From assembly GCF_001995095.2 (NCBI RefSeq), contig NZ_MTSD02000003.1:186001-250000 (forward strand): a stretch of DNA of 64,000 nt, in the 5' to 3' direction. The translations under genes were made by a program, and so were the position numbers. Source of the DNA: Oceanospirillum linum. GTDB taxonomy: Bacteria; Pseudomonadota; Gammaproteobacteria; Pseudomonadales; Halomonadaceae. How positions within the stretch are numbered: position 1 is the stretch's first letter; each line of letters opens with the position of its first letter. Below, one piece after another: positions 1-64,000 of this stretch. Under the pieces are notes generated by a model. It did no database searches. It saw only the letters and a program-made list of their open reading frames with translations, and had not been told where the DNA came from.

Positions 1-302
1 GCGCTCGGAATAGAGTCATCCAGCTTAATCAGAGGCATACCTGCCTTAACCATCTGGCCTTCACGGAATAAAATTTTTGCAACCCGGCCCGCCACTTCAG
101 GACTGATGACAACAGACTCATCCGCTGAAAGGGAACCAACCACCTCCACCGTGCGTTCAAGAGTTTCTGCCTGTACAACCTGTGCCTCCACCGGCATCGG
201 AGGCATTTCTGCTGCATTGGCCTTAATGGCGCTGAAAGTAAGGGCACTGATGAAAGGTAACAAAGCACCGAATGTCAGTGTCCGGGAAAGGGAGTGTTTC
301 AT
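1..302 (-). CDS. RND efflux periplasmic adaptor (membrane fusion protein), N-terminal part
   Basis: The frame opens at ATG 302 and runs off the left edge, leaving about 100 residues. It starts with a signal peptide (MKHSLSRTLTFGALLPFISA then an Ala-rich cleavage region). The sequence VVGSLSADESVVISPEVAGR and the following KAGMPLIKLDD match the beta-barrel and biotinyl-lipoyl N-terminal region of HlyD/AcrA-type adaptors. Such proteins link an inner-membrane RND pump to an outer-membrane channel in the periplasm. The pump gene should lie beyond the left edge. The substrate cannot be inferred. The family is clear from the N-terminus alone. Confidence 0.8.
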   Translation of the reverse strand, partial: MKHSLSRTLTFGALLPFISALTFSAIKANAAEMPPMPVEAQVVQAETLERTVEVVGSLSADESVVISPEVAGRVAKILFREGQMVKAGMPLIKLDDSIPS

Positions 303-651
303 GTAATTGAGCCTCTGCTTATCCTTGAGCATGTTGTGTTGCTGAGCTGCTTGCTTTATACAGTCTTGTTGAACAACGTATGCTGCCGTTGTCGGCGACA
401 TGTAGCGTTCGTACTCGAACTATCAGCGAGTCATACACGAGCTACGTCGCACAGGACAAATGGATTGATATGTAAAATAACGGACTATGATACTCAGCTT
501 TAAGGCGCATCATAGAGGAACAATTAATCGTCAATCATCCTGTGAGTAATAACCCGGAGAATCGAGTATCTCAGATATTTTTTCAATGAGAAATCCAAAT
601 GATTTTACCTGAAACCGGCCACGCTCTGTACCGCACCCGGAAAGCTGCATC
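303..651. other. Intergenic region without a recognisable gene
   Basis: This lies between the adaptor start and the ZIP transporter stop. I see no convincing ORF with a ribosome binding site, no terminator hairpin with a T-tract and no tRNA. It must hold the adaptor promoter, which I cannot place. Confidence 0.5.
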
Positions 652-1374
652 TCAGCCATGAACCAGTATTTGCTGCCCCAAAAGCCCGGTAAGAAAACCT
701 GCAACCGCCGCCATTGGTGGCCACCAGTCCTTATCAAGACGAACCTGGGGTGCAATATCCTGGAACGTCAGATAAAGAATGCCGCCAGTCGCCCAAAGCA
801 TAATGAAGCCGAGCGCCATTTCCATTTCTGAAAGCCAGACAAAACCTACCCAGGCAGAGAACGGGCCAATAGGTACCAGCAGAATAAAGAAGATCAGGAT
901 TTTCCGACACTGCCCCGGACGAACAGCGATCATTTCACGGTACGCATTAAAGCCTTCCGGCAGATTCTGCAGCGCCATCAGTAGCGCCAACAGCAAACCA
1001 CTCTCACTCCCCAGGGCCAGAGAAGCGCCCAGGGCCATCGCCTCTGGCATAAAATCCAGCAACATCGCCAGTAACTGGGCCGTTGAACCGCCCTGACGAC
1101 TCAGAATGATATCCGCAACCATGAACATCAGGCCGCCACTTAGCACCGCAACTGCAACCCATACCGTTGATAGTGATTTCTGGCCTTCCGGCACCAGAAC
1201 CAGCGCAACGGCGGCCAACAGGACACCCGCTCCATAGGCAATCACCGAGTGCTTCAGCTCCTGCTCAAGCCACTGATTCTGAAAGCGCTCAATTCGGGCC
1301 AGAAAACCGCCCAAAGGTATGGTTATCGCTGCAAGCGTCGAATAAAGCAACGCCAGCTTCAGGGCTTCAGACAT
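652..1374 (-). CDS. ZIP family metal transporter
   Basis: A 240-residue polytopic membrane protein. Two ZIP signatures are visible on adjacent helices: DFMPEAMALGA and LQNLPEGFNAYRE, where the conserved Pro-Glu pairs line the metal path of ZIP proteins. The C-terminus ends with a further helix pair. An upstream in-frame extension to 1458 exists, but ATG 1374 has a good AAGAAGG ribosome site nine bases away, so I chose it. Zinc or another divalent cation is the likely substrate by family. The first signature has Asp in place of the usual His (HxxPE), so selectivity may differ. It shares strand with the next two membrane proteins but is separated from them by gaps of about 100 bases or more. 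Confidence 0.8.
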   Translation of the reverse strand: MSEALKLALLYSTLAAITIPLGGFLARIERFQNQWLEQELKHSVIAYGAGVLLAAVALVLVPEGQKSLSTVWVAVAVLSGGLMFMVADIILSRQGGSTAQLLAMLLDFMPEAMALGASLALGSESGLLLALLMALQNLPEGFNAYREMIAVRPGQCRKILIFFILLVPIGPFSAWVGFVWLSEMEMALGFIMLWATGGILYLTFQDIAPQVRLDKDWWPPMAAVAGFLTGLLGQQILVHG

Positions 1375-1473
1375 GATGCATCCCTTCTTATATATTCTGA
1401 TCAGAAAAAAGCTCGTTAAAGCATTCAGAAGGCTACAGTAAAGCCCTTGTGACTGCACTTTTATCCTACTGAA

Positions 1474-2244
1474 TCAGGCTATAAAACTCTGCCAGAGAAG
1501 GCGCAAAGCCAGTAGCGTGACAATCAGTGCAAAACCCCGACGAAACAGATGCCCCGGAATCCGGTTCAGCAGCTTAAGTCCCAACCAGGTCCCGAAAGCA
1601 CCGGCAGCAATCATTAATACAATCGGTACCAACCATGCAGAAAAGTGGAAGCCCAATGCCCCAAAGACAACCGCCTTGGTCACATGCTGAAATGACATAC
1701 ATGCAGAGAAGGTTGCGGTTGTGGATAATTTATCCTGACCCAACCGGTGCACAAAGGCCGCCACTAAAGGACCTGTCGCCCCAACGAACATAGAGATCAG
1801 GGTTGTCAGTCCTCCGGCAAAAACGGTTTTAGCACCACTTACAGCCAGTTTTTTCGGCTTTGGCCCCCAAACCATATAGAGAATAAAAAACGCTACAGCC
1901 CCCTGAATCCAGTCAACCGGTAGCTGAACAAGCACCTGAGACGCGATCAAAGCTCCCAGCATAGCGCCCAGAGTAAACCTCAACACCATTGGCCAGTGAA
2001 TATGTCGGCGGGTCATCAGTGCCCGATTCGCATTGGAACCAAACTGTACTAAACCATGCACCGGGATCAGAGCCAGAGGAGGCAGCAGCGTTGCCATCAC
2101 CGCCAGCAGCAGTACACCTCCGCCAATGCCCATGGCTGCGGTGATAAAAGAGGTCACTCCGCTGGTAAGCACCAGCCAAAAGAGATGAAGATTAGAAAGC
2201 CCTTCCGCTAAAGGCATTATCCAAAACGCCTGCAGATCCGTCAT
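1474..2244 (-). CDS. TauE/SafE family sulfite exporter-like membrane protein
   Basis: About 256 residues with roughly eight hydrophobic helices. The N-terminal SFITAAMGIGGGVLLLAVMA and the mid-protein FVGATGPLVAAFVHRLG are the paired half-repeats typical of the TauE/SafE (DUF81) family. Family members export sulfite, sulfoacetate or related anions, but most are uncharacterised. A GTG at 2256 is possible. I prefer ATG 2244 because AGGTGG lies eight bases upstream. No neighbouring sulfur-metabolism gene is visible, so the substrate is unknown. Confidence 0.8.
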   Translation of the reverse strand: MTDLQAFWIMPLAEGLSNLHLFWLVLTSGVTSFITAAMGIGGGVLLLAVMATLLPPLALIPVHGLVQFGSNANRALMTRRHIHWPMVLRFTLGAMLGALIASQVLVQLPVDWIQGAVAFFILYMVWGPKPKKLAVSGAKTVFAGGLTTLISMFVGATGPLVAAFVHRLGQDKLSTTATFSACMSFQHVTKAVVFGALGFHFSAWLVPIVLMIAAGAFGTWLGLKLLNRIPGHLFRRGFALIVTLLALRLLWQSFIA

Positions 2245-2397
2245 ATTGCCTACCACCTATTCAGATAAAACCCGATTAAAAGCCGCTCAGAAAAGCTGAT
2301 ACCCGATGACATGACAAATGCTGGGCACCCAGCTCTTAAGGATCACGTTATATCACGAAGTGCTCTGTTTTTACCTATCTGAACGACTCATCAGAAA

Positions 2398-3078
2398 TCA
2401 GCTTTGCGCAGGCTGCACAACGGCTGAGACCTGATCCGATGACCCGGACGCATCCTTCTCTGGTTTTTTCTCTGACTTAACGCCATTCTGAAGCTTAGGT
2501 TGAGTATTCTGTTGACGGTATCGACCAATAATCGAGCCCATCACCACAGTGACAAGCAGTGAAGCAAACCACAACTCCGCGCCAAACAGCCACAAGCCGA
2601 TACCTATGGTAATCGCATCAATTACTAACAGTGCCCAGCCACGATTTACTCCCCAGGCCCGCTCCATATAAAGCGCCAGCACAGTAAATCCGCCGGTTGA
2701 AGCATTGTGCTGAAACAGCGTCACAATACCGAAAGCCATCAGAGCGCCCGCCGCCAAAGCTCCCAAAACGGCAGAGCCAAGATCCAGTACCACATACTGT
2801 CCAATCAGGTCGGTCAAGACACCAGTCAATGTCACCGCCAGGGCTGTACGCAAGGTAAATGCCCAGCCTTTTTCGTAGTAAGCCAACAGATAAAATGGCA
2901 GATTGATCACCAGAAAAACCTGACCAAAAGAGAGATCAGCCAATAAGCGATCACCGATCAGACCGACACCTGTAATGCCTCCGACAGCAACCTGACTAGA
3001 CTGCAAAAACAGAATACCCAGCGCCATCAGAAAACTACCTTCAAGAATACCTAACCCGTTATGTGCATGACGTTTCAT
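2398..3078 (-). CDS. YitT family membrane protein
   Basis: 226 residues with five or six membrane helices. GITGVGLIGDRLL and HNASTGGFTVLALYMER are typical YitT/DUF161 half-repeat motifs. The hydrophilic, Lys- and Gln-rich C-terminal tail of about 45 residues lacks the DUF2179 domain that longer YitT proteins carry. Upstream ATGs at 3105 and 3096 have no ribosome site; ATG 3078 is preceded by GTGAGAG. The molecular function of the family is not established. Confidence 0.78.
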   Translation of the reverse strand: MKRHAHNGLGILEGSFLMALGILFLQSSQVAVGGITGVGLIGDRLLADLSFGQVFLVINLPFYLLAYYEKGWAFTLRTALAVTLTGVLTDLIGQYVVLDLGSAVLGALAAGALMAFGIVTLFQHNASTGGFTVLALYMERAWGVNRGWALLVIDAITIGIGLWLFGAELWFASLLVTVVMGSIIGRYRQQNTQPKLQNGVKSEKKPEKDASGSSDQVSAVVQPAQS

Positions 3079-3606
3079 AACGCTCTCACTTTTCATATTA
3101 CGCATTTTATTGCAGAAATAGTGAAACGCTCGGCTTTCCCGGACAGCATATGCTCATCAGGAAAAACAGCGTTCATGGAACGGAGATCAAACTCCGCAAA
3201 GCGAAAAAGGAGCGTTAGCTCTGGAAAACACGCTGCTGCAGCTGAGCTTCAGAGAAAAGAAATTCGTTCGGTTTACTTTTGGCGGTTTTGATCGCCCGAA
3301 CCGGTGACAAACGCAGCATAGAGCAACAGCCGCTTAATACAGACGCGTAGGAACACTGGCGTGCCATGCACCAGTTCAGACACATCAGTAAATTAATGGA
3401 AGCTCTTGTGATCAATGCTGACTTTGTCCTGCTAAGAGGTAGGTAAATACAGCGCGTATTGTACGAGGTTTAATAACAGGCGCAAGAGGTGTCCCACTGA
3501 AACGTTATCATCGCTCGGCAAAGTGATTTTACAGCTGGCAAGCCACAGTTACAGTCGCGATATTGTACCTGCGCATTCAAAATCAAAGGCATCAACTGAC
3601 AGAGAG
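3079..3606. other. Intergenic region, nothing recognised
   Basis: About 530 bases between the YitT-like gene and the GT9 gene. Short ORFs exist on both strands but none has a convincing ribosome site or resembles a known protein. I see no tRNA, no strong terminator and no long repeat. Confidence 0.4.
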
Positions 3607-4695
3607 TCAATCTACCGCCTGCATCGGCACCATGCTCAACAAAGCTGACCGAACCCGCTCAACACTCAGGTCATGAATACAGGGGTCAGTAGCTTTGTTT
3701 TTATGCTGACGACACACCAGATCATGACAGGGCTGGCAGGTTCGGTCGCTGCTGACCGTTTTCACCTGAGCTCGCTGGGGTGTGGATTGATTGCCCTGCA
3801 GGTCATGATCTTCCGGAATAACAACATCCAGCTCACCGCTACCTCTTAACATGACCAGAGGGTGATTCAGAGCCCGGCATAGCTGGCTGTACAGTGTCTC
3901 CTGAGCCAGAACCGCACGGCTTTGCGCCAGAAGATCCAGTTTATCATCCCAGGCCAGCCGCCCACTCAGATTACTGACATCCATCTGACGTTCATGATCT
4001 AAACCTGCACAGATCTGTTCACAGAAAGCCCGTTCGGTTCTTGGAGCGATCAACCAAACCTGCCAGCCCTGATCGATCAGCTGTTCTGCCAGTTTGGTCC
4101 AGCGCTCGATCGGCCAGCGTTGCCCGGATCTCAGATCACCACCGGGGCAAAACACCATCGCCGGACGCTCCGGGTCCAGATGGTGTTCTTTACTCAGCGC
4201 CCAGGCGTTATCCCGGTCAGAAAACAGCTCAGGCTCCAGCGGCTCATCACTCATCTCCCCATGATCATCCGCTAACGCCAGATAGCGGCTGCGACGGGTT
4301 GGAAATTTTCCCACGGGCATCCAGCGGGCATCGTTAATCAGCATAAACCGGAATCGCCCTAACGTGCCGCTGCGACGGTCAATACCAGCCATCCAGGGAA
4401 CCAGAGATGGTTTCCATCGAGAGGTAAAAACCAGCGCCTGATCAAAGGGTTCAAACGCCTTCTGCCACTCTTCCAGCTGACGACCAGCGATCCAAAATAA
4501 CTTTCCGGCAGCCTTGGTATCAGGCAAGGTCAGTAAATCATCCAACCCAACCAGACGACGGGCCAGCGAGTGCAGATGGGCAGGTGCCATCAAGCTGATA
4601 CGACACTCCCTGTGCTTACGGATCAGGCGCTGAATAACGCACTGTACATCCAGCAAAGCATCTGGGGTTTCATCGGCAATCAACAAAATTTTCAT
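3607..4695 (-). CDS. Glycosyltransferase family 9 (heptosyltransferase-like)
   Basis: 362 residues with the two-domain GT-B layout of heptosyltransferases. The N-terminus MKILLIADETPDALL replaces the usual ILxxxxxLGD start. The second half has the nucleotide-sugar motif region FCPGGDLRSGQRWP followed by IERWTKLAEQL, and later LAQSRAVLAQETLYSQLCRA, comparable to the T-x-x-x-H acceptor region of GT9. The C-terminal segment is Cys/His-rich (DRTCQPCHDLVCRQ), which also occurs in GT9 proteins that end with a small cysteine cluster. A role in lipopolysaccharide core assembly at the inner membrane is inferred. No other LPS gene is adjacent. Confidence 0.72.
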   Translation of the reverse strand: MKILLIADETPDALLDVQCVIQRLIRKHRECRISLMAPAHLHSLARRLVGLDDLLTLPDTKAAGKLFWIAGRQLEEWQKAFEPFDQALVFTSRWKPSLVPWMAGIDRRSGTLGRFRFMLINDARWMPVGKFPTRRSRYLALADDHGEMSDEPLEPELFSDRDNAWALSKEHHLDPERPAMVFCPGGDLRSGQRWPIERWTKLAEQLIDQGWQVWLIAPRTERAFCEQICAGLDHERQMDVSNLSGRLAWDDKLDLLAQSRAVLAQETLYSQLCRALNHPLVMLRGSGELDVVIPEDHDLQGNQSTPQRAQVKTVSSDRTCQPCHDLVCRQHKNKATDPCIHDLSVERVRSALLSMVPMQAVD

Positions 4696-4803
4696 GGCAG
4701 GCTCGTTCGCTACAGGTCTGAGAGAATCACAGCATATTACTGCCCAAGGCAGCTTTTACAAGGGGAGCAGCGGTGATTGCAGGGTAAAGCTATGACAGGG
4801 CCA

Positions 4804-6723
4804 TTAACTCCGCCGTTCAAGCAACCAGGTTGCCATCTGGGTTAATGCCTGTGAGTTATCGATGTCGCTGATCGCTTCAATCGCCCGATAGTAGTGCCGA
4901 TACAGATGTTCAGTCGCACCCTGGCGCCCCAGGCAACGGACAAAGGTGGAAGCCTGATTCCGTGCATCCAGTTGCGCGGGCTTACCCAGTGTCGCCTCAT
5001 CGGACTCCACATCCAGCAGATCATCTTTAATCTGAAATGCGATACCCAGATGGTATGCATACTGCTGTAAACACGCGATATGCTGCTCCGGCTGTCCGGT
5101 GAGAAGCGCGGGCAACACCAGTGCACTCTCTATAGCGTAAGCGGTTTTCTTCAGACTGATCTCTTCCAGTGCCTCAATGGTTAAACTTTTGCCCTGGGCT
5201 TCCAGGTCCAACCATTGGCCGTGGCAGATCTTTTGGCTGAGCTGGCTGGCGTACTCCAGAGATTTCAGCAGATGCTCTGCCTTAAATCGTCCCATACCGG
5301 CATGGGTTTCCACCGCCTTCAGGATCAGGTTCACTGCAGAGATCTCAGCCTTAGCTTCACTCTTCAGATGTTGATGCAGGGTTGGCTTACCCCGGCGCAG
5401 ATCAGAGTTATCCTGACTGGGCTTATCATCCAGAATCAGTGACGCGGTGTGCATATATTCGATAAACCGCACCACAGGTGCGATCTCATCAAATGTCAGG
5501 TTCAGGCAATCCTGGCCGTAGAGAACACACAGCACGCCCCGAAAGTATTTACCACCGGCTGACAGCGAGTAGTTCGCAGCCTCTTCCAGAGGGTTACCGG
5601 CACTCAGTGGCAGCTGTTTTCTGATCTCTGCCTGAATCGCTTTAATGCGCTGCGTCAGTGCACCTGCATCTTTCTGCTCGCTCTGTTTTTCCTGAAGCTG
5701 CTGTTGCAGCTGTGTACTGAAAAGCTTATCCAACCAGCCCATTTCCAGCGGCAGATCAAGGGCTGACAATACCGCCTGCTGAATCGGCTGTAGTTCGGGA
5801 CAACCCTGAGTTAACCGCCCCATTCGCTCAGAAAAACCCGCCTTACCCAGTGTTTCCAGCAGGGATTTATGACTGTTAATACAGCGCTTTATCAGGAGAC
5901 TTTTGGTCTGAGGTTCATTGCGATAACAGCGATAAATCAGATGGTGCAGTAATGCCCAGTACAGACGATAAGGGTGAACCCCATCATAAAGGCTGTTCTG
6001 ATGGATCAGGGCAACAAAAGGAGTGATATTGCCCTCCGGATAATCCAGATCTACATCTTTCAGGTCATCATGCAGCTGGTTAAACAGCCCAAAGTACTGA
6101 TAGTTACCTAAGGTAACCCGATTGGAGACCAGTGCATCCGCCAGAATTCTGGAACGGCTCGACTTGTTAATCATCCCCAGCCATACCGGACCAGCATCCG
6201 CCTGCTGGGATTTCAGAAAGATATAGGCCTGATCCAGAAATGCCTCAAAGTGGCCTGATTGCTGCTGCTGAATAAAGCTGAAAGCCTCTGCCAACTCATC
6301 AAAAACATAGTTTAACCACCGGGTTTGTATGCCAGCACTGCACGGATCGGGTGCCAAATCCGTTTTTTCCAAAGCCGGTCTGTGAACGACCCCCTGCAGA
6401 ATGGAGTGTTCAAGGGCCAGATTAAAACATCTTTGCTGATCCGCTGTGAGTAGCTGGGAATCCTGCAGATCATCAATCAGCGGATAGGTCAGCCCATAGT
6501 AGTACCCCAGCCGGATCGACTGTTCAAAGTCAGCAAGCGCACCTTTGCTTTGCCACTCGTTCATCAAAACACCGGCGATAACTTTCAGTAGCTTACGCAT
6601 CCCCTGGTGGGCCGCCAGTGCTTCCGGCAGCTCCTGCTTTAAACGATAGATTTTGGCCGACAGCCAGATAAAAGCACGCTCAGCCTGATGCTTTTTTGCC
6701 CAGCGCAAGCCTTGCAGCATCAT
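4804..6723 (-). CDS. Polyprenyl synthetase family protein with two class I isoprenoid synthase-like domains
   Basis: 639 residues. The C-terminal half (about 345-639) is a clear trans-prenyltransferase: GGKYFRG at 390, first Asp-rich motif DDKPSQD at 432 followed by DLRRGKPT, KKTAY at 524, and second Asp-rich motif DDLLD at 567. The N-terminal half has a matching but diverged pair, DDLQD at 84 and DDLKD at 219. Both pairs are 135 residues apart, which suggests a duplicated alpha fold. The start ATG overlaps the stop of the upstream 129-residue gene by ATGA, so translation is probably coupled. The distinct housekeeping octaprenyl synthase IspB is elsewhere in this window. Product and substrate are unknown; farnesyl or geranylgeranyl diphosphate chemistry is possible. 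Confidence 0.75.
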   Translation of the reverse strand: MMLQGLRWAKKHQAERAFIWLSAKIYRLKQELPEALAAHQGMRKLLKVIAGVLMNEWQSKGALADFEQSIRLGYYYGLTYPLIDDLQDSQLLTADQQRCFNLALEHSILQGVVHRPALEKTDLAPDPCSAGIQTRWLNYVFDELAEAFSFIQQQQSGHFEAFLDQAYIFLKSQQADAGPVWLGMINKSSRSRILADALVSNRVTLGNYQYFGLFNQLHDDLKDVDLDYPEGNITPFVALIHQNSLYDGVHPYRLYWALLHHLIYRCYRNEPQTKSLLIKRCINSHKSLLETLGKAGFSERMGRLTQGCPELQPIQQAVLSALDLPLEMGWLDKLFSTQLQQQLQEKQSEQKDAGALTQRIKAIQAEIRKQLPLSAGNPLEEAANYSLSAGGKYFRGVLCVLYGQDCLNLTFDEIAPVVRFIEYMHTASLILDDKPSQDNSDLRRGKPTLHQHLKSEAKAEISAVNLILKAVETHAGMGRFKAEHLLKSLEYASQLSQKICHGQWLDLEAQGKSLTIEALEEISLKKTAYAIESALVLPALLTGQPEQHIACLQQYAYHLGIAFQIKDDLLDVESDEATLGKPAQLDARNQASTFVRCLGRQGATEHLYRHYYRAIEAISDIDNSQALTQMATWLLERRS

Positions 6724-7109
6724 ATCAGGGTGTCCATCGAGATATTATCTGCCGTAGCGTCAGTAAGCCTCTTTGCCAGGTCATCAGCCAGATCATTGAT
6801 ACTATCCGCGACATCGGCCTGGTTCAGATCCAAATCAAGATCCCGGACATACAGATAGGCAAGGGATTCCCGCAGATAACGCTTTAGTTTTTTCTCACTG
6901 GCCAGTTTTTTAATAAAAGCCGGGCTGTTAAAAAAACTCAGTTTGTGCGCCAATGAAACTTTGGGTGCACTCTGGCTCCATTGGTGGATATCTTCTGCAA
7001 GGCTGGGGAAGGTGCCGGGATTCTGACTCTCAGCCAACAGGGTGTCCAGAAAGCATTGCGCCTGTTCCTGAGCATGGGCAAAGCCCTGTATCCTACGTGG
7101 ATTTGTCAT
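6720..7109 (-). CDS. Hypothetical protein coupled to the two-domain isoprenoid synthase
   Basis: 129 residues, predicted mostly helical, acidic, without signal peptide or membrane segment. It contains a DLDLDLNQADVADSINDLADD stretch rich in Asp. It ends in a four-base ATGA overlap with the start of the 639-residue synthase and lies in a different frame. I do not recognise the family. It could be an accessory subunit, or the N-terminal part of an ancestral 770-residue protein split by a frameshift. The clean ATGA overlap favours two coupled genes. Only a weak ribosome site precedes ATG 7109. Confidence 0.6.
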   Translation of the reverse strand: MTNPRRIQGFAHAQEQAQCFLDTLLAESQNPGTFPSLAEDIHQWSQSAPKVSLAHKLSFFNSPAFIKKLASEKKLKRYLRESLAYLYVRDLDLDLNQADVADSINDLADDLAKRLTDATADNISMDTLI

Positions 7110-7236
7110 GTTACTGGCTCAGAGTCCTGTTCGCTGGCGTTGGGGTGATGATATTGATTAAGGTTATGGTTCATTATGCGGATCACAGTAATGACATCAA
7201 TGTAGAATAGCAACTTATATGCAGGAGGCTGCGAAC

Positions 7237-7308
7237 ATGAAGCCAGAGGCTGGTCGGGACTCGATATTCATTCAGCAGAAACTGCCTGAGACTCCGGTAA
7301 AAAAATGA
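7237..7308 (+). CDS. 23-residue leader ORF coupled to the VTT-domain gene
   Basis: ATG 7237 is preceded by a perfect AGGAGG eight bases upstream. The frame encodes 23 residues (MKPEAGRDSIFIQQKLPETP plus VKK) and ends in TGA, sharing ATGA with the start of the next gene at 7305. That gene has no good ribosome site of its own, so the small ORF probably drives its translation by coupling. The peptide itself resembles nothing I know. This is inferred from the arrangement alone. Confidence 0.5.
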   Translation: MKPEAGRDSIFIQQKLPETPVKK

Positions 7309-7886
7309 AAAAACACCTCATTAACTACTTTAACGGCATTGCCGATCAGAAATGGCTCTACCCGGCGCTGTTTGTCTTTTCCTTTCTGGAATCCATCATT
7401 ATTCCGATTCCCCTGGAGCTTGTACTGGTGCCGTTAATGCTGCAAGCCTCATCCCGACGGATCTGGTTGCTGGCCGGTATCGCTCTGCTCGGCTTTCTGG
7501 CCGGAGCCACGCTTGGCTATTTCAGTGCCATACATCTTCTTGACCAGCTGGAGCCAAGGTTGCTGCAGTCTCAGGAGAGCCAGCAGTATTATCAGGCCGC
7601 ACTAACCGAAATGCAGGAAAACGGCTTCTGGTATCTGCTGACCGTTGGTATTACACCCTTGCCCACACAGATCGCCATGCTGGCTGCCGGTAGCACTGCA
7701 TTTCCGTTCGGCCTGTTTCTGCTGGCAATGCTGGTGACACGCTCAATTCGCTACTTTTCCATCGCCTGGGTGATGAGCTTATGGGGGAAACCGGGTTATC
7801 GCTGGCTGAAAAGCCATAAATCGAGAGCCAAGAAACTAGCAGTGCTGTTGCTTGTTATTTTAGCTCTGTATGAGCTGGCGTTCTGA
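7305..7886 (+). CDS. YqaA/DedA-like VTT-domain membrane protein
   Basis: 193 residues with about four to five membrane helices. FLESIIIPIPLELVLVPLML corresponds to the first conserved amphipathic/re-entrant segment of the VTT (SNARE-associated) domain, and GITPLPTQIAMLAAGS to the second. DedA/VTT proteins act in the inner membrane and are linked to lipid flipping and proton-motive-force homeostasis; YqaA-type members are less studied. Start ATG 7305 overlaps the leader ORF stop. A strong terminator follows 58 bases after the stop. Confidence 0.75.
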   Translation: MKKHLINYFNGIADQKWLYPALFVFSFLESIIIPIPLELVLVPLMLQASSRRIWLLAGIALLGFLAGATLGYFSAIHLLDQLEPRLLQSQESQQYYQAALTEMQENGFWYLLTVGITPLPTQIAMLAAGSTAFPFGLFLLAMLVTRSIRYFSIAWVMSLWGKPGYRWLKSHKSRAKKLAVLLLVILALYELAF

Positions 7887-7943
7887 AAACAGCACCTCTG
7901 TTCCCTGAGAGTCGTCTGAGAACAGCGCTAAAAACACATAAAA

Positions 7944-7979
7944 ATACCCGCTGAGTCACCGCAGCGGGTATCGTTTTTT
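7944..7979. terminator. Bidirectional rho-independent terminator
   Basis: Arms ATACCCGCTG and CAGCGGGTAT (10 bp, 8-base loop) are followed by a T-run on the plus strand. An A-rich stretch on the left can serve the minus strand. It sits between the convergent VTT-domain gene and glnE. Confidence 0.85.
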
Positions 7980-8019
7980 GGGCACGTTAACATGGTTTAA
8001 ACGTTACAGACGCCAGAAA

Positions 8020-10953
8020 CTATCGGCTTTCCAGTAAGCTCTGCCAAATGCGGGTCACATTCGCTCTGTGCTCGGTAAACTGGTCGGCAGGCACGACACT
8101 CGGCACCATCTGCATAGAAGCATCATGGGCTGCCTGCCGGTATACCAGATAAGCCTCACTCAGCTGTGCCACCTGATCAGGCGTTAACAGCCCTACCTGT
8201 TCAACCGTCTCCAGAATACGCATATTATCGGTCCACTGCAGCAGCTCTGGGTGCTGATCACCAAAGCGCAGCACGCAGTACTGAGCGATAAACTCGATAT
8301 CCACCATACCACCGGCATCCTGCTTCAGGTGAAAGCTGGTGTGCTCACCGGTCGCATCGGGCTTGGAGCCCAGGTTATCCCGCATCTTAATCCGCATGGA
8401 GACAACATCATCCCTCAGTTGATTCAGGTCGCGCCGCTCCGTCAGGATTTCGGCCCTTACCTGGGCGAACTTTTCTGCTACTTCAGGGCTGCCCGCTACA
8501 ACCCGTGCCCGCACCAGGGCCTGTTTCTCCCAGGTCCAGGCCTCCTTCAGCTGGTAGTCCCGAAAAGCTTTCACCGAACTGACCAGTAAGCCTGAGTTGC
8601 CCGACGGGCGTAAGCGCATATCCACTTCATACAGCTGACCGGATGGCGTCAGGGTATTCAGAATATGGATAATTCTCTGCCCTAAACGGGTGAAGAAAAC
8701 ACCATTGTCGATGCTCTTTTTACCTTTGCTGTCGCCGTCGGTAACGCCCTGGGGAGCCGCATCATGCAGGAACACCAGATCCAGGTCAGAGCCATAACCC
8801 AGCTCAATGCCTCCCATTTTGCCATAGCCGACAATAACAAAAGCAGGATCGCACAAGACACCATCTGCTTTTGCCGGAACACCGTATTTATCCGTCAGGG
8901 TTTTCCAGGCCATCTGCAACACATATTCCAAAACGGCTTCGGCGATAAACGTGAGGTAATCACTCACCTTCATCAGGTGACGGGTCTGATTGATATCTGA
9001 GGCCGCAACCCGCAACACATGGGCACGCTTAAAGTAGCGCAGGGCTTCCATCTGGGCTTCTTCATCCTCTTCCGGCAGGCGCAGCATCTGCTGACGAAGA
9101 TCGTCCCTCAGCAGTTCAATATCCGCAGGCGTATAAAGCGTGGCCGGGTTGAGCAGTTCGTCCAGCAGAATCGGTGTTTTCGCCAGGTGTTCGGCAATCC
9201 AGGGGCTGGCGGAACACAGCTTTACCAGCTGCCTCAACGCACTTGGATTCTCCATTAACAGTACAAAGTAAGCGCTTCTTCGCAGTACCGCTTCGACCAA
9301 TAGTAACGTTCGTTCCAGGGTTTGTGACGGCGCATGACTCTCCGTCACGGCCTGCAGTAGCATCGGCATAAAGGCTTCCAGGCGCTCACGGCCTTCCCGC
9401 TGTAAGCCCTGAACCACACGGCTGCAACGCAGGCTGTCCAGGCGGCGATAGGTAGACTCCGAATCTTCGAAGCCCTGCTCCTGCAGCAGACGAGCCCCGC
9501 CTTCAGGATCATACTCCCCCTTCCAGAGTGCACCCAGCTCTGCGCTTTGGCTGTCATCCTGCTCCTCTTCATCTTCCGGAGCCGCAATAACATTTGCGAA
9601 GTGCTTACTGACTTTCGCCCTTTCCAGCTCAAGACGGGCTTCAAAATCCTGCCAGTTGTCAAAATTCATGATATAGGCCATACGCAGGCGCGGGAAATCA
9701 TCTTCCGGCAGTGTCTGGGTCTGCTGATCGGCAACACCCTGAAGAGCATGCTCGGCATTGCGTAGGAAGAGATAGCCTTCCAGCAGCTCATCGGTCACCC
9801 CCTGAGGAATCAAACCAAGATCACTGATGATCGGCAGCACTTTACGGATTGAACGCTCCTGTAGCTCAGTATCACGGCCACCACGAATCAGCTGGAACAC
9901 CTGTGTAATAAACTCCACCTCGCGAATACCACCTGGGCCGAGTTTCACATTAGTGAATAATCCCTTACGTCGAACCTCACGGTTTATCATGCTTTTCATA
10001 TCCCGCAGGGATTCAATGGCACTAAAATCCACATACTTGCGGTAAACAAAGGAGTTAAGTTCTTCCAGCAGCGCGTTACCACCGTCAAGATCACCGGCAA
10101 TAATACGGGCCTTAATCATGGCGTAACGCTCCCATTCACGCCCCTGGTCGTGGTAATACTCCACCATGGCATTGTGACTGAGAGCCAGTGAGCCGCTCTG
10201 GCCGTATGGACGCAGGCGCATATCCACACGGAAGACAAAGCCATCAACGGTGTTAACATCCAGCGCGGCAATCAGTTTCTGACCCAGGCGGATAAAAAAG
10301 TCCTGATTATCCAGTGAACGACTGCCGCCCTGTGTCTGGCCGTGTTTCGGGAAACAGAACATCAGATCGATATCAGAGGAGAGATTCAGTTCGCAGGCAC
10401 CCAGTTTCCCCATGCCGATAACCGACATACGCTGCGGTTGTGGTGCGCTGCCCTCTTCCTCTTTGGAGTACGGTGTGCCCCACTTGGGAGTGTAAAAATC
10501 GTACAGCCAGTTCAGGGCCTCATCAACACAGATATCGGCCAGATCACTTAGCTCTGCTGTGGTCTGCCACATATTGGCGGTGAAGGAGAAATCGCGCCAG
10601 ATAATACGCATCATCATCTGACGGCGGAACTGACGCAAAGCACGGTGCAGGTCATTTTCAGTGCTGCAGCCTGCCAGCTTAGCCTGCAGGATCGCCCGCA
10701 TCCGGGCAGCATTTAGCGGGGCAGTGAACCACTCCTGTTCCAGCATCTCCGCCAGCAAATAGGGAAAGCGCAGCATACTATCGACAACATATTCACTGCA
10801 GACGATAATTTTTTCCGCATGGGGCAGTGCTTTCAGCCCTTCAAAAAGCTCAGCGTCCAACCCTTCCTGCAGTTTCTGCCACTGCTGATCCGATGTTGTT
10901 TGCAGGTTTTCCGGCAGCTGTTGGGCAGGTTGTTGCAGGATTGATGACGACAT
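8020..10953 (-). CDS. glnE: Bifunctional glutamine synthetase adenylyltransferase/adenylyl-removing enzyme
   Basis: 977 residues, close to the usual 940-990 of GlnE. It adds AMP to, and removes it from, glutamine synthetase under control of PII and glutamine. Two nucleotidyltransferase domains are visible: the N-terminal deadenylylating one with LSSDIDLMF near residue 195, and the C-terminal adenylylating one with GYGSDLDLVF near 720, each preceded by a GMGKLG or GYGKMG motif. A good AAGGAAG ribosome site precedes ATG 10953. The acidic linker EDEEEQDDSQ near 455 is longer than I would expect. The gene stands alone between convergent and divergent neighbours. Confidence 0.97.
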   Translation of the reverse strand: MSSSILQQPAQQLPENLQTTSDQQWQKLQEGLDAELFEGLKALPHAEKIIVCSEYVVDSMLRFPYLLAEMLEQEWFTAPLNAARMRAILQAKLAGCSTENDLHRALRQFRRQMMMRIIWRDFSFTANMWQTTAELSDLADICVDEALNWLYDFYTPKWGTPYSKEEEGSAPQPQRMSVIGMGKLGACELNLSSDIDLMFCFPKHGQTQGGSRSLDNQDFFIRLGQKLIAALDVNTVDGFVFRVDMRLRPYGQSGSLALSHNAMVEYYHDQGREWERYAMIKARIIAGDLDGGNALLEELNSFVYRKYVDFSAIESLRDMKSMINREVRRKGLFTNVKLGPGGIREVEFITQVFQLIRGGRDTELQERSIRKVLPIISDLGLIPQGVTDELLEGYLFLRNAEHALQGVADQQTQTLPEDDFPRLRMAYIMNFDNWQDFEARLELERAKVSKHFANVIAAPEDEEEQDDSQSAELGALWKGEYDPEGGARLLQEQGFEDSESTYRRLDSLRCSRVVQGLQREGRERLEAFMPMLLQAVTESHAPSQTLERTLLLVEAVLRRSAYFVLLMENPSALRQLVKLCSASPWIAEHLAKTPILLDELLNPATLYTPADIELLRDDLRQQMLRLPEEDEEAQMEALRYFKRAHVLRVAASDINQTRHLMKVSDYLTFIAEAVLEYVLQMAWKTLTDKYGVPAKADGVLCDPAFVIVGYGKMGGIELGYGSDLDLVFLHDAAPQGVTDGDSKGKKSIDNGVFFTRLGQRIIHILNTLTPSGQLYEVDMRLRPSGNSGLLVSSVKAFRDYQLKEAWTWEKQALVRARVVAGSPEVAEKFAQVRAEILTERRDLNQLRDDVVSMRIKMRDNLGSKPDATGEHTSFHLKQDAGGMVDIEFIAQYCVLRFGDQHPELLQWTDNMRILETVEQVGLLTPDQVAQLSEAYLVYRQAAHDASMQMVPSVVPADQFTEHRANVTRIWQSLLESR

Positions 10954-11290
10954 GATGCTTCCTTATCTATTCTAATCTTCTGGTAACAATACGATGCCAG
11001 CGATAAAAACCACAATAATTGCAGCAGAATATCGGTCAGTACAAACCTGACAGAAGAGATAACCTGATACAGATCCCTGGCAGCACAACCAAAGCAAGCT
11101 TATCCAAAAGACACGGCCAATGCGAAATTTTATACCCAAAGCCCATGAGAACAGGGACTGGCGCTCATTTCATACCTCCGTTTTGCCCTGCACAATGTAT
11201 AATGCCAACGCTCCTAAAGGGATTCGGGTGCAATAAAAAGCATAAAAAACCAAAAAATAACATATCACTCCAATTGCAAAGGACCATCCC
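10954..11290. other. Divergent intergenic region glnE/nhaB
   Basis: About 340 bases that must hold the glnE and nhaB promoters. The right half is A/T-rich. AAAGGA lies seven bases before the nhaB ATG. I see no dyad or terminator I would stand behind. Confidence 0.4.
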
Positions 11291-12805
11291 ATGGCCCAAA
11301 CCATCCCCCAAGGCTTTTTGCGTAATTTTCTTGGCAACTCTCCTGTGTGGTACAAGCAAGTTATTCTCGCCTTTCTGATTATCAACCCTATTCTCTATAT
11401 GACTCCCGGACTCGGCCCTTTCGTGACAGGCTGGCTTCTGATTGTCGAATTCATATTCACTCTGGCAATGGCCCTCAAATGCTATCCGCTGCAACCTGGC
11501 GGTTTGTTGGCAATTGAGGCGATTGTCATTGGACTGGCATCCCCTGAAACAGTGATGCATGAGATTGAAGGAAACCTTGAGGTTATTCTCTTGCTGGTCT
11601 TTATGGTGGCAGGCATTTACTTTATGAAGCAGCTGCTGCTCTTTGCCTTCACTAAGATCCTGCTGGGAGTACGCTCAAAACCCATACTTTCTTTGCTCTT
11701 CAGTATCACCGCAGCGCTCCTGTCGGCATTCCTCGATGCACTGACCGTGACCGCGGTCGTTATCAGCATTGGCGTTGGCTTCTACTCTGTTTATCACAAG
11801 GTTGCCTCAGGTAAACAGTTTCAGCATGACAGCCATGACCACGGCAATGATGGTTCTCTGGCAGAACAACACCATAATGATCTTGAGCAGTTCCGGGCTT
11901 TCCTGCGCAGCCTGCTGATGCATGCCGCCGTTGGTACCGCACTCGGCGGTGTTTGCACTCTGGTGGGTGAGCCACAAAACCTGTTGATCGCTAAGGTAGC
12001 AGGTTGGAACTTTGTCGAATTTTTTATCCGAATGGCCCCGGTTACCATGCCTGTTCTGGTTGTTGGTCTGGTCACTTGCCTGCTTCTGGAGAAGACTAAG
12101 GCTTTTGGTTATGGCGAACTACTCCCTGAGTCCGTACGTCAGATTCTGGAGAATTTTGATAAGCACCAAACTGAAAAGCGCACAGGCAAGGATAAGGCCG
12201 CTCTGATTGTTCAGGCCATTACCGCCGTATTTCTGATATTGGCTCTGGCATTTCATATTGCAGAGGTGGGCCTGATAGGCCTGGCTATTATCGTGCTGCA
12301 AACAGCGCTTAATGGCATCACCGAAGAGCACCAGATCGGCCATGCTTTTGAGGAAGCTCTGCCATTCACCGCATTATTAGTGGTCTTTTTCTCTGTGGTG
12401 GCTGTAATCCATGAGCAGCACCTTTTCCAGCCATTTATCCATATGGTTTTAAGCTTGGAAACCAGCCAGCAACCCGCAATGCTTTTTATTGCTAACGGTG
12501 TGCTATCCGCCATCAGTGATAACGTGTTTGTCGCAACGGTTTATATCTCTGAGATTAAAGCCGCACTGGATGCCGGAGAGATTACCCGTGAGCACTTCGA
12601 TACGCTGGCTGTTGCCGTTAATACAGGTACAAACCTGCCCAGTGTCGCAACACCAAATGGCCAGGCAGCTTTCCTTTTTCTGTTAACGTCTGCCATTGCG
12701 CCTCTGGTCCGGCTATCCTACGGCCGAATGGTGATAATGGCGCTGCCTTACACCATTGTTATGTCTGCCACGGGCCTGTATGCCGTAATCTACTGGGTGC
12801 ACTAA
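11291..12805 (+). CDS. nhaB: Na+/H+ antiporter NhaB
   Basis: 504 residues with about 12 membrane helices, the normal length for NhaB. The N-terminus [20 protein letters not shown] and the segments [38 protein letters not shown] and [20 protein letters not shown] are strongly NhaB-like. It exchanges cytoplasmic Na+ for protons at the inner membrane, as expected for a marine organism. A His/Asp-rich hydrophilic loop near residues 178-200 ([10 protein letters not shown]) may be cytoplasmic. Single gene, terminated 75 bases downstream. Confidence 0.97.
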
Positions 12806-13108
12806 CCCGGAGCTACGCCTTACTTCTCCATGGGGCGCTATAAAAGAAGCCGCTGTAATTTATTTTTCAGGCTCCTCATAAAACTGCCGTGCTTTATGTA
12901 AACGCGGCAGTTTCTTTTTTCTGCTTATAAATCAAAGCACACCACCTTATCTTCTTCGAAAACGATGTTACCGGCATAAAAGCTGTTTACATTTCTCCTC
13001 CAGCACCATCCTTGCTTCATTCAAACGTATGTTTTAAATTCGATCACCTTTGACTCGGGTCAAAAGCAATCATCCAATAAAGAAAACAAAAATAAAATCG
13101 GAGCCGCT
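12806..13108. other. Intergenic region nhaB/chemoreceptor
   Basis: Contains the nhaB terminator at 12881-12920. The right half must hold the chemoreceptor promoter, and GGAG lies six bases before its ATG. Nothing else recognised. Confidence 0.5.
12881..12920 (+). terminator. Terminator of nhaB
   Basis: Arms AAACTGCCG and CGGCAGTTT, extendable by a G-T and a G-C pair, followed by TTTCTTTTTT. Confidence 0.85.
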
Positions 13109-14584
13109 ATGACACTTTCGCAACTTACAGAGAGTTTTATACCAGACAGCCTTCGGCAGGATCAGGACCGGCTTATCCATGCCCGAACTGTTGTCACCGT
13201 TGCCCTTCTGGCTGGCGTCATCGCACCTGTCTTTGCAGTCAGCTACTTCAAGAACCAGCATCCCGCCATGGGCTGGGGGATTCTGCTGGGTAGTGCAGGA
13301 CTTCTGATCGGGCCTGTCCTGTTGCGCATTACCGCGCAGGAGCGCTGGGTAGCCGAAGGTGTGATCAGTTGTATGTATGCGATGATCGTTTGGATGCTTT
13401 ATGTTAATGGAGGCATCATGTCGAGCAGTGCACTCTGGATGGCATCCATTCCTTTTGCTGCTATTTTTATCGCCGGGCGGGGCTCAGGCTATTTCTGGTC
13501 ATTGGTAAGTCTGTGCACCATTGCTACGTTTCTCTATATTGATCAAAACAACATTCCTCTACCGGAGTCCCCGATTCCGGAAAGCATGATTCCCTCTCAG
13601 CAAGCAAAATCCCTGATCGGGATGAGCCTGATTGTTATGGTTCTGGCTTTGGCCTTTGATAAAGCCAAGTCCAAGGGTTTTGAGCAACTGGAAACAGCCC
13701 GTAAAGCCAGTGAACAGAATGAGCAACGTATTGCTGAAATTCTGGCTAAAGTCACCTCCTCAGTGCATCAGGCAGAAAACGTCAGCCGGGATGTCACCTC
13801 CAGTGCTCAGCGCATCACCCAAACCATGCAACAGCAAAACCAGGCTCTGGGAAGTATGGTTGAAGAGGCCGATAAGATCGTCATGGACGTTTGCCAGCAA
13901 GCCTGTGATGCCGACCTTGCGGTGACTACCGCCAAGAAAGCCGGCTCGGAAGCCAATGAGGGCGGAACGGTCATGAATAATGCAGTAAATAAGCTTAACC
14001 GGGCCACAGAGGTCATTATGAATGCAGCAGAGCGGCTGGAAACCCTGGAGCAAAGCAGTCATGAGGTGAACTCTATCGTGGTCATGATTCACGATATTGC
14101 GGAGCAAACCAACCTGCTGGCGCTAAACGCAGCCATTGAAGCAGCCCGGGCCGGGGAGCAAGGCCGGGGCTTCGCTGTCGTTGCCGATGAAGTTCGGGGG
14201 CTGGCAGAGCGCACCCGTAACGCCACCCAGGATATCAGCGATAAGATCCGCCTGATTGTTGATGGTACAGAGTCTGCTGTTGCAGCCATGCAGGAAGGCA
14301 GTCAGGAGGTTCAGCTGGGGCAGAGTCATGCCCAGGCTGCCCAGGAACAGATTCAGGCAATTATCCAGGATACCTGCCAACTGGGTCAGCAAATGGAGCA
14401 ACTCTCCACCACGGGACAACAGCAACAAACAACCTTTACCCACTATGCGGAAGAGATCCGCAATATTGGCCAGCAAGTTGTACAGTTAGCGGACGAGACG
14501 CAGCAAATTCAAAGCAATATTGAGCAACTGGATCAAATTATGGGAGAGCTGAGCCGATCGGTAAGAGCATTCGAGAGAGCCTAA
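13109..14584 (+). CDS. Methyl-accepting chemotaxis protein with polytopic membrane sensor region
   Basis: 491 residues. The N-terminal 195 residues hold about six hydrophobic segments and no large periplasmic ligand domain. This differs from the usual two-helix receptor and suggests sensing within or close to the membrane. There is no obvious HAMP; the chain runs straight into a coiled coil ([20 protein letters not shown]). The cytoplasmic hairpin tip [20 protein letters not shown] near residue 333 is canonical and binds CheA and CheW. The C-terminus RSVRAFERA lacks a CheR-binding pentapeptide. Ligand unknown. Confidence 0.9.
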
Positions 14585-14696
14585 ATATTTTGCAGGCCAT
14601 TTTCTCGCCAAGGAAGGCAAAATATAGCACTATTACCCGCATGCGATGATCGTTGACCTCCCGTGACCAGCTGACTCCCAAGAGGTAATCTCCACC

Positions 14697-16379
14697 ATGC
14701 AAAAACTGGCTACTCTCACCTGCCTGTTAGCACTTTATGCTTGCGGTGAAGGCTCCGGTGAAATAAACACCTCCAGCAACAGTGGTTCAGGTAATGCGTC
14801 GACATGCAGTGGCATTCATTATTCAACTCAAGCGGCTAACACCTCTGGCTTAGATCCTCTGCTGACCTCCCAATGGCACCTTCTTAATAACAGAAACAAT
14901 CCAGGGACAGCCGGTCAGGATATCAATCTTCCACAGACATTGTGGAGCGAAGCCACCGGAGCCGGAGTCAAAATCGCAGTAATTGATGGCAGCATCGACT
15001 ACAACCACCCGGACCTGCAGCCCAACCTTGACCTGGATAACTCTTGTCAGTTTGGCACCTCTCTATCCGGCGGGCATGCAACATCCGTCACAGGCCTTAT
15101 CAGCGCGGTCAGAAATAATGCATTAGGTGGTTCAGGGGTTGCCCCCGAAAGCAAAATCCAGGGTTTTAATACACTTGATGCAGACCCCACCGTAACCGTT
15201 TGGGAAACATCACTATCGGCAACCAGTGAACGTAATCGCGATGTTGATATTTTCAATATGAGCCTGGGCTATGGCATTGAAACAACGCCCATTGATTACG
15301 ATACTAATATTGCGTCCATGGTTAAGTCCGGTACAGAGTCCGGCCGTAACGGTCTGGGTGCACTTTATTTTAAAGCGGCAGGTAATAACTTCAGCGACCC
15401 GGTCTGCTCAACTAAGAACTACCACTCAGAATTTCTGCCCTGCCAGGGATCAGCCTTAGATCCGGATAATAATATCCCCTATCTGATGGTGGTATCGTCC
15501 CTGAATGCAAACGGCACTAAAGCCAGTTATTCCTCCTCAGGCGCGAATATACTCTTTTCATCTCCCGGAGGTGACAGCGGGACGGGGCTTGTCACCACAA
15601 ATGATATCAGTCTGGCAACCGACCTTACTGATATCAGAGGAGTGAAAGGCTATACCAGCGCTTTTTCAGGAACATCTGCAGCAACACCACTGGTATCAGG
15701 GGTGGCCGCCTTAGTTCTTGAAGCAAACCCGAATTTAGGCTGGCGGGATGTACGGGATATTCTGATCAGAACTGCGGATAAAGTTGATACAGGTGACAAC
15801 TCAGGCGAGGATAACTACATCGTCATCGGTAATGATGGCTCGATATTAAAAACCCGCACACCATCCAGCAACCTGATTATTGAGCATACCTGGCAAACAA
15901 ACGCAGCAGGGCTTTCGTATCATAACCACTATGGCTTTGGGCGAATTAATGCGGTTAGTGCGGTAGATAGGGCCAAATCCTATAGCACTAACTTACCTGA
16001 GCTTATAAGTGTCAGCACGGAAGATGGAAGCGGCGGAGCTATACCCAATAGCAGCAATAATCCCTTATCATCCTCGCTCTCCATTTCAGGCGAACTGAGC
16101 ACTGTAGAGTCTGTCCAGCTAAAGCTCGAGCTAAGTCATCCCTACGCTTCCGATCTGATGGTTAAACTGATTGCACCGTCCGGTACAGAGAGTATCGTGA
16201 TGACACCCAGAAATGCACTTAATGCTGAGATTAACCGTTATGAGTTCACGTTACTGAGTCAAATGTTCTATGGAGAAACAGCCTCAGGTTCCTGGCAACT
16301 TAAGGTGTACGATACACAGGCAGACACTTTGGGCACAGGCACCCTTCACAGCTGGTCATTGACCATTTTAGGACACTAA
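14697..16379 (+). CDS. Subtilisin-like (S8) serine protease lipoprotein with C-terminal P domain
   Basis: 560 residues. The N-terminus MQKLATLTCLLALYACGEGS has a short signal with a lipobox-like LYAC, so the protein is probably lipid-anchored at Cys16 after a Ser/Gly/Asn-rich linker. The catalytic triad is clear: Asp97 in KIAVIDGSIDYNHPDL, His127 in SGGHATSVTGL and Ser327 in FSGTSAATPLVSG. The oxyanion Asn lies in AAGNN near 230. Residues about 440-560 form a proprotein-convertase P domain (LSHPYASDLMVKLIAPSG, GSWQLKVYD, LHSWSLTILGH). Only about 50 residues separate the lipobox from the catalytic domain, so there is no normal propeptide. The next gene may supply it in trans. Confidence 0.9.
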   Translation: MQKLATLTCLLALYACGEGSGEINTSSNSGSGNASTCSGIHYSTQAANTSGLDPLLTSQWHLLNNRNNPGTAGQDINLPQTLWSEATGAGVKIAVIDGSIDYNHPDLQPNLDLDNSCQFGTSLSGGHATSVTGLISAVRNNALGGSGVAPESKIQGFNTLDADPTVTVWETSLSATSERNRDVDIFNMSLGYGIETTPIDYDTNIASMVKSGTESGRNGLGALYFKAAGNNFSDPVCSTKNYHSEFLPCQGSALDPDNNIPYLMVVSSLNANGTKASYSSSGANILFSSPGGDSGTGLVTTNDISLATDLTDIRGVKGYTSAFSGTSAATPLVSGVAALVLEANPNLGWRDVRDILIRTADKVDTGDNSGEDNYIVIGNDGSILKTRTPSSNLIIEHTWQTNAAGLSYHNHYGFGRINAVSAVDRAKSYSTNLPELISVSTEDGSGGAIPNSSNNPLSSSLSISGELSTVESVQLKLELSHPYASDLMVKLIAPSGTESIVMTPRNALNAEINRYEFTLLSQMFYGETASGSWQLKVYDTQADTLGTGTLHSWSLTILGH

Positions 16380-16423
16380 GCAAATATAAGCCGACCAGCT
16401 TTAACAAACACAGGATAATAAAA

Positions 16424-16975
16424 ATGCGTTTATTGACCCTGATATTCTCTGGTTTACTGACACTGCTACCGCTATCAGCCTGTGCTTATGATGGTAAAAA
16501 ACCGATGGTGGCCCAGGATCAGCTTCCTGCACACCTGAAAACCGGTAAACAGATCCGTATCGAAAACAGTCACTACCTGATTCTCGACCAGGTCAGAGCC
16601 TATAATACTGAAAGCCAAACGAGTCAGAGAGCCCTGCAAAGCAGTGACACTGAAATTGGCCGGAAAGGGAGCTATAGCATCAGGGCAAAAGCCGCCGCCA
16701 ATGATGACGGACGCCCGGTGATCTGGAATCAAACCACTCAACGTTATGCTGTTTTACTGGATGAACTGGGCCTTGTTCTCACGGAAAACGGTGAGGCTGA
16801 AGCGATTGCCCAACAATACGGGATGTCCCTGTCCGTTCAAATCAAGCGCCTGAACAGAGCCTACTTCCAAATTGATGCGAACAAAATTCCAGACCTGATG
16901 CGCCAGCTACAACAGGATAGTCGGGTCAAATCCATCATCCCGAGTCTACTGGAAAACCCTCGTCAGCCTATGTAG
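16424..16975 (+). CDS. Small exported protein, possible in-trans propeptide/chaperone of the upstream protease
   Basis: 183 residues with a cleavable signal peptide (MRLLTLIFSGLLTLLPLSAC; a lipobox-type Cys20 is possible). The C-terminal 60 residues, from AIAQQYGMSLSVQIKRLNRA through IPDLMRQLQQDSRVKSIIP, have the pattern of a subtilisin I9 propeptide/inhibitor: a beta strand, then a helix ending in L-x-x-D-x-x-V-x-x-I-x-P. It lies 44 bases downstream of the S8 protease, which has no propeptide of its own. The Aeromonas sobria subtilase ASP is likewise followed by a gene (ORF2) for a protein needed for its maturation. Function here is inference. Confidence 0.65.
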   Translation: MRLLTLIFSGLLTLLPLSACAYDGKKPMVAQDQLPAHLKTGKQIRIENSHYLILDQVRAYNTESQTSQRALQSSDTEIGRKGSYSIRAKAAANDDGRPVIWNQTTQRYAVLLDELGLVLTENGEAEAIAQQYGMSLSVQIKRLNRAYFQIDANKIPDLMRQLQQDSRVKSIIPSLLENPRQPM

Positions 16976-16995
16976 CCCTGAAAGCGACAGAAATC

Positions 16996-17025
16996 CTCAG
17001 GACTGAGAGGCTTTCCAGTCCTGAG
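16996..17025. terminator. Perfect hairpin spanning the 3' end of the GntR gene
   Basis: Arms CTCAGGACTG and CAGTCCTGAG with a 10-base loop. The dyad includes the stop codon of the minus-strand regulator gene and lies 21 bases after the stop of the plus-strand exported protein. No proper T-run follows on either strand, so it may be a terminator or an mRNA 3' stabiliser. Confidence 0.45.
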
Positions 17026-17728
17026 CGGCCCGAAAGCGCGCCTTCAGATAAACCATTAGCTCATCAAGAGCTGACTCAGCCGCTGACGCATCACTTTGCT
17101 CAATAGCCTGATACAGGCGCTGGTGAACAGCGACAACATCCACACGATCCCGAAAACGATACACCACCATATTGGTAACCGGCTGCATCGCCTCAATAAC
17201 CGCGTACATCAGAAACTGCAGCATCGAGTTCTGACAAGCATCCACCAAAGCACGATGAAAGCGTACATCAGAAGCGCAAAACTCCTCATCCGACAGAGAC
17301 TCAGACTGTTGCTGCTCTAGCTCCTGCTGCAGCTGCTTCAGTACTGATTTATCAGGGTTCAGTGCAGCCAGACGGACACAGGTTCTCTCCAGCTCGTGAC
17401 GGGCATCAGCGATCTCAGTCAGACTGAACTGATCCATACTTGCCAAGAGAGTAGCCGAAGCGGTCAGGCTCTGGCTGGCATCCTCCAGGGACGGACGGTT
17501 AACAAATGTGCCACCTGTAGGACCACGGCGGGAGCGGATCAGGTTCTGCGCGGCCAGCCGCTTCAGAGCTTCACGAATGGTCGGACGAGACACCTGATAA
17601 CGGGCAGCCAACTCATCCTCCGTTGGCAGACGATCATCGGCCTTTAGCTCGCCAGACATAATGGCATCACGCAGTTGCTCAGAGATCTGCTTGGCCAGAC
17701 TTTGAGTCATCAGGGGTTGGATTTTCAC
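16997..17728 (-). CDS. FadR/GntR family transcriptional regulator
   Basis: 243 residues. The N-terminal winged helix has LAKQISEQLRDAIMSGELKA, LPTEDELAARYQVSRPTIRE and LKRLAAQNLIRSRRGPTGG, the typical GntR DNA-binding domain. The C-terminal all-helical FCD domain binds small acids, with metal-ligand-like residues (DVRFHRALVDAC, AVHQRLYQAI). A longer frame exists to 17956, but GTG 17728 with GAGGT five bases upstream fits the family N-terminus. The gene is divergent from acuI, and a perfect dyad lies between them, so it probably controls acuI and itself. Effector unknown; an acrylate- or propionate-related compound is plausible. Confidence 0.85.
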   Translation of the reverse strand: MKIQPLMTQSLAKQISEQLRDAIMSGELKADDRLPTEDELAARYQVSRPTIREALKRLAAQNLIRSRRGPTGGTFVNRPSLEDASQSLTASATLLASMDQFSLTEIADARHELERTCVRLAALNPDKSVLKQLQQELEQQQSESLSDEEFCASDVRFHRALVDACQNSMLQFLMYAVIEAMQPVTNMVVYRFRDRVDVVAVHQRLYQAIEQSDASAAESALDELMVYLKARFRAAQDWKASQS

Positions 17729-17833
17729 AACAAACCTCGGGATAGAAACAGACCGGATGTCCGAACAACCAGTATTAAAAAAGCCGTGCAATTCGGGGTT
17801 AATAATACCAAAACTTATTATACCTTGCACCAA

Positions 17834-17860
17834 TCTTCTATTTGTTTGACAAATAGAAGA
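17834..17860. promoter_or_regulatory. Operator dyad between the GntR regulator and acuI
   Basis: A perfect 12-bp inverted repeat (TCTTCTATTTGT and ACAAATAGAAGA) with a TTG spacer. It contains a consensus -35 hexamer TTGACA (17846-17851) reading towards acuI. A minus-strand TATAAT at 17822-17817 lies beside it, facing the regulator. The position suits a FadR-family repressor acting on both genes. Confidence 0.75.
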
Positions 17861-17943
17861 ATAACCCATTAACCTTAGCAAAAAGCGATCCCGGAAATGA
17901 GAAAAGAAGCGATTCATTCCGATAACTAACAAGGTATAGCAAC

Positions 17944-18927
17944 ATGAATAAAGCATTGGTACTGGAACAAGAAGACAAGAAAACCCTAGCAGGTGTTCGC
18001 AATCTGGATACGGCAGAGCTGCCAGAGGGCGATATTCTGGTCAATATCGATTATAGCTCTATGAACTATAAAGATGCCCTTGCGGTGACCGGCACCGGAA
18101 AAATTGTTCATCAGTTCCCTATGGTTCCGGGTATCGATCTGGCCGGAACCGTTGCTGAATCCGACAACCCCAATTACAAAGCCGGTGATACTGTTGTTCT
18201 GACCGGCTGGAGTGTTGGAGAGAAATACTGGGGAGGCTATGCTCAGCAGATGCGCCTGCAATCCAAGTGGCTGGTACCTCTTGCTGAAGGACTGACAGCC
18301 AAGCAAGCGATGACAATCGGTACAGCGGGTCTGACCTCTATGCTCTGCGTTATGCGCCTGCAGGAAAGCGGCCTGAAACCGGAAGACGGCCCTGTGCTGG
18401 TCACCGGTGCAACCGGCGGTGTAGGAAGTCTCGCGGTCGCCCTACTGGCTAAAAATGGCTTTGATGTTGTCGCCGTCAGCGGTAAAACGGACAGCACGGA
18501 TTACCTGAAAAAATTGGGTGCCTCAGACGTGCTGCCACGGAGTGAGTTTGAGGACAAAGCCCGGCCACTGGATAAATCCCGCTGGGCCGGAGCCGTGGAT
18601 ACCGTCGGTGGAGACATTCTGGCTAAGGTATTATCCCAGATGAACTATGATGGCCGCGTGGCAACCGTTGGCCTTGCATCCAGTTTCGCCCTGAACACTA
18701 CCGTTATGCCGTTTATTCTTCGCGGCGTAGATCTGTTGGGCGTTGATAGCGTCATGATCCCTTACGAACGTCGCGTTCAGGCCTGGACCCGCTTAGCAAA
18801 AGAGTTACCACAGGAAATTATAGATCAGGTGTCAGAAGAGATTTCTCTGGAGCAGCTACCGGAGCAGGCTCAAAAAATGGTCGAAGGAAAAGTAAAAGGC
18901 CGTGTACTGGTAAACCCTAACCTTTAG
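17944..18927 (+). CDS. acuI: Acrylyl-CoA reductase (AcuI/YhdH family, MDR superfamily)
   Basis: 327 residues, the normal length. It reduces acryloyl-CoA to propionyl-CoA with NADPH. Diagnostic features are YSSMNYKDALAVTGTGKIV and FPMVPGIDLAGTV in the GroES-like domain, the Rossmann motif VTGATGGVGSLAVALLAK near 155-172, and no catalytic zinc cysteines. In marine bacteria AcuI detoxifies acrylate made from DMSP. No DMSP lyase is visible in the window. The gene is divergent from a GntR regulator with a shared operator and ends at a strong terminator. Confidence 0.88.
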   Translation: MNKALVLEQEDKKTLAGVRNLDTAELPEGDILVNIDYSSMNYKDALAVTGTGKIVHQFPMVPGIDLAGTVAESDNPNYKAGDTVVLTGWSVGEKYWGGYAQQMRLQSKWLVPLAEGLTAKQAMTIGTAGLTSMLCVMRLQESGLKPEDGPVLVTGATGGVGSLAVALLAKNGFDVVAVSGKTDSTDYLKKLGASDVLPRSEFEDKARPLDKSRWAGAVDTVGGDILAKVLSQMNYDGRVATVGLASSFALNTTVMPFILRGVDLLGVDSVMIPYERRVQAWTRLAKELPQEIIDQVSEEISLEQLPEQAQKMVEGKVKGRVLVNPNL

Positions 18928-18962
18928 TGTCAGGCCGATTTTTTTCTTAACAGGCAGACAAT

Positions 18963-19009
18963 AAAAAGGCCGCCCGACCCCGGGTTACCGGAGTTGTAGC
19001 GGCCTTTTT
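18963..19009. terminator. Terminator of acuI, also usable by the minus-strand small ORF
   Basis: Arms AAAAAGGCCGC and GCGGCCTTTTT with a 25-base GC-rich loop that may fold further. Both strands end in a T-run. Confidence 0.8.
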
Positions 19010-19063
19010 GGCGAATCCCTCCGCAGCTGAACAGGTTCAGCTTACAGCGATAATCCCCCGGAA

Positions 19064-19192
19064 TTAGCCCAGGAAATAGCGCGACCAGAAAATAGTCGCC
19101 GGCAGACAGTTCATACCGATAAGTATCGCCAGGCCTGGAATAAAGTAGATTAAACCAGCTTCGTCACGGAATTCTTCGTCATGATGGGACAT
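19064..19192 (-). CDS. 42-residue single-pass membrane protein, unknown
   Basis: ATG 19192 is preceded by GAGGATCTGAA. The frame encodes 42 residues: a charged, acidic N-terminus (MSHHDEEFRDEAG), a hydrophobic segment (LIYFIPGLAILIGMNCLPAT) and an aromatic C-terminus (IFWSRYFLG). It ends in TAA. Codon use looks normal. An FNR/Anr-type box lies 75 bases upstream and a terminator follows about 55 bases after the stop, so this looks like a complete monocistronic unit. I do not recognise it. Size, topology and the FNR box invite comparison with small oxidase subunits such as CydX or CcoM, but there is no sequence match I can claim. Confidence 0.65.
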   Translation of the reverse strand: MSHHDEEFRDEAGLIYFIPGLAILIGMNCLPATIFWSRYFLG

Positions 19193-19266
19193 TTCAGATC
19201 CTCACAGATTGATTTAAAGGGTGCTGAGACTTGTTTCTTATGAGTCGTTCTTATAGATAAAAGCTT

Positions 19267-19280
19267 TTGACTTAAATCAA
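19267..19280 (-). promoter_or_regulatory. FNR/Anr-type binding site
   Basis: On the minus strand the site reads TTGATTTAAGTCAA, one base from the TTGAT-N4-ATCAA consensus. A TCATAA hexamer lies 23 bases beyond it, about where a -10 would sit if the box were centred near -41.5. It faces the 42-residue membrane protein. Confidence 0.6.
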
Positions 19281-19421
19281 ATTATGACGGGCATTTTACG
19301 GAGATATGACAAGCTGTCCAGTCCGACTTTAGACCTTATTCAGCTCCGATGCTGCAAGAAAGAGTATGGGAGGTACGAAGTGGTGTGGGTCGGGAAATGG
19401 TAAGGCCTGCACAAAATCGCA

Positions 19422-20177
19422 TTAAATAACAGAACGCCCGCCTTCTACAGGCAAGACCACCCCGGTCAGATAGGGGTTATTAAGAATATAATGAATCGTC
19501 TGGGTAATAACATCGGCACCGGGCTCGATCTGCAAGGCTGATTTTTTCAACGCTTTCTTCCGGTACTCAGCATCATCATCCGGCTGAAACATAATCAGGG
19601 CAGGTGCGATAGCATTCACTTTAATATCCGGCGCAAAGCCAGCAGCAAAGGATTGCGTCAAGCTTTCTAATCCGGCTTTGGTCGCAACATAAGCACCATG
19701 TTTTTTCGACCCCTTACACACCACCGCATCGCTCAAGTGAACGATATCCCTGGGGCCATTATGGGCAAGTAGTAGAGGCTGACACGCCTGATTGATCAGA
19801 AACGGTGCCAACATATGAACACTGAACAGATGGTGAAAATTATCGGCAGCCTGACTAAGACTGGCGTTATCCACACCCTTTTGATCCGGCAACCAATCGG
19901 AGGCGTTGTGGATAATAGCCCTGAGGCAGGAGGTTTCTCTTTTCAGGCAAGCAATAAAGTCGAGAATACCTGCCTGATCACTGAAGTCTGCCTTTAACGT
20001 TGTAACTCCCTTCGCTCTGAGCTGCTCCAGATCAGAGCGCTCAGTGCGATACGTAATAATCACAGACTGCCCCTGATCTGCCAGAGCTTCTGCTGCGTGA
20101 CGACCCAGACGCCGGCCTCCACCGGTAATCAAAACCGGTGCTCTCATATCCGCACTGTTTTTAACGTCGGCATTCAT
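19422..20177 (-). CDS. folM: Dihydromonapterin reductase (FolM-type short-chain dehydrogenase)
   Basis: 251 residues. The N-terminal Rossmann motif is PVLITGGGRRLGR, with an Arg pair that favours NADPH and pteridine-reductase-type SDRs. IIHNASDWLPD replaces the usual NNAG and is characteristic of FolM. The catalytic Tyr and Lys lie in GAYVATKAGLESL. The C-terminus YLTGVVLPVEGGRSVI is standard. FolM reduces dihydromonapterin to tetrahydromonapterin, the cofactor of bacterial phenylalanine hydroxylase, and has weak dihydrofolate reductase activity. A second possible start is Met11. It follows the ferredoxin reductase by 24 bases. Confidence 0.8.
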   Translation of the reverse strand: MNADVKNSADMRAPVLITGGGRRLGRHAAEALADQGQSVIITYRTERSDLEQLRAKGVTTLKADFSDQAGILDFIACLKRETSCLRAIIHNASDWLPDQKGVDNASLSQAADNFHHLFSVHMLAPFLINQACQPLLLAHNGPRDIVHLSDAVVCKGSKKHGAYVATKAGLESLTQSFAAGFAPDIKVNAIAPALIMFQPDDDAEYRKKALKKSALQIEPGADVITQTIHYILNNPYLTGVVLPVEGGRSVI

Positions 20178-20201
20178 CAGCCTGATACCTCAATCAGAAC
20201 A

Positions 20202-21227
20202 TTACTTACGCGGAGCGTAAGCAAAAACATCGGAAAAAACACACTCGTCCGATAAGCCATACTGGATCAGGGTATCTGTTACGGAGTAGACCATATTGGG
20301 CGAGCCACTGGCATAAACCGTCGCATCATCAAATTTACCATGATCCTGAATCATCGCATCATGCAGCATCCCGACATGGCCGTCCCACTCCTGGTCCGGC
20401 AACAGATCGCCCACAACAGGTACAAAATGGAAGTTTTCATATTCCCGCTGCCACTTCTCTGGCAGCTCTGCCATGTAGAGGTCCTGTGGTCGGCGCGCAC
20501 CCCAGTATAGATAAAGCTGCTGATCAGCCCCTTGCTCAAACGCTTCTTCCAGTAGTGCTTTCATCTGGGTGAAACCCGTACCTGCAGCGACAAAAAACGC
20601 TTTATCGGTTCCTGTTTGCTTCAGTGTACATTCACCTTTTGGCAGCTCAACCTGAATGCTCTTGCCTTCCTGTAAGGCCTGCAGTAACAGGCGAGAGTTA
20701 TCGCGATCCGGTAAGTGTTGAATATGCAGTTCTAACCGACGGCCATCAGGACGATTCGCTATAGAGAATGCGTTGCGCTCACCATTAGGCAAAATCACCT
20801 CAAGATATTGCCCTGCAACATAGTCCGGCACATTGCCAGCAGGCGTTTGCAGCACAACCCGATAAACATCGGTATTGTCCAGTAGTTCGATACTTTCAAT
20901 CTGACAAGCCATAGCCTTCACTATAAATTCTCCTGGTGCCAGTACCCGGCGAAGCAGAATCTCCGCCGGGCCCTGTGCAAATGCAGTACAAAATAAAAAA
21001 GATTCTCCCGGTGCGGCTTTTCTGATACCTGTGGAGGCCCGATAGAAGACAGCCCCATGAATTAAAGTGCTTTCACACACTTCACAGACACCATTTTTAC
21101 ACCCTCTCAGCAGACGGAACCCCTGCTGTTTTGCAGCCTCTAAAAAATTCTCATCACAGGCCGTATTAAAGCTTGCGGCCTTGTTACGACACTCGATTCT
21201 GAAGGGGCGTTTATTCTTTATCGTCAT
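20202..21227 (-). CDS. 2Fe-2S ferredoxin/FAD-NAD(P)H reductase fusion (Fre/AscD-like)
   Basis: 341 residues in three parts. Residues 1-95 are a plant-type ferredoxin with cluster ligands in RGCKNGVCEVC and a later Cys in FLFCTAF. Residues about 105-200 form the FAD-binding barrel (NAFSIANRPD, a variant of RxYS). Residues about 205-341 are the NAD-binding domain (FFVAAGTGFTQMKALLEEAF, YWGARRPQDLY, VYASGSPNMV). It passes electrons from NAD(P)H to an unknown acceptor. Pseudomonads keep a similar gene, often annotated as CDP-6-deoxyglucoseen reductase, next to rho and ubiD, as here. UbiD does not need such a reductase, so the link is positional only. Confidence 0.82.
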   Translation of the reverse strand: MTIKNKRPFRIECRNKAASFNTACDENFLEAAKQQGFRLLRGCKNGVCEVCESTLIHGAVFYRASTGIRKAAPGESFLFCTAFAQGPAEILLRRVLAPGEFIVKAMACQIESIELLDNTDVYRVVLQTPAGNVPDYVAGQYLEVILPNGERNAFSIANRPDGRRLELHIQHLPDRDNSRLLLQALQEGKSIQVELPKGECTLKQTGTDKAFFVAAGTGFTQMKALLEEAFEQGADQQLYLYWGARRPQDLYMAELPEKWQREYENFHFVPVVGDLLPDQEWDGHVGMLHDAMIQDHGKFDDATVYASGSPNMVYSVTDTLIQYGLSDECVFSDVFAYAPRK

Positions 21228-21319
21228 CCCGATTTACCGCCCCTGGCTTCAATCGTTTTTTTATTCGCCGCCATCAGGAAGTTCTGCTGGAATACAGGAC
21301 ACATATCCTGAACATCATC

Positions 21320-22801
21320 TCAGGATGAAGCTTTATCAAAAATACCCAGTTCGTCCCAGAGATCATCCACACGCTGCTTAACAGCTGCATCCATCTCTAT
21401 AGGCTCTCCCCACTCACGGTCAGTCTCACCCGGCATCTTATTAGTCGCATCCATCCCCATTTTAGAACCCAGGCGAGGAATCGGTGAGGCAAAATCCAGA
21501 TAATCGATCGGTGTATTTTCGATCATAGTCGTATCCCTTGCCGGGTCCATACGGGTAGTGATTGCCCAGATCACATCCTTCCAGTCCCGCACATTAATAT
21601 CATCGTCGGTGACGATAACAAATTTGGTGTACATAAACTGGCGCAGGAATGACCAAACCCCCATCATCACCCGCTTGGCGTGGCCGGGATACTGCTTCTT
21701 CATACTGACCACCGCCATGCGATAAGAGCAGCCTTCCGGTGGCAGATAGAAATCAACGATCTCCGGAAATTGCTTCTGCAGAATCGGTACAAATACCTCA
21801 TTCAGTGCAACACCTAACACAGCAGGCTCATCCGGTGGCCGACCTGTATAGGTGCTGTGATAGATGGGATCTTTACGATGAGTGATTCGCTCCACCGTAA
21901 ACACGGGGAAGCTTTCCACTTCGTTGTAATATCCGGTGTGATCGCCAAAGGGACCTTCCGGGGCCAGCTCACCGGGATAGATATGACCTTCCAGAATAAT
22001 CTCGGCATTAGCCGGAACCTGCAGATCATTGCCGATACACTTGCCCAGCTCGGTTTTAGAACCCCGTAGTAAACCGGCAAAAGCATACTCAGACAGCGTA
22101 TCCGGCACCGGTGTAACCGCACCTAAAATGGTGGCGGGGTCAGCACCCAGAGCGACCGAAATCGGGAAAGGTTTGCCGGGATGTACCTGCTGCCACTCGC
22201 GAAAATCCAGTGCCCCTCCCCGATGGGAAAGCCAACGCATAATAAGTTTATTTTTACCGATCAGCTGCTGACGATAGATACCCAGATTCTGACGCTCTTT
22301 GTGTGGGCCTTTGGTAATCACCAGGGGCCAGGTCACCAGAGGCCCCGCATCACCGGGCCAGCAGGTCTGAACGGGAATGCTATAGAGGTCAACAGCATCA
22401 CCTTCGATCACGACTTCCTGGCAGGCCGGGTTACGCACCTTTTTTGGCCCCATACTGAGCACTTTCTTAAAAACAGGCAGCTTTTCAATGGCATCTTTAA
22501 AGCCTTTCGGTGGCTCAGGCTCTTTCAGATAAGCCAGTAGTTTGCCGACATCCCGCAGAGCCGTAACGTTATCTTCACCCATCCCCAGAGCCACACGACG
22601 AGGAGTACCAAACAGGTTACCCAGAACCGGCATATCGTGACCGACAGGGTTTTCAAACAGTAAAGCAGGGCCTTCAGCCCGAAGTGTCCGATCGCAGATT
22701 TCGGTCATTTCAAGATAGAGATCGACGGGTTTCGAGATGCGCTTTAACTCGCCCATCGCTTCTAACTGATCAATAAATTCACGCAGGTCTTTATAACGCA
22801 T
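21320..22801 (-). CDS. ubiD: 3-octaprenyl-4-hydroxybenzoate carboxy-lyase UbiD
   Basis: 493 residues, the expected length. It decarboxylates the polyprenyl-hydroxybenzoate intermediate of ubiquinone synthesis, using prenylated FMN made by UbiX. Recognisable regions are [19 protein letters not shown] at the start, [19 protein letters not shown] for cofactor and metal binding, and the catalytic E-D-E region around [22 protein letters not shown] chose ATG 22801 because AGGAA lies seven bases upstream and the N-terminus matches the family; the frame extends to 22837. rho lies upstream and the ferredoxin reductase downstream. Confidence 0.96.
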
Positions 22802-22920
22802 AGATATTCCTGATCTTCCTCTGACAACCGCTGCCAACGGATTTAGACGATATAAGTCATATAGCTCAACGAAAGCTCACACGAGAATACAGGTCGCGCA
22901 AGTTGCTTTCGCCAGATGCG

Positions 22921-22944
22921 AAAAAGGGTAAGCGTTGCTTACCC
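22921..22944 (-). terminator. Terminator of rho
   Basis: Perfect 8-bp arms GGGTAAGC and GCTTACCC with a 3-base loop, followed on the minus strand by TTTTT. It separates rho from ubiD. Confidence 0.85.
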
Positions 22945-22994
22945 TCTTATTCAGGCTTTCAAAAATATTAAACCGCTCTCTGAGCTTAAAGCAC

Positions 22995-24254
22995 TTACTT
23001 ACGCTTCATGGCTTCAAAGAATTCATCATTGGTTTTCGTATCTTTCAAGCGATCAATCATAAACTCTATAGCACCGGTATCTTCCATTGGATTGAGCAGT
23101 TTACGCAAAATCCACACACGCTGCAGGCCATCTTCAGTGGTCAGAAGATCCTCGCGACGGGTGCCGGAGCGGCGGATATTGATTGCCGGATAAACACGTT
23201 TCTCAGCTATTTTGCGATCCAGGTGCAGCTCCATATTACCGGTACCTTTAAACTCCTCGAAGATCACTTCGTCCATTTTGGAGCCAGTGTCAACAAGAGC
23301 GGTCGCGATAATCGTCAGACTGCCACCATGCTCAATATTACGGGCAGCACCAAAGAAGCGCTTTGGCTTTTCCAGGGCATGAGCATCAACACCACCGGTC
23401 AGAACTTTACCGGAGGATGGAATAACGGTGTTGTAAGCACGAGCCAGACGGGTAATCGAGTCCAACAGAATCACAACATCTTTTTTGTGTTCTACGAGAC
23501 GTTTAGCCCGCTCGATCACCATTTCTGCAACCTGAACGTGACGGGCAGGCGGCTCATCAAATGTCGAAGCGACAACTTCACCCCGAACAGAACGGGTCAT
23601 CTCAGTAACTTCCTCAGGGCGCTCATCGATCAACAAAACGATCATATGGCACTCAGGGTTATTACGGGTGATGGAAGAAGCGATGTTCTGCAACATCAGG
23701 GTTTTACCGGCCTTAGGAGGCGATACAATCAGACCACGCTGACCTTTACCCACCGGGGCCACCAGGTCGATAACCCGGGCCGTAAGATCTTCAGTGGAGC
23801 CGTTACCGATCTCCATAATCAGACGTTCATCCGGGAACAGAGGTGTCAGGTTTTCAAACAGGATTTTGTGTTTGGAGTTTTCCGGCTTGTCAAAGTTAAT
23901 CTCATTAACTTTCAGCAGGGCGAAATAGCGTTCGCCATCCTTTGGAGGGCGAATTTTACCCGCAATGTGGTCGCCCTTGCGCATATTGAAGCGACGAATC
24001 TGGCTTGGCGAGACATAGATATCATCCGGGCCGGCCAGGTAAGAGCTATCCGCTGAACGCAGGAAACCAAAGCCGTCCTGAAGGATTTCCAGAACACCAT
24101 CGCCATAGATATCTTCACCGCTCTTAGCGTGTCTTTTCAGGATGGCAAAAATAATATCTTGCTTGCGTGAGCGAGCAACGTTGTCAATACCCATCTGCTG
24201 GGCAAGGTCGATCAATTCTGGGACAGATTTTTGCTTTAATTCGGTAAGATTCAT
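22995..24254 (-). CDS. rho: Transcription termination factor Rho
   Basis: 419 residues, the same length as E. coli Rho. The N-terminal RNA-binding domain has [22 protein letters not shown]. The ATPase core has Walker [12 protein letters not shown], Walker [17 protein letters not shown] and the secondary RNA-binding Q/R loops ([20 protein letters not shown]). A hexameric helicase that ends untranslated transcripts. The 220-base gap to trxA is a plausible site of Rho autoregulation. Confidence 0.98.
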
Positions 24255-24415
24255 GGGTCGTTAGGAGCTTTGGTTTAGGGGCTAGGTTTACGAAAATTCT
24301 GGCGAATGGTTTCGTTCAGACTGGGGCTGACCAGCGACTTAATGCCGGTAGCATTATAAGGAGAAGGCATGCGGAACGCATACAACGAAAAGAAACATAC
24401 CACTAATAGAGCCAG

Positions 24416-24468
24416 TATGCCAGTCTTTACTGGCATATATTGCGCAGACCCATGAGCCTGCGCAATAT
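24416..24468. terminator. Two adjacent hairpins after trxA
   Basis: The first has arms TATGCCAGT and ACTGGCATA (4-base loop, 24416-24437). The second has ATATTGCGCAG and CTGCGCAATAT (10-base loop, 24437-24468), directly after the trxA stop. Neither has a T-run. They could be a trxA 3' structure, or part of the rho leader if transcription reads through. Confidence 0.5.
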
Positions 24469-24476
24469 CTGATCAC

Positions 24477-24803
24477 TTAAAGGTTGCCGTCAAGGAAGGC
24501 AGCCAGTTGTGATTTAGACAGGGCACCTACTTTTGTCGCTTCAACGTTACCGTTCTTAAAAAGCATCAGTGTAGGGATACCGCGAATACCAAATTTAGGC
24601 GGTACATCTGTGTTTTCATCGATATTCAGCTTGCAAACCTTAACCTTGCCTGCATATTCCTGAGCAATTTCTTCCAGAACAGGGGCGATCATTTTGCAAG
24701 GACCACACCACTCAGCCCAGTAATCAACCAGTACAGGAAGATCTGCTTTCAGAACATCATCGTCAAAAGACGTATCACTAACATTTACAATATTTTCGCT
24801 CAT
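24477..24803 (-). CDS. trxA: Thioredoxin 1
   Basis: 108 residues, typical for TrxA. The active site [13 protein letters not shown] holds the redox pair Cys-Gly-Pro-Cys, and the cis-Pro loop is [14 protein letters not shown]. It reduces cytoplasmic disulfides with electrons from thioredoxin reductase. GGAGG lies eight bases before ATG 24803. Upstream of rho, as in E. coli and pseudomonads. Confidence 0.98.
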
Positions 24804-25237
24804 TTAAATGCCTCCGGGGCAATTTTAGTCGGCTCGAAAGATCCCTGCATAGTGTTAAAACTGCATCAACAGCTTATCCAAAAACAAGAACGAGCCTAAG
24901 ACGGTATAGAGTACAGAAGCCAATCTATCCCTGAGACAGAAACAGTAATGGCATCGGTATCTGAATGAATAGCACTATAATAGCACCGGAATGCCTGACG
25001 GTAAAAGTTGGAATTAAGCATAAGCTAATAAATAACAGGTCTTGCTAATACACAAACAGAGAGACAATGTCCCCTTGTTTGCAGGTAGCTACAAAGCAAT
25101 CAGAAGAGCCGTTCCAACAGCTGAATCCGCGACGAAACCCTCCGTAAAACAACAGAATGTCATAGATTCGTCATGTGACACTTTTATGATCGTGCCATAA
25201 TAAGAGAACTTTCAGCGTGACAGTAAGGCTAGGAATA
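24804..25237. other. Divergent intergenic region trxA/ppx
   Basis: About 430 bases. The right end carries the Pho box and -10 of ppx (25157-25190). A TATAAT-like element occurs near 24975. I see no ORF or RNA gene in the remainder. Confidence 0.5.
25157..25190 (+). promoter_or_regulatory. PhoB-type promoter of ppx
   Basis: Two direct 7-mers, ATGTCAT and TCGTCAT, separated by AGAT at 25157-25174, match 11 of 14 positions of the CTGTCAT half-sites of a Pho box. A -10 hexamer TATGAT lies ten bases further on (25185-25190), the spacing expected where PhoB replaces the -35. It leads into ppx. Confidence 0.65.
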
Positions 25238-26770
25238 ATGAGCGATACGGATAAGCCAGCAACAGCTTCTTCAGACACCAGCTACGATAACGATCTGCTT
25301 GCCGCTATCGATCTTGGCTCCAATAGCTTCCATCTGATGGTTGCCCGCTCCGTTCAGGAAGAGATACGGACGCTTGAACGCCTCGGCGAAAAAGTCCAGC
25401 TGGCAGCAGGCCTTGATCAGGAGAACAACCTGACCGAGGAAGCACAGCAAAGAGCTCTCAGCTGCCTGAAGCGGTTTGCCCCTTTTCTCACAGGTATTCA
25501 TCCAGATAACATTCGTATTGTTGGTACAAATGCTCTTCGCGCCGCACGGAATACACCCTGTTTTCTCAACCGGGCGCAGAAAGTACTGGGGCACCCTCTG
25601 GAGATCATCAGTGGCCGGGAAGAAGCCCGCCTGATTTACATGGGCGCCGCACACTCTCTGGCAACCCCTCAGGGCAGGCGCCTGGTAGCGGATATTGGTG
25701 GTGGTAGTACCGAGTTTATTATTGGCGAAGGCTTTGAACCCAAAGCACTGGAAAGCCTGCACATGGGCTGCGTTGCCTACAGCAAACGGTTCTTCCCGGA
25801 TGGGCAGATAACCACTAAACGGTACCAACAAGCGGTACTGGCGGCCAAAAATGAGCTTTTGAATATCGTCAAGCCATTCAAAAAGCTCAGCTGGCAACAA
25901 ACTGTTGGCACCTCCGGCACGATCAAAGCCTGTGCGGCAGTGTTACAGCAAAATGGCTGGAGCGAAGGCCCGATTACCCGGGAAGCATTAACGAAACTTA
26001 GCAGAGCCTTACTCAAGTTCAAAGATCTTGATAGCGTTCAGCTAACCGGGCTCCGGTCTGACCGGGCAAGAGTCTTTCCAGCCGGGATTGCTATTCTGCA
26101 AGCGATTTTCGAGCTTCTGGACATCCAGGAGATGACGTTCACAGATGGCGCTCTGAGGGAAGGGATCCTGTTTGATCTTCTTGGCCGCTTTTCTGACCAT
26201 GATATCCGTGAAAAAACCGTAACCGCCCTGAGCGAGCGCTACCATTCAGACCTGTCTCAGGCAGATGCCGTCACAAAAACAGCACTTCACCTTTTTGATC
26301 AGGTAAAAAATAACTGGAAGCTACAACATGACGAGCTGAGACAGGTACTGCGTTGGGCAGCCCAACTGCATGAGATCGGTCTGGGCATCTCCCATAGTCA
26401 GTTCCACAAACATGGTGCTTACCTGTTGCATCACTCTGATTTGCCGGGCTTCTCGCACCAACACCAGTCAATGCTTGCTGTCCTGGTGCGTAGCCATCGC
26501 CGTAAATTCCCCATGGCCGAGTTCCGGTCTCAGCCGGACATTCTGGTACAACCTCTCATCTGCCTGGCCATACTTCTGCGCCTTGCCGTCCACCTGAACC
26601 ATAGCCGTCCGGATGAAGCAAACCTCAGTGCAGACGTTAAGGTAGATGGCAAACAGATCTGGCTTAGTTTTCCGAATGGCTGGTTTGAGAGCAATCCTCT
26701 CACTCTGGCAGACTTAGAGACAGAGCAGGCTTATCTGCAGGCTTACGGCTATAAGCTAACCTTCGAGTAG
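25238..26770 (+). CDS. ppx: Exopolyphosphatase (Ppx/GppA family)
   Basis: 510 residues, the Ppx-type length with a C-terminal HD-like domain. The N-terminal sugar kinase/Hsp70-fold ATPase half has LAAIDLGSNSFHLMVARS (phosphate 1), RIVGTNALRAARN, the general base region SGREEARLIYMG and DIGGGSTEFIIGEG (phosphate 2). It releases phosphate from the end of polyphosphate. GTG 25217 is in frame, but ATG 25238 has AGGA at a better distance. GppA has a similar fold; length and the lone context favour Ppx. A Pho-type promoter upstream fits a role in phosphate supply. Confidence 0.88.
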   Translation: MSDTDKPATASSDTSYDNDLLAAIDLGSNSFHLMVARSVQEEIRTLERLGEKVQLAAGLDQENNLTEEAQQRALSCLKRFAPFLTGIHPDNIRIVGTNALRAARNTPCFLNRAQKVLGHPLEIISGREEARLIYMGAAHSLATPQGRRLVADIGGGSTEFIIGEGFEPKALESLHMGCVAYSKRFFPDGQITTKRYQQAVLAAKNELLNIVKPFKKLSWQQTVGTSGTIKACAAVLQQNGWSEGPITREALTKLSRALLKFKDLDSVQLTGLRSDRARVFPAGIAILQAIFELLDIQEMTFTDGALREGILFDLLGRFSDHDIREKTVTALSERYHSDLSQADAVTKTALHLFDQVKNNWKLQHDELRQVLRWAAQLHEIGLGISHSQFHKHGAYLLHHSDLPGFSHQHQSMLAVLVRSHRRKFPMAEFRSQPDILVQPLICLAILLRLAVHLNHSRPDEANLSADVKVDGKQIWLSFPNGWFESNPLTLADLETEQAYLQAYGYKLTFE

Positions 26771-26785
26771 CCTACATCTGATCAG

Positions 26786-26810
26786 GAGCCGCCCCCAAGG
26801 GTAACGGCTC
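26786..26810. terminator. Weak terminator-like hairpin between ppx and pssA
   Basis: Arms GAGCCG and CGGCTC with a 13-base loop followed by TTAT. It lies between convergent genes. Confidence 0.35.
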
Positions 26811-26825
26811 TTATATCTGCTTTGA

Positions 26826-27692
26826 TCACGATACCTTGTTTTTATCCTGATCCTTGCTTCTCAATACGGCGCGCAGTGGGCCGGAACAGCCATAACCCAA
26901 AAAAGCCACTAACAAGACAGTAGCCGGGTCATAGGCAACCACCACAAAGGCAAGGGCAATCACAAACATAGTCAGAAATGGCACCCGACCTTTCAGATCG
27001 ATCTCTTTAAAACTGCTATAGCGCACATTACTGACCATCAAGACACCAACCGCAGCCACAATAAAGGCTAATGCGTACTTATAGGATGTATCGATTAAGT
27101 TCAGATCACTGAAAGTCCAGACGATCCCGGCAATAATCGCCGCCGCAGCGGGGCTTGGTAAGCCGATAAACCAGCGCTTATCCACTGAGCCAATCTGCGT
27201 ATTAAAGCGTGCCAGGCGTAGTGCCGCACCTGCGACATAAATAAAAGCAGCAAACCAACCAATTTTACCGATATCCCCCAACATCCAGCTAAAAGACACC
27301 AGTGCCGGAGCAACACCAAAAGAGACCATATCCGCAAGGCTGTCATACTCTGCGCCAAACTCACTCTGAGTATTGGTCATACGGGCAACACGGCCATCAA
27401 GACCATCGAGAATCATGGAAACAAAAATTGCAATTGCGGCATTATCAAATACGCCATTCATTGCAGAAACGACAGCATAAAAACCGGAAAAAAGAGCACC
27501 AGTGGTAAACAGGTTTGGCAACAGGTAGATCCCTTTACGGCGAACCTTTTTGCCTTCCTCTACGGTCTCTTCTTCTATCTCATCCTCGCCCATCGACAAC
27601 ATGCGGGTCTCTTCCACAAAATCGTCATCGTGAGCTGATTTACTCTCAGCTTGAGCATTATCGGGCTGAGATTGCTTCTCTTGATCAGTCAT
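26826..27692 (-). CDS. pssA: CDP-diacylglycerol-serine O-phosphatidyltransferase
   Basis: 288 residues. The CDP-alcohol phosphotransferase signature D-G-x2-A-R-x8-G-x3-D-x3-D is complete in LDGLDGRVARMTNTQSEFGA followed by EYDSLADMVSFG. About eight membrane helices follow. It makes phosphatidylserine, the precursor of phosphatidylethanolamine, at the inner membrane. This is the integral-membrane (subclass II, Bacillus-like) enzyme, not the peripheral E. coli type. An acidic N-terminal extension of about 50 residues precedes the first helix. ATG 27692 with AGGT eight bases upstream was preferred to GTG 27707. In many gammaproteobacteria this gene sits near ilvC and ilvIH, as here. Confidence 0.93.
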   Translation of the reverse strand: MTDQEKQSQPDNAQAESKSAHDDDFVEETRMLSMGEDEIEEETVEEGKKVRRKGIYLLPNLFTTGALFSGFYAVVSAMNGVFDNAAIAIFVSMILDGLDGRVARMTNTQSEFGAEYDSLADMVSFGVAPALVSFSWMLGDIGKIGWFAAFIYVAGAALRLARFNTQIGSVDKRWFIGLPSPAAAAIIAGIVWTFSDLNLIDTSYKYALAFIVAAVGVLMVSNVRYSSFKEIDLKGRVPFLTMFVIALAFVVVAYDPATVLLVAFLGYGCSGPLRAVLRSKDQDKNKVS

Positions 27693-27886
27693 TGAAAAAC
27701 CTATCACTAAAGATTGAAGCAGACATTCTACACCCTGAGTGCCCTCTGTCTCTATCGCTGTCAGGTGTTAAATAGTTACCAAAAGCGCTGAAAACACCGC
27801 TTTCACGATAAAACCTGTTTTAACGCAAAAAGAGCAGTGAACTCCCCCCTTACCAGAGCAATCAGCGTCACAGAAACAACAGGCAC

Positions 27887-27916
27887 AAAAAAGGGCCAGC
27901 ATAAGCCGGCCCTTTT
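27887..27916 (-). terminator. Terminator of ilvC
   Basis: Arms AAAAGGGCC and GGCCCTTTT around a 10-base loop. The minus strand ends in a T-run. Confidence 0.85.
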
Positions 27917-27933
27917 CAGATCAGAAAAGAAAC

Positions 27934-29266
<1,333 letters not shown>

Positions 29267-30145
29267 TTGGATACCCGACTGCTGAAACACTTTCTGGCCC
29301 TGTCTGAAACACTGCACTTTGGCCGCGCCAGCGAGGCTTGCCATATCAGCTCTTCAGCCCTGAGCCGTAGCATCAAACAACTGGAAGATTCCTTGGGCGT
29401 CAGCCTGTTTGAACGGGACAACCGCACCGTGAGCCTGACTCAGCAGGGCTTGAAGTTCCAGGTTTATGCTCGGGAAGCACTCAGCCAGTGGGATATGATC
29501 CGTAATGCACTACTGGAGGATGCGCAGGAGTTGCAGGGTGAGCTCAGCATGTACTGCTCCGTGACCGCCAGTTACAGTTTTCTGCACGATATTTTACGGC
29601 GCTTCCGAAGCCGCTACCCCAGGATTGAGATCAAATTGCATACCGGAGCCCCTGAACCTGCCGTTCATCGGGTATTAAATGGTGATGAAGATATCGCTAT
29701 TGCCGCCCGACCCGATAACCTCTCCGGTGCCCTCGCATTTAAATCCACCGGCTTATCCCCACTTCTGTTTATCGCGCCTACAGATGATGCTGTTATCGCG
29801 CCCCAGTTTGCCGGTGATATTGAGCACGTAAACTGGTCCGACGTACCGATGATTCTCTCAGAACAAGGCTTAGCCCGTACACGGGTTGACCGTTGGTTCA
29901 GCAATAAAGCCCTGAAACCCAATATTTACGCCCAGGTTGCCGGTAATGAAGCGATTGTCAGCATGGTAAGCCTGGGGTTCGGTGTTGGTGTCGTGCCCAA
30001 AATCGTGCTGGAAAACAGCCCGTTGGCCAATACTGTTCAGGTCCTGCCTGTAACGCCAACGCTACCTGCTTTTGACGTAGGTGTCTGCGTGTTGAAAAAG
30101 AAACTGAAGAATCCTCTGATCGAAGCATTTTGGGCCCAGCTGTAG
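29267..30145 (+). CDS. ilvY: LysR-family activator IlvY
   Basis: 292 residues. The N-terminal helix-turn-helix reads LHFGRASEACHISSSALSRS followed by IKQLEDSLGVSLFERDNRTV, very like IlvY. I chose TTG 29267 over ATG 29225: GAGGAG lies seven bases before it and the resulting MDTRLLKHFLALSETLHFG matches the family start. IlvY activates ilvC on binding acetolactate or acetohydroxybutyrate. Divergent from ilvC. The C-terminal substrate-binding domain appears complete. Confidence 0.9.
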   Translation: MDTRLLKHFLALSETLHFGRASEACHISSSALSRSIKQLEDSLGVSLFERDNRTVSLTQQGLKFQVYAREALSQWDMIRNALLEDAQELQGELSMYCSVTASYSFLHDILRRFRSRYPRIEIKLHTGAPEPAVHRVLNGDEDIAIAARPDNLSGALAFKSTGLSPLLFIAPTDDAVIAPQFAGDIEHVNWSDVPMILSEQGLARTRVDRWFSNKALKPNIYAQVAGNEAIVSMVSLGFGVGVVPKIVLENSPLANTVQVLPVTPTLPAFDVGVCVLKKKLKNPLIEAFWAQL

Positions 30146-30190
30146 CCAGGCCATGACAACGGCAGCAAGGAAATAAAAAGACAGAAGCAA

Positions 30191-30229
30191 AAAAACCGCC
30201 GAGCCCTCACTTCAGAGTCAGCGGTTTTT
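30191..30229. terminator. Bidirectional terminator between ilvY and ilvH
   Basis: Arms AAAAACCGC and GCGGTTTTT with a 21-base loop. T-runs occur on both strands between convergent genes. Confidence 0.8.
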
Positions 30230-30280
30230 CTTGTGGCGTAACCTGCATACGCTCCGGCAGCAGGTTAAATTTCCGGTAAC

Positions 30281-30772
30281 TTAAAGACTAAGCACTTTCT
30301 CACCACGGGAGATACCGGATACACCGGTACGCACTACTTCCAGAACCGTATTCAGCCCCAGAGCCTGAATAAAGGCATCCAGCTTATCACCTTCACCGGT
30401 CATCTGGATCGTGTAGGTCGTACTGGTCATATCTACGATCTGACCCCGGAAGACATCCGTTGTGCGTTTAATTTCTGCACGCTGGGCACCCACGGCCTTC
30501 ACTTTAATCAGCATCAGCTCACGCTCAATATGCTGACCTTCGGTCAGGTCAACCAGCTTCACCACATCAAGCAATTTGTTCAGCTGCTTGGTGATCTGCT
30601 CAATCACCTGATCTGAACCAACAGTAGTCAGAGTCAGGCGAGACAGCGTCGGGTCTTCCGTTGGTGCCACGTTCAGCGATTCAATGTTGAAATTACGCTG
30701 AGAGAACAGGCCCACAACACGGGACAGCGCACCAGCCTCGTTTTCCATTAAGATGGAGATAATGTGTCTCAT
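30281..30772 (-). CDS. ilvH: Acetolactate synthase small (regulatory) subunit
   Basis: 163 residues, the IlvH length. The N-terminal ACT domain has MRHIISILMENEAGALSRVV and GLFSQRNFNIESLNVAPTED, where valine binds for feedback inhibition. It forms the holoenzyme with IlvI, whose stop lies two bases upstream of this ATG, so the genes are co-translated. Confidence 0.97.
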   Translation of the reverse strand: MRHIISILMENEAGALSRVVGLFSQRNFNIESLNVAPTEDPTLSRLTLTTVGSDQVIEQITKQLNKLLDVVKLVDLTEGQHIERELMLIKVKAVGAQRAEIKRTTDVFRGQIVDMTSTTYTIQMTGEGDKLDAFIQALGLNTVLEVVRTGVSGISRGEKVLSL

Positions 30773-30774
30773 GA

Positions 30775-32496
30775 TCAGGTACGCTCCGTCTTACTCAGCA
30801 ACATGTCACGCATTGATCCTTGCGGGATCTGCATTGGGTAAACGTGCTCTTTCGGATCGACCATTACGTTTACAAACACCAGCTCATCTTTCATAGCAAA
30901 GGCTTTTTCAAGCGTTGGCTCAAGGTCTTCAATACGATTAACCGTCATGGCAACGTGACCATAAGCTTCAATCAGCTTCTCAAAGTCCGGCAGGGATTCC
31001 ATATAAGAGTGTGAGTGACGCTCTTTATAGTTCAGATCCTGCCACTGGCGCACCATACCCAACGACTGGTTGTTCAGGTTGATGATCTTCACCGGAATGT
31101 TGTACTGCTTACAGGTCGACAGTTCCTGCAGCATCATCTGGAAACTACCCTCACCTGTGACCAGTGCCACGTCGTTATCCGGATAGTTCAGTTTGATGCC
31201 CATCGCCGCCGGGAAACCAAAGCCCATGGTGCCAAGACCGCCGGAAGTGATCCAACGATTAGGCTTATCGAACTTATAGTACTGAGCCGCAAACATCTGG
31301 TGCTGACCAACATCGGTCACCACATAAGCATCACCCTTGGTCACACGCCATAACGCTTCGACCGCCTGCTGAGGCTTGATCGGACGATCTTCCTCCGCCT
31401 GATACAGTTCGGTATGCGCCGCACGCCACTCATTGATCTGCTTCCACCACTCCGCCAGAGCATCAGCATCAGGAGAGGTCTTCGACTGATCCAGTAGAGC
31501 CAACATCTCATTCAGAACCGAATCAACCGGGCCAACAATCGGTACATCGGCACGAACAGTCTTGGAGATAGAGGTTGGATCGATATCCACATGAACAATT
31601 TTTGCCGTTGGGCAAAACTTACTGACATTATTGGTTGCACGATCATCGAAACGAGCACCAATGCAAACAATCAGGTCAGAACTGTGCATCGCCATGCTAG
31701 CCTCATAGCTACCATGCATCCCCAGCCAGCCGACACTTTGCTCATCAGTTTGAGGAAAAGAGCCAATCCCCATCAGAGATGTTGTAACCGGGAAACCCAG
31801 CTTCTTCGCCAATTCAGTGAACTGCGCAGACGATTTACCCAGGATAACACCGCCACCGCCATAGATAATCGGGCGCTTGGCTTTCTGCATCAGCTCAACC
31901 GCTTTCTTGATCTGGCCGGTGTGACCGCGGGTCACAGGGTTATAGGAGCGAAGCTTCACTTTTTTCGGATATTCGTATTCAAAGCGATCCGTCGGGGCGG
32001 TCATATCCTTAGGGATATCTACAACCACAGGGCCCGGACGACCGGTTGAAGCGATATAGAAAGCTTTCTTGATGATCTCAGGAATTTCCGATGCGTGCTT
32101 CACGCTGAAACTGTGCTTTACCACAGGGCGGGAAACACCAATTATATCGGTCTCCTGGAAGGCGTCTTCGCCTATCAGATGACTCATTACCTGACCACAG
32201 ATAACAACCATAGGAATCGAATCCATATACGCGGTTGCAATACCCGTTACTGTGTTGGTCGCGCCGGGACCCGAGGTAACAAGAACCACACCTGGCTTAC
32301 CCGCTGCACGGGCGTAACCGTCGGCCATGTGGGTAGCACCCTGCTCATGACGTACCAGAATGTGTTTAACCTTATCTTGGCGGAATATGGCATCGTAAAT
32401 GTGAAGTGCCGATCCGCCGGGATAACCGTAGATATACTCAACGCCCTCATCCTGAAGAGAACGAACGAGCATGTCGGCGCCAGAAAGTAATTCCAC
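30775..32496 (-). CDS. ilvI: Acetolactate synthase large subunit, isozyme III type
   Basis: 573 residues. It condenses pyruvate with pyruvate or 2-oxobutyrate using thiamine diphosphate, FAD and Mg2+. The cofactor-activating Glu lies in [19 protein letters not shown], and the ThDP/Mg motif is [16 protein letters not shown] ending in NLNN. The motif has Glu where GDG is usual, a variant I believe also occurs in pseudomonads. The start is GTG 32496; its product [14 protein letters not shown] matches IlvI. A Gly-rich stretch lies about nine bases upstream. A long structured leader precedes it. Confidence 0.97.
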
Positions 32497-32840
32497 CGTA
32501 GTGAACCCCCAAATTTGAGTTCCCCGTCATCTTTGGACTGTCGGGAACATCGAGCTAAAAGAATGCTTTCCAATAGGTGCGGACTATGTGACTGATAGAT
32601 TAAGGGCAGCCACGCGCGCGCTCCTGATCATGCAGGCTCATGACTAGGCTGCCTTACCTGGCACATAGAACCGGATAGGTTCTGCACTCTTCTTCGCACG
32701 GGTAGATGCGGATCGGGGCGTCAGCCAGGCCTGGCGGGTAAACCTGGGCCTGCTATTCCTTCGGTGGGTAAATAAAGCCTGTTTACCCTTTCGCGTAGAC
32801 GGTCGGGGTTCGCCCTGTATCTACGCCCGGAAAATAAGGA
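32497..32840 (-). ncRNA. Structured 5' leader of ilvIH (candidate cis-regulatory RNA)
   Basis: About 340 bases between a likely promoter and ilvI. Stems seen: GCGTAGA/TCTACGC (32793-32799 with 32820-32826) enclosing a GGG-TTCG-CCC hairpin; AGAACC/GGTTCT (32667-32683); GGCAGCC/GGCTGCC (32605-32611 with 32647-32653). The segment 32881-side GTTTACCC (32781-32788) can pair with either GGGTAAAC at 32736-32743 or GGGTAAA at 32766-32772, which are mutually exclusive folds. I find no leader peptide rich in Leu, Val or Ile. A structured leader motif called ilvB-OMG has been described upstream of acetolactate synthase genes in marine gammaproteobacteria; whether this belongs to it I cannot tell. Confidence 0.55.
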
Positions 32841-32847
32841 CAATTAG

Positions 32848-32874
32848 GTTCTAACAGCAGGTTAAAGATGTCAA
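32848..32874 (-). promoter_or_regulatory. Candidate ilvIH promoter
   Basis: On the minus strand a consensus -35 TTGACA (32874-32869) is followed after 15 bases by TAGAAC (32853-32848). Transcription would begin near 32841, at the edge of the structured leader. The spacer is short, so the -10 is uncertain. Confidence 0.45.
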
Positions 32875-33231
32875 TAGAACAATAGGGCGAGTTAGGGGGT
32901 TAAGACTGCTTTTTGGTGCAATGCAAAATAAAAACCGGCTTTTTTAGTAAAATCATTCCACTAGCCGCACTGAATCCACAAATTTTACATGGGATTTTCA
33001 GAGAACTGTTCCCTCAACGTCAACCTTTAGATAAGTGAAAAGCGCCCCCTCTTAGGCTGTTTTTTTCCAGGTGTTCTCTGCTCGAGAAACGGAGCTTTAA
33101 CGTCAAAAGATGCAATTGAATTATTGTAGAAGCTGGGGGCTCTGGTCGTTACAATCTTTGGTAATTCTGTTCGCTGCTAAGGGTTTACTAAAAAGTCGGA
33201 GCACACAGAACCAGACTAAGGAAAGTTCATT

Positions 33232-34380
33232 ATGAGCTTTGCAAATAAAAATGGAATACAGGGATTAATTGTGAATAACCGAAAGCTTTTAAAAATTACA
33301 GCCTTAAGCCTAATCATGACAGGCTGTGCGTCCTCAAAGCCGGTAGAGGATACAACACCTCTAGCAGAAACCAGCATTCTGGAGGCAAAGTACTCTATTG
33401 GGGGCTTCATACTACCTGATAGCAAGGGAAGCGTGACTATTTATACGCAACCTGAACGCCGGGCAATCAAGGATACGGTTAAATATGACTCTTGGTTTGC
33501 CCGTCAGATGATAGGCAATGCTGATAAAACAATGATTGCGCGTGTTGATAAAAATCTGCAATGGCACCTTGATCACGATGAAAAAGCTTTTTACGAGTGC
33601 CCTCTGTCTGGCTGTAGTGACACAAGTATTTGGGATCAGCTTGAGAAGCAGCAAGATAACGAAGAAGAGAATGACTACTATGACCCATCCGGCGGGGACT
33701 CCTGCAAGCTGACTTCGTCAGACTTTAAATTTAACATCACCCCTAAGGATAAACAGCGCACAGTGAACGGCTTTAAGGCTGATCAGTATGTGGCCCAGTG
33801 GACCATGACCACCCAGGATGAACAAGGGCTGGAAGATAAGCATGTGGTAAAAATGGACTTCTGGATGACCAAGCCTGACGAAACAACTAAAGAGGTGTGG
33901 GACATTAATGGTCAGTACAACAGAAACTACTTAAGCAAAGTTTCAGATCAGACAAACCCATTATCTAACTTCTTTAATAATCAGGTTTTTGGTGCAATTT
34001 CTATGATCTCGGGTGATATCGAGAAAAAAGAGATGGACAACGATTCTGAAGTGGTTAAAAAGCTGAAAGCAATACCGGGCTACCCTGTATCCATTAAACT
34101 TGAGTGGTTCGCTGACAGTCAGGCCTGCCAGCAAGTAACGAAAAAAGCAGAGAAAAAAGAAACTGCGTTCAGTATAAAAGACCCCCTGGGCTCTTTGACA
34201 AAGATGGCCGAAGATATTGCAGAAAAACGAGTTAATAAAGAAGTTGAAAAACGCACAACTCGTGATACCAGCAAACCTATGCTGTCTTATATCTACGATG
34301 TCACTAACGTTAAGGTACAACAGGAGCGTGGCAGCCGCTTTGACGTCCCCAAAGGATACAAACTAACAGATCGTCAGTAA
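33232..34380 (+). CDS. Lipoprotein of unknown function
   Basis: 382 residues. The signal region KLLKITALSLIMTGCASSKP has a lipobox ending in Cys31 (counting from ATG 33232) and Ala-Ser after it, so outer-membrane sorting is likely. The mature part has four Cys in pairs (YECPLSGCSD; another near SCKL) and a Lys/Glu-rich C-terminus. ATG 33232 has AAGGAA eight bases upstream; a GTG at 33271 with AGGGA is also possible and gives a shorter signal. I do not recognise a domain. It lies just left of the accessory island and has its own hairpin downstream. Confidence 0.65.
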   Translation: MSFANKNGIQGLIVNNRKLLKITALSLIMTGCASSKPVEDTTPLAETSILEAKYSIGGFILPDSKGSVTIYTQPERRAIKDTVKYDSWFARQMIGNADKTMIARVDKNLQWHLDHDEKAFYECPLSGCSDTSIWDQLEKQQDNEEENDYYDPSGGDSCKLTSSDFKFNITPKDKQRTVNGFKADQYVAQWTMTTQDEQGLEDKHVVKMDFWMTKPDETTKEVWDINGQYNRNYLSKVSDQTNPLSNFFNNQVFGAISMISGDIEKKEMDNDSEVVKKLKAIPGYPVSIKLEWFADSQACQQVTKKAEKKETAFSIKDPLGSLTKMAEDIAEKRVNKEVEKRTTRDTSKPMLSYIYDVTNVKVQQERGSRFDVPKGYKLTDRQ

Positions 34381-34388
34381 CGCCTGCA

Positions 34389-34417
34389 CCTCGGCCTGGC
34401 TATAAGCTGGGCTGAGG
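34389..34417 (+). terminator. Terminator-like hairpin after the lipoprotein gene
   Basis: A 13-bp stem with wobble pairs (CCTCGGCCTGGCT and AGCTGGGCTGAGG) and an ATA loop. Only TTT follows, so termination may be partial. Confidence 0.5.
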
Positions 34418-34423
34418 TTTATG

Positions 34424-35055
34424 TCCTACTTGATGCTTTGATTGAGTCCGTGTTTAACAGTATTCCGGCGCAACTGTCACTGGTAATGGATGAATCGGTA
34501 AAACGCTTTAAGTTTAAAAACGTGCATGAGCGTAAATCCCGCTACAACGATTTTGAGAACGCCATTCACTGGCTGCAGAACTGCCGTCTTGCCTTAGCCA
34601 ACTACCCGATTGAAGGCACGCCCAAGTCGCCGCTGGCGGCTTACAAAAAGGACAACAAGGTAAAGCTGTTCCTGTTTGATACCGGCCTGCTCAATCATAT
34701 GCTGGGCAGCGGCTATCGGGAGATCAAACAACAGAGCTACGAGTACAAAGGCTATATCGCGGAGAACTTTGTTCAACAGGAGCTGGCGGCTATCGGTGTT
34801 GATCCTACGTTTTCATGGAACGATGCTAGGGCGGAGATTGAGTTTATTGTCAGTAATGACGAAGGCAAGATTATCCCGATAGAAGTGAAAAGCGGCAAAA
34901 GGACACGGGCAAAATCCCTGCAGTCCTATATTCAGAAATGCTCACCGGAGAAAACCATCAAACTCACCGGAACACAGGGTTCCCCTATTACCGGGCAGAC
35001 GCATATCGTGATGCCGCTTTATTATGCGCAGTTTCTGCCGGAGCGGTGGGGGTGA
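34424..35055 (+). pseudogene. Truncated copy of the AAA+/DUF4143 ATPase
   Basis: From LIESVFNSIPAQLSLVMDES to the end this is nearly identical to the C-terminal half of the intact gene at 35796-37118. The left end keeps 18 bases of the intact gene's start (CCTACTTGATGCTTTGAT, coding LLDALI) fused in frame to the codons for ESV, so about 220 codons with the Walker motifs are gone. Similar words (GATGCTTTGAT and GATGCTACTCTGAT) at both ends of the lost segment suggest a microhomology deletion. No start codon with ribosome site remains. The C-terminal nuclease-like DUF4143 part (EIEFIVSNDE, IPIEVKSGK) is intact. Confidence 0.8.
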
Positions 35056-35083
35056 ATTATGGGTGTCCCGGCTTTACGGCCCA
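35054..35083 (+). repeat. Short interspersed repeat R1
   Basis: Begins GAATTATGGGTGTCCCGG and ends TACGGCCCA. It starts at the stop codon of the truncated ATPase copy. It matches R3 (37895-37924) at 28 of 30 positions. Confidence 0.7.
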
Positions 35084-35612
35084 TAAGCGCAGGTTCAGCT
35101 TGGCCTGATCCGGCCCTGCAGTGTAGGCAAAGAAGTCCTTATCATTGCTGTTATCCAGATTCCCCCTGAATCACGGCATTAGTTGATAACGGCGTACGTT
35201 GTTCAAACCTATCATTGGCTTCCTGACTGTCAATCTGGGTATAACCTTGCCAACCAAAAACAACCGGGTCTGCCGAGGCTCCTTGTGTCGCTTGCGCGAC
35301 CAGTACGTAGGCTCCCGGCTGCACCTTAGCAAAGGTTTTTTCTACGGCTGCATTAGCCTGAAAAGACGCATCCAGTTGTGTTAGGCCGTTCTCGTCATGC
35401 TTGAAGAGGAACAGATCATAATTAACCTCTGCTGGAATATTCAGCAGCAGACCTTTAATTTTGGTTTCTGTTTCGACAAGGGTACTGACGCAGGCAAACT
35501 GCCCCTGAGCCGAAAACGTCAAAGACAAGCCGCTGCCAAAATCAAGATTGGGGCAACCGGTCTGCTCAGCAACGCTGCTACCTGTTGCGGCAAGTGTCTG
35601 GGATAAATTATG
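35057..35612 (-). pseudogene. Fragment of a secreted PPC-domain protein, frameshifted
   Basis: The minus-strand frame reads from repeat R2 (about 35612) without a start codon through NLDFGSGLSLTFSAQGQFAC, VNYDLFLFKHDE and PGAYVLVAQATQG, a bacterial pre-peptidase C-terminal (PPC)-like beta sandwich. It breaks at a G5 tract (35162-35166). With one G fewer, the frame continues as GNLDNSNDKDFFAYTAGPDQ, the expected D-x-D-x-F PPC motif, and stops at 35057 inside repeat R1. It lacks a signal peptide and any catalytic part, so it is a remnant of a larger exported protein bounded by two repeats. Confidence 0.65.
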
Positions 35613-35626
35613 GGTGCCCCGGTTTC
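35605..35626 (+). repeat. Short interspersed repeat R2
   Basis: AAATTATGGGTGCCCCGG followed by TTT, in the same orientation as R1 and R3. It lies at the upstream end of the PPC fragment. Confidence 0.65.
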
Positions 35627-35652
35627 TTTCATTAAGAGCACATCTCGCCTAC

Positions 35653-35740
35653 CACACTTTTAGGCGCATAAAAGTGTGAATTTCCGCATTTTTATGCGCA
35701 TAAAAATGTAAAAAAATTCACTTTTCAGCGCGTAAAAGTG
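35653..35740. repeat. Three palindromes with centres exactly 32 bp apart, upstream of the ATPase
   Basis: Dyad 1 is 35653-35678 (arms CACACTTTTA and TAAAAGTGTG). Dyad 2 is 35687-35708, a perfect 22-bp palindrome with core TTTTATGCGCATAAAA. Dyad 3 is 35719-35740 (arms CACTTTT and AAAAGTG, core GCGC). Their centres are at 35665.5, 35697.5 and 35729.5. The third lies where a -35 would be for a TACAAT -10 at 35751-35756. This looks like a cooperative operator array for the ATPase gene; no regulator is adjacent. Confidence 0.75.
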
Positions 35741-35750
35741 TAAGACTTGC

Positions 35751-35756
35751 TACAAT
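35751..35756 (+). promoter_or_regulatory. Candidate -10 of the ATPase gene
   Basis: TACAAT, 45 bases before the start codon. The -35 position falls inside the third palindrome and has no consensus hexamer, so a protein bound there would affect the promoter directly. Confidence 0.45.
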
Positions 35757-35795
35757 GGGCTCTGTGAACCCTTTGATTTGCAGGAGCAAACCCGT

Positions 35796-37118
35796 ATGCA
35801 GCGCGCCCTACTTGATGCTTTGATCGCATGGAAAAACCAAGCCAGCCGTAAACCTCTGCTGATTGATGGCGCCCGCCAGACCGGTAAGACCTTTCTGCTG
35901 CAGGAGCTATTTGGCAAAACCTTTGCCAATACCCTGCGTATCGACTTTCTGGAAACGCCCGCCTACAAAGAGGCCTTTGAGAGTTCGCTGAGCCCGGATG
36001 ATATTTTATTCAATCTGGAGCTGATCAGTGGTCAGAGCTTTAACCCGCAAACCGATCTGCTGATTCTGGATGAGATCGGCGAGTGCGAGCGGGCCGTCAC
36101 CTCCCTCAAGTATTTTGCCGAGAAAGCCGCCACATATTTTGTGGCTGCCAGTGGTTCCAATATCGGCCTTCTGAACACCTTTCCGGTGGGCAAGGTGCAG
36201 CAATACAACCTGCGACCGCTGAGCTTCGGTGAGTTTCTGCAGGCCGCTGATGAACCGGCCTTGCTGAAAGCTTTTAATCAACAGATGAGTTCACCTGCTG
36301 TACACAGCAAACTGATGGATAAACTTACCGATTACTTCTTTACCGGCGGTATGCCGGAAGCAGTGTCGGTTTGGTTTCAACATAAAGAGCTGGGCATTTT
36401 AGAACGGGTTGAACGGGTTAATCAGATCCACGCTGATCTGGTGGCGGGTTATCAAAGGGATTTCGGTAAGTACGCCGGAAAAGTCGATGCTACTCTGATT
36501 GAGTCGGTGTTTAACAGCATTCCGGCACAGCTGTCGCTGGTAATGGATGAATCGGTAAAACGCTTTAAGTTTAAAAACGTGCATGAGCGTAAATCCCGTT
36601 ACAACGATTTTGAGAACGCCATTCACTGGCTGCAGAACTGCCGCCTTGCCTTAGCCAACTACCCGATTGAAGGCACGCCCAAGTTGCCGCTGGCGGCTTA
36701 CAAAAAGGACAACAAGGTAAAGCTGTTTCTGTTTGATACCGGCCTGCTCAATCATATGCTGGGCAGCGGCTATCGGGAGATCAAACAACAGAGCTACGAG
36801 TACAAGGGCTATATCGCGGAGAACTTTGTTCAACAGGAGCTGGCGGCTATCGGTGTTGATCCTACGTTTTCATGGAACGATGCACGGGCGGAGATTGAGT
36901 TTATTGTCAGTAATGACGAAGGCAAGATTATCCCGATAGAAGTGAAAAGCGGCAAAAGGACACGGGCAAAATCCCTGCAGTCCTATATTCAGAAATGCTC
37001 ACCGGAGAAAACCATCAAACTCACCGGAACACAGGGTTCCCCTATTACCGGGCAGACGCATATCGTCATGCCGCTTTATTATGCGCAGTTTCTGCCGGAG
37101 AGATGGGGAGATTTCTGA
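35796..37118 (+). CDS. AAA+ ATPase with C-terminal DUF4143 domain
   Basis: 440 residues. The N-terminal ATPase has Walker A IDGARQTGKTFLLQEL near residue 24, Walker B TDLLILDEIGE near 90 and a sensor FVAASGSNIGLL. The C-terminal DUF4143 domain has a restriction-endonuclease-like core: Asp/Glu in ARAEIEFIV and IPIEVKSGKRTRAKSL. AGGAG lies nine bases before ATG 35796; an in-frame TTG at 35778 is less likely. These ATPases are common, often duplicated in a genome, and mostly uncharacterised; a role in defence or DNA handling is only a guess. A truncated copy and a remnant flank it, and three spaced palindromes lie upstream. Confidence 0.88.
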   Translation: MQRALLDALIAWKNQASRKPLLIDGARQTGKTFLLQELFGKTFANTLRIDFLETPAYKEAFESSLSPDDILFNLELISGQSFNPQTDLLILDEIGECERAVTSLKYFAEKAATYFVAASGSNIGLLNTFPVGKVQQYNLRPLSFGEFLQAADEPALLKAFNQQMSSPAVHSKLMDKLTDYFFTGGMPEAVSVWFQHKELGILERVERVNQIHADLVAGYQRDFGKYAGKVDATLIESVFNSIPAQLSLVMDESVKRFKFKNVHERKSRYNDFENAIHWLQNCRLALANYPIEGTPKLPLAAYKKDNKVKLFLFDTGLLNHMLGSGYREIKQQSYEYKGYIAENFVQQELAAIGVDPTFSWNDARAEIEFIVSNDEGKIIPIEVKSGKRTRAKSLQSYIQKCSPEKTIKLTGTQGSPITGQTHIVMPLYYAQFLPERWGDF

Positions 37119-37129
37119 AGCGTATCGGG

Positions 37130-37417
37130 TTAAGGGACTCTGGATGCCAGCTTTTTATACACCGCATCTTTATCACGTTTTCCGATTGCCAGAACGTAGA
37201 CAACGATCTCATCATCAATAACTTCATACGCCAAACGGTATCCTGCCGTACGCAGCTTAATTTTGTAAACCGCATCAAAGCCCCATAATTTGGCTGAGGG
37301 TACATGAGGGTTCGTCAGCCGCTCTTTCAGCTTCTTTTTAAACTGACTCTGAATCGGCGGTGCAAGCTTATCCCACTCCTTTTTAGCAGCCGGAAGAAAC
37401 TTAAGCCTATAGGTCAT
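37130..37417 (-). CDS. StbE/RelE family toxin
   Basis: 95 residues starting at ATG 37417 (MTYRLKFLPAAKKEWDKL). The body is typical StbE/RelE: IQSQFKKKLKERLTNPHVPS, YKIKLRTAGYRLAYEVID and VLAIGKRDKDAVYKKL. RelE-type toxins cut mRNA on the ribosome. The start overlaps the end of the antitoxin gene by 11 bases, so translation is coupled. It converges on the intact ATPase gene with 11 bases between stops. Confidence 0.88.
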   Translation of the reverse strand: MTYRLKFLPAAKKEWDKLAPPIQSQFKKKLKERLTNPHVPSAKLWGFDAVYKIKLRTAGYRLAYEVIDDEIVVYVLAIGKRDKDAVYKKLASRVP

Positions 37418-37658
37418 CGATATTGACGTCCACCGCCTCAGATAAATCACCACGGCGGCTTTCAACCAGCTTGGTCAGTTCATAATCATCCAGCTGCTCC
37501 ATAAGAAGCTCATACATATCTGCAGGCACCAGATAAGCGGTTGGCTTGTTGTGGTTTAAAATAGCGATGGCCGCGCCGTCTGCTTCGTTAAGCAACGCGG
37601 TCGGGTTTTTCTTCAGCTCAGAGATACTTGCCGAGCAATTCGCCAAAACCTGTCTCAT
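37407..37658 (-). CDS. StbD/Phd-YefM family antitoxin
   Basis: 83 residues from ATG 37658, with GAGGT six bases upstream. QVLANCSASISELKKNPTAL is the Phd/StbD DNA-binding N-terminus. The middle AIAILNHNKPTAYLVPADMY is close to StbD of plasmid R485, and the C-terminus VDVNIDDL is the toxin-wrapping tail. It should repress its own operon with the toxin as co-repressor. Confidence 0.87.
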   Translation of the reverse strand: MRQVLANCSASISELKKNPTALLNEADGAAIAILNHNKPTAYLVPADMYELLMEQLDDYELTKLVESRRGDLSEAVDVNIDDL

Positions 37659-37671
37659 AACACACCTCAAA

Positions 37672-37697
37672 AAGCATCAAATTAAGTGCTTATTATA
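37672..37697 (-). promoter_or_regulatory. Promoter/operator region of the toxin-antitoxin pair
   Basis: On the minus strand a TATAAT -10 (37697-37692) is followed by a small dyad, AAGCA and TGCTT, at 37672-37691. It lies directly before the antitoxin ribosome site and is a plausible autorepression site. Confidence 0.45.
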
Positions 37698-37717
37698 GGT
37701 CTATTTTTTCGATTTGC

Positions 37718-37894
37718 GATAAAAGTGAAAAGCGGCAAAAGGACGCGGGCGAAATCCCTGTAGTCCTATATTCAGAAATGCACACCGGAGAAAACCATCA
37801 AACTCACCGGAACACAGAGTTCTCCCATCACCGAGCAGACGCATATCGTGATGCCGCTTTACTATGCGCAGTTTTTGCCGGAGCGGTGGGGGGT
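37718..37894 (+). pseudogene. Remnant of a third AAA+/DUF4143 copy (3' end only)
   Basis: About 59 codons matching the last part of the intact ATPase (VKSGKRTRAKSL to LPERWG). The CAG codon of the intact copy is TAG here (Leu-stop-Ser), so it cannot be translated through. Its right end is followed by repeat R3, exactly as the truncated copy is followed by R1, so the two shared this flank before divergence. Confidence 0.75.
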
Positions 37895-37924
37895 GAATTA
37901 TGGGTGCCCCGGTTTTACGGCCCA
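37895..37924 (+). repeat. Short interspersed repeat R3
   Basis: GAATTATGGGTGCCCCGG followed by TTTTACGGCCCA. It carries the stop codon of the following minus-strand gene. Confidence 0.7.
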
Positions 37925-38316
37925 TTGCGAAGTGCCAAAATAGCCACGATTAGGCTACCAACCGAAACAATAGCTGCTGCCAGAGCCAAAGCCCCAGGAT
38001 TGCGATTAAGAGCATCGAGGAACCGCTGGCATTTGCTAGCCGATACGGCTTCATAGCCCTCTTTTGTGAAATGAAATTTAAGGCCGTTTTCGGCGAAACG
38101 AAGAAGACCTTTGGCTTCAAGCTCCTTCGCATATTCAAGAACGTGCGACCTAGCCATACCGTTGTTTATTTCGTAAAACTCTTCTGGCAGGTTTTCGACG
38201 CTGTAGGTGGTGTAAAAATCACATTTATCAATATTTCGGACACCGTACCCGAACCGCCGGGTATAGTCTTTATGCAACCAAAGCAAAAACTGCTTTTCGA
38301 CACTAGGCTCGATCAT
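37915..38316 (-). CDS. Unknown protein with helix-turn-helix-like middle and C-terminal membrane helix
   Basis: 133 residues if started at ATG 38316 (MIEPSVEKQFLLWLHKDYTR). The frame also extends to an ATG at 38349 inside repeat R4, giving MGVPDFFVSKS, which I regard as repeat-derived. Residues about 58-90 (HVLEYAKELEAKGLLRFAEN, then LKFHFTKEGYEAV) look like a winged helix. The last 25 residues (ALALAAAIVSVGSLIVAILA) are one membrane helix ending RNGP. I do not recognise the family. The gene fills the space between two copies of the same repeat, with its stop inside R3. Confidence 0.55.
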   Translation of the reverse strand: MIEPSVEKQFLLWLHKDYTRRFGYGVRNIDKCDFYTTYSVENLPEEFYEINNGMARSHVLEYAKELEAKGLLRFAENGLKFHFTKEGYEAVSASKCQRFLDALNRNPGALALAAAIVSVGSLIVAILALRNGP

Positions 38317-38333
38317 AGATTTACTCACAAAAA

Positions 38334-38354
38334 AATCCGGGACACCCATGATTA
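38334..38354 (-). repeat. Short interspersed repeat R4, inverted
   Basis: On the minus strand it reads ATAATCATGGGTGTCCCGG then AT. It is in opposite orientation to R1-R3 and lies at the right end of the island. Confidence 0.65.
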
Positions 38355-38405
38355 TATCTGGGAAAAATCGCTGCTAAGTTTTATCAACAAACCGGCAGTC
38401 CTTTC

Positions 38406-38443
38406 AAAAATCCCCGCTGTTCACTTTTGCAAACAGCGGGGAT
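38406..38443 (-). terminator. Terminator of clpB
   Basis: Arms ATCCCCGCTGTT and AACAGCGGGGAT with a 10-base loop. The minus strand then reads TTTTT. Confidence 0.88.
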
Positions 38444-38475
38444 ATTCAGGTTTTAATATTTAGCTGACAGGCTGA

Positions 38476-41049
38476 TCAAACAAACACCAGTTCGCCATCC
38501 TGCACTTCCACTTTGATAGTGTGTCCCGGTGCGAATTTGCCGGAGAGAATCTCCTGCGCCAGTGGGTTTTCGATCCAGCGTTGCAGGGCGCGTTTCAGCG
38601 GGCGGGCACCGTAAACGGGGTCGAAGCCGACTTCCACTAGCTGTTCCAGCGCCTCTTCCGACAGTTCGATGGTCAGTTCACGCTCATCCAGTCGCTGCTG
38701 TAAACGCTGCAGTTGAATCCGCGCGATGCCTTTCACCGCTTCACGGGCGAGGCTATGGAACACGACAACTTCATCAATACGGTTGATCAACTCAGGGCGG
38801 AAGTGGTTGCCTACCACCTCCATCACTTTGTTTTTCATCTCATCGTACTGCTCGTCTTTACCGCCATAGGCCTGAATCACATCGGAGCCCAGGTTAGAGG
38901 TCATCACGATAACCGTGTTGCGGAAGTCCACGGTACGACCCTGACCATCGGTCAGGCGGCCATCTTCCAGCACCTGCAGCAGAATGTTGAACACGTCCGG
39001 GTGGGCTTTTTCCACCTCATCCAGCAGCACAACAGAGTACGGCTTGCGACGTACGGTTTCGGTCAGATAACCACCCTCTTCATAACCGACATAACCCGGA
39101 GGTGCACCGATCAGGCGGGCTACGGAGTGTTTCTCCATAAACTCAGACATATCGATCCGCACCATCGCCTCTTCGGTATCGAACAGGAACTTCGCCAGTG
39201 ATTTACACAGCTCGGTTTTACCGACACCGGTAGGGCCTAAGAAGAGGAAGGAACCGTTAGGACGGTTCGGATCTGCCAGACCCGCACGGGAGCGACGCAC
39301 CGCATTGGAAACCGCTTCTACGGCTTCTTCCTGTCCGATCACACGCTCATGCAGCGCACCTTCCATCTTGAGCAGTTTGTCCCGCTCGGATTCCAGCATC
39401 TTGCTGACCGGAATACCGGTCCATTTAGAGATCACTTCGGCAATCTCTTCCTCGGTCACGCGATTACGCAGCAACTGATGATCGGTTTCCTCCACCTGGG
39501 AGGCCATCTCCATACTGCGTTCCAGATCCGGGATAATGCCATACTGAATCTCAGACATACGTGCCAGATCACCGTTACGGCGGGCGGACTCCATATCCAG
39601 ACGGGCCTGTTCCAACTGCTCTTTCAGTTGCTGCGCACCCTGTACCGCCGATTTCTCGCTACGCCAGATCTCATCCAGATCAGCGTACTCCCGCTCCAGA
39701 TCTTTAATCACACCTTCCAGATGTGCCAGACGTTTACGGGAGGCATCGTCATTCTCTTTTTTCAGCGCTTCCCGTTCGATCTTTAACTGAATCAGACGGC
39801 GATCCATACGGTCCATCTCTTCCGGTTTGGAGTCCATCTCCATACGGATACGGGAACCCGCTTCATCAATCAGGTCGATCGCTTTGTCCGGCAGCTGGCG
39901 ATCAGTGATATACCGCTGGGATAACTTGGCAGCGGCAATCAGGGCACTATCGGTAATATCCACACCGTGGTGCAGTTCATAGCGCTCCTTCAGGCCACGG
40001 AGAATAGCGATAGTGTCTTCTTCTGTAGGTTCATCCACCTGTACTTTCTGGAAGCGGCGCTCAAGGGCGGCATCTTTTTCGATGTACTGGCGGTATTCAT
40101 CAAGTGTGGTTGCGCCCACGCAATGCAGTTCACCACGGGCCAGAGCAGGCTTGAGCATATTACCGGCATCCATAGCGCCTTCGCCTTTACCTGCGCCAAC
40201 CATGGTGTGCAGCTCATCAATAAAGAGAATAACCTGACCTTCCTGCTTAGCCAGCTCATTCAGCACGGCTTTCAGGCGCTCTTCAAATTCACCGCGATAT
40301 TTTGCGCCGGCAATCAGGGCACCCATATCCAGTGAAAGCACCTGCTTATTTTTCAATCCTTCAGGCACTTCACCATTGATAATGCGCTGAGCCAGACCTT
40401 CCACGATGGCGGTTTTACCCACACCCGGCTCACCAATCAATACCGGGTTATTCTTGGTTCGACGCTGCAGAACCTGAATGGTGCGACGGATCTCATCATC
40501 ACGGCCGATCACAGGATCAAGCTTGCCATCCAGTGCACGTTGGGTCAGGTCGACGGTAAAGCGATCCAGTGACTGGCGCAGCTCTTCGCTATTCGGGTCA
40601 TCCACACTTTCGCCGCCCCGAACCTGATCGATCGCCTTACTTAAAGACTCTTTACTCAGGCCGCAACCGCGGATCAGTTTGCCGGTATCGCCCTTATCCT
40701 GCGCGGCGGCTAATAGCACCAATTCACTGGAAATATAGGAGTCTTTACGCTGCTGAGATTCTTTATCCGCCAGATTAAGCATGCCCCCTAACTCCGGCGA
40801 CATCATAATCTGGCCATCACTGTTACTGATAACAGGCAGGGACTCAAACTGTTCACGCAGCTCATTACGCAGCTTATTAAAATCACCGCCAGCCTGACTG
40901 ATCAGAGGGCGGATAGAACCGTCACGCTGCTCCAGCATTGACAGAATCAGGTGAACCGGCTGCAGTAGATTATGATCATGGCCTACAGCCATGGATTGGG
41001 CATCAGCAAGCGCTTGCTGAAGTTTTCCGGTTAAACGGTCAACACGCAT
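38476..41049 (-). CDS. clpB: ATP-dependent disaggregase ClpB
   Basis: 857 residues, matching E. coli ClpB. It has the N-terminal Clp domain, AAA-1 with Walker [15 protein letters not shown] near 206, the coiled-coil middle domain (about 410-525), AAA-2 with Walker [18 protein letters not shown] near 607 and the C-terminal small domain. With DnaK it extracts proteins from aggregates after heat stress. A sigma-32-type promoter lies about 110 bases upstream and a strong terminator follows. Confidence 0.98.
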
Positions 41050-41156
41050 TTCGTATTCCTCGGTAGACCTGTGTAACCCCGTGATGTGTCGTTGGGCTTT
41101 ATTCAGCCGAAGTAGTGTCGGGGTTTCCGACAGGTGGGTTATTGCTTATACCGGAA

Positions 41157-41184
41157 AGATAGGGGCAAAAAGTACAAGTTCAAG
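41157..41184 (-). promoter_or_regulatory. Sigma-32 (heat-shock) promoter of clpB
   Basis: On the minus strand CTTGAAC (41184-41178) is followed after 12 bases by CCCCTATCT (41165-41157). This is close to the RpoH consensus CTTGAAA and CCCCATNT. It lies about 110 bases before the clpB start. Confidence 0.75.
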
Positions 41185-41259
41185 GCTGACGGGGGTTTTA
41201 TGGCATCAAAGAGGTTGATATAGATCAGAATTGAGAGGCTTATTTGCTATTCAGGACAT

Positions 41260-41290
41260 AGCTTGGATAAGCCAAAGGTGCCATCCGACA
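41260..41290. repeat. REP-like palindrome, copy 1
   Basis: GCTTGGATAAGCC, then CATCCGACA: an imperfect inverted repeat (TTGGAT and ATCCGA, pairing with G-T) of the GGATAAGC...ATCCGAC type common in gammaproteobacterial intergenic regions. Confidence 0.6.
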
Positions 41291-41404
41291 TCATCGGGAA
41301 CGAAGCAGGGAGATGACGGGCAAACACCGCCTTTTAAAATATCGGAAGGCGCGCCCACGGCGCTTTTCCGTCCTACAGTTACTTGCCGGATATCGCTTAA
41401 AGTC

Positions 41405-41436
41405 GTAGGTTGGATAAGCCGCAGGCACCATCCGAC
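41405..41436. repeat. REP-like palindrome, copy 2
   Basis: GTAGGTTGGATAAGCC, then CACCATCCGACA. Same element and orientation as the copy 115 bases to the left. It lies seven bases beyond the pgeF stop and could stabilise or end that transcript. Confidence 0.65.
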
Positions 41437-41442
41437 AGCAGG

Positions 41443-42187
41443 TTACTCCGCCAACCAGATAATACTGGCCATGCGGCCGGTCTGTCCGTCACGCCGGTAG
41501 GAGTAGAAGCGTTTACGTTCTGCGTAGGTACAGAAAGCCCCACCGTAAACCTGATCAACACCCCGCTCCGCCAGTTTCAGTCGCGCCAGCTGATACAGGT
41601 CGGCCATATAATGATTCAGGCGGAAGGGGCTTGGCTCAAAGCAGTCAAAACTTTGCGGCAGCTGTTCAACAAAACGCTGACGGACTTCGTCACCCACTTC
41701 AAAGTGTTTGCTGCTGATGGCGGGACCTAACCAAACCAGGGTTTTCTCCGGCTCAATATTCAGCTTATCCAACGTCGCCTCCAGTACCCCATCAGCCAGC
41801 CCGCGCCAACCGGCATGAGCCACGCCCACTTTGTCGCCCTCTTCTGAACAGAAGAATACCGGCAGGCAATCAGCGGTCATCACAACACAGGCATAGTCAG
41901 AGTTAAAAGCTACAGCGGCATCCGCTTCAATATCAGGGGTAAAGCTGTCAGCAACACAGGTACTGTGAGTTTGATTCAGCCAGAGCAGAGGCTGATCTTT
42001 ACCCACAAAGTTTTGCAGATCTTCCCGGGCCATCGCAACGTTAGCGGGATTATCACCAACGTGCTCTGCCATATTGAAATGATCAAAGGGTGGTTTGCTA
42101 CCCCCCCCGCTCACGGGAGGTAACCAGCGCCTTCACATTTTTCGGTGCAGGCCAGTGGGGGGCCATAAAGGCAAAGGCGTTACGCAT
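41443..42187 (-). CDS. pgeF: Purine nucleoside phosphorylase/laccase-domain protein (YfiH/PgeF), frame broken at a G8 tract
   Basis: The expected gene starts at ATG 42187, overlapping the rluD stop as TAATG. It reads APHWPAPKNVKALVTSRERG, the family N-terminus. At eight consecutive G (minus strand, 42101-42108) the frame shifts and would stop. With seven G it continues as GGSKPPFDHFNMAEHVGD and on to the normal end. Motifs of the Cu-oxidase_4 family follow: WLNQTHSTC, TADCLPVFF and VGVAHAGWRGL with the metal ligands. A GTG at 42114 could start a 223-residue shorter form lacking about 25 residues. Proposed roles are purine nucleoside phosphorolysis and peptidoglycan-editing amidase activity. 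The break may be real, phase-variable or a sequencing error. Confidence 0.85.
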
Positions 42188-43140
42188 TAATCTTCCAGAT
42201 CCGTTTCCAGAGCATCCAGCAGCTTGAGGAAGTCACTGGGAAGATCAATTTCCCATTCCATAAGACCCCCTGTGGCAGGGTGCCAAAGCTCCAGCCGCTT
42301 CGCGTGCAGCGCCTGTCGGGTGAAATGGCGCAGAGCCTGCTTTAAGCCTTCACTGCTGCCTGCAGGCAAGCGCATACGGCCACCGTACACAGGGTCGCCC
42401 ACCAAAGGATAATTAATATGAGACATATGCACACGGATCTGGTGCGTTCGACCAGTCTCCAGCTTACAACGAATATGAGTATGCCCCCGAAAGCGCTCAA
42501 GCACCCGGTAGTGTGTAACAGCGGGCTTACCGGTTTGTGTAACGGTCATTCGTTTTCGGTCTTTCTCATGTCGTCCAATAGGGGCGTCAACTTTACCGCC
42601 ACCTGTCATCACGCCAACAGCCACAGCTTCATATTCACGTCCCATGGAACGATCCTGCAGCTGCTCAACTAAGGCATTCTGTGCCATCAGATTCTTAGCG
42701 ACGACCATCAGACCTGTGGTGTCTTTATCCAGACGATGCACAATACCCGCACGGGGCAGATGCGCCATATCCGGGGCGTGGTGCAACAGTGCATTCAGCA
42801 AGGTGCCGTTCTGATGGCCTGCCGCCGGATGAACAACAAGACCCGCCGGTTTGTTGATCACAAGAATATCGTTATCTTCATAAACGATATCCAATGCGAT
42901 GTCCTGGGCGACCCACTCGTCATTGTTCTCTTCAGTGGCTTCGATTTTCAGTGCTTCGCCGCCGTTCAGTTTCTCTTTCGGCTTGCGCTGCGCACCGTTG
43001 ACGGTCAGTTCACCGGATTTAATCCAGCTTTGCAGGCGGGAGCGCGAGTAATCGGGAAAGAGCTCTGCGGCAATCTGATCCAGACGGGAACCGCTAAGTT
43101 CAAAAGGGACAGTTGCTTGCAGCGAGATTGATTCAGCCAT
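42187..43140 (-). CDS. rluD: 23S rRNA pseudouridine(1911/1915/1917) synthase RluD
   Basis: 317 residues from ATG 43140 (MAESISLQATVPFELSGSRL). The N-terminal S4 domain contains FPDYSRSRLQSWIKSGELTV. The catalytic Asp lies in AGIVHRLDKDTTGLMVVAKN, followed by KLETGRTHQIRVHMSHINYP. It modifies helix 69 of 23S rRNA. The frame extends to 43266 but that part would overlap the bamD promoter; the chosen start fits the family, although no clear ribosome site precedes it. Divergent from bamD and coupled to pgeF, the arrangement seen in E. coli. Confidence 0.95.
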   Translation of the reverse strand: MAESISLQATVPFELSGSRLDQIAAELFPDYSRSRLQSWIKSGELTVNGAQRKPKEKLNGGEALKIEATEENNDEWVAQDIALDIVYEDNDILVINKPAGLVVHPAAGHQNGTLLNALLHHAPDMAHLPRAGIVHRLDKDTTGLMVVAKNLMAQNALVEQLQDRSMGREYEAVAVGVMTGGGKVDAPIGRHEKDRKRMTVTQTGKPAVTHYRVLERFRGHTHIRCKLETGRTHQIRVHMSHINYPLVGDPVYGGRMRLPAGSSEGLKQALRHFTRQALHAKRLELWHPATGGLMEWEIDLPSDFLKLLDALETDLED

Positions 43141-43327
43141 GAATGAATAAAGGTCCGGGTAAGAGTTAATATCTGAACCTAAACGCCTTGAAGTATGAAA
43201 CTCCGGCGGGCTCAGGGTGTCAAAGAAAGGCTCGCAACGGCCCAATGACAAATACGTATTTATCATCGGCCTGTGCTATAGTCATTCGCCGTTCATTCTA
43301 CCATTGAAAACAGCTCTTTTGGTGATT

Positions 43328-44245
43328 ATGCGTAAGCCAGTTTCTTTCCCTCATTATAAACGCTGCAGCCGCAATGCCCATTTGGGCAAGTCTGTCTGCT
43401 CCCGATTGTTATCCCGCCAGTCTTTACTGGCTGCTTTTGCAGGTCTGGCACTTATGCTGGCAGGTTGTGCCAGTGATCAGTCTGCAGCAGATTTAGCCAA
43501 AGCTGAACGTACGCTTTACCTGGAGGCCAGGAACGCTCTGGAAGGCAACAACTTTATTCGCAGTCTTGAGCTACTGGAAGCCCTAGAAACCAAGTACCCA
43601 CTGGGCCGCTTTTCAGAACAGGCTTTGCTGGAACAGGTCTATGCCCAGTTTCGTAATCAGGATTACGAAACAGCCCGAGCAACAGCTGACCGCTTTATTC
43701 GCCTGCATCCACGGCATGCTCAGGTTGACTATGCCTATTATATGAAAGGGATGTCGTCGTATATGGCTGGCCGCTATATGCTGGAAGGCCTGGAGCTGAT
43801 AGATATCTCAGAGCGTGACCTTGGTGCCACACGGGATGCTTTCTCTGACTTCGATAACTTTCTGCGCCGTTTCCCGGATAGCCGCTATGCTTTCGATGCC
43901 CGCCAGCGGATGCTTTATATCCGTAATGTACTGGCCCGTCGTGAGATCTTTATCGCACAGTTTTATATCCGCAAGAGCGGTTATGTTGCTGCAATCAAGC
44001 GCAGTCAGTTTGCACTGGAAAATTATCCGACAGCCGGAATTTCAGGTGATGCATTGGCGACATTATCAGAGGCATATCTGCATCTCGGCATGGAGGAAGA
44101 AGCCCGTGAAGCGCTTGACCTGCTGAAATCCCAGTACCCTGAGCATAAGCAGCTAACCTCAAACGGACAGCTGAAACTGCTTAAACCTTTGGGCGAAGGC
44201 AGCAAAGCCCCATGGGAAGCACTGATTCCGGACGTATTTAGTTAA
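43328..44245 (+). CDS. bamD: Outer-membrane assembly lipoprotein BamD (ComL)
   Basis: 305 residues from ATG 43328. The signal region ends in FAGLALMLAGCASD with a clear lipobox. Before it comes a basic stretch of about 30 residues that is longer than usual, so a later start is possible. TPR-like helices follow (LYLEARNALEGNNFIRSLEL, YPLGRFSEQALLEQVYAQFR, YAFDARQRMLYIRN). BamD is an essential partner of BamA in folding outer-membrane proteins. Divergent from rluD as in E. coli. Confidence 0.93.
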   Translation: MRKPVSFPHYKRCSRNAHLGKSVCSRLLSRQSLLAAFAGLALMLAGCASDQSAADLAKAERTLYLEARNALEGNNFIRSLELLEALETKYPLGRFSEQALLEQVYAQFRNQDYETARATADRFIRLHPRHAQVDYAYYMKGMSSYMAGRYMLEGLELIDISERDLGATRDAFSDFDNFLRRFPDSRYAFDARQRMLYIRNVLARREIFIAQFYIRKSGYVAAIKRSQFALENYPTAGISGDALATLSEAYLHLGMEEEAREALDLLKSQYPEHKQLTSNGQLKLLKPLGEGSKAPWEALIPDVFS

Positions 44246-44323
44246 GGTATGGATCAGTAATGAGGCAGATATTAATCAGGCTCTGCGCTCAAACAGAAAC
44301 GCTATTCAGCTTAGGATGACATT

Positions 44324-44593
44324 ATGGGTTTTATTATTTTCCGCTTAATCATCTTTATCGGTATTGTCTGGCTGGGCATTCGCCTGTTAAAAGCTTACAA
44401 CCAGAGGAAGCTGCAATCCCAAAGCAACGGGACGGCATCTGAAAAGCGTGCAGCAGACTCACAACAGATGGTTCAGTGCAGATACTGCAACCTTCACCTG
44501 CCCCAGTCAGATGCAGTGAAGCATGAAAACCTTTGGTTTTGCTGCCATGAACATAAGCAGCACTTTCTGGATAGCGGCCCTGAGAAAAAATAG
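44324..44593 (+). CDS. PP0621 family protein
   Basis: 89 residues: one N-terminal membrane helix (FIIFRLIIFIGIVWLGIRLL), a polar linker and a small metal-binding knuckle (MVQCRYCNLHLPQSDAV, then WFCCHEHKQHFLD). This helix plus Cys-x2-Cys layout is that of the small gammaproteobacterial PP0621 family, whose function is unknown. It follows bamD by 78 bases on the same strand and ends at a strong terminator. Confidence 0.75.
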   Translation: MGFIIFRLIIFIGIVWLGIRLLKAYNQRKLQSQSNGTASEKRAADSQQMVQCRYCNLHLPQSDAVKHENLWFCCHEHKQHFLDSGPEKK

Positions 44594-44634
44594 GCGGTAC
44601 CGTTTCCTGTAAACGGGTCTCTGGAAAACAGAAA

Positions 44635-44678
44635 GGGTGTGGATAACCGGGAAAAGCCAGTTATCCACACCCTTTTTT
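44635..44678. terminator. Terminator between the PP0621-family gene and thiO
   Basis: Perfect 13-bp arms GGGTGTGGATAAC and GTTATCCACACCC with a 12-base loop, then TTTTTT on the plus strand. It lies between convergent genes. Confidence 0.9.
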
Positions 44679-44695
44679 ATGGATACCTATCGGTC

Positions 44696-45832
44696 TTAAA
44701 TTATCTCGCCTTCCGTTTCTTCCAGTCGAGAGCTTGGTTGATAAGGTGCCGGATCAATTATCGTCTGCTGGCCCAGCAGCTGATTACAGAGCAGCTCTGT
44801 CGCAGCGGGTGCCAGAACCAGGCCATTGCGGAAATGACCGGCATTAACATGCAGATGGCCCACCTCCTCCACTGCACCGATAAAAGGTACGCCGTCCGGT
44901 GACCCCGGGCGCAGGCCACACCAATGGTGCTCTACCGGGATCTCCTTCAATGCAGGAATAATCGCTTCAGCGCTGGCCTGCAGTGATTGACGGGCCTCTT
45001 CAGTGGTTTGCTTATTAAAGCCGTCATACTCCAGTGTTGAACCGACCAGAATACGACCATCGTTACGGGGAATCACATAGCGGCCATCCAGCATCACAAC
45101 ACGGTTCACCAAGCCTGGCTCCGCCTTGTAGACCATCATCTGGCCTCGCACCGGCTCAATGGGCAACTGCGGCAGCAGATTCTCACCATTGGCCCCTTCA
45201 GCGTTAAACAAGCCAGAGCTCCAGGCTCCACTGCAGACAATGACCTGGCCTGCACTCAGTACCGAGTTGGCCGTGTTGACGCCAATCGCCCGTCCATCCA
45301 TTACCCGGATACTTTTGACCTCAACATGCTCCAGAATACGAACATTCGTTCGCTGCTCAAGGCTCTTTTTCAGAGCCTTGCCTAGACGCGGGTTACGGAT
45401 ACTGCCCACCTCCGGCATCCAGATAGCTTGTTCTTTACCGGGAGCGATACTGGCTTCTGTGCTGTAGATAAACTCTTTGGTAACCTGTGTCAGTGGCTGC
45501 TGATATTTTTCAGCCCAGGCCAATGCCTCAGCTTCATCGTCAACCCGAAGCATCAGCATACCTCCGGAGCGAAACTCCGGATCAATCCCGGTTTCTTCGG
45601 CCAGCGCTTTTGCTAATTGAGGATAATACCCTTGTGACCAGTTGGCTAAGGCGGTAATTTCCGGGCGGTAACGCCAAGGGTAAAGCGGAGAAACAATACC
45701 ACCGCCAGCCCATGAAGATTCTTTACACAATAGGCCTCTATCAACAATAGTGACGTCCGCACCGGAGTCTGCCAATATACGGGCGGTCATCATACCGATC
45801 ACGCCACCACCGACGATCAGAAAATCGTTCAA
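44696..45832 (-). CDS. thiO: Glycine oxidase ThiO
   Basis: 378 residues of the DAO/glycine oxidase family. The N-terminal FAD motif is FLIVGGGVIGMMTARILADS. SSWAGGGIVSPLYPWRYRPE and GLRPGSPDGVPFIGAV fit ThiO. It oxidises glycine to iminoglycine for the thiazole of thiamine. The start is probably TTG 45832 (product MNDFLIVGGG), with AGGGG eight bases upstream. No other thi gene is adjacent. It lies 77 bases after the pilin cluster on the same strand. Confidence 0.88.
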   Translation of the reverse strand: MNDFLIVGGGVIGMMTARILADSGADVTIVDRGLLCKESSWAGGGIVSPLYPWRYRPEITALANWSQGYYPQLAKALAEETGIDPEFRSGGMLMLRVDDEAEALAWAEKYQQPLTQVTKEFIYSTEASIAPGKEQAIWMPEVGSIRNPRLGKALKKSLEQRTNVRILEHVEVKSIRVMDGRAIGVNTANSVLSAGQVIVCSGAWSSGLFNAEGANGENLLPQLPIEPVRGQMMVYKAEPGLVNRVVMLDGRYVIPRNDGRILVGSTLEYDGFNKQTTEEARQSLQASAEAIIPALKEIPVEHHWCGLRPGSPDGVPFIGAVEEVGHLHVNAGHFRNGLVLAPAATELLCNQLLGQQTIIDPAPYQPSSRLEETEGEII

Positions 45833-45909
45833 ACTATTTCCCCTGTCTTTATGTTTATTGATTAACGGTACCGTCTTCCTGGGTTCCGATGATACGTTAA
45901 AGCCTTCAT

Positions 45910-46401
45910 TTAGCCCGACGGACTGGCAGCCATATCACAATTCAAAAAAACGCACCTTGCAGCCTTTGCACGCATTACAGAATCAGTGCCATAGCCACCT
46001 GACATAGGGTCAGCGTAAAGCAGAGTTGCAAGCTGGACACTGTGACTGCGATTTTGGCTATCCTTCCAGGTTACCGTTGCGGTGTACCGGACTGTATTGG
46101 TAAAACCTGCAACAGGAAAACGCTCCCAACGGATTTCATAGTTCGTACTCCCCCCCGCAACATCACTCTGAGAGCCTCCGGCAGCTGAGCTCTGGAGAAT
46201 TTTCAGGCTCTCTATTTTACTCTGGGCAAGGGCCAGTGCCTGAAAGCGCGCTTTAGTTGTGGTGCCGGCCTGAAAAAGCTCTGCCTGAAATTTCGCGGTC
46301 GCCGCCATCCCCACAGAAATAATCAGAACGATAAGCAGGACTTCGATCAGGGTTATACCCGTTTGCTCTGTTTCCATCATGTCCGATAGATACCTTTCCA
46401 T
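45910..46401 (-). CDS. pilV: Minor type IV pilin PilV-like
   Basis: 163 residues. The prepilin cleavage site is TG/ITLIEVLLIVLIISVG with Glu5, so it is processed by PilD. The C-terminus has a Cys pair (RCVFLNCD), probably a disulfide loop. Possible starts are ATG 46401, 46380 or 46377; none has a good ribosome site. PilV-type pilins help prime pilus assembly. Last gene of fimT-pilW-pilX-pilV. Confidence 0.78.
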   Translation of the reverse strand: MERYLSDMMETEQTGITLIEVLLIVLIISVGMAATAKFQAELFQAGTTTKARFQALALAQSKIESLKILQSSAAGGSQSDVAGGSTNYEIRWERFPVAGFTNTVRYTATVTWKDSQNRSHSVQLATLLYADPMSGGYGTDSVMRAKAARCVFLNCDMAASPSG

Positions 46402-46426
46402 AGTGTTGCTACATCCTATGCAAGCC

Positions 46427-46930
46427 TCACCAATCGCGCCAACTTCCGGGAATACGGAGATAGTTAATCGTTGGCGAATAGCTTAAACGGCTCGCCACAA
46501 GGCGCACAACCTGCTGCCGAGTAAGATCTGAGTCGGACTCTGCCGTTGCCCTGGCCCGAACTTCCACCAGCCAGCGGCCACAAGCAGATTTTGCAGCCCC
46601 CAGCCCCGGATCTAAGCAACCCGGCAGATAATCAACACTCAAATTATAACGGTCACTGCCTGCTGTGATAACGTAATCCGGAGCAGTAAGATCGCTCCAG
46701 GTTGCAAAATCAGGAGCATAACGGTTCAGCCAGGCGATACCATATTCAAGGCCAGCCTCTGCAGCATACTCCAGCTCTCTGCTTCTGTTTTCATTCCCAG
46801 AGACAGCCTGTTCCATCAGTAAGGTACGAGCACTGAGGAAAGTCATAATCGTCAGGGAAACTAAAAGCACAACTGTAAATATAAGTGTTGCCAGTCCCGC
46901 CTGATGGCGCTTAAGGGATATAGCGATCAT
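46427..46930 (-). CDS. pilX: PilX-like pilus assembly protein
   Basis: 167 residues with the PilX N-terminal signature: QAGLATLIFTVVLLVSLTIM, then ENRSRELEYAAEAGLEYGIA. It begins 20 bases inside pilW, so translation is coupled. Two Cys in the C-terminal half (PGCLDPG, KSACGRW) may bond. PilX is a minor pseudopilin needed for pilus biogenesis. Confidence 0.82.
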   Translation of the reverse strand: MIAISLKRHQAGLATLIFTVVLLVSLTIMTFLSARTLLMEQAVSGNENRSRELEYAAEAGLEYGIAWLNRYAPDFATWSDLTAPDYVITAGSDRYNLSVDYLPGCLDPGLGAAKSACGRWLVEVRARATAESDSDLTRQQVVRLVASRLSYSPTINYLRIPGSWRDW

Positions 46931-47666
46931 TACGCACCCTCACTTTACCGGTCACCGTCATTGAGAACTCATCCCTACTGCCACTGATGGTGACCTGAAG
47001 GTTACGCTCTTCAAGGCAGGCAGCCCCGCCTGTACAGCCATGGCCATCTGATATATTGATAGCTTCCGGTGCCGACAGAGCATTGCCATCCCGGTCAATA
47101 TAGCGAATTGAGAAATGAGTGATTTTCACATCATCCTCTGTCAGAGACTCCCAGGTATTCACTGCTGCATTATAGCCACAACCAGGGTGAGGCCCCCCAT
47201 CAGAAACGATAGTCCCTGTTCTGATTTGCAACCGCTTGCTACTGCTCAGTTTAAAACCGAAGTGATTCATATCTCCGGTATAGGGGTCGTTATCGCCATC
47301 CAGATCATAACTGTAAGTAACGCAGCTACACTCATAAGCAGCATTGCAATCCCACAGCCGAAGGTTACTGACCGGGTCCATAAAGGGGTTATTGCTATAC
47401 AGGCTCTGCATTGCACTCTCTGAGTCTGGCAGAGCACCTCCCGCCAAACCACCGGCACGCCTCAGCTCTCTCAGAATAAGATCAAGACTGGTGCGTAAAT
47501 TATGATTCAGCTGCGTCTGTTTGTGACGATCCATGGATGACGTGACCGTTGCCAGGTACACCGTCATAACCGCACCGACCAGAGATAAGCCCAAGACCAA
47601 AGAGATCAGTAACTCCGGCAAGGTAAACCCGGCCTGATTGGGGCGACGCAAAGAATGAAGATTCAC
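46911..47666 (-). CDS. pilW: PilW-like minor pilin
   Basis: 251 residues with the prepilin motif QAG/FTLPELLISLVLGLSL. The large exported part has several Cys (WDCNAAYECSC, HGCTGGAACLEE) and a DLDGDNDPYTGD stretch that could bind calcium. It begins at the base after the fimT stop (TGAATG). Confidence 0.85.
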   Translation of the reverse strand: MNLHSLRRPNQAGFTLPELLISLVLGLSLVGAVMTVYLATVTSSMDRHKQTQLNHNLRTSLDLILRELRRAGGLAGGALPDSESAMQSLYSNNPFMDPVSNLRLWDCNAAYECSCVTYSYDLDGDNDPYTGDMNHFGFKLSSSKRLQIRTGTIVSDGGPHPGCGYNAAVNTWESLTEDDVKITHFSIRYIDRDGNALSAPEAINISDGHGCTGGAACLEERNLQVTISGSRDEFSMTVTGKVRVRNDRYIP

Positions 47667-48194
47667 TCAACAATCCTCCACTCCCGATAGATTACCGCAT
47701 GCCTTTACCCTGCCAATTCTGGAAATGACAACAGCACCGGAGTAAGACGCTGAGTTCAAAGGGATCGTCCCGGCAAAAGAACCGGAGTCCCAGGGTAAGC
47801 CTCTGACACCATCAAACCGAAAACTCCGTAATTGACTGATACGGATCCCGGAATAATCTTCACTGGTCAGGCGATGAAGAACCTGAGTTCCATTCACGGT
47901 GAGTGAACAGGCATCCGCTTGCATGGGGTCAGAAGAGGAGCAATCACAATCAGCCTTCAGGCTCAGACCAACACACCAATCAGCCCCGGCAGAGCCCGAA
48001 ACAAAAATGGTCACATTTCGTTTGATTGCCTCTGAGCGTGCATAAACCAGCTTTTGCTTAAGATTAAACAAAGCCCCGCGAAGCCGCTCCTGCTCTATAT
48101 ATCGGCTTATATTCGGGCCCGTCGCCGCCGTAAGAACACTGATAATAATTAACGTAATCAGCAGCTCTATCAGAGTAAATCCCTTTGCTCTCAT
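47667..48194 (-). CDS. fimT: FimT/GspH-like minor pilin
   Basis: 175 residues from ATG 48194 ([19 protein letters not shown]), with GAGAG five bases upstream. The frame reaches 48320, but the extra part is not pilin-like. The GspH domain has the typical ARSEAIKRNVTIFVSGSAG helix-turn and Cys pairs. First gene of a coupled run of minor pilins, divergent from the pilE-like gene. Confidence 0.85.
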   Translation of the reverse strand: MRAKGFTLIELLITLIIISVLTAATGPNISRYIEQERLRGALFNLKQKLVYARSEAIKRNVTIFVSGSAGADWCVGLSLKADCDCSSSDPMQADACSLTVNGTQVLHRLTSEDYSGIRISQLRSFRFDGVRGLPWDSGSFAGTIPLNSASYSGAVVISRIGRVKACGNLSGVEDC

Positions 48195-48331
48195 ATTGCT
48201 CTCTGTTTTTTCAGATACAATTGTCTTAACATGCCACGCAGACGCAGGGTTCACAAGCACTCTTCGTAAGTGCTTCCCCTCTAAAAGTACTTCAGTGACC
48301 GCCTCTCTGATCAGGATCAAAAGGATGTGCT

Positions 48332-48739
48332 ATGCCTGATTTCAAGACCGTAAAGCAGGGATTTACTCTGATAGAACTGCTGATTGTTTTTGCCATTGTT
48401 GGCATTCTGGGTGCAGTCGCCTACCCTTCATACAAAAATTATACCTTTGAAAGCCGTCGAGTTGATGCCCATAGCGCAATTCTACGGGTTCAGCTGGCCC
48501 AGGAGCGTTGGCGAGCCAGTCATAACAGCTACACCTCTGATATGACAGATGTGGGATTAAATACTGCGGCAACATCCGGTGAAGGCTTTTACACCCTCTC
48601 TGTTAGCCACCCATCCCCGGTGGGCTACCGGGTTACAGCCAGTGCAACCGGATCACAATCAGGAGATACCGGCTGCAGCAAAATTGAACTGACCAAGTCC
48701 GCCTCCGGCGAAACCAGATCGCCTATCCATTGCTGGTAA
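48332..48739 (+). CDS. pilE: PilE-like minor type IV pilin
   Basis: 135 residues. Prepilin site [19 protein letters not shown], then [20 protein letters not shown] and [16 protein letters not shown], typical of PilE minor pilins. The C-terminal Cys pair ([13 protein letters not shown]) closes the disulfide loop. Transcribed away from fimT. In pseudomonads pilE follows pilY1 in the same operon; here it is alone on the other strand. Confidence 0.87.
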
Positions 48740-48766
48740 GCATTATCAAGGGGCGTCTCAGGCCAT

Positions 48767-48806
48767 AAAAAAAGCGCAGCCCTGTAAAACAGAAGCTGCG
48801 CCTTTT
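48767..48806. terminator. Bidirectional terminator between pilE and ispH
   Basis: Arms GCGCAGC and GCTGCGC (48774-48780, 48795-48801) with flanking A- and T-runs. Confidence 0.82.
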
Positions 48807-48829
48807 GACTTCAGTCTGTCGATGACCTT

Positions 48830-49810
48830 TTACTCACCGATATCGGTCAGCCTAAGCTCTTTCGGAATCGAAAACACCACATTCTCTTCCCGCCCATCCA
48901 GCTCAACAGGGTCTGCAGCTCCGAGTTCTCCTAACTGTTCAATCACCTGCTGAACCAAAATAGCAGGCGCTGAAGCTCCGGCGGTAATACCGATCTTAGG
49001 TTCTCCCACAAGCCAGGCAGGATCGATCTCTGTAGCGTTGTCGATAAGGTACGCCTGTGTGTCCATCCGCTCAGAAAGCTCTCGTAAGCGATTCGAGTTG
49101 GAGCTGTTCGGTGAACCCACTACCAGAACCAGATCACACTCCGCCGCCAGCTGCTTGACCGCATCCTGTCGGTTCTGAGTTGCGTAACAGATGTCATCTT
49201 TTTTCGGCCCCTGAATATCAGGAAACTTCGCCCGCAGTGCATCAATAACCCGGGCAGTATCATCCATCGACAGGGTTGTCTGGGTTACAAAGGCCAGCTG
49301 AGATGGGTCCCGCACCTTAAGGCTCGTAACATCTGCTTCATTCTCCACCAGATAGATAGAGCCTCCGGCAGATGTATCGTAGCGCCCCATGGTACCTTCT
49401 ACTTCCGGGTGCCCCTCATGGCCGATAAGAATACACTCCTGACCCTGCTTACTGTAACGCAGCACTTCAAGGTGAACTTTGGTTACTAAGGGGCAGGTAG
49501 CGTCAAATACCTTCAATCCGCGGCGATCGGCCTCATCCTGGACGGCTTTCGAAACCCCATGGGCACTGAAGATCACAATAGTGTCATCAGGCACCTCATG
49601 CAGCTCATCAACAAAAATAGCACCACGCTCTTTCAGGTCATTAACCACAAACTTGTTGTGCACCACTTCATGGCGGACGTAGATCGGTGGCTCAAAAACT
49701 TCCAGAGCGCGGTTCACAATCTCAATGGCACGATCAACACCGGCACAAAAACCACGGGGGTTAGCCAGTTTAATCTGCATCTGTGCCGGATTAACTTCTG
49801 TTACTGACAT
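48830..49810 (-). CDS. ispH: 4-hydroxy-3-methylbut-2-enyl diphosphate reductase
   Basis: 326 residues. Three cluster cysteines are visible, in [32 protein letters not shown] and [25 protein letters not shown] and [11 protein letters not shown] are substrate-binding motifs. It makes IPP and DMAPP at the end of the MEP pathway. ATG 49810 has GAG upstream; Met11 is an alternative. The ileS-lspA-fkpB-ispH order is as in E. coli. Confidence 0.98.
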
Positions 49811-49876
49811 GGGTTACTCTTTAGCGATCAGCCATTAGCGACAAATAGGATTTCAATGCACACAGGGAAAGCAGAA

Positions 49877-50338
49877 CTATGCCTCTGTTGCCTGCTCCGG
49901 CGCATCTTCTACTGCGATAATTTCCACTTCGAATTTCAATGCACGCCCCGCCAGAGGGTGATTAAAATCTACCGTAACCTGTTCATCATCAAACTCAACG
50001 ACAACACCTGGCAGCTCACCATTGGCCTTATCCGCAAAGCTCAGCATCAGGCCGGGCTCAAGCTCAAGTTCCGGGGCAAACTGCTGCCGTGGCAGCTTCT
50101 GAATATTGCTTGGATTATGCTGGCCAAAGGCATGCTCCGGCTCAATATCAAAAATCTCTTTCGCACCAGCGCTTAAGCCCAGCAGCGGTGTCTCAAAGCC
50201 CGCAGGCAGATTACCATCGCCCACAATCAAACGAACCGGATCTTTGTCAAAAGTACTATCGACTGTCGCGCCTTCTGCCAGTTTCAGGGCAAAGTGCAAT
50301 GTCACTTGCTTACCGGGGCCGATCTGTTGCTCACTCAT
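49877..50338 (-). CDS. fkpB: FKBP-type peptidyl-prolyl isomerase SlpA/FkpB
   Basis: 153 residues. It has the SlyD-like split FKBP fold: HFALKLAEGATVDSTFDKDP, LPAGFETPLLGLSAGAKE and VDFNHPLAGRALKFEVEI, with the IF domain in between. It lacks a His-rich tail, which separates it from SlyD. It isomerises proline bonds and acts as a chaperone in the cytoplasm. Confidence 0.93.
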   Translation of the reverse strand: MSEQQIGPGKQVTLHFALKLAEGATVDSTFDKDPVRLIVGDGNLPAGFETPLLGLSAGAKEIFDIEPEHAFGQHNPSNIQKLPRQQFAPELELEPGLMLSFADKANGELPGVVVEFDDEQVTVDFNHPLAGRALKFEVEIIAVEDAPEQATEA

Positions 50339-50432
50339 TTATCATTACCTTATTCTTTAGCCAACTGAACCAGAGTTCAGCAAGGGCATACAGCACATTG
50401 CCGATCACCCGTTGAAAATATCGGCAGGACAA

Positions 50433-50972
50433 TCACTCAGATTTGTCCTGCGTTTTTACGCTATCAGTTTTAGCACCATCCGGGTTACGGATCATATCTA
50501 CAATTAACATGCCTGCACCCAAGGTGATGGCAGCATCCGCCAAATTAAAGGCCGGAAAGTAGGCGTTATCCCAGTGGAAGAGCAAAAAATCAACAACGTA
50601 GCCCAATAAAATACGGTCATGCAGATTACCCAGAGCACCACCTAAGACCAAAGCCAATGCACAGGCCAACCAAGTTTCATTACGCTTTAGCCGGGTCAGC
50701 CAAACCAAAAGCCCGGTACTGACAGCTACAGCAATCACGGCAAAAAACCAACGTTGCCAACCGGTCTCATTGGCCAGAAAACTAAAAGCCGCCCCGGTGT
50801 TATGTAGCAAGGTCAGATCAAACACCGGTAGCATGTACAGGCGCTCACCGTAGTTAAAACTATCCGTTACCCATGCTTTCGATACTAAATCTACGATAAC
50901 AACGAATACGGACAGTAGCAGCCATTTCAGCTGATAACCCTTCTTTCCATTTTTCTGATTGATGCCTGTCAT
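50433..50972 (-). CDS. lspA: Lipoprotein signal peptidase
   Basis: 179 residues from ATG 50972. Four membrane helices; the two catalytic Asp lie in GALGNLHDRILLG and AFNLADAAITLGA. LHNTGAAFSFLA is a further signature. It cleaves prolipoproteins after diacylglyceryl transfer, so it serves BamD and the lipoproteins in this window. The frame extends to 51053, which I consider non-coding. Confidence 0.95.
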   Translation of the reverse strand: MTGINQKNGKKGYQLKWLLLSVFVVIVDLVSKAWVTDSFNYGERLYMLPVFDLTLLHNTGAAFSFLANETGWQRWFFAVIAVAVSTGLLVWLTRLKRNETWLACALALVLGGALGNLHDRILLGYVVDFLLFHWDNAYFPAFNLADAAITLGAGMLIVDMIRNPDGAKTDSVKTQDKSE

Positions 50973-51094
50973 TCCGGTGCTCTGACAATTTAACGGGTTC
51001 TGTTTATAACAGAGGCGCCCGCTGGCGCCTCTGTTTCTCTTCGAGCGGTACAAGCATCCTGCAACACTTGTTTCTCCGGTGCTTTGAACAACCC

Positions 51095-53902
51095 TTATGC
51101 AAACTGGCGCTGTTCACCCTCACCGTCAGGTAGGTTGGAAATACAGCGGCCGCATAGCTCAGGATGTTCCGCATGCTGACCGACATCTTCACGGTGATGC
51201 CAGCAGCGACCACATTTGGCGTGCTCAGAGGCTTTAACCGCTACTTTCAGGCCTGCCAGTTCAGTGTCAGCTGCATCACTGGCCTTGGCCAGATCCGCCA
51301 CGTGGGCATCTGAGGTCAACAGGACAAAACGCAGCTCTTCACCCAGACCATCAATCAGGGCTTTCAGTTCCGCATCGGCAAACAGCGTTACCTCAGTTGC
51401 CATTGAGCCTTTCACAACACCTGCATTACGGGCGTCCTCCAGAGACTTATTGACCGCCTCTTTCACGTCCATGATACGGTTCCAGTACTCACGATTTTTC
51501 TCACCGTCAGCCTTCATCTCAAACAGCCCGTCATACCAGGTCGTCAGGTACACAGAATCTTCACGCTGGCCCGGAATATTCTCGTAGATCTCTTCTGCAG
51601 TAAAGGTCAGGATCGGTGCAACCCAGCGTACCAGCGCCTCGATGATATGGTACAGCGCAGTCTGGCAGGAACGGCGCGCCAGGCTATCAGGCTGTGTGGT
51701 GTACTGACGATCTTTGATGATATCCAGATAGAAACCACCCAGATCCTGAGCGCAGAAGTTATGCACCTTCTGATAGATACTCAGGAAGTGGTATTCGTTG
51801 TATGCACCTTCCAGCTCACCCTGCAGCTGCAGTGCGCGATCTACCGCCCACTGATCCAGTGACAGCATCTCTTCCGGTGACACCATATCGGTCTCCGGAT
51901 TAAAGCCGTTCAGATTCGCCAGCAGGAAACGTGCGGTGTTACGGATACGGCGGTAAGAATCGGCTGTACGCTGCAGAATCTGTTTCGATACGGCCATCTC
52001 GCCGGAATAGTCCGTCGCCGCAACCCACAGACGCAGAATGTCGCCACCCAGAGAGTCGGTCACTTCCTGTGGTGCAATCACATTGCCCAATGACTTGGAC
52101 ATCTTGTAGCCCTTCTCATCCACGGTGAAACCGTGGGTCAGCACCTGTTTGTAAGGCGCGCAACCATTGATTGCAATAGACGTTTTCAGGGATGACTGGA
52201 ACCAGCCCCGGTGCTGATCCGAACCTTCAAGATAGATATCCGCCGGGAAAGTCAGCTCCTCACGGGGGCGCAATACCGAGTGGTGGGTTACACCGGAATC
52301 AAACCATACGTCCAGGGTATCGGTAACCTTGTAGTACTGATCCGCTTCATCACCCAACAGCTCTGCCGCATCCAGCTCAAACCAGGCATCCATACCCTCT
52401 TTTTCCATCAACAGAGCGACTTTTTCCATCAGCTCCGGTGTGTTCGGGTGCAGTTCGTCCGTTTCTTTGTTGATGAACAGCGTGATGGGCACACCCCAGG
52501 TACGCTGACGGGAAACACACCAGTCCGGGCTTTGCTCAACCATGGATTCGATACGGTTCTGGCCCCAGGCCGGGAACCACTGCACACCCTTGATCGCTTC
52601 CAGGGCGTCTTTTTTCAACCCCTTCTCTTCCATGGAAACGAACCACTGAGGGGTCGCACGATAGATCAGAGGGGTTTTGGTACGCCAGCAGTGCGGGTAG
52701 CTATGTTCAAAGGCTTTGTGGTGCACCAGTTTACCTTCGCGGGTCAGCGCATCCATCACCGGCTCGTCGGCTTTGTATACGTGCAGACCGGCAAACTCGC
52801 CGGCTTCGTCACTGTAAACACCGTTAGCCTGTACCAGATTGATGGTACCCAGACCATAGGCTTTACCTGCCACGAAATCTTCCATACCGTGATCGGGTGC
52901 CGTGTGCACTGCACCAGTACCGGCATCTGTTGTGACGTGATCGCCCAGAATCACAGGCACCTGCTTGTCATAGAACGGGTGTTTCAGCAGCTGGTTTTCC
53001 AGTGCCTGGCCGGAGGCTTTCGCCAGCACCTCATACTTGTCTTCACCCCAACGCGCCATGATGTCATCCACCATGGAGGCCGCCAGTACAAAGCGCTGAT
53101 CACGCACCTGCACCAGTGCATATTCAAAAGCGGCATTCAACGATACCGCCTGGCTGACTGGCAGTGTCCACGCAGTGGTGGTCCAGATCACAACAGACAA
53201 CTCACCTTCACCTGCCGGGTTGCCGAACAGCTCCAGCGCTTTTGCCTGATCAATAAAGGTGTAAGCCACATCCAGTGCGATGGAGGTTTTATCCTGATAC
53301 TCGACCTCAGCTTCTGCCAAAGCAGACTGCCCCACAACACTCCAGTAAACTGGCTTGTAGCCTTTTACCAGATGACCGTTCTCCACAATGCGCCCAAGAG
53401 CACGCACGATGTCAGCTTCGGTCTGATAGTTCATGGTCAGATACGGTTTTTCCCAGTCACCAAGGATGCCTAAACGAATAAAGTCAGCTTTCTGGCCGTT
53501 AACCTGCTCTGCGGCGTACTCCCGGCACTTCTGACGAAACTCCCGGTACGGTACTTTGTCGCCGGCACGGCCAATCAGAGTCTCGACTTTGTGCTCAATC
53601 GGCAGGCCGTGACAATCCCAACCCGGCACGCAAGGGGCGTCAAAACCCGCCAATGTGCGCGACTTAACAATCATATCTTTCAGGATTTTGTTAACTGCGT
53701 GGCCAATATGAATATTACCGTTAGCGTACGGAGGGCCGTCATGCAGAACAAATTTTGGACGACCTTCACCGGCCTTACGCAGTTTCTCGTACAGGCCGAT
53801 TTCATCCCAGCGAGCCAGTCGGGAAGGTTCACGCTTTGGCAGATTGCCTCGCATCGGGAAGTCGGTTTCCGGAAGATTGAGTGTATGCTTATAGTCGCTC
53901 AT
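51095..53902 (-). CDS. ileS: Isoleucyl-tRNA synthetase
   Basis: 935 residues, E. coli type. HIGH motif in [23 protein letters not shown] in [14 protein letters not shown], the editing (CP1) domain in between, and a C-terminal zinc finger ([21 protein letters not shown]). It charges tRNA-Ile and edits valine. It lies between ribF and lspA as in many proteobacteria. Confidence 0.98.
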
Positions 53903-54026
53903 GGCTAAGAATCGCTGCTCTTTGTCAAATTATCCGTTACCAGGCTATCGGGTGACCCAGTATCAGGGAAGTAGGGTTTGTTTCTTTATGTCAGCAGCGG
54001 CGTTCACTCTGACATCGACTGAATAA

Positions 54027-54995
54027 TCAGCCGGACATACCATTAGCCAAGGGAATCCCCTGGCTGGAATGCTGTGCAAAATAATCCCGCGCATTCTGCA
54101 GATCATGCATGATCTGATCCCGCAGGGCGGCAACGTCAGAGAAACGCTTTTCGTCTCTCAGTTTACTGCAAAAAGTGACCTGTACACGCTGCCCATACAG
54201 ATCACCATTAAAATCAAACAGATGAACTTCCAGTGCCGGACGAACCCCATCAATGGTGGGTCGATTACCTATATTGGCAACACCTTTGTGCAAAAGGCCA
54301 TCACTGGTATTCAGCAGAACCGTGTAGACACCATGCAAAGCTGGTTGTTTATCTTTTAACGACAGATTGGCCGTTGGTACACCCAATTGCCGTCCCAGTT
54401 TACGGCCATGCAGTACGCGTCCGCCGATTTGATAGGGCACGCCCAGTAATTTGTTCGCCAGGACAAAATCAGATCCCGCCAGAACGGTACGGATACGAGT
54501 GCTGCTGACCCGCTCAGCTTCAACTTCAAAGGTGGTCGTATTAACCACATCAAAGCCAGCTTCCTGACCCACCTGCTGTAGCAGAGCAAAGTCTCCGGCC
54601 CGGTCACAACCAAAACGGAAATCATCGCCCACAACCAGGTAGTGTACGCCAAGTCCTTGGGTTAAGACCCGCTCAATAAACTCACGGCCTGAAAGGCTGG
54701 CCAGTTTCTGGTTAAAGGGCAGACAAAGAATCCGATCAATACCCTGGGCGGCTAAACGCTCAACCTTATCACGAAAGCGCGTCAAACGAGCCGGTGCCTG
54801 GCTTGAGGCAAAAAACTCTCTGGGCTGAGGTTCAAAAACCACAACTGCCGACGGCAGCCCCAGCTCCAGTGCTTTCGCTTTAACCTGGCGCAAAATAGCC
54901 TGATGACCCAGGTGCACACCATCAAAGTTGCCAATTGTTGCGACGCAACCCTGATGCTCTTTTCGTAAATTGTGCAAACCCCGTATCAGTTTCAT
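54027..54995 (-). CDS. ribF: Bifunctional riboflavin kinase/FAD synthetase
   Basis: 322 residues from ATG 54995, with AGGAG four bases upstream. The N-terminal adenylyltransferase has VATIGNFDGVHLGHQAIL and VVGDDFRFGCDRAGD; the C-terminal kinase has LGVPTANLSLKDKQPALHGV and NIGNRPTIDG. It converts riboflavin to FMN and FAD. An in-frame ATG at 55013 is less likely. Confidence 0.96.
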   Translation of the reverse strand: MKLIRGLHNLRKEHQGCVATIGNFDGVHLGHQAILRQVKAKALELGLPSAVVVFEPQPREFFASSQAPARLTRFRDKVERLAAQGIDRILCLPFNQKLASLSGREFIERVLTQGLGVHYLVVGDDFRFGCDRAGDFALLQQVGQEAGFDVVNTTTFEVEAERVSSTRIRTVLAGSDFVLANKLLGVPYQIGGRVLHGRKLGRQLGVPTANLSLKDKQPALHGVYTVLLNTSDGLLHKGVANIGNRPTIDGVRPALEVHLFDFNGDLYGQRVQVTFCSKLRDEKRFSDVAALRDQIMHDLQNARDYFAQHSSQGIPLANGMSG

Positions 54996-55205
54996 TTTGC
55001 TCCTGTGGTTCATAATGTGTTTTTCGCCCGCTGAATCATATTGCCTTGCGGCTTATTCCTGCCCATATTTGTCCGGGATCTATACTGGCACTGCCAGCCG
55101 GGTGATTGAGCATATGAATTTTCTAAAAGAGACCGATTATAGCGAAATTACGCGCCACTGCACCCCCTCTGCTGCGGAATATACGTGACCATGCCAGGCA
55201 CAGGT

Positions 55206-56870
55206 CTAATAACGCATATGGCGCAAGCGCAGGCCCGCCAGAAGCAGCATCACAAGATAGAGACCGCCACCAGCAATCACCAAAGTACCCAGCCAGAATA
55301 CACGTTGCTGCCAACCGAATACTGCCCACTCTGCAGCTTCAGGTGTCAACCAAAGCAGAAGCGCCACCATGACACCGGCAGCCGGAATCAATTGCAGCAA
55401 ATAACGCCCCCAGCCGGGTTGCCAGACAAACACACCTTCCCGACGAAGGGTCAGCCAGAGCAAACCTGCATTCAAAAAGGCGGACAGGGATGTCGCCAGG
55501 GCAAGACCTGCATGATCCAGCCAGAACACCAACAGCAGGTTAAAGAGCATATTCGCCACCATAGCGACAATGCCGATTTTTACCGGTGTCCGGGTGTCCT
55601 GTCGGGCATAAAACCCCGGAGCGAGCACCTTAATCAGCATAAAGGCCAGTAAACCCACCGCATAGGCCCGCAGGCTCAGAGCGGCCATATCAACATCATG
55701 GGCTGTCATAGCGCCATACTGAAACAGTGTGAACAGTAAAGGTTCTGCCAGTACAGTCAAAGCCAGAGCAGCAGGAACGGCAATCAGTAAAATCATACGC
55801 ACCGCCCAGTCCAGAGTTTTGGCAAAAGCTTCCCCGGATTTTTCCGCATGCTTAGTGGACAAGCTAGGCAGAATGACTGTTGCCACTGCAATGCCAAACA
55901 CGCCTAACGGCAGCTCCACCAGTCGATCGGAATAATAGAGCCAAGAAACACTACCACTGACCAGAAAAGACGCCAGCACAGTATCCAGTAACAGGTTGAT
56001 CTGACTGACGGATACCCCAAACAATGCCGGTGCCATCAGTTTCATAATCCTGCCAACACCCTCGTCTTTCCAGCGAACTTTTGGTCGAGGCATCAGCCCG
56101 ATACGGGCCAGAAATGGCAACTGAAAAAGTAGCTGGGCACAACCTGCAATCAGAACCCCCCAGGCCAGCGCCATAGCAGGCTCTTCCATAAAAGGTGTCA
56201 GCCACAGAGCAGTAGCTATCAGAGAGAGGTTAAGCAGCACAGGGGTGAAAGCCGGGATAGCAAAACGATCATAGCTGTTCAGAATGCTGCCAGCAAAAGC
56301 GGTCAGAGAGATCAGAAGCAGATAAGGGAAGGTAACCCGAAGCATCTCTGCTGTCAGCGCCTGTTTCTCCGGCAGCTGACTGAAGCCTGGAGCAAACACC
56401 CAGACCAGTACAGGTGCCGCAACAATCGCCAGAACGGTCATTCCGCTTAAGGTCAGCCCCAGCGTGCCAGCTACTGAATCGATCAAGCCTCGCACCGCCT
56501 GACGGTCTCGCTGACTGCGGTATTCTGACAACACAGGTACAAAAGCCTGATTAAAAGCACCTTCAGCAAACAAACGACGTAGAAAGTTAGGGATTTTAAA
56601 AGCAACGAAAAAAGCATCGGCGCCGGCACCCGCGCCAAAGAGGCCTGCAATCACAATATCCCGCACCAGCCCGAGAATCCGGGAGATAAGCGTCATCACA
56701 CTGACCAGAGCGCCGGAACGCAACAGCCCTGGTTTGCGGATCTGTTGATCGGCAGCAAGCAGCCCCGGTGATGTTTTATCACCTTCAGCCTGAACAGCGG
56801 AAGTTGGCTCCCGTGACGCTTCAGATGAGGGCGCAGCAGGTTTAGATTCAGTTGGCTTCTGTTCAGACAT
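55206..56870 (-). CDS. murJ: Lipid II flippase MurJ
   Basis: 554 residues with 14 hydrophobic helices. ILGLVRDIVIAGLFGAGAGA and FFVAFKIPNFLRRLFAEGAF are the family signature; the Asp/Arg of the first lines the substrate cavity. It flips lipid II for peptidoglycan. The N-terminal 45 residues are a polar Ser/Glu/Pro-rich tail not found in E. coli MurJ. The start is supported by AGGA seven bases upstream. Confidence 0.95.
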   Translation of the reverse strand: MSEQKPTESKPAAPSSEASREPTSAVQAEGDKTSPGLLAADQQIRKPGLLRSGALVSVMTLISRILGLVRDIVIAGLFGAGAGADAFFVAFKIPNFLRRLFAEGAFNQAFVPVLSEYRSQRDRQAVRGLIDSVAGTLGLTLSGMTVLAIVAAPVLVWVFAPGFSQLPEKQALTAEMLRVTFPYLLLISLTAFAGSILNSYDRFAIPAFTPVLLNLSLIATALWLTPFMEEPAMALAWGVLIAGCAQLLFQLPFLARIGLMPRPKVRWKDEGVGRIMKLMAPALFGVSVSQINLLLDTVLASFLVSGSVSWLYYSDRLVELPLGVFGIAVATVILPSLSTKHAEKSGEAFAKTLDWAVRMILLIAVPAALALTVLAEPLLFTLFQYGAMTAHDVDMAALSLRAYAVGLLAFMLIKVLAPGFYARQDTRTPVKIGIVAMVANMLFNLLLVFWLDHAGLALATSLSAFLNAGLLWLTLRREGVFVWQPGWGRYLLQLIPAAGVMVALLLWLTPEAAEWAVFGWQQRVFWLGTLVIAGGGLYLVMLLLAGLRLRHMRY

Positions 56871-56968
56871 GGCGCTTTCCTGCGGTGTCAGCTATGAAAA
56901 TCAGTTCTTTCATATCGGCTAACAAGATTTAAATCAGAGAAGAGAGCATTTTGCCGAATTTCAGGCAC

Positions 56969-56995
56969 AAAAAAACCGGCCTAAGCCGGTTTTTT
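56969..56995 (-). terminator. Terminator of rpsT
   Basis: Arms ACCGGC and GCCGGT with a CTAA loop. A-run and T-run on the two sides extend the stem and serve the minus strand. Confidence 0.88.
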
Positions 56996-57015
56996 CAAAG
57001 GTAAAACCTCTAAAA

Positions 57016-57282
57016 TCATGCAGCCAGAGTTTTAACTCGCGCATTCAGACGGCTCTTGGTACGAGCTGCCTTATTTTTAGAGATAATGCCTTTATCAGCA
57101 ACACGATCGATTACAGGCTGTGCTGCATCGAAAGCTTGTTTAGCCTGAGCGTGATCACCCGCTTCAGCTGCCGCTACAACGCGCTTGATGTAAGTGCGCA
57201 CCATGGAGCGCAGGCTGGCATTGTGATTACGGCGCTTCTCAGCCTGGCGTGCACGTTTTTTTGCAGATGCGATATTCGCCAC
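57016..57282 (-). CDS. rpsT: 30S ribosomal protein S20
   Basis: 88 residues, basic and helical: [20 protein letters not shown] and [20 protein letters not shown]. It starts with GTG 57282, with AAGGAG seven bases upstream. S20 binds 16S rRNA. A small ACGCAT/ATGCGT dyad lies in its leader near 57325-57336. Transcribed alone between proB and murJ. Confidence 0.98.
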
Positions 57283-57486
57283 CGTTAAGCTCCTTGGAGA
57301 AATCGGTCTAATTAAATTGAAAGACGCATTATGCGTTTTTCACGAATTAAAGTCTAATGTCTTTAGGGGTGCGCATTCTACGGTAAACCATAGGGTATGA
57401 ACAGCCTTTTTAACAATTAAGCGTTATTTTTTTCTAAGACTTTATGCCAAAGCGGCGCAAAGCAGCAGAAAAGTGTTCCGTTTATT

Positions 57487-58608
57487 CTAAACCAGAACCA
57501 GATTATCGCGATTGATCAACTCGGGATCGGCCACATAACCCAACAAAGATTCTATCATACCCGAAGGCTGTCCGAGGATTTTTAATGCATCTTCATGGTC
57601 ATAGTTCACCAGGCCCTTTGCAATCAGCTCACCCTCTTCACTGACGCACTGAACCATATCCCCTCGCCGAAAACGCCCGGTCACCCGACAAACCCCTACA
57701 GAGAGCAAACTGGAGTGCTTATCCCGAAGAACACGCACAGCACCATCATCCAGAACCAGAGTCCCCCGGGTCTGAAGGTGCCCCGCCAGCCAACGTTTAC
57801 GGGCTGCCCAAGGAGTATCTTTAGGCAAAAATAAGGTACCGATGGACTCACCGGAGGTAGCCCGAATCAGAACGTCTGGCTGACGCCCACTGGCAACCAG
57901 TGTTGTTGCACCGGAGCGAGCGGCAAGGCCTGCAGCGCGCACCTTGGTAATCATACCACCCCGCCCTAAACGTCCACCGTCACCAGCCATCGCTGCCAGT
58001 TCCGGATCATCGGCCCAGGCCTCTTCAATTAAAGTTGCCCCCGGGTTAGACCGGGGGTCGGCTGTATACAGCCCTTCCTGATCGGTCAGAATAACCAGAG
58101 CATCCGCTTCCAGCAGATTAGCAACCAAAGCCCCCAGCGTATCGTTATCTCCGAATTTTATCTCGTCGGTAACGACGGTATCGTTTTCATTGATAATAGG
58201 CACAACACCCAGGTCTAGCAGCGCCTTAACGGCACTACGTGCATTCAGGTAGCGTTTGCGATTAGACAGGTCATCATGGGTCAGAAGAATCTGAGCAGCC
58301 CGCAGTCCATGACGCATAAACTGACTCTCATATGCCTGAACCAACCCCATCTGCCCTACTGCCGCTGCGGCCTGTAACTCATGCAGAGTTGAAGGGCGCT
58401 CAACCAACCCCAAACGACTCATCCCTTCGGCCACGGACCCGGAAGAAACCAGAATCAGCTCTACTCCTTGCTGACGCAAAACAGCCATCTGATTCACCCA
58501 GGCGCTTATCGCCGGCAGATCCAACCCTTCACCGTCATTGGTCAGTAGAGCACTGCCTATCTTCACTACAACGCGTTTAGCCCGCGCCAGCCTGTCACGC
58601 TGAGACAT
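57487..58608 (-). CDS. proB: Glutamate 5-kinase
   Basis: 373 residues from ATG 58608. The amino-acid kinase domain has [59 protein letters not shown] and [13 protein letters not shown]; a C-terminal PUA domain follows from about 280. It makes glutamyl phosphate, the first step to proline, which is also an osmolyte. The TTG at 58629 is in frame but unlikely. It follows obgE as in pseudomonads. Confidence 0.96.
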
Positions 58609-58700
58609 TTTTCCGGCCTTATCTTCCAAAGTCTGCCACCTTCAGGCAGCGGTTAGTCCACGACACCTGAATTCAACCAATGCTAAAAAAGAGCGCACCC

Positions 58701-60238
<1,538 letters not shown>

Positions 60239-60496
60239 TTACGCAGGTACGATAGTAACGGTTTTACGTTTCTTCGGACCACGTACTTCAAATTTCACAA
60301 CACCATCTGTAGTAGCAAACAGAGTGTGATCTTTGCCGATACCAACATTAACCCCAGGGTGGAAACGTGTGCCACGCTGACGAACAATGATGTTACCTGC
60401 TTTAACTACCTGGCCGCCAAAGCGCTTAACGCCAAGGCGTTTCGATTCGGAATCGCGACCGTTACGGGTACTACCACCAGCTTTTTTGTGAGCCAT
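60239..60496 (-). CDS. rpmA: 50S ribosomal protein L27
   Basis: 85 residues from ATG 60496, with GAGGAAG upstream. [20 protein letters not shown] is the conserved N-terminus that reaches the peptidyl transferase centre; [20 protein letters not shown] follows. It is co-transcribed with rplU. Confidence 0.98.
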
Positions 60497-60588
60497 GAGT
60501 ACTTCCTCGTTAAGTTGATCTTGCCGGGCAGACTCCACTGCGTCAGTGATTATTGAGCCTGACCGAAACTGAAATTGTTTGAGTAAAA

Positions 60589-60900
60589 TTAACCAGCGAT
60601 GCCGGTGATTTTTACTTCAGTGAACCACTGACGGTGGCCCTGACGCTTCATGCTGTGCTTACGACGACGGAATTTGATGATAGTAACTTTATCACCACGA
60701 CCGTGGTTTACAACTTCAGCAGAAACCTTAGCACCCTCAACCAGAGGAGCACCAACTTTAACGTCTTCACCGTTAGCAACCAGCAGAACCTGATCAAAAT
60801 CAACAGCAGAACCTGTTTCCAGCTCCAGCTTTTCGATTTTCAGGGTATCGCCTTCTTTAACGCGGTACTGTTTACCGCCAGTTTTAATAACTGCGTACAT
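60589..60900 (-). CDS. rplU: 50S ribosomal protein L21
   Basis: 103 residues: [20 protein letters not shown] at the start and the signature [26 protein letters not shown] precedes ATG 60900. First gene of rplU-rpmA, divergent from ispB as in E. coli. Confidence 0.98.
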
Positions 60901-61319
60901 GCTTGTTCTCCAGAAAAACAGCAGTGCTTAGTAGAGTTAGATGCTTCTTACTTACCTGCTTTGAATAGAAGCGCTCTGGCAACTATCGGACAGGGAGCAA
61001 AGGACTGAGATGAGAGGGCAAAAGCCTATAACTCACGCACAGTAACTAAGCAGGGCGCGAATTTTATAGCAACAGCGCCATGACAGCAACTAAAAGACCT
61101 GTTTTTTAGCAGCATGAACAGATACAGATGCGAGAATCCTTCCCAACACTTTGATAATCAGGAAAATCTCACCTTTACGCGGCTTAAAGCGACTGCCGGG
61201 CAGGGCTTTATCTTGACACCTCACCCCCTGCCCAATAGCATTCCTGCAGTCCTACTGAGTATAGCCCTTGAGGCACCTGACCCTTGATTAGCTAACCAAC
61301 GAGAAAAGCAGTCCTGAAC
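60901..61319. other. Divergent intergenic region rplU/ispB
   Basis: About 420 bases with the ispB promoter at 61213-61241. The rplU promoter must be in the left half but I cannot fix it. No further gene seen. Confidence 0.5.
61213..61241 (+). promoter_or_regulatory. Sigma-70 promoter of ispB
   Basis: A consensus -35 TTGACA (61213-61218), a 17-base spacer, then TAGCAT (61236-61241). Transcription would start near 61248. Confidence 0.65.
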
Positions 61320-62291
61320 ATGCAGCCAAAGAGCGCCATCCACGATCTGGTCGCGGACGACTTCGCCGCACTAAACACCTATATCATCGACCAACTGCAC
61401 TCAAGAGTGCCCCTCGTTGAGAAAATTGCCGAATATATCGTCGATAGCGGCGGCAAACGAATGCGCCCGCTGCTAGTGCTTCTCACCTGCAAAGCCCTCA
61501 ACTGTAACGACGATAAGCGCATCCCATTATCTGCACTGGTAGAGTTCATCCACACAGCTACCCTGCTGCATGATGATGTCGTAGACGAATCTGACATGCG
61601 TCGGGGCCGGGACACCGCCAACAACAAATGGGGCAATGCCCCCAGTGTTTTGGTCGGTGATTTTCTGTATACCCGGGCTTTTGAACTGATGGTCAACATC
61701 GGTCATATGGATATTCTGAAAATCTACGCTAATGCCACCAATGTTATCGCTGAAGGCGAAGTACTGCAGCTCACCAATGTGCGCAACCCTAAAATCACTG
61801 AAGCACAATATATGACCGTGATTAAGGCAAAAACCGCCATGCTATTTGAGGCCGCAACTCAATCTGCCGCTGTACTTTCCGGTGCAAGCCAAGAACAGCA
61901 GGATATGATGGCAGATTACGGTAACTATTTAGGGTTAGCCTTCCAGTTACAGGATGACCTGCTGGATTATCAGGGTGATGCCGGGGCCATGGGGAAAAAC
62001 GTTGGTGATGACCTGGCAGAAGGTAAAGCAACCCTGCCACTGATCCGAGCGATGGAGGTTGGCACGGAAGAAGAAGCCAAGCTGATCCGTAAAGCGGTAC
62101 GCAAAGGCGGACTGGAGTTCCTTGAGCCTGTTCTGGAGATCATCAGTAAGACAGGCGCACTGCAGTATACAGAGCTGAAAGCCTTTGAGATGGCTGATAA
62201 AGCAAAAGCCTGCCTGAACTGCCTTCCGGAATCCCCATTCAAAGAAAGGCTGGCCCTGTTTGCAGATATGGCCGTCAAACGCAACAGCTAG
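61320..62291 (+). CDS. ispB: Octaprenyl (polyprenyl) diphosphate synthase
   Basis: 323 residues. DSGGKRMRPLLVLLTCKAL, the first Asp-rich motif in LHDDVVDESDMRRGRDTAN near 84, AKTAMLFEAATQSAAVL and the second motif FQLQDDLLDYQGD near 212 are complete. It builds the ubiquinone side chain used by UbiA and then UbiD. The ribosome site is weak. A terminator follows. Confidence 0.96.
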   Translation: MQPKSAIHDLVADDFAALNTYIIDQLHSRVPLVEKIAEYIVDSGGKRMRPLLVLLTCKALNCNDDKRIPLSALVEFIHTATLLHDDVVDESDMRRGRDTANNKWGNAPSVLVGDFLYTRAFELMVNIGHMDILKIYANATNVIAEGEVLQLTNVRNPKITEAQYMTVIKAKTAMLFEAATQSAAVLSGASQEQQDMMADYGNYLGLAFQLQDDLLDYQGDAGAMGKNVGDDLAEGKATLPLIRAMEVGTEEEAKLIRKAVRKGGLEFLEPVLEIISKTGALQYTELKAFEMADKAKACLNCLPESPFKERLALFADMAVKRNS

Positions 62292-62300
62292 AGCTACAGA

Positions 62301-62337
62301 AATACTCTGCAGATAAAACATTTGCAGAGTATTTTTT
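62301..62337 (+). terminator. Terminator of ispB
   Basis: Arms AATACTCTGCA and TGCAGAGTATT with an 11-base loop, then a T-run. Confidence 0.9.
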
Positions 62338-62527
62338 ATTCATGCTTCAGTAACAGAGTGCTGATTGGCTCTGGGTCAAAAAAGTGCTTTTAAAACAAGG
62401 CTATAAAATACCTGTCACATACCTCTATGCGACAGAGGCCAAGCCTGATATTTTAGTATGCAGCAAGGTAATAAGTGATAACCAGAGGGGCACCGGATCG
62501 CCTACTGATGAGATATCGACAGGCGCC

Positions 62528-64000
62528 ATGAACGCGAAAAAAACCTCCATACAATCTCCGGATTCAGCGCGACTGATTGCGCTTGATAATCTGAGCATCC
62601 CAACACTGATTGCTACCCGCGATGGTATCCTGCAGTACGCGAACAAGGCCGCCCGTCATTTACTTACCTATGGCGATGCCAGCAGCGATGTCCTGTGTGG
62701 CAAAGAACTTTTCTACCGACTGGGCCCTAACCAGTATCACCAGTTAAAGCAGGCTTGTCAGCGATTCTGTGACGAACAGTTGAGCCTGACGTTCAATTAT
62801 GGTGAACATAAAAAGCGTATACAGCTGTTTGTGACGCCACTGCTCACAGGCAGCCCGGAAGAAACTCTGCTACAGATCACACTGAAAGATGTAACCCAAT
62901 ATGAAGCTGCGCAACACCTGCCGGTTCACTTTCATCAGGCGATGCAGCAGACAGAAGATATGGTTATGGTTACGGACTGCCAGGGACTGATCGAATACGT
63001 CAACCCAGCCTTTCTCAGCCAAACAGGCTACTCCGAAGCAGAAGTGATCGGTGAAACCCCTCGTATCCTCAGCTCAGATGAACATGATGAAGCGTTTTAT
63101 GCCGAGATGTGGAAAACGCTTCGCGCAGGGGAAAGCTATCGTAGCATCTTCATTAACCGCCGTAGAAATGGCGAGCGCTACCATGAAGAGAAAACGATCA
63201 CACCGATTCGCGATGATACGGGCCAGATCAGCCACTTTGTCGCCACAGGGCGCGATATAACAGATCTGATCAATAGTGAGCAGCGCCTGGACTATCTGCG
63301 CCGGTTTGACACGCTAACAGGTCTGCCCAATCGACAGCGCTTATCAGAGCAGTTTGAGCAGCACGTGATGCAGCGGCGTAAAACGCCAATGGCGCTATTT
63401 CTGGTAGACCTCGATCGTTTAAGCCGCATCAATGACAGTCTGGGCCGGCAAGCCGGTGATGAACTGCTACGACTGACGGCTAGCCGGTTACGCAAATCCC
63501 TGCCTGCACACTTTGTTGGCCGCCTCGGCAGTGACGCATTTATGGTCATGGCCGAAGAGGTACAAACACCGGACCAGGCCGCTCATCTGGCTCAGGAAAT
63601 CCAGCAGGTTATGGCCCTACCTTTCGAGCTCACCCAGGCCGAGCTCTTTATGAGCGTTAGTCTGGGCATAACTCTTTATCCCTATGACGGAGATCAGTTT
63701 GATGAGCTGGTCAACAAAGCCGACAGCGCCATGCACCGCTGCAAAGACCATGATCAGAAATTTGGCTTCTTCACTGAAGATCTGACCCTGCAAACTCAAC
63801 ATAGAGTCAAACTGGAAAATCAGTTACGCCAGGCACTGCTGCACAAAGAGTTTCATTTGGTCTTTCAGCCCAGAATTGATATTGCTACAGAGCAGATCAA
63901 CAGCGCAGAGGTGTTGCTGCGCTGGATAAAGCCGGATGGAAAGGTTATCTCTCCGGGAGAGTTTATCCCTGTACTGGAAGAGATGGGCTTAATAACCTCT
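62528..64000 (+). CDS. PAS-GGDEF-EAL signalling protein, C-terminus beyond the window
   Basis: The frame is open from ATG 62528 (AGG five bases upstream) to the right edge, about 491 residues. An N-terminal PAS-like domain (about 17-130) is followed by a clear PAS (TEDMVMVTDCQGLIEYVNPA, about 140-240) with a PAC (YHEEKTITPIRDDTGQISHF). Then comes a GGDEF domain (DTLTGLPNRQRLSEQF, FLVDLDRLSRINDSLG) whose catalytic site reads RLGSDAFMVM in place of GGDEF, so cyclase activity is unlikely. The start of an EAL domain follows (FHLVFQPRIDIATEQI, SAEVLLRWIKPDG) with Glu kept. It is probably a cyclic-di-GMP phosphodiesterase; the remaining metal ligands are outside the window. No membrane segment. Confidence 0.9.
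   Translation, partial: MNAKKTSIQSPDSARLIALDNLSIPTLIATRDGILQYANKAARHLLTYGDASSDVLCGKELFYRLGPNQYHQLKQACQRFCDEQLSLTFNYGEHKKRIQLFVTPLLTGSPEETLLQITLKDVTQYEAAQHLPVHFHQAMQQTEDMVMVTDCQGLIEYVNPAFLSQTGYSEAEVIGETPRILSSDEHDEAFYAEMWKTLRAGESYRSIFINRRRNGERYHEEKTITPIRDDTGQISHFVATGRDITDLINSEQRLDYLRRFDTLTGLPNRQRLSEQFEQHVMQRRKTPMALFLVDLDRLSRINDSLGRQAGDELLRLTASRLRKSLPAHFVGRLGSDAFMVMAEEVQTPDQAAHLAQEIQQVMALPFELTQAELFMSVSLGITLYPYDGDQFDELVNKADSAMHRCKDHDQKFGFFTEDLTLQTQHRVKLENQLRQALLHKEFHLVFQPRIDIATEQINSAEVLLRWIKPDGKVISPGEFIPVLEEMGLITS

Follow-up and report, generated by a model that had tools for sequence, protein, structure and literature searches.

Arrays of phased repeats in the promoters of PDC-S01-clade AAA_14/DUF4143 ATPase genes, with three palindromes of Oceanospirillum linum as one case

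Three palindromes that precede an ATPase gene in Oceanospirillum linum are one case of a family-wide promoter array, made of two to five repeats at a pitch of 32–33 bp and placed before AAA_14/DUF4143 ATPase genes of the PDC-S01 clade. The array, its pitch, its place and its tie to the ATPase gene recur across phyla, and no neighbouring regulator gene is conserved at the loci that carry the palindrome. Autorepression is the probable reading (roughly 0.6): the ATPase would bind the array in front of its own gene and repress the promoter there, the -35 position of which falls in the last palindrome. As a trait of the family such arrays are apparently undescribed: no prior account of them was found in the literature searched, which was mostly open-access and had bioRxiv preprints outside its scope.

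The window, i.e., the whole 64-kb stretch of DNA that was analysed, contains the following features, of which the palindromes (dyads) and the promoter and ribosome-binding signals were read directly from the sequence.

35653–35678, no strand: dyad 1 (distal), CACACTTTTAGGCGCATAAAAGTGTG, centre 35665.5
35685–35710, no strand: dyad 2, CGCATTTTTATGCGCATAAAAATGTA, centre 35697.5
35717–35742, no strand: dyad 3 (proximal), TTCACTTTTCAGCGCGTAAAAGTGTA, centre 35729.5, over the -35 position; homologous proximal dyads lie at similar places
35751–35756, plus strand: putative -10 hexamer TACAAT, with no recognisable -35 hexamer
35782–35786, plus strand: putative ribosome-binding site AGGAG
35796–37118, plus strand: ATPase gene with AAA_14 and DUF4143 profile matches, 440 aa, a PDC-S01 phage-defence candidate; E366, E382 and K384 are nearly invariant in the C-terminal part
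34425–35055, plus strand: second ATPase gene copy with an internal deletion that joins a short 5′ piece to about codon 231; its C-terminal part is 99% identical
37719–37892, plus strand: 3′ fragment of a third copy (aa 381–438), about 90% identical
37130–37462, minus strand: ParE-like toxin gene of a type II toxin-antitoxin pair, a neighbour outside the conserved unit
37407–37670, minus strand: Phd/YefM antitoxin gene, a neighbour

The three centres and the pitch of exactly 32 bp agree with the original prediction. The common core it had proposed, TTTTA-x-GCGC-x-TAAAA, holds for dyads 1 and 2, whereas dyad 3 departs from it at one base; the cores read TTTTAGGCGCATAAAA (35658–35673), TTTTATGCGCATAAAA (35690–35705) and TTTTCAGCGCGTAAAA (35722–35737). 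The arms are longer than had been given, and those of dyad 1 are 92% complementary over 13 nt. Comparison with chance confirmed the dyads at the strictest threshold: TTTTANGCGCNTAAAA with at most one mismatch occurs three times in the window against 0.02 expected, and none of 100 dinucleotide shuffles reaches three. With up to three mismatches there are seven sites against 2.97 expected, a number equalled in 4 of 100 shuffles. In the whole genome (3.78 Mb, 98.5% complete) the pattern with at most one mismatch returns the three window dyads and two other sites, one of them within an open reading frame; there is no genome-wide excess, since 15 sites with up to two mismatches compare with 21 for a reversed control pattern.

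The hexamer TACAAT is a plausible -10 element. A 17-nt spacer would set the -35 hexamer at 35728–35733 (GCGCGT), within the core of dyad 3, and it is this position that favours repression as the outcome of binding. The overlap of the last dyad with the -35 position of a TACAAT promoter, as had been proposed, stands as a matter of position; a promoter scan detected no sigma-70-like site and no consensus promoter. Moreover, a TAxxxT hexamer starts 21 nt past the centre of the proximal dyad in 25 of 60 homologous upstream regions, just as it does in the window. Translation likely begins at ATG 35796 and not at TTG 35778, because the homologues begin with M-Q/K/R/E/H-R.

The ATPase belongs to the AAA_14/DUF4143 proteins and to PDC-S01: it matches three PADLOC models of the latter almost end to end (E 1e-119 to 2e-88), and Pfam-type matches above the cut-off are DUF4143 (7e-24) and AAA_14 (6e-22); the NCBIfam profiles gave no match. 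The Walker A and B residues G25, R27, Q28, G30, K31, T32, D92 and E93 are invariant or at least 90% conserved among 32 sequences, and so are E366, E382 and K384, which we read as the residues of a PD-(D/E)XK motif with a predicted catalytic role. A PDB sequence search up to E 10 returned nothing matching the protein. The AlphaFold2 model is confident (pLDDT 88.7) and presents an AAA+ core, a middle region and a C-terminal alpha/beta domain, and the region of about residues 200–296 appears winged-helix-like in it. Foldseek retrieved just distant AAA+ and STAND-type ATPases, ORC/Cdc6 chains included, with low whole-chain TM; because of this distance a DNA-binding domain can be proposed for the ATPase by inference only. 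In the passages of PMC12988326 that bear on it, PDC-S01 is a single-gene candidate, an ATPase fused to a PD-(D/E)XK fold, ranked as the fourth most common defence across prokaryotes (29,494 bacterial and 9,986 archaeal cases), and validation is pending for most such candidates. The same passages are silent on promoter arrays, and the words promoter, operator and autoregulat are absent from the main text of that paper. Phage protection is a candidate function of the window ATPase.

The intact gene stands between two decayed pieces of the same gene (34425–35055 and 37719–37892), an arrangement suggestive of more than one arrival or duplication here. The O. linum genome holds no other full DUF4143 gene, its matches being the window gene and its fragments. 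In one genome of the phylum (G623), 17 DUF4143 matches were counted.

A scan of a collection of 84,980 species genomes for a single dyad, ACTTTTANGCGCNTAAAAGT, a pattern that includes neither gene nor spacing, returned 91 stretches. An ATPase start is present in 57 of them, only a 3′ remnant in four, and no remnant was detectable in the other 30 with 11 queries at E 0.05. Titles were available for 80 stretches (the remaining 11, L094–L104, were used without them), and by title reading 78 of these are named Gammaproteobacteria, the exceptions being metagenome-assembled genomes named Burkholderiales and Tateyamaria. A second dyad lies within 70 bp in 77 of the 91. When upstream regions were assembled (61 in number: the 57 scan loci, the window and three other loci, two of which repeat scan records, L008/L049 and L011/L042 being the same records, so that both this set and the spacing counts contain two repeats), at least one dyad was found within 200 bp upstream of the ATPase in 60, and the single exception ends at the edge of its locus. 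Successive dyads are spaced by 32 bp (64 times), 33 bp (10 times), 31 bp (once) and 30 bp (once). Their symmetry extends over about 11 bp per side, weakest at position 9, with the consensus CACACTTTTATGCGCATAAAAGTGTG, and the dyad is nearly uniform across many hosts. Five proteins about 50% identical to the window ATPase retain the dyad, all at 33 bp; a sixth relative at this distance (L113) has lost it and still shows a self-match peak at lag 32 (z 2.8).

Within the class, a dyad-pair pattern with a free gap of 12–24, run on 369 genomes, matched two, O. linum and one from another family, and a control pattern matched none; in the latter genome the pair, also spaced by 32 bp, lies upstream of an ATPase of this kind, whose 51 aa present on the contig are 62.7% identical. 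Within the family, the protein is matched in 5 of 151 genomes, three of them full length including O. linum, which makes the gene sporadic and accessory. Each of the two other full-length relatives (79% and 70% identical) is preceded by a pair of dyads with a 32-bp spacing; no dyad was seen at the loci of the two partial matches, the best score being 14 of 22 in one of them.

Array and gene occur together in one record each of E. coli, Acinetobacter and Vibrio, the dyads being near-perfect in the E. coli record and in the Acinetobacter plasmid record. The gene is present in 4 of 5426 E. coli genomes, all identical over a 5.9-kb query, and in one further genome the match is limited to 169 bases; a search of the 5426 for an empty site lacking the ATPase unit found none. 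The four genomes share the same 5.9-kb surroundings of the unit; in strain E14 (L105, 64283–77593) the surroundings and the next genes hold type I restriction genes, a defence-annotated MADS gene and HipA. On the Acinetobacter towneri plasmid (L228) a second AAA_14/DUF4143 gene (458–1687) lies to the left of the array unit, and between the two (1906–1985) there are two copies of CTGCCTATCCGGCAGTGAAC, which resemble pieces of a type I-F CRISPR repeat. Two protein searches of viral contigs gave one and two loci. A hairpin of about 43 nt, AGGTCTACACAAAGTTACC..GGTAACAATTTGTAGACCT with variants, is located downstream of the ATPase stop in L018, L035, L037, L051, L071, L080 and L083, in Paraglaciecola, Neiella, Shewanella and Marinomonas, and also in the flank of hipBA loci; its reading as an integron attC was dropped on the basis of the attC consensus.

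Beyond the dyad itself, a set of distant ATPase homologues was gathered from whole-genome, plasmid and viral sequences; 165 candidates yielded a tree of 124 non-redundant proteins after removal of near-identical ones. For each gene, the strongest self-match lag (15–60) was taken in the 250 bp before the conserved N-terminus, with duplicate or own-genome loci (L001–L007, L009, L154) and short or N-rich upstream regions left out. The top lag is 32 or 33 in 59 of 64 genes of clade A, to which the window ATPase belongs, against 4 of 60 in the sister clade B, so that the array trait follows the protein tree. Among clade A genes collected independently of the dyad, 29 of 34 have their peak at 32/33 (z of at least 3 in 23 genes). 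Six of the 34 have a dyad score of at least 15 (the window gene, L010, L011, L107, L111 and L119, the score of 15 in L119 being probably chance); once they are excluded, 23 of the 28 genes without the GCGC dyad still peak at 32/33, compared with 32 of 533 control upstream regions, taken from other genes (p about 6e-24). Over scan widths of 14–30 and two lag ranges the count stays between 20 and 23 of 28, compared with 21 of 560 for mononucleotide shuffles. These 28 genes do not represent 28 independent origins, because most of L117–L125 share one repeat type, and three of those that peak have z below 2. The five that do not peak at 32/33 (L110, L123, L213, L214 and L216) include the second Fusobacterium and two of the three Bacillota, and in L216 two 33-bp copies are visible by eye despite its other lag peak.

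Clade A homologues with repeats of other sequence at the same pitch come from five phyla. Named cases are Fusobacterium animalis, Collinsella, Segatella, Prevotella, Agathobacter and, more weakly, Glaesserella (z 1.1), with repeats such as TATGTGAGTATAATCACAT in a Fusobacterium, CCACATTATTCGATGGAAAAACGTGG in a Collinsella and CCCTCATAAAAGTGT in a Segatella; one proteobacterial group has the direct repeat CCTTGTGTTTTAT. Repeats in other lineages can be direct and non-palindromic. The half-site AAAAGTGT is paired at 32/33 in 5 of the 28 clade A genes, in none of 538 controls (533 in the lag test, since loci were added in between) and in none of 60 clade B genes; of four motif variants compared, the looser ones give 7–8 of 28 against 2–3 of 538. 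One branch of clade B (L132, L136, L138, L164) carries TTTACAATTGGACG repeats whose 23-bp spacing shows up as lag 46, and another small branch carries 32-bp repeats. Conservation of dyads and spacing upstream of homologues, on which the original prediction depended, is thus borne out twice: dozens of loci share the dyad, the pitch and a similar place relative to the -10 element, and homologues in other phyla have the same pitch with different sequences. A pitch that persists across five phyla while the sequence changes points to a DNA-binding mode of the ATPase's own.

The same comparison bears on whether the array could act in cis as a nucleic-acid structure (a hairpin, an attenuator or curved DNA), with no specific protein. 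The gammaproteobacterial dyads could form hairpins, to judge from their letters, but the direct repeats of other lineages are not palindromic, and the dyads, lying upstream of the -10 element, are not expected in the transcript. We regard this possibility as next to negligible.

Which protein, then, would read the array? The original prediction had found no regulator gene adjacent to it. In the window, a ParE/Phd-YefM pair does lie just downstream on the opposite strand, and yet related loci show no recurrence of such a family among their listed neighbours. At loci with the GCGC dyad, no family of open reading frames of at least 90 codons within 4 kb recurs in more than 7 of the 57 loci that have both array and ATPase, and with a lower bound of 40 codons and about 1.5 kb none is shared by more than 9 of 57, the top one being HipA-like; a 15-locus group set aside from these smaller families was the array itself read as protein. 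The simplest common factor of the array loci would accordingly be the ATPase. Among the three binders that had been envisaged, the ATPase itself fits best, since conserved regulators are missing from the neighbourhood and different ATPase clades have different repeats; a copy elsewhere fails in this genome, where the DUF4143 matches are the window gene and its fragments; and an unlinked repressor keeps some standing on account of the 30 of 91 dyad loci that lack the ATPase. If the ATPase were the binder, its presumed DNA-binding region might be expected to be selectively conserved, and this expectation was not supported: in five distant proteins with the same dyad, identity in the presumed winged-helix region (230–296) is 0.47 against 0.50 and 0.53 in the other domains, and in proteins with other repeats it is 0.24 against 0.35 and 0.29, the lowest of the three domains, a low value that proves little by itself.

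Antitoxins from adjacent toxin-antitoxin modules, HipB-like or Phd/YefM, have some claim as readers of the dyads, as antitoxins often bind palindromes and 12 of 28 ATPase-less dyad loci adjoin genes read as hipBA-like. Against it, a profile search found no HipA_C match in the O. linum genome, where a hipBA operator was rejected for this reason; HipA-like families are found in 6 and 4 of the 57 loci with array and ATPase (9 in a looser count), a minority that, with a genome devoid of HipA, led us to discard HipB as the binder; the dyad of L028 lies 223 bp before the HTH gene; and Phd/YefM is local to the window. Such antitoxins are extremely improbable readers. HipA_C was confirmed by Pfam for L028 alone, whose small partner has no Pfam match. 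HipA/HipB-like modules with one or two dyads and a common noncoding flank were observed in L028, L041, L043, L057, L079, L084, L087, L089, L093 and L227. A Xer/dif site was likewise rejected, the geometry of the dyads not fitting dif; the dyad core resembles a XerC arm.

The loci without the ATPase are an argument for another reader. For these 30 dyad stretches, 29 genomes of no stated completeness were searched, and 26 of them have no homologue at E<=1e-10; of the other three, two have only distant homologues (31–39% identity) and one has a 50% homologue with one stop in frame. In 28 of the 29 no member of the dyad-bearing subfamily was found. Dyads that stay intact in the absence of the ATPase count against it as their sole reader, because an unread dyad should decay, and a second reader in Gammaproteobacteria is possible. 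At the same time, perfect dyads were the search criterion, and recent relics are therefore over-represented among these loci. If an unlinked host protein recognised the gammaproteobacterial dyads and governed expression of the ATPase gene, other host proteins taking this part in other phyla, this would account for solo dyads persisting in such genomes, for a dyad nearly uniform across many hosts and for the lack of a conserved neighbour. Furthermore, a ParB-type reader of such a core exists, as the parS site of Burkholderia cenocepacia chromosome II, gTTTATGCGCATAAAc, contains the 14-bp core TTTATGCGCATAAA (PMC7022226). However, this would require a 32–33 bp pitch before the same gene to have arisen by convergence among unrelated host regulators of five phyla, the two other near matches in the O. 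linum genome do not look like a host regulon, and the E. coli and Acinetobacter plasmid records retain near-perfect dyads. We judge a host protein of this kind unlikely.

Dyads also often mark the places where loci cease to resemble each other. Of 554 internal ends of long alignments between dyad loci, 160 have a dyad centre no more than 25 bp away in each of the two loci, while about 1.6% of positions are that close to one, locus pairs not being independent. L036 and L059 share 95.7% identity along 3.7 kb until the proximal dyad is reached; past its edge the ATPase follows in one and 40 unrelated bases in the other before identity resumes, so that the two loci differ by the ATPase alone, from this edge to just past the ATPase stop. 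Toxin-antitoxin modules and common flanks also join at dyads in several combinations. These observations could mean that the arrays are mainly joints of gene exchange, where the ATPase, with its nuclease fold, or recombination breaks and rejoins DNA, the promoter role being secondary; the excess of alignment ends, the L036/L059 pair, and the HipA-like modules with their common flank all speak for it. Ends at the array are equally expected, nevertheless, if the array is the outer edge of a transferred unit or the sole shared stretch, the locus pairs are not independent events, and the fixed place relative to the -10 element is left unexplained. The array may be the outer edge of a moving unit, and a recombination joint would look alike; we consider exchange as the main role very unlikely.

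In viral contigs two dyad stretches were found, L225:848–890 (IMGVR_UViG_3300027752_000027) and L226:2906–2925. A T4-like phage contig without an ATPase homologue bears a perfect dyad, with a half dyad at a distance of 33 bp; its genes look like those for RegA, clamp loader and polymerase. An extension of autoregulation would see the array as a working track of the ATPase besides its operator, on which an assembly along repeats three turns apart would sense invading DNA and the nuclease-like domain would act, with joints for the exchange of defence and toxin-antitoxin modules as a result. Solo arrays would then be scars or landing sites, and the phage dyad with its half dyad (L225, L226) could be a counter-defence decoy. 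This extension is quite unlikely.

As an autoregulated gene would have them, conserved sites stand at the gene's own promoter and follow the gene, and dyads without the gene also occur; among the neighbours in the 57 loci no conserved candidate for a dedicated repressor gene of the BrxR/RptR type was found. CapW is a further repressor of a defence system, alongside those that follow. BrxR, RptR and CapK/CapS place defence genes under transcriptional control (PMC9122601, PMC9122589, PMC12255303, PMC13373217), and in those systems the regulator is a separate gene, whereas the array loci of the window type have no conserved nearby regulator gene. The parS of B. cenocepacia chromosome II (PMC7022226) matches in core sequence, its 14-bp palindromic core occurring for instance at 35691–35704 of the window; the window-type arms reach CACACTTTTATGCGCATAAAAGTGTG, successive copies keep a 32-bp phase and the site precedes an ATPase gene. 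Archaeal Orc1/Cdc6 and DnaA are AAA+ proteins that act on DNA repeats, and ORC/Cdc6 chains are among the best, if weak, Foldseek matches. The sites of AAA+ initiators can lie beside the initiator's own gene. In the window ATPase, by contrast, the C-terminal part is nuclease-like and whole-chain similarity is low, and a replication role would be analogical only.

For autoregulation by the ATPase, the succession of events could be as follows. One ATPase unit or dimer would occupy each repeat, and since the pitch is about three helical turns, the bound proteins would all lie on one DNA face, where cooperative binding may be expected. The bound ATPase would cover the -35 region and keep its own gene low and self-limited. 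Infection or another signal would draw the ATPase away and release the gene, a release that we infer to accompany defence.

The array offers a ready-made candidate binding site for each ATPase subfamily, so that the control of the PDC-S01 family, and perhaps its trigger too, becomes directly testable. Moreover, it constitutes a sequence signature by which array-only relics and phage-borne copies can be recognised.
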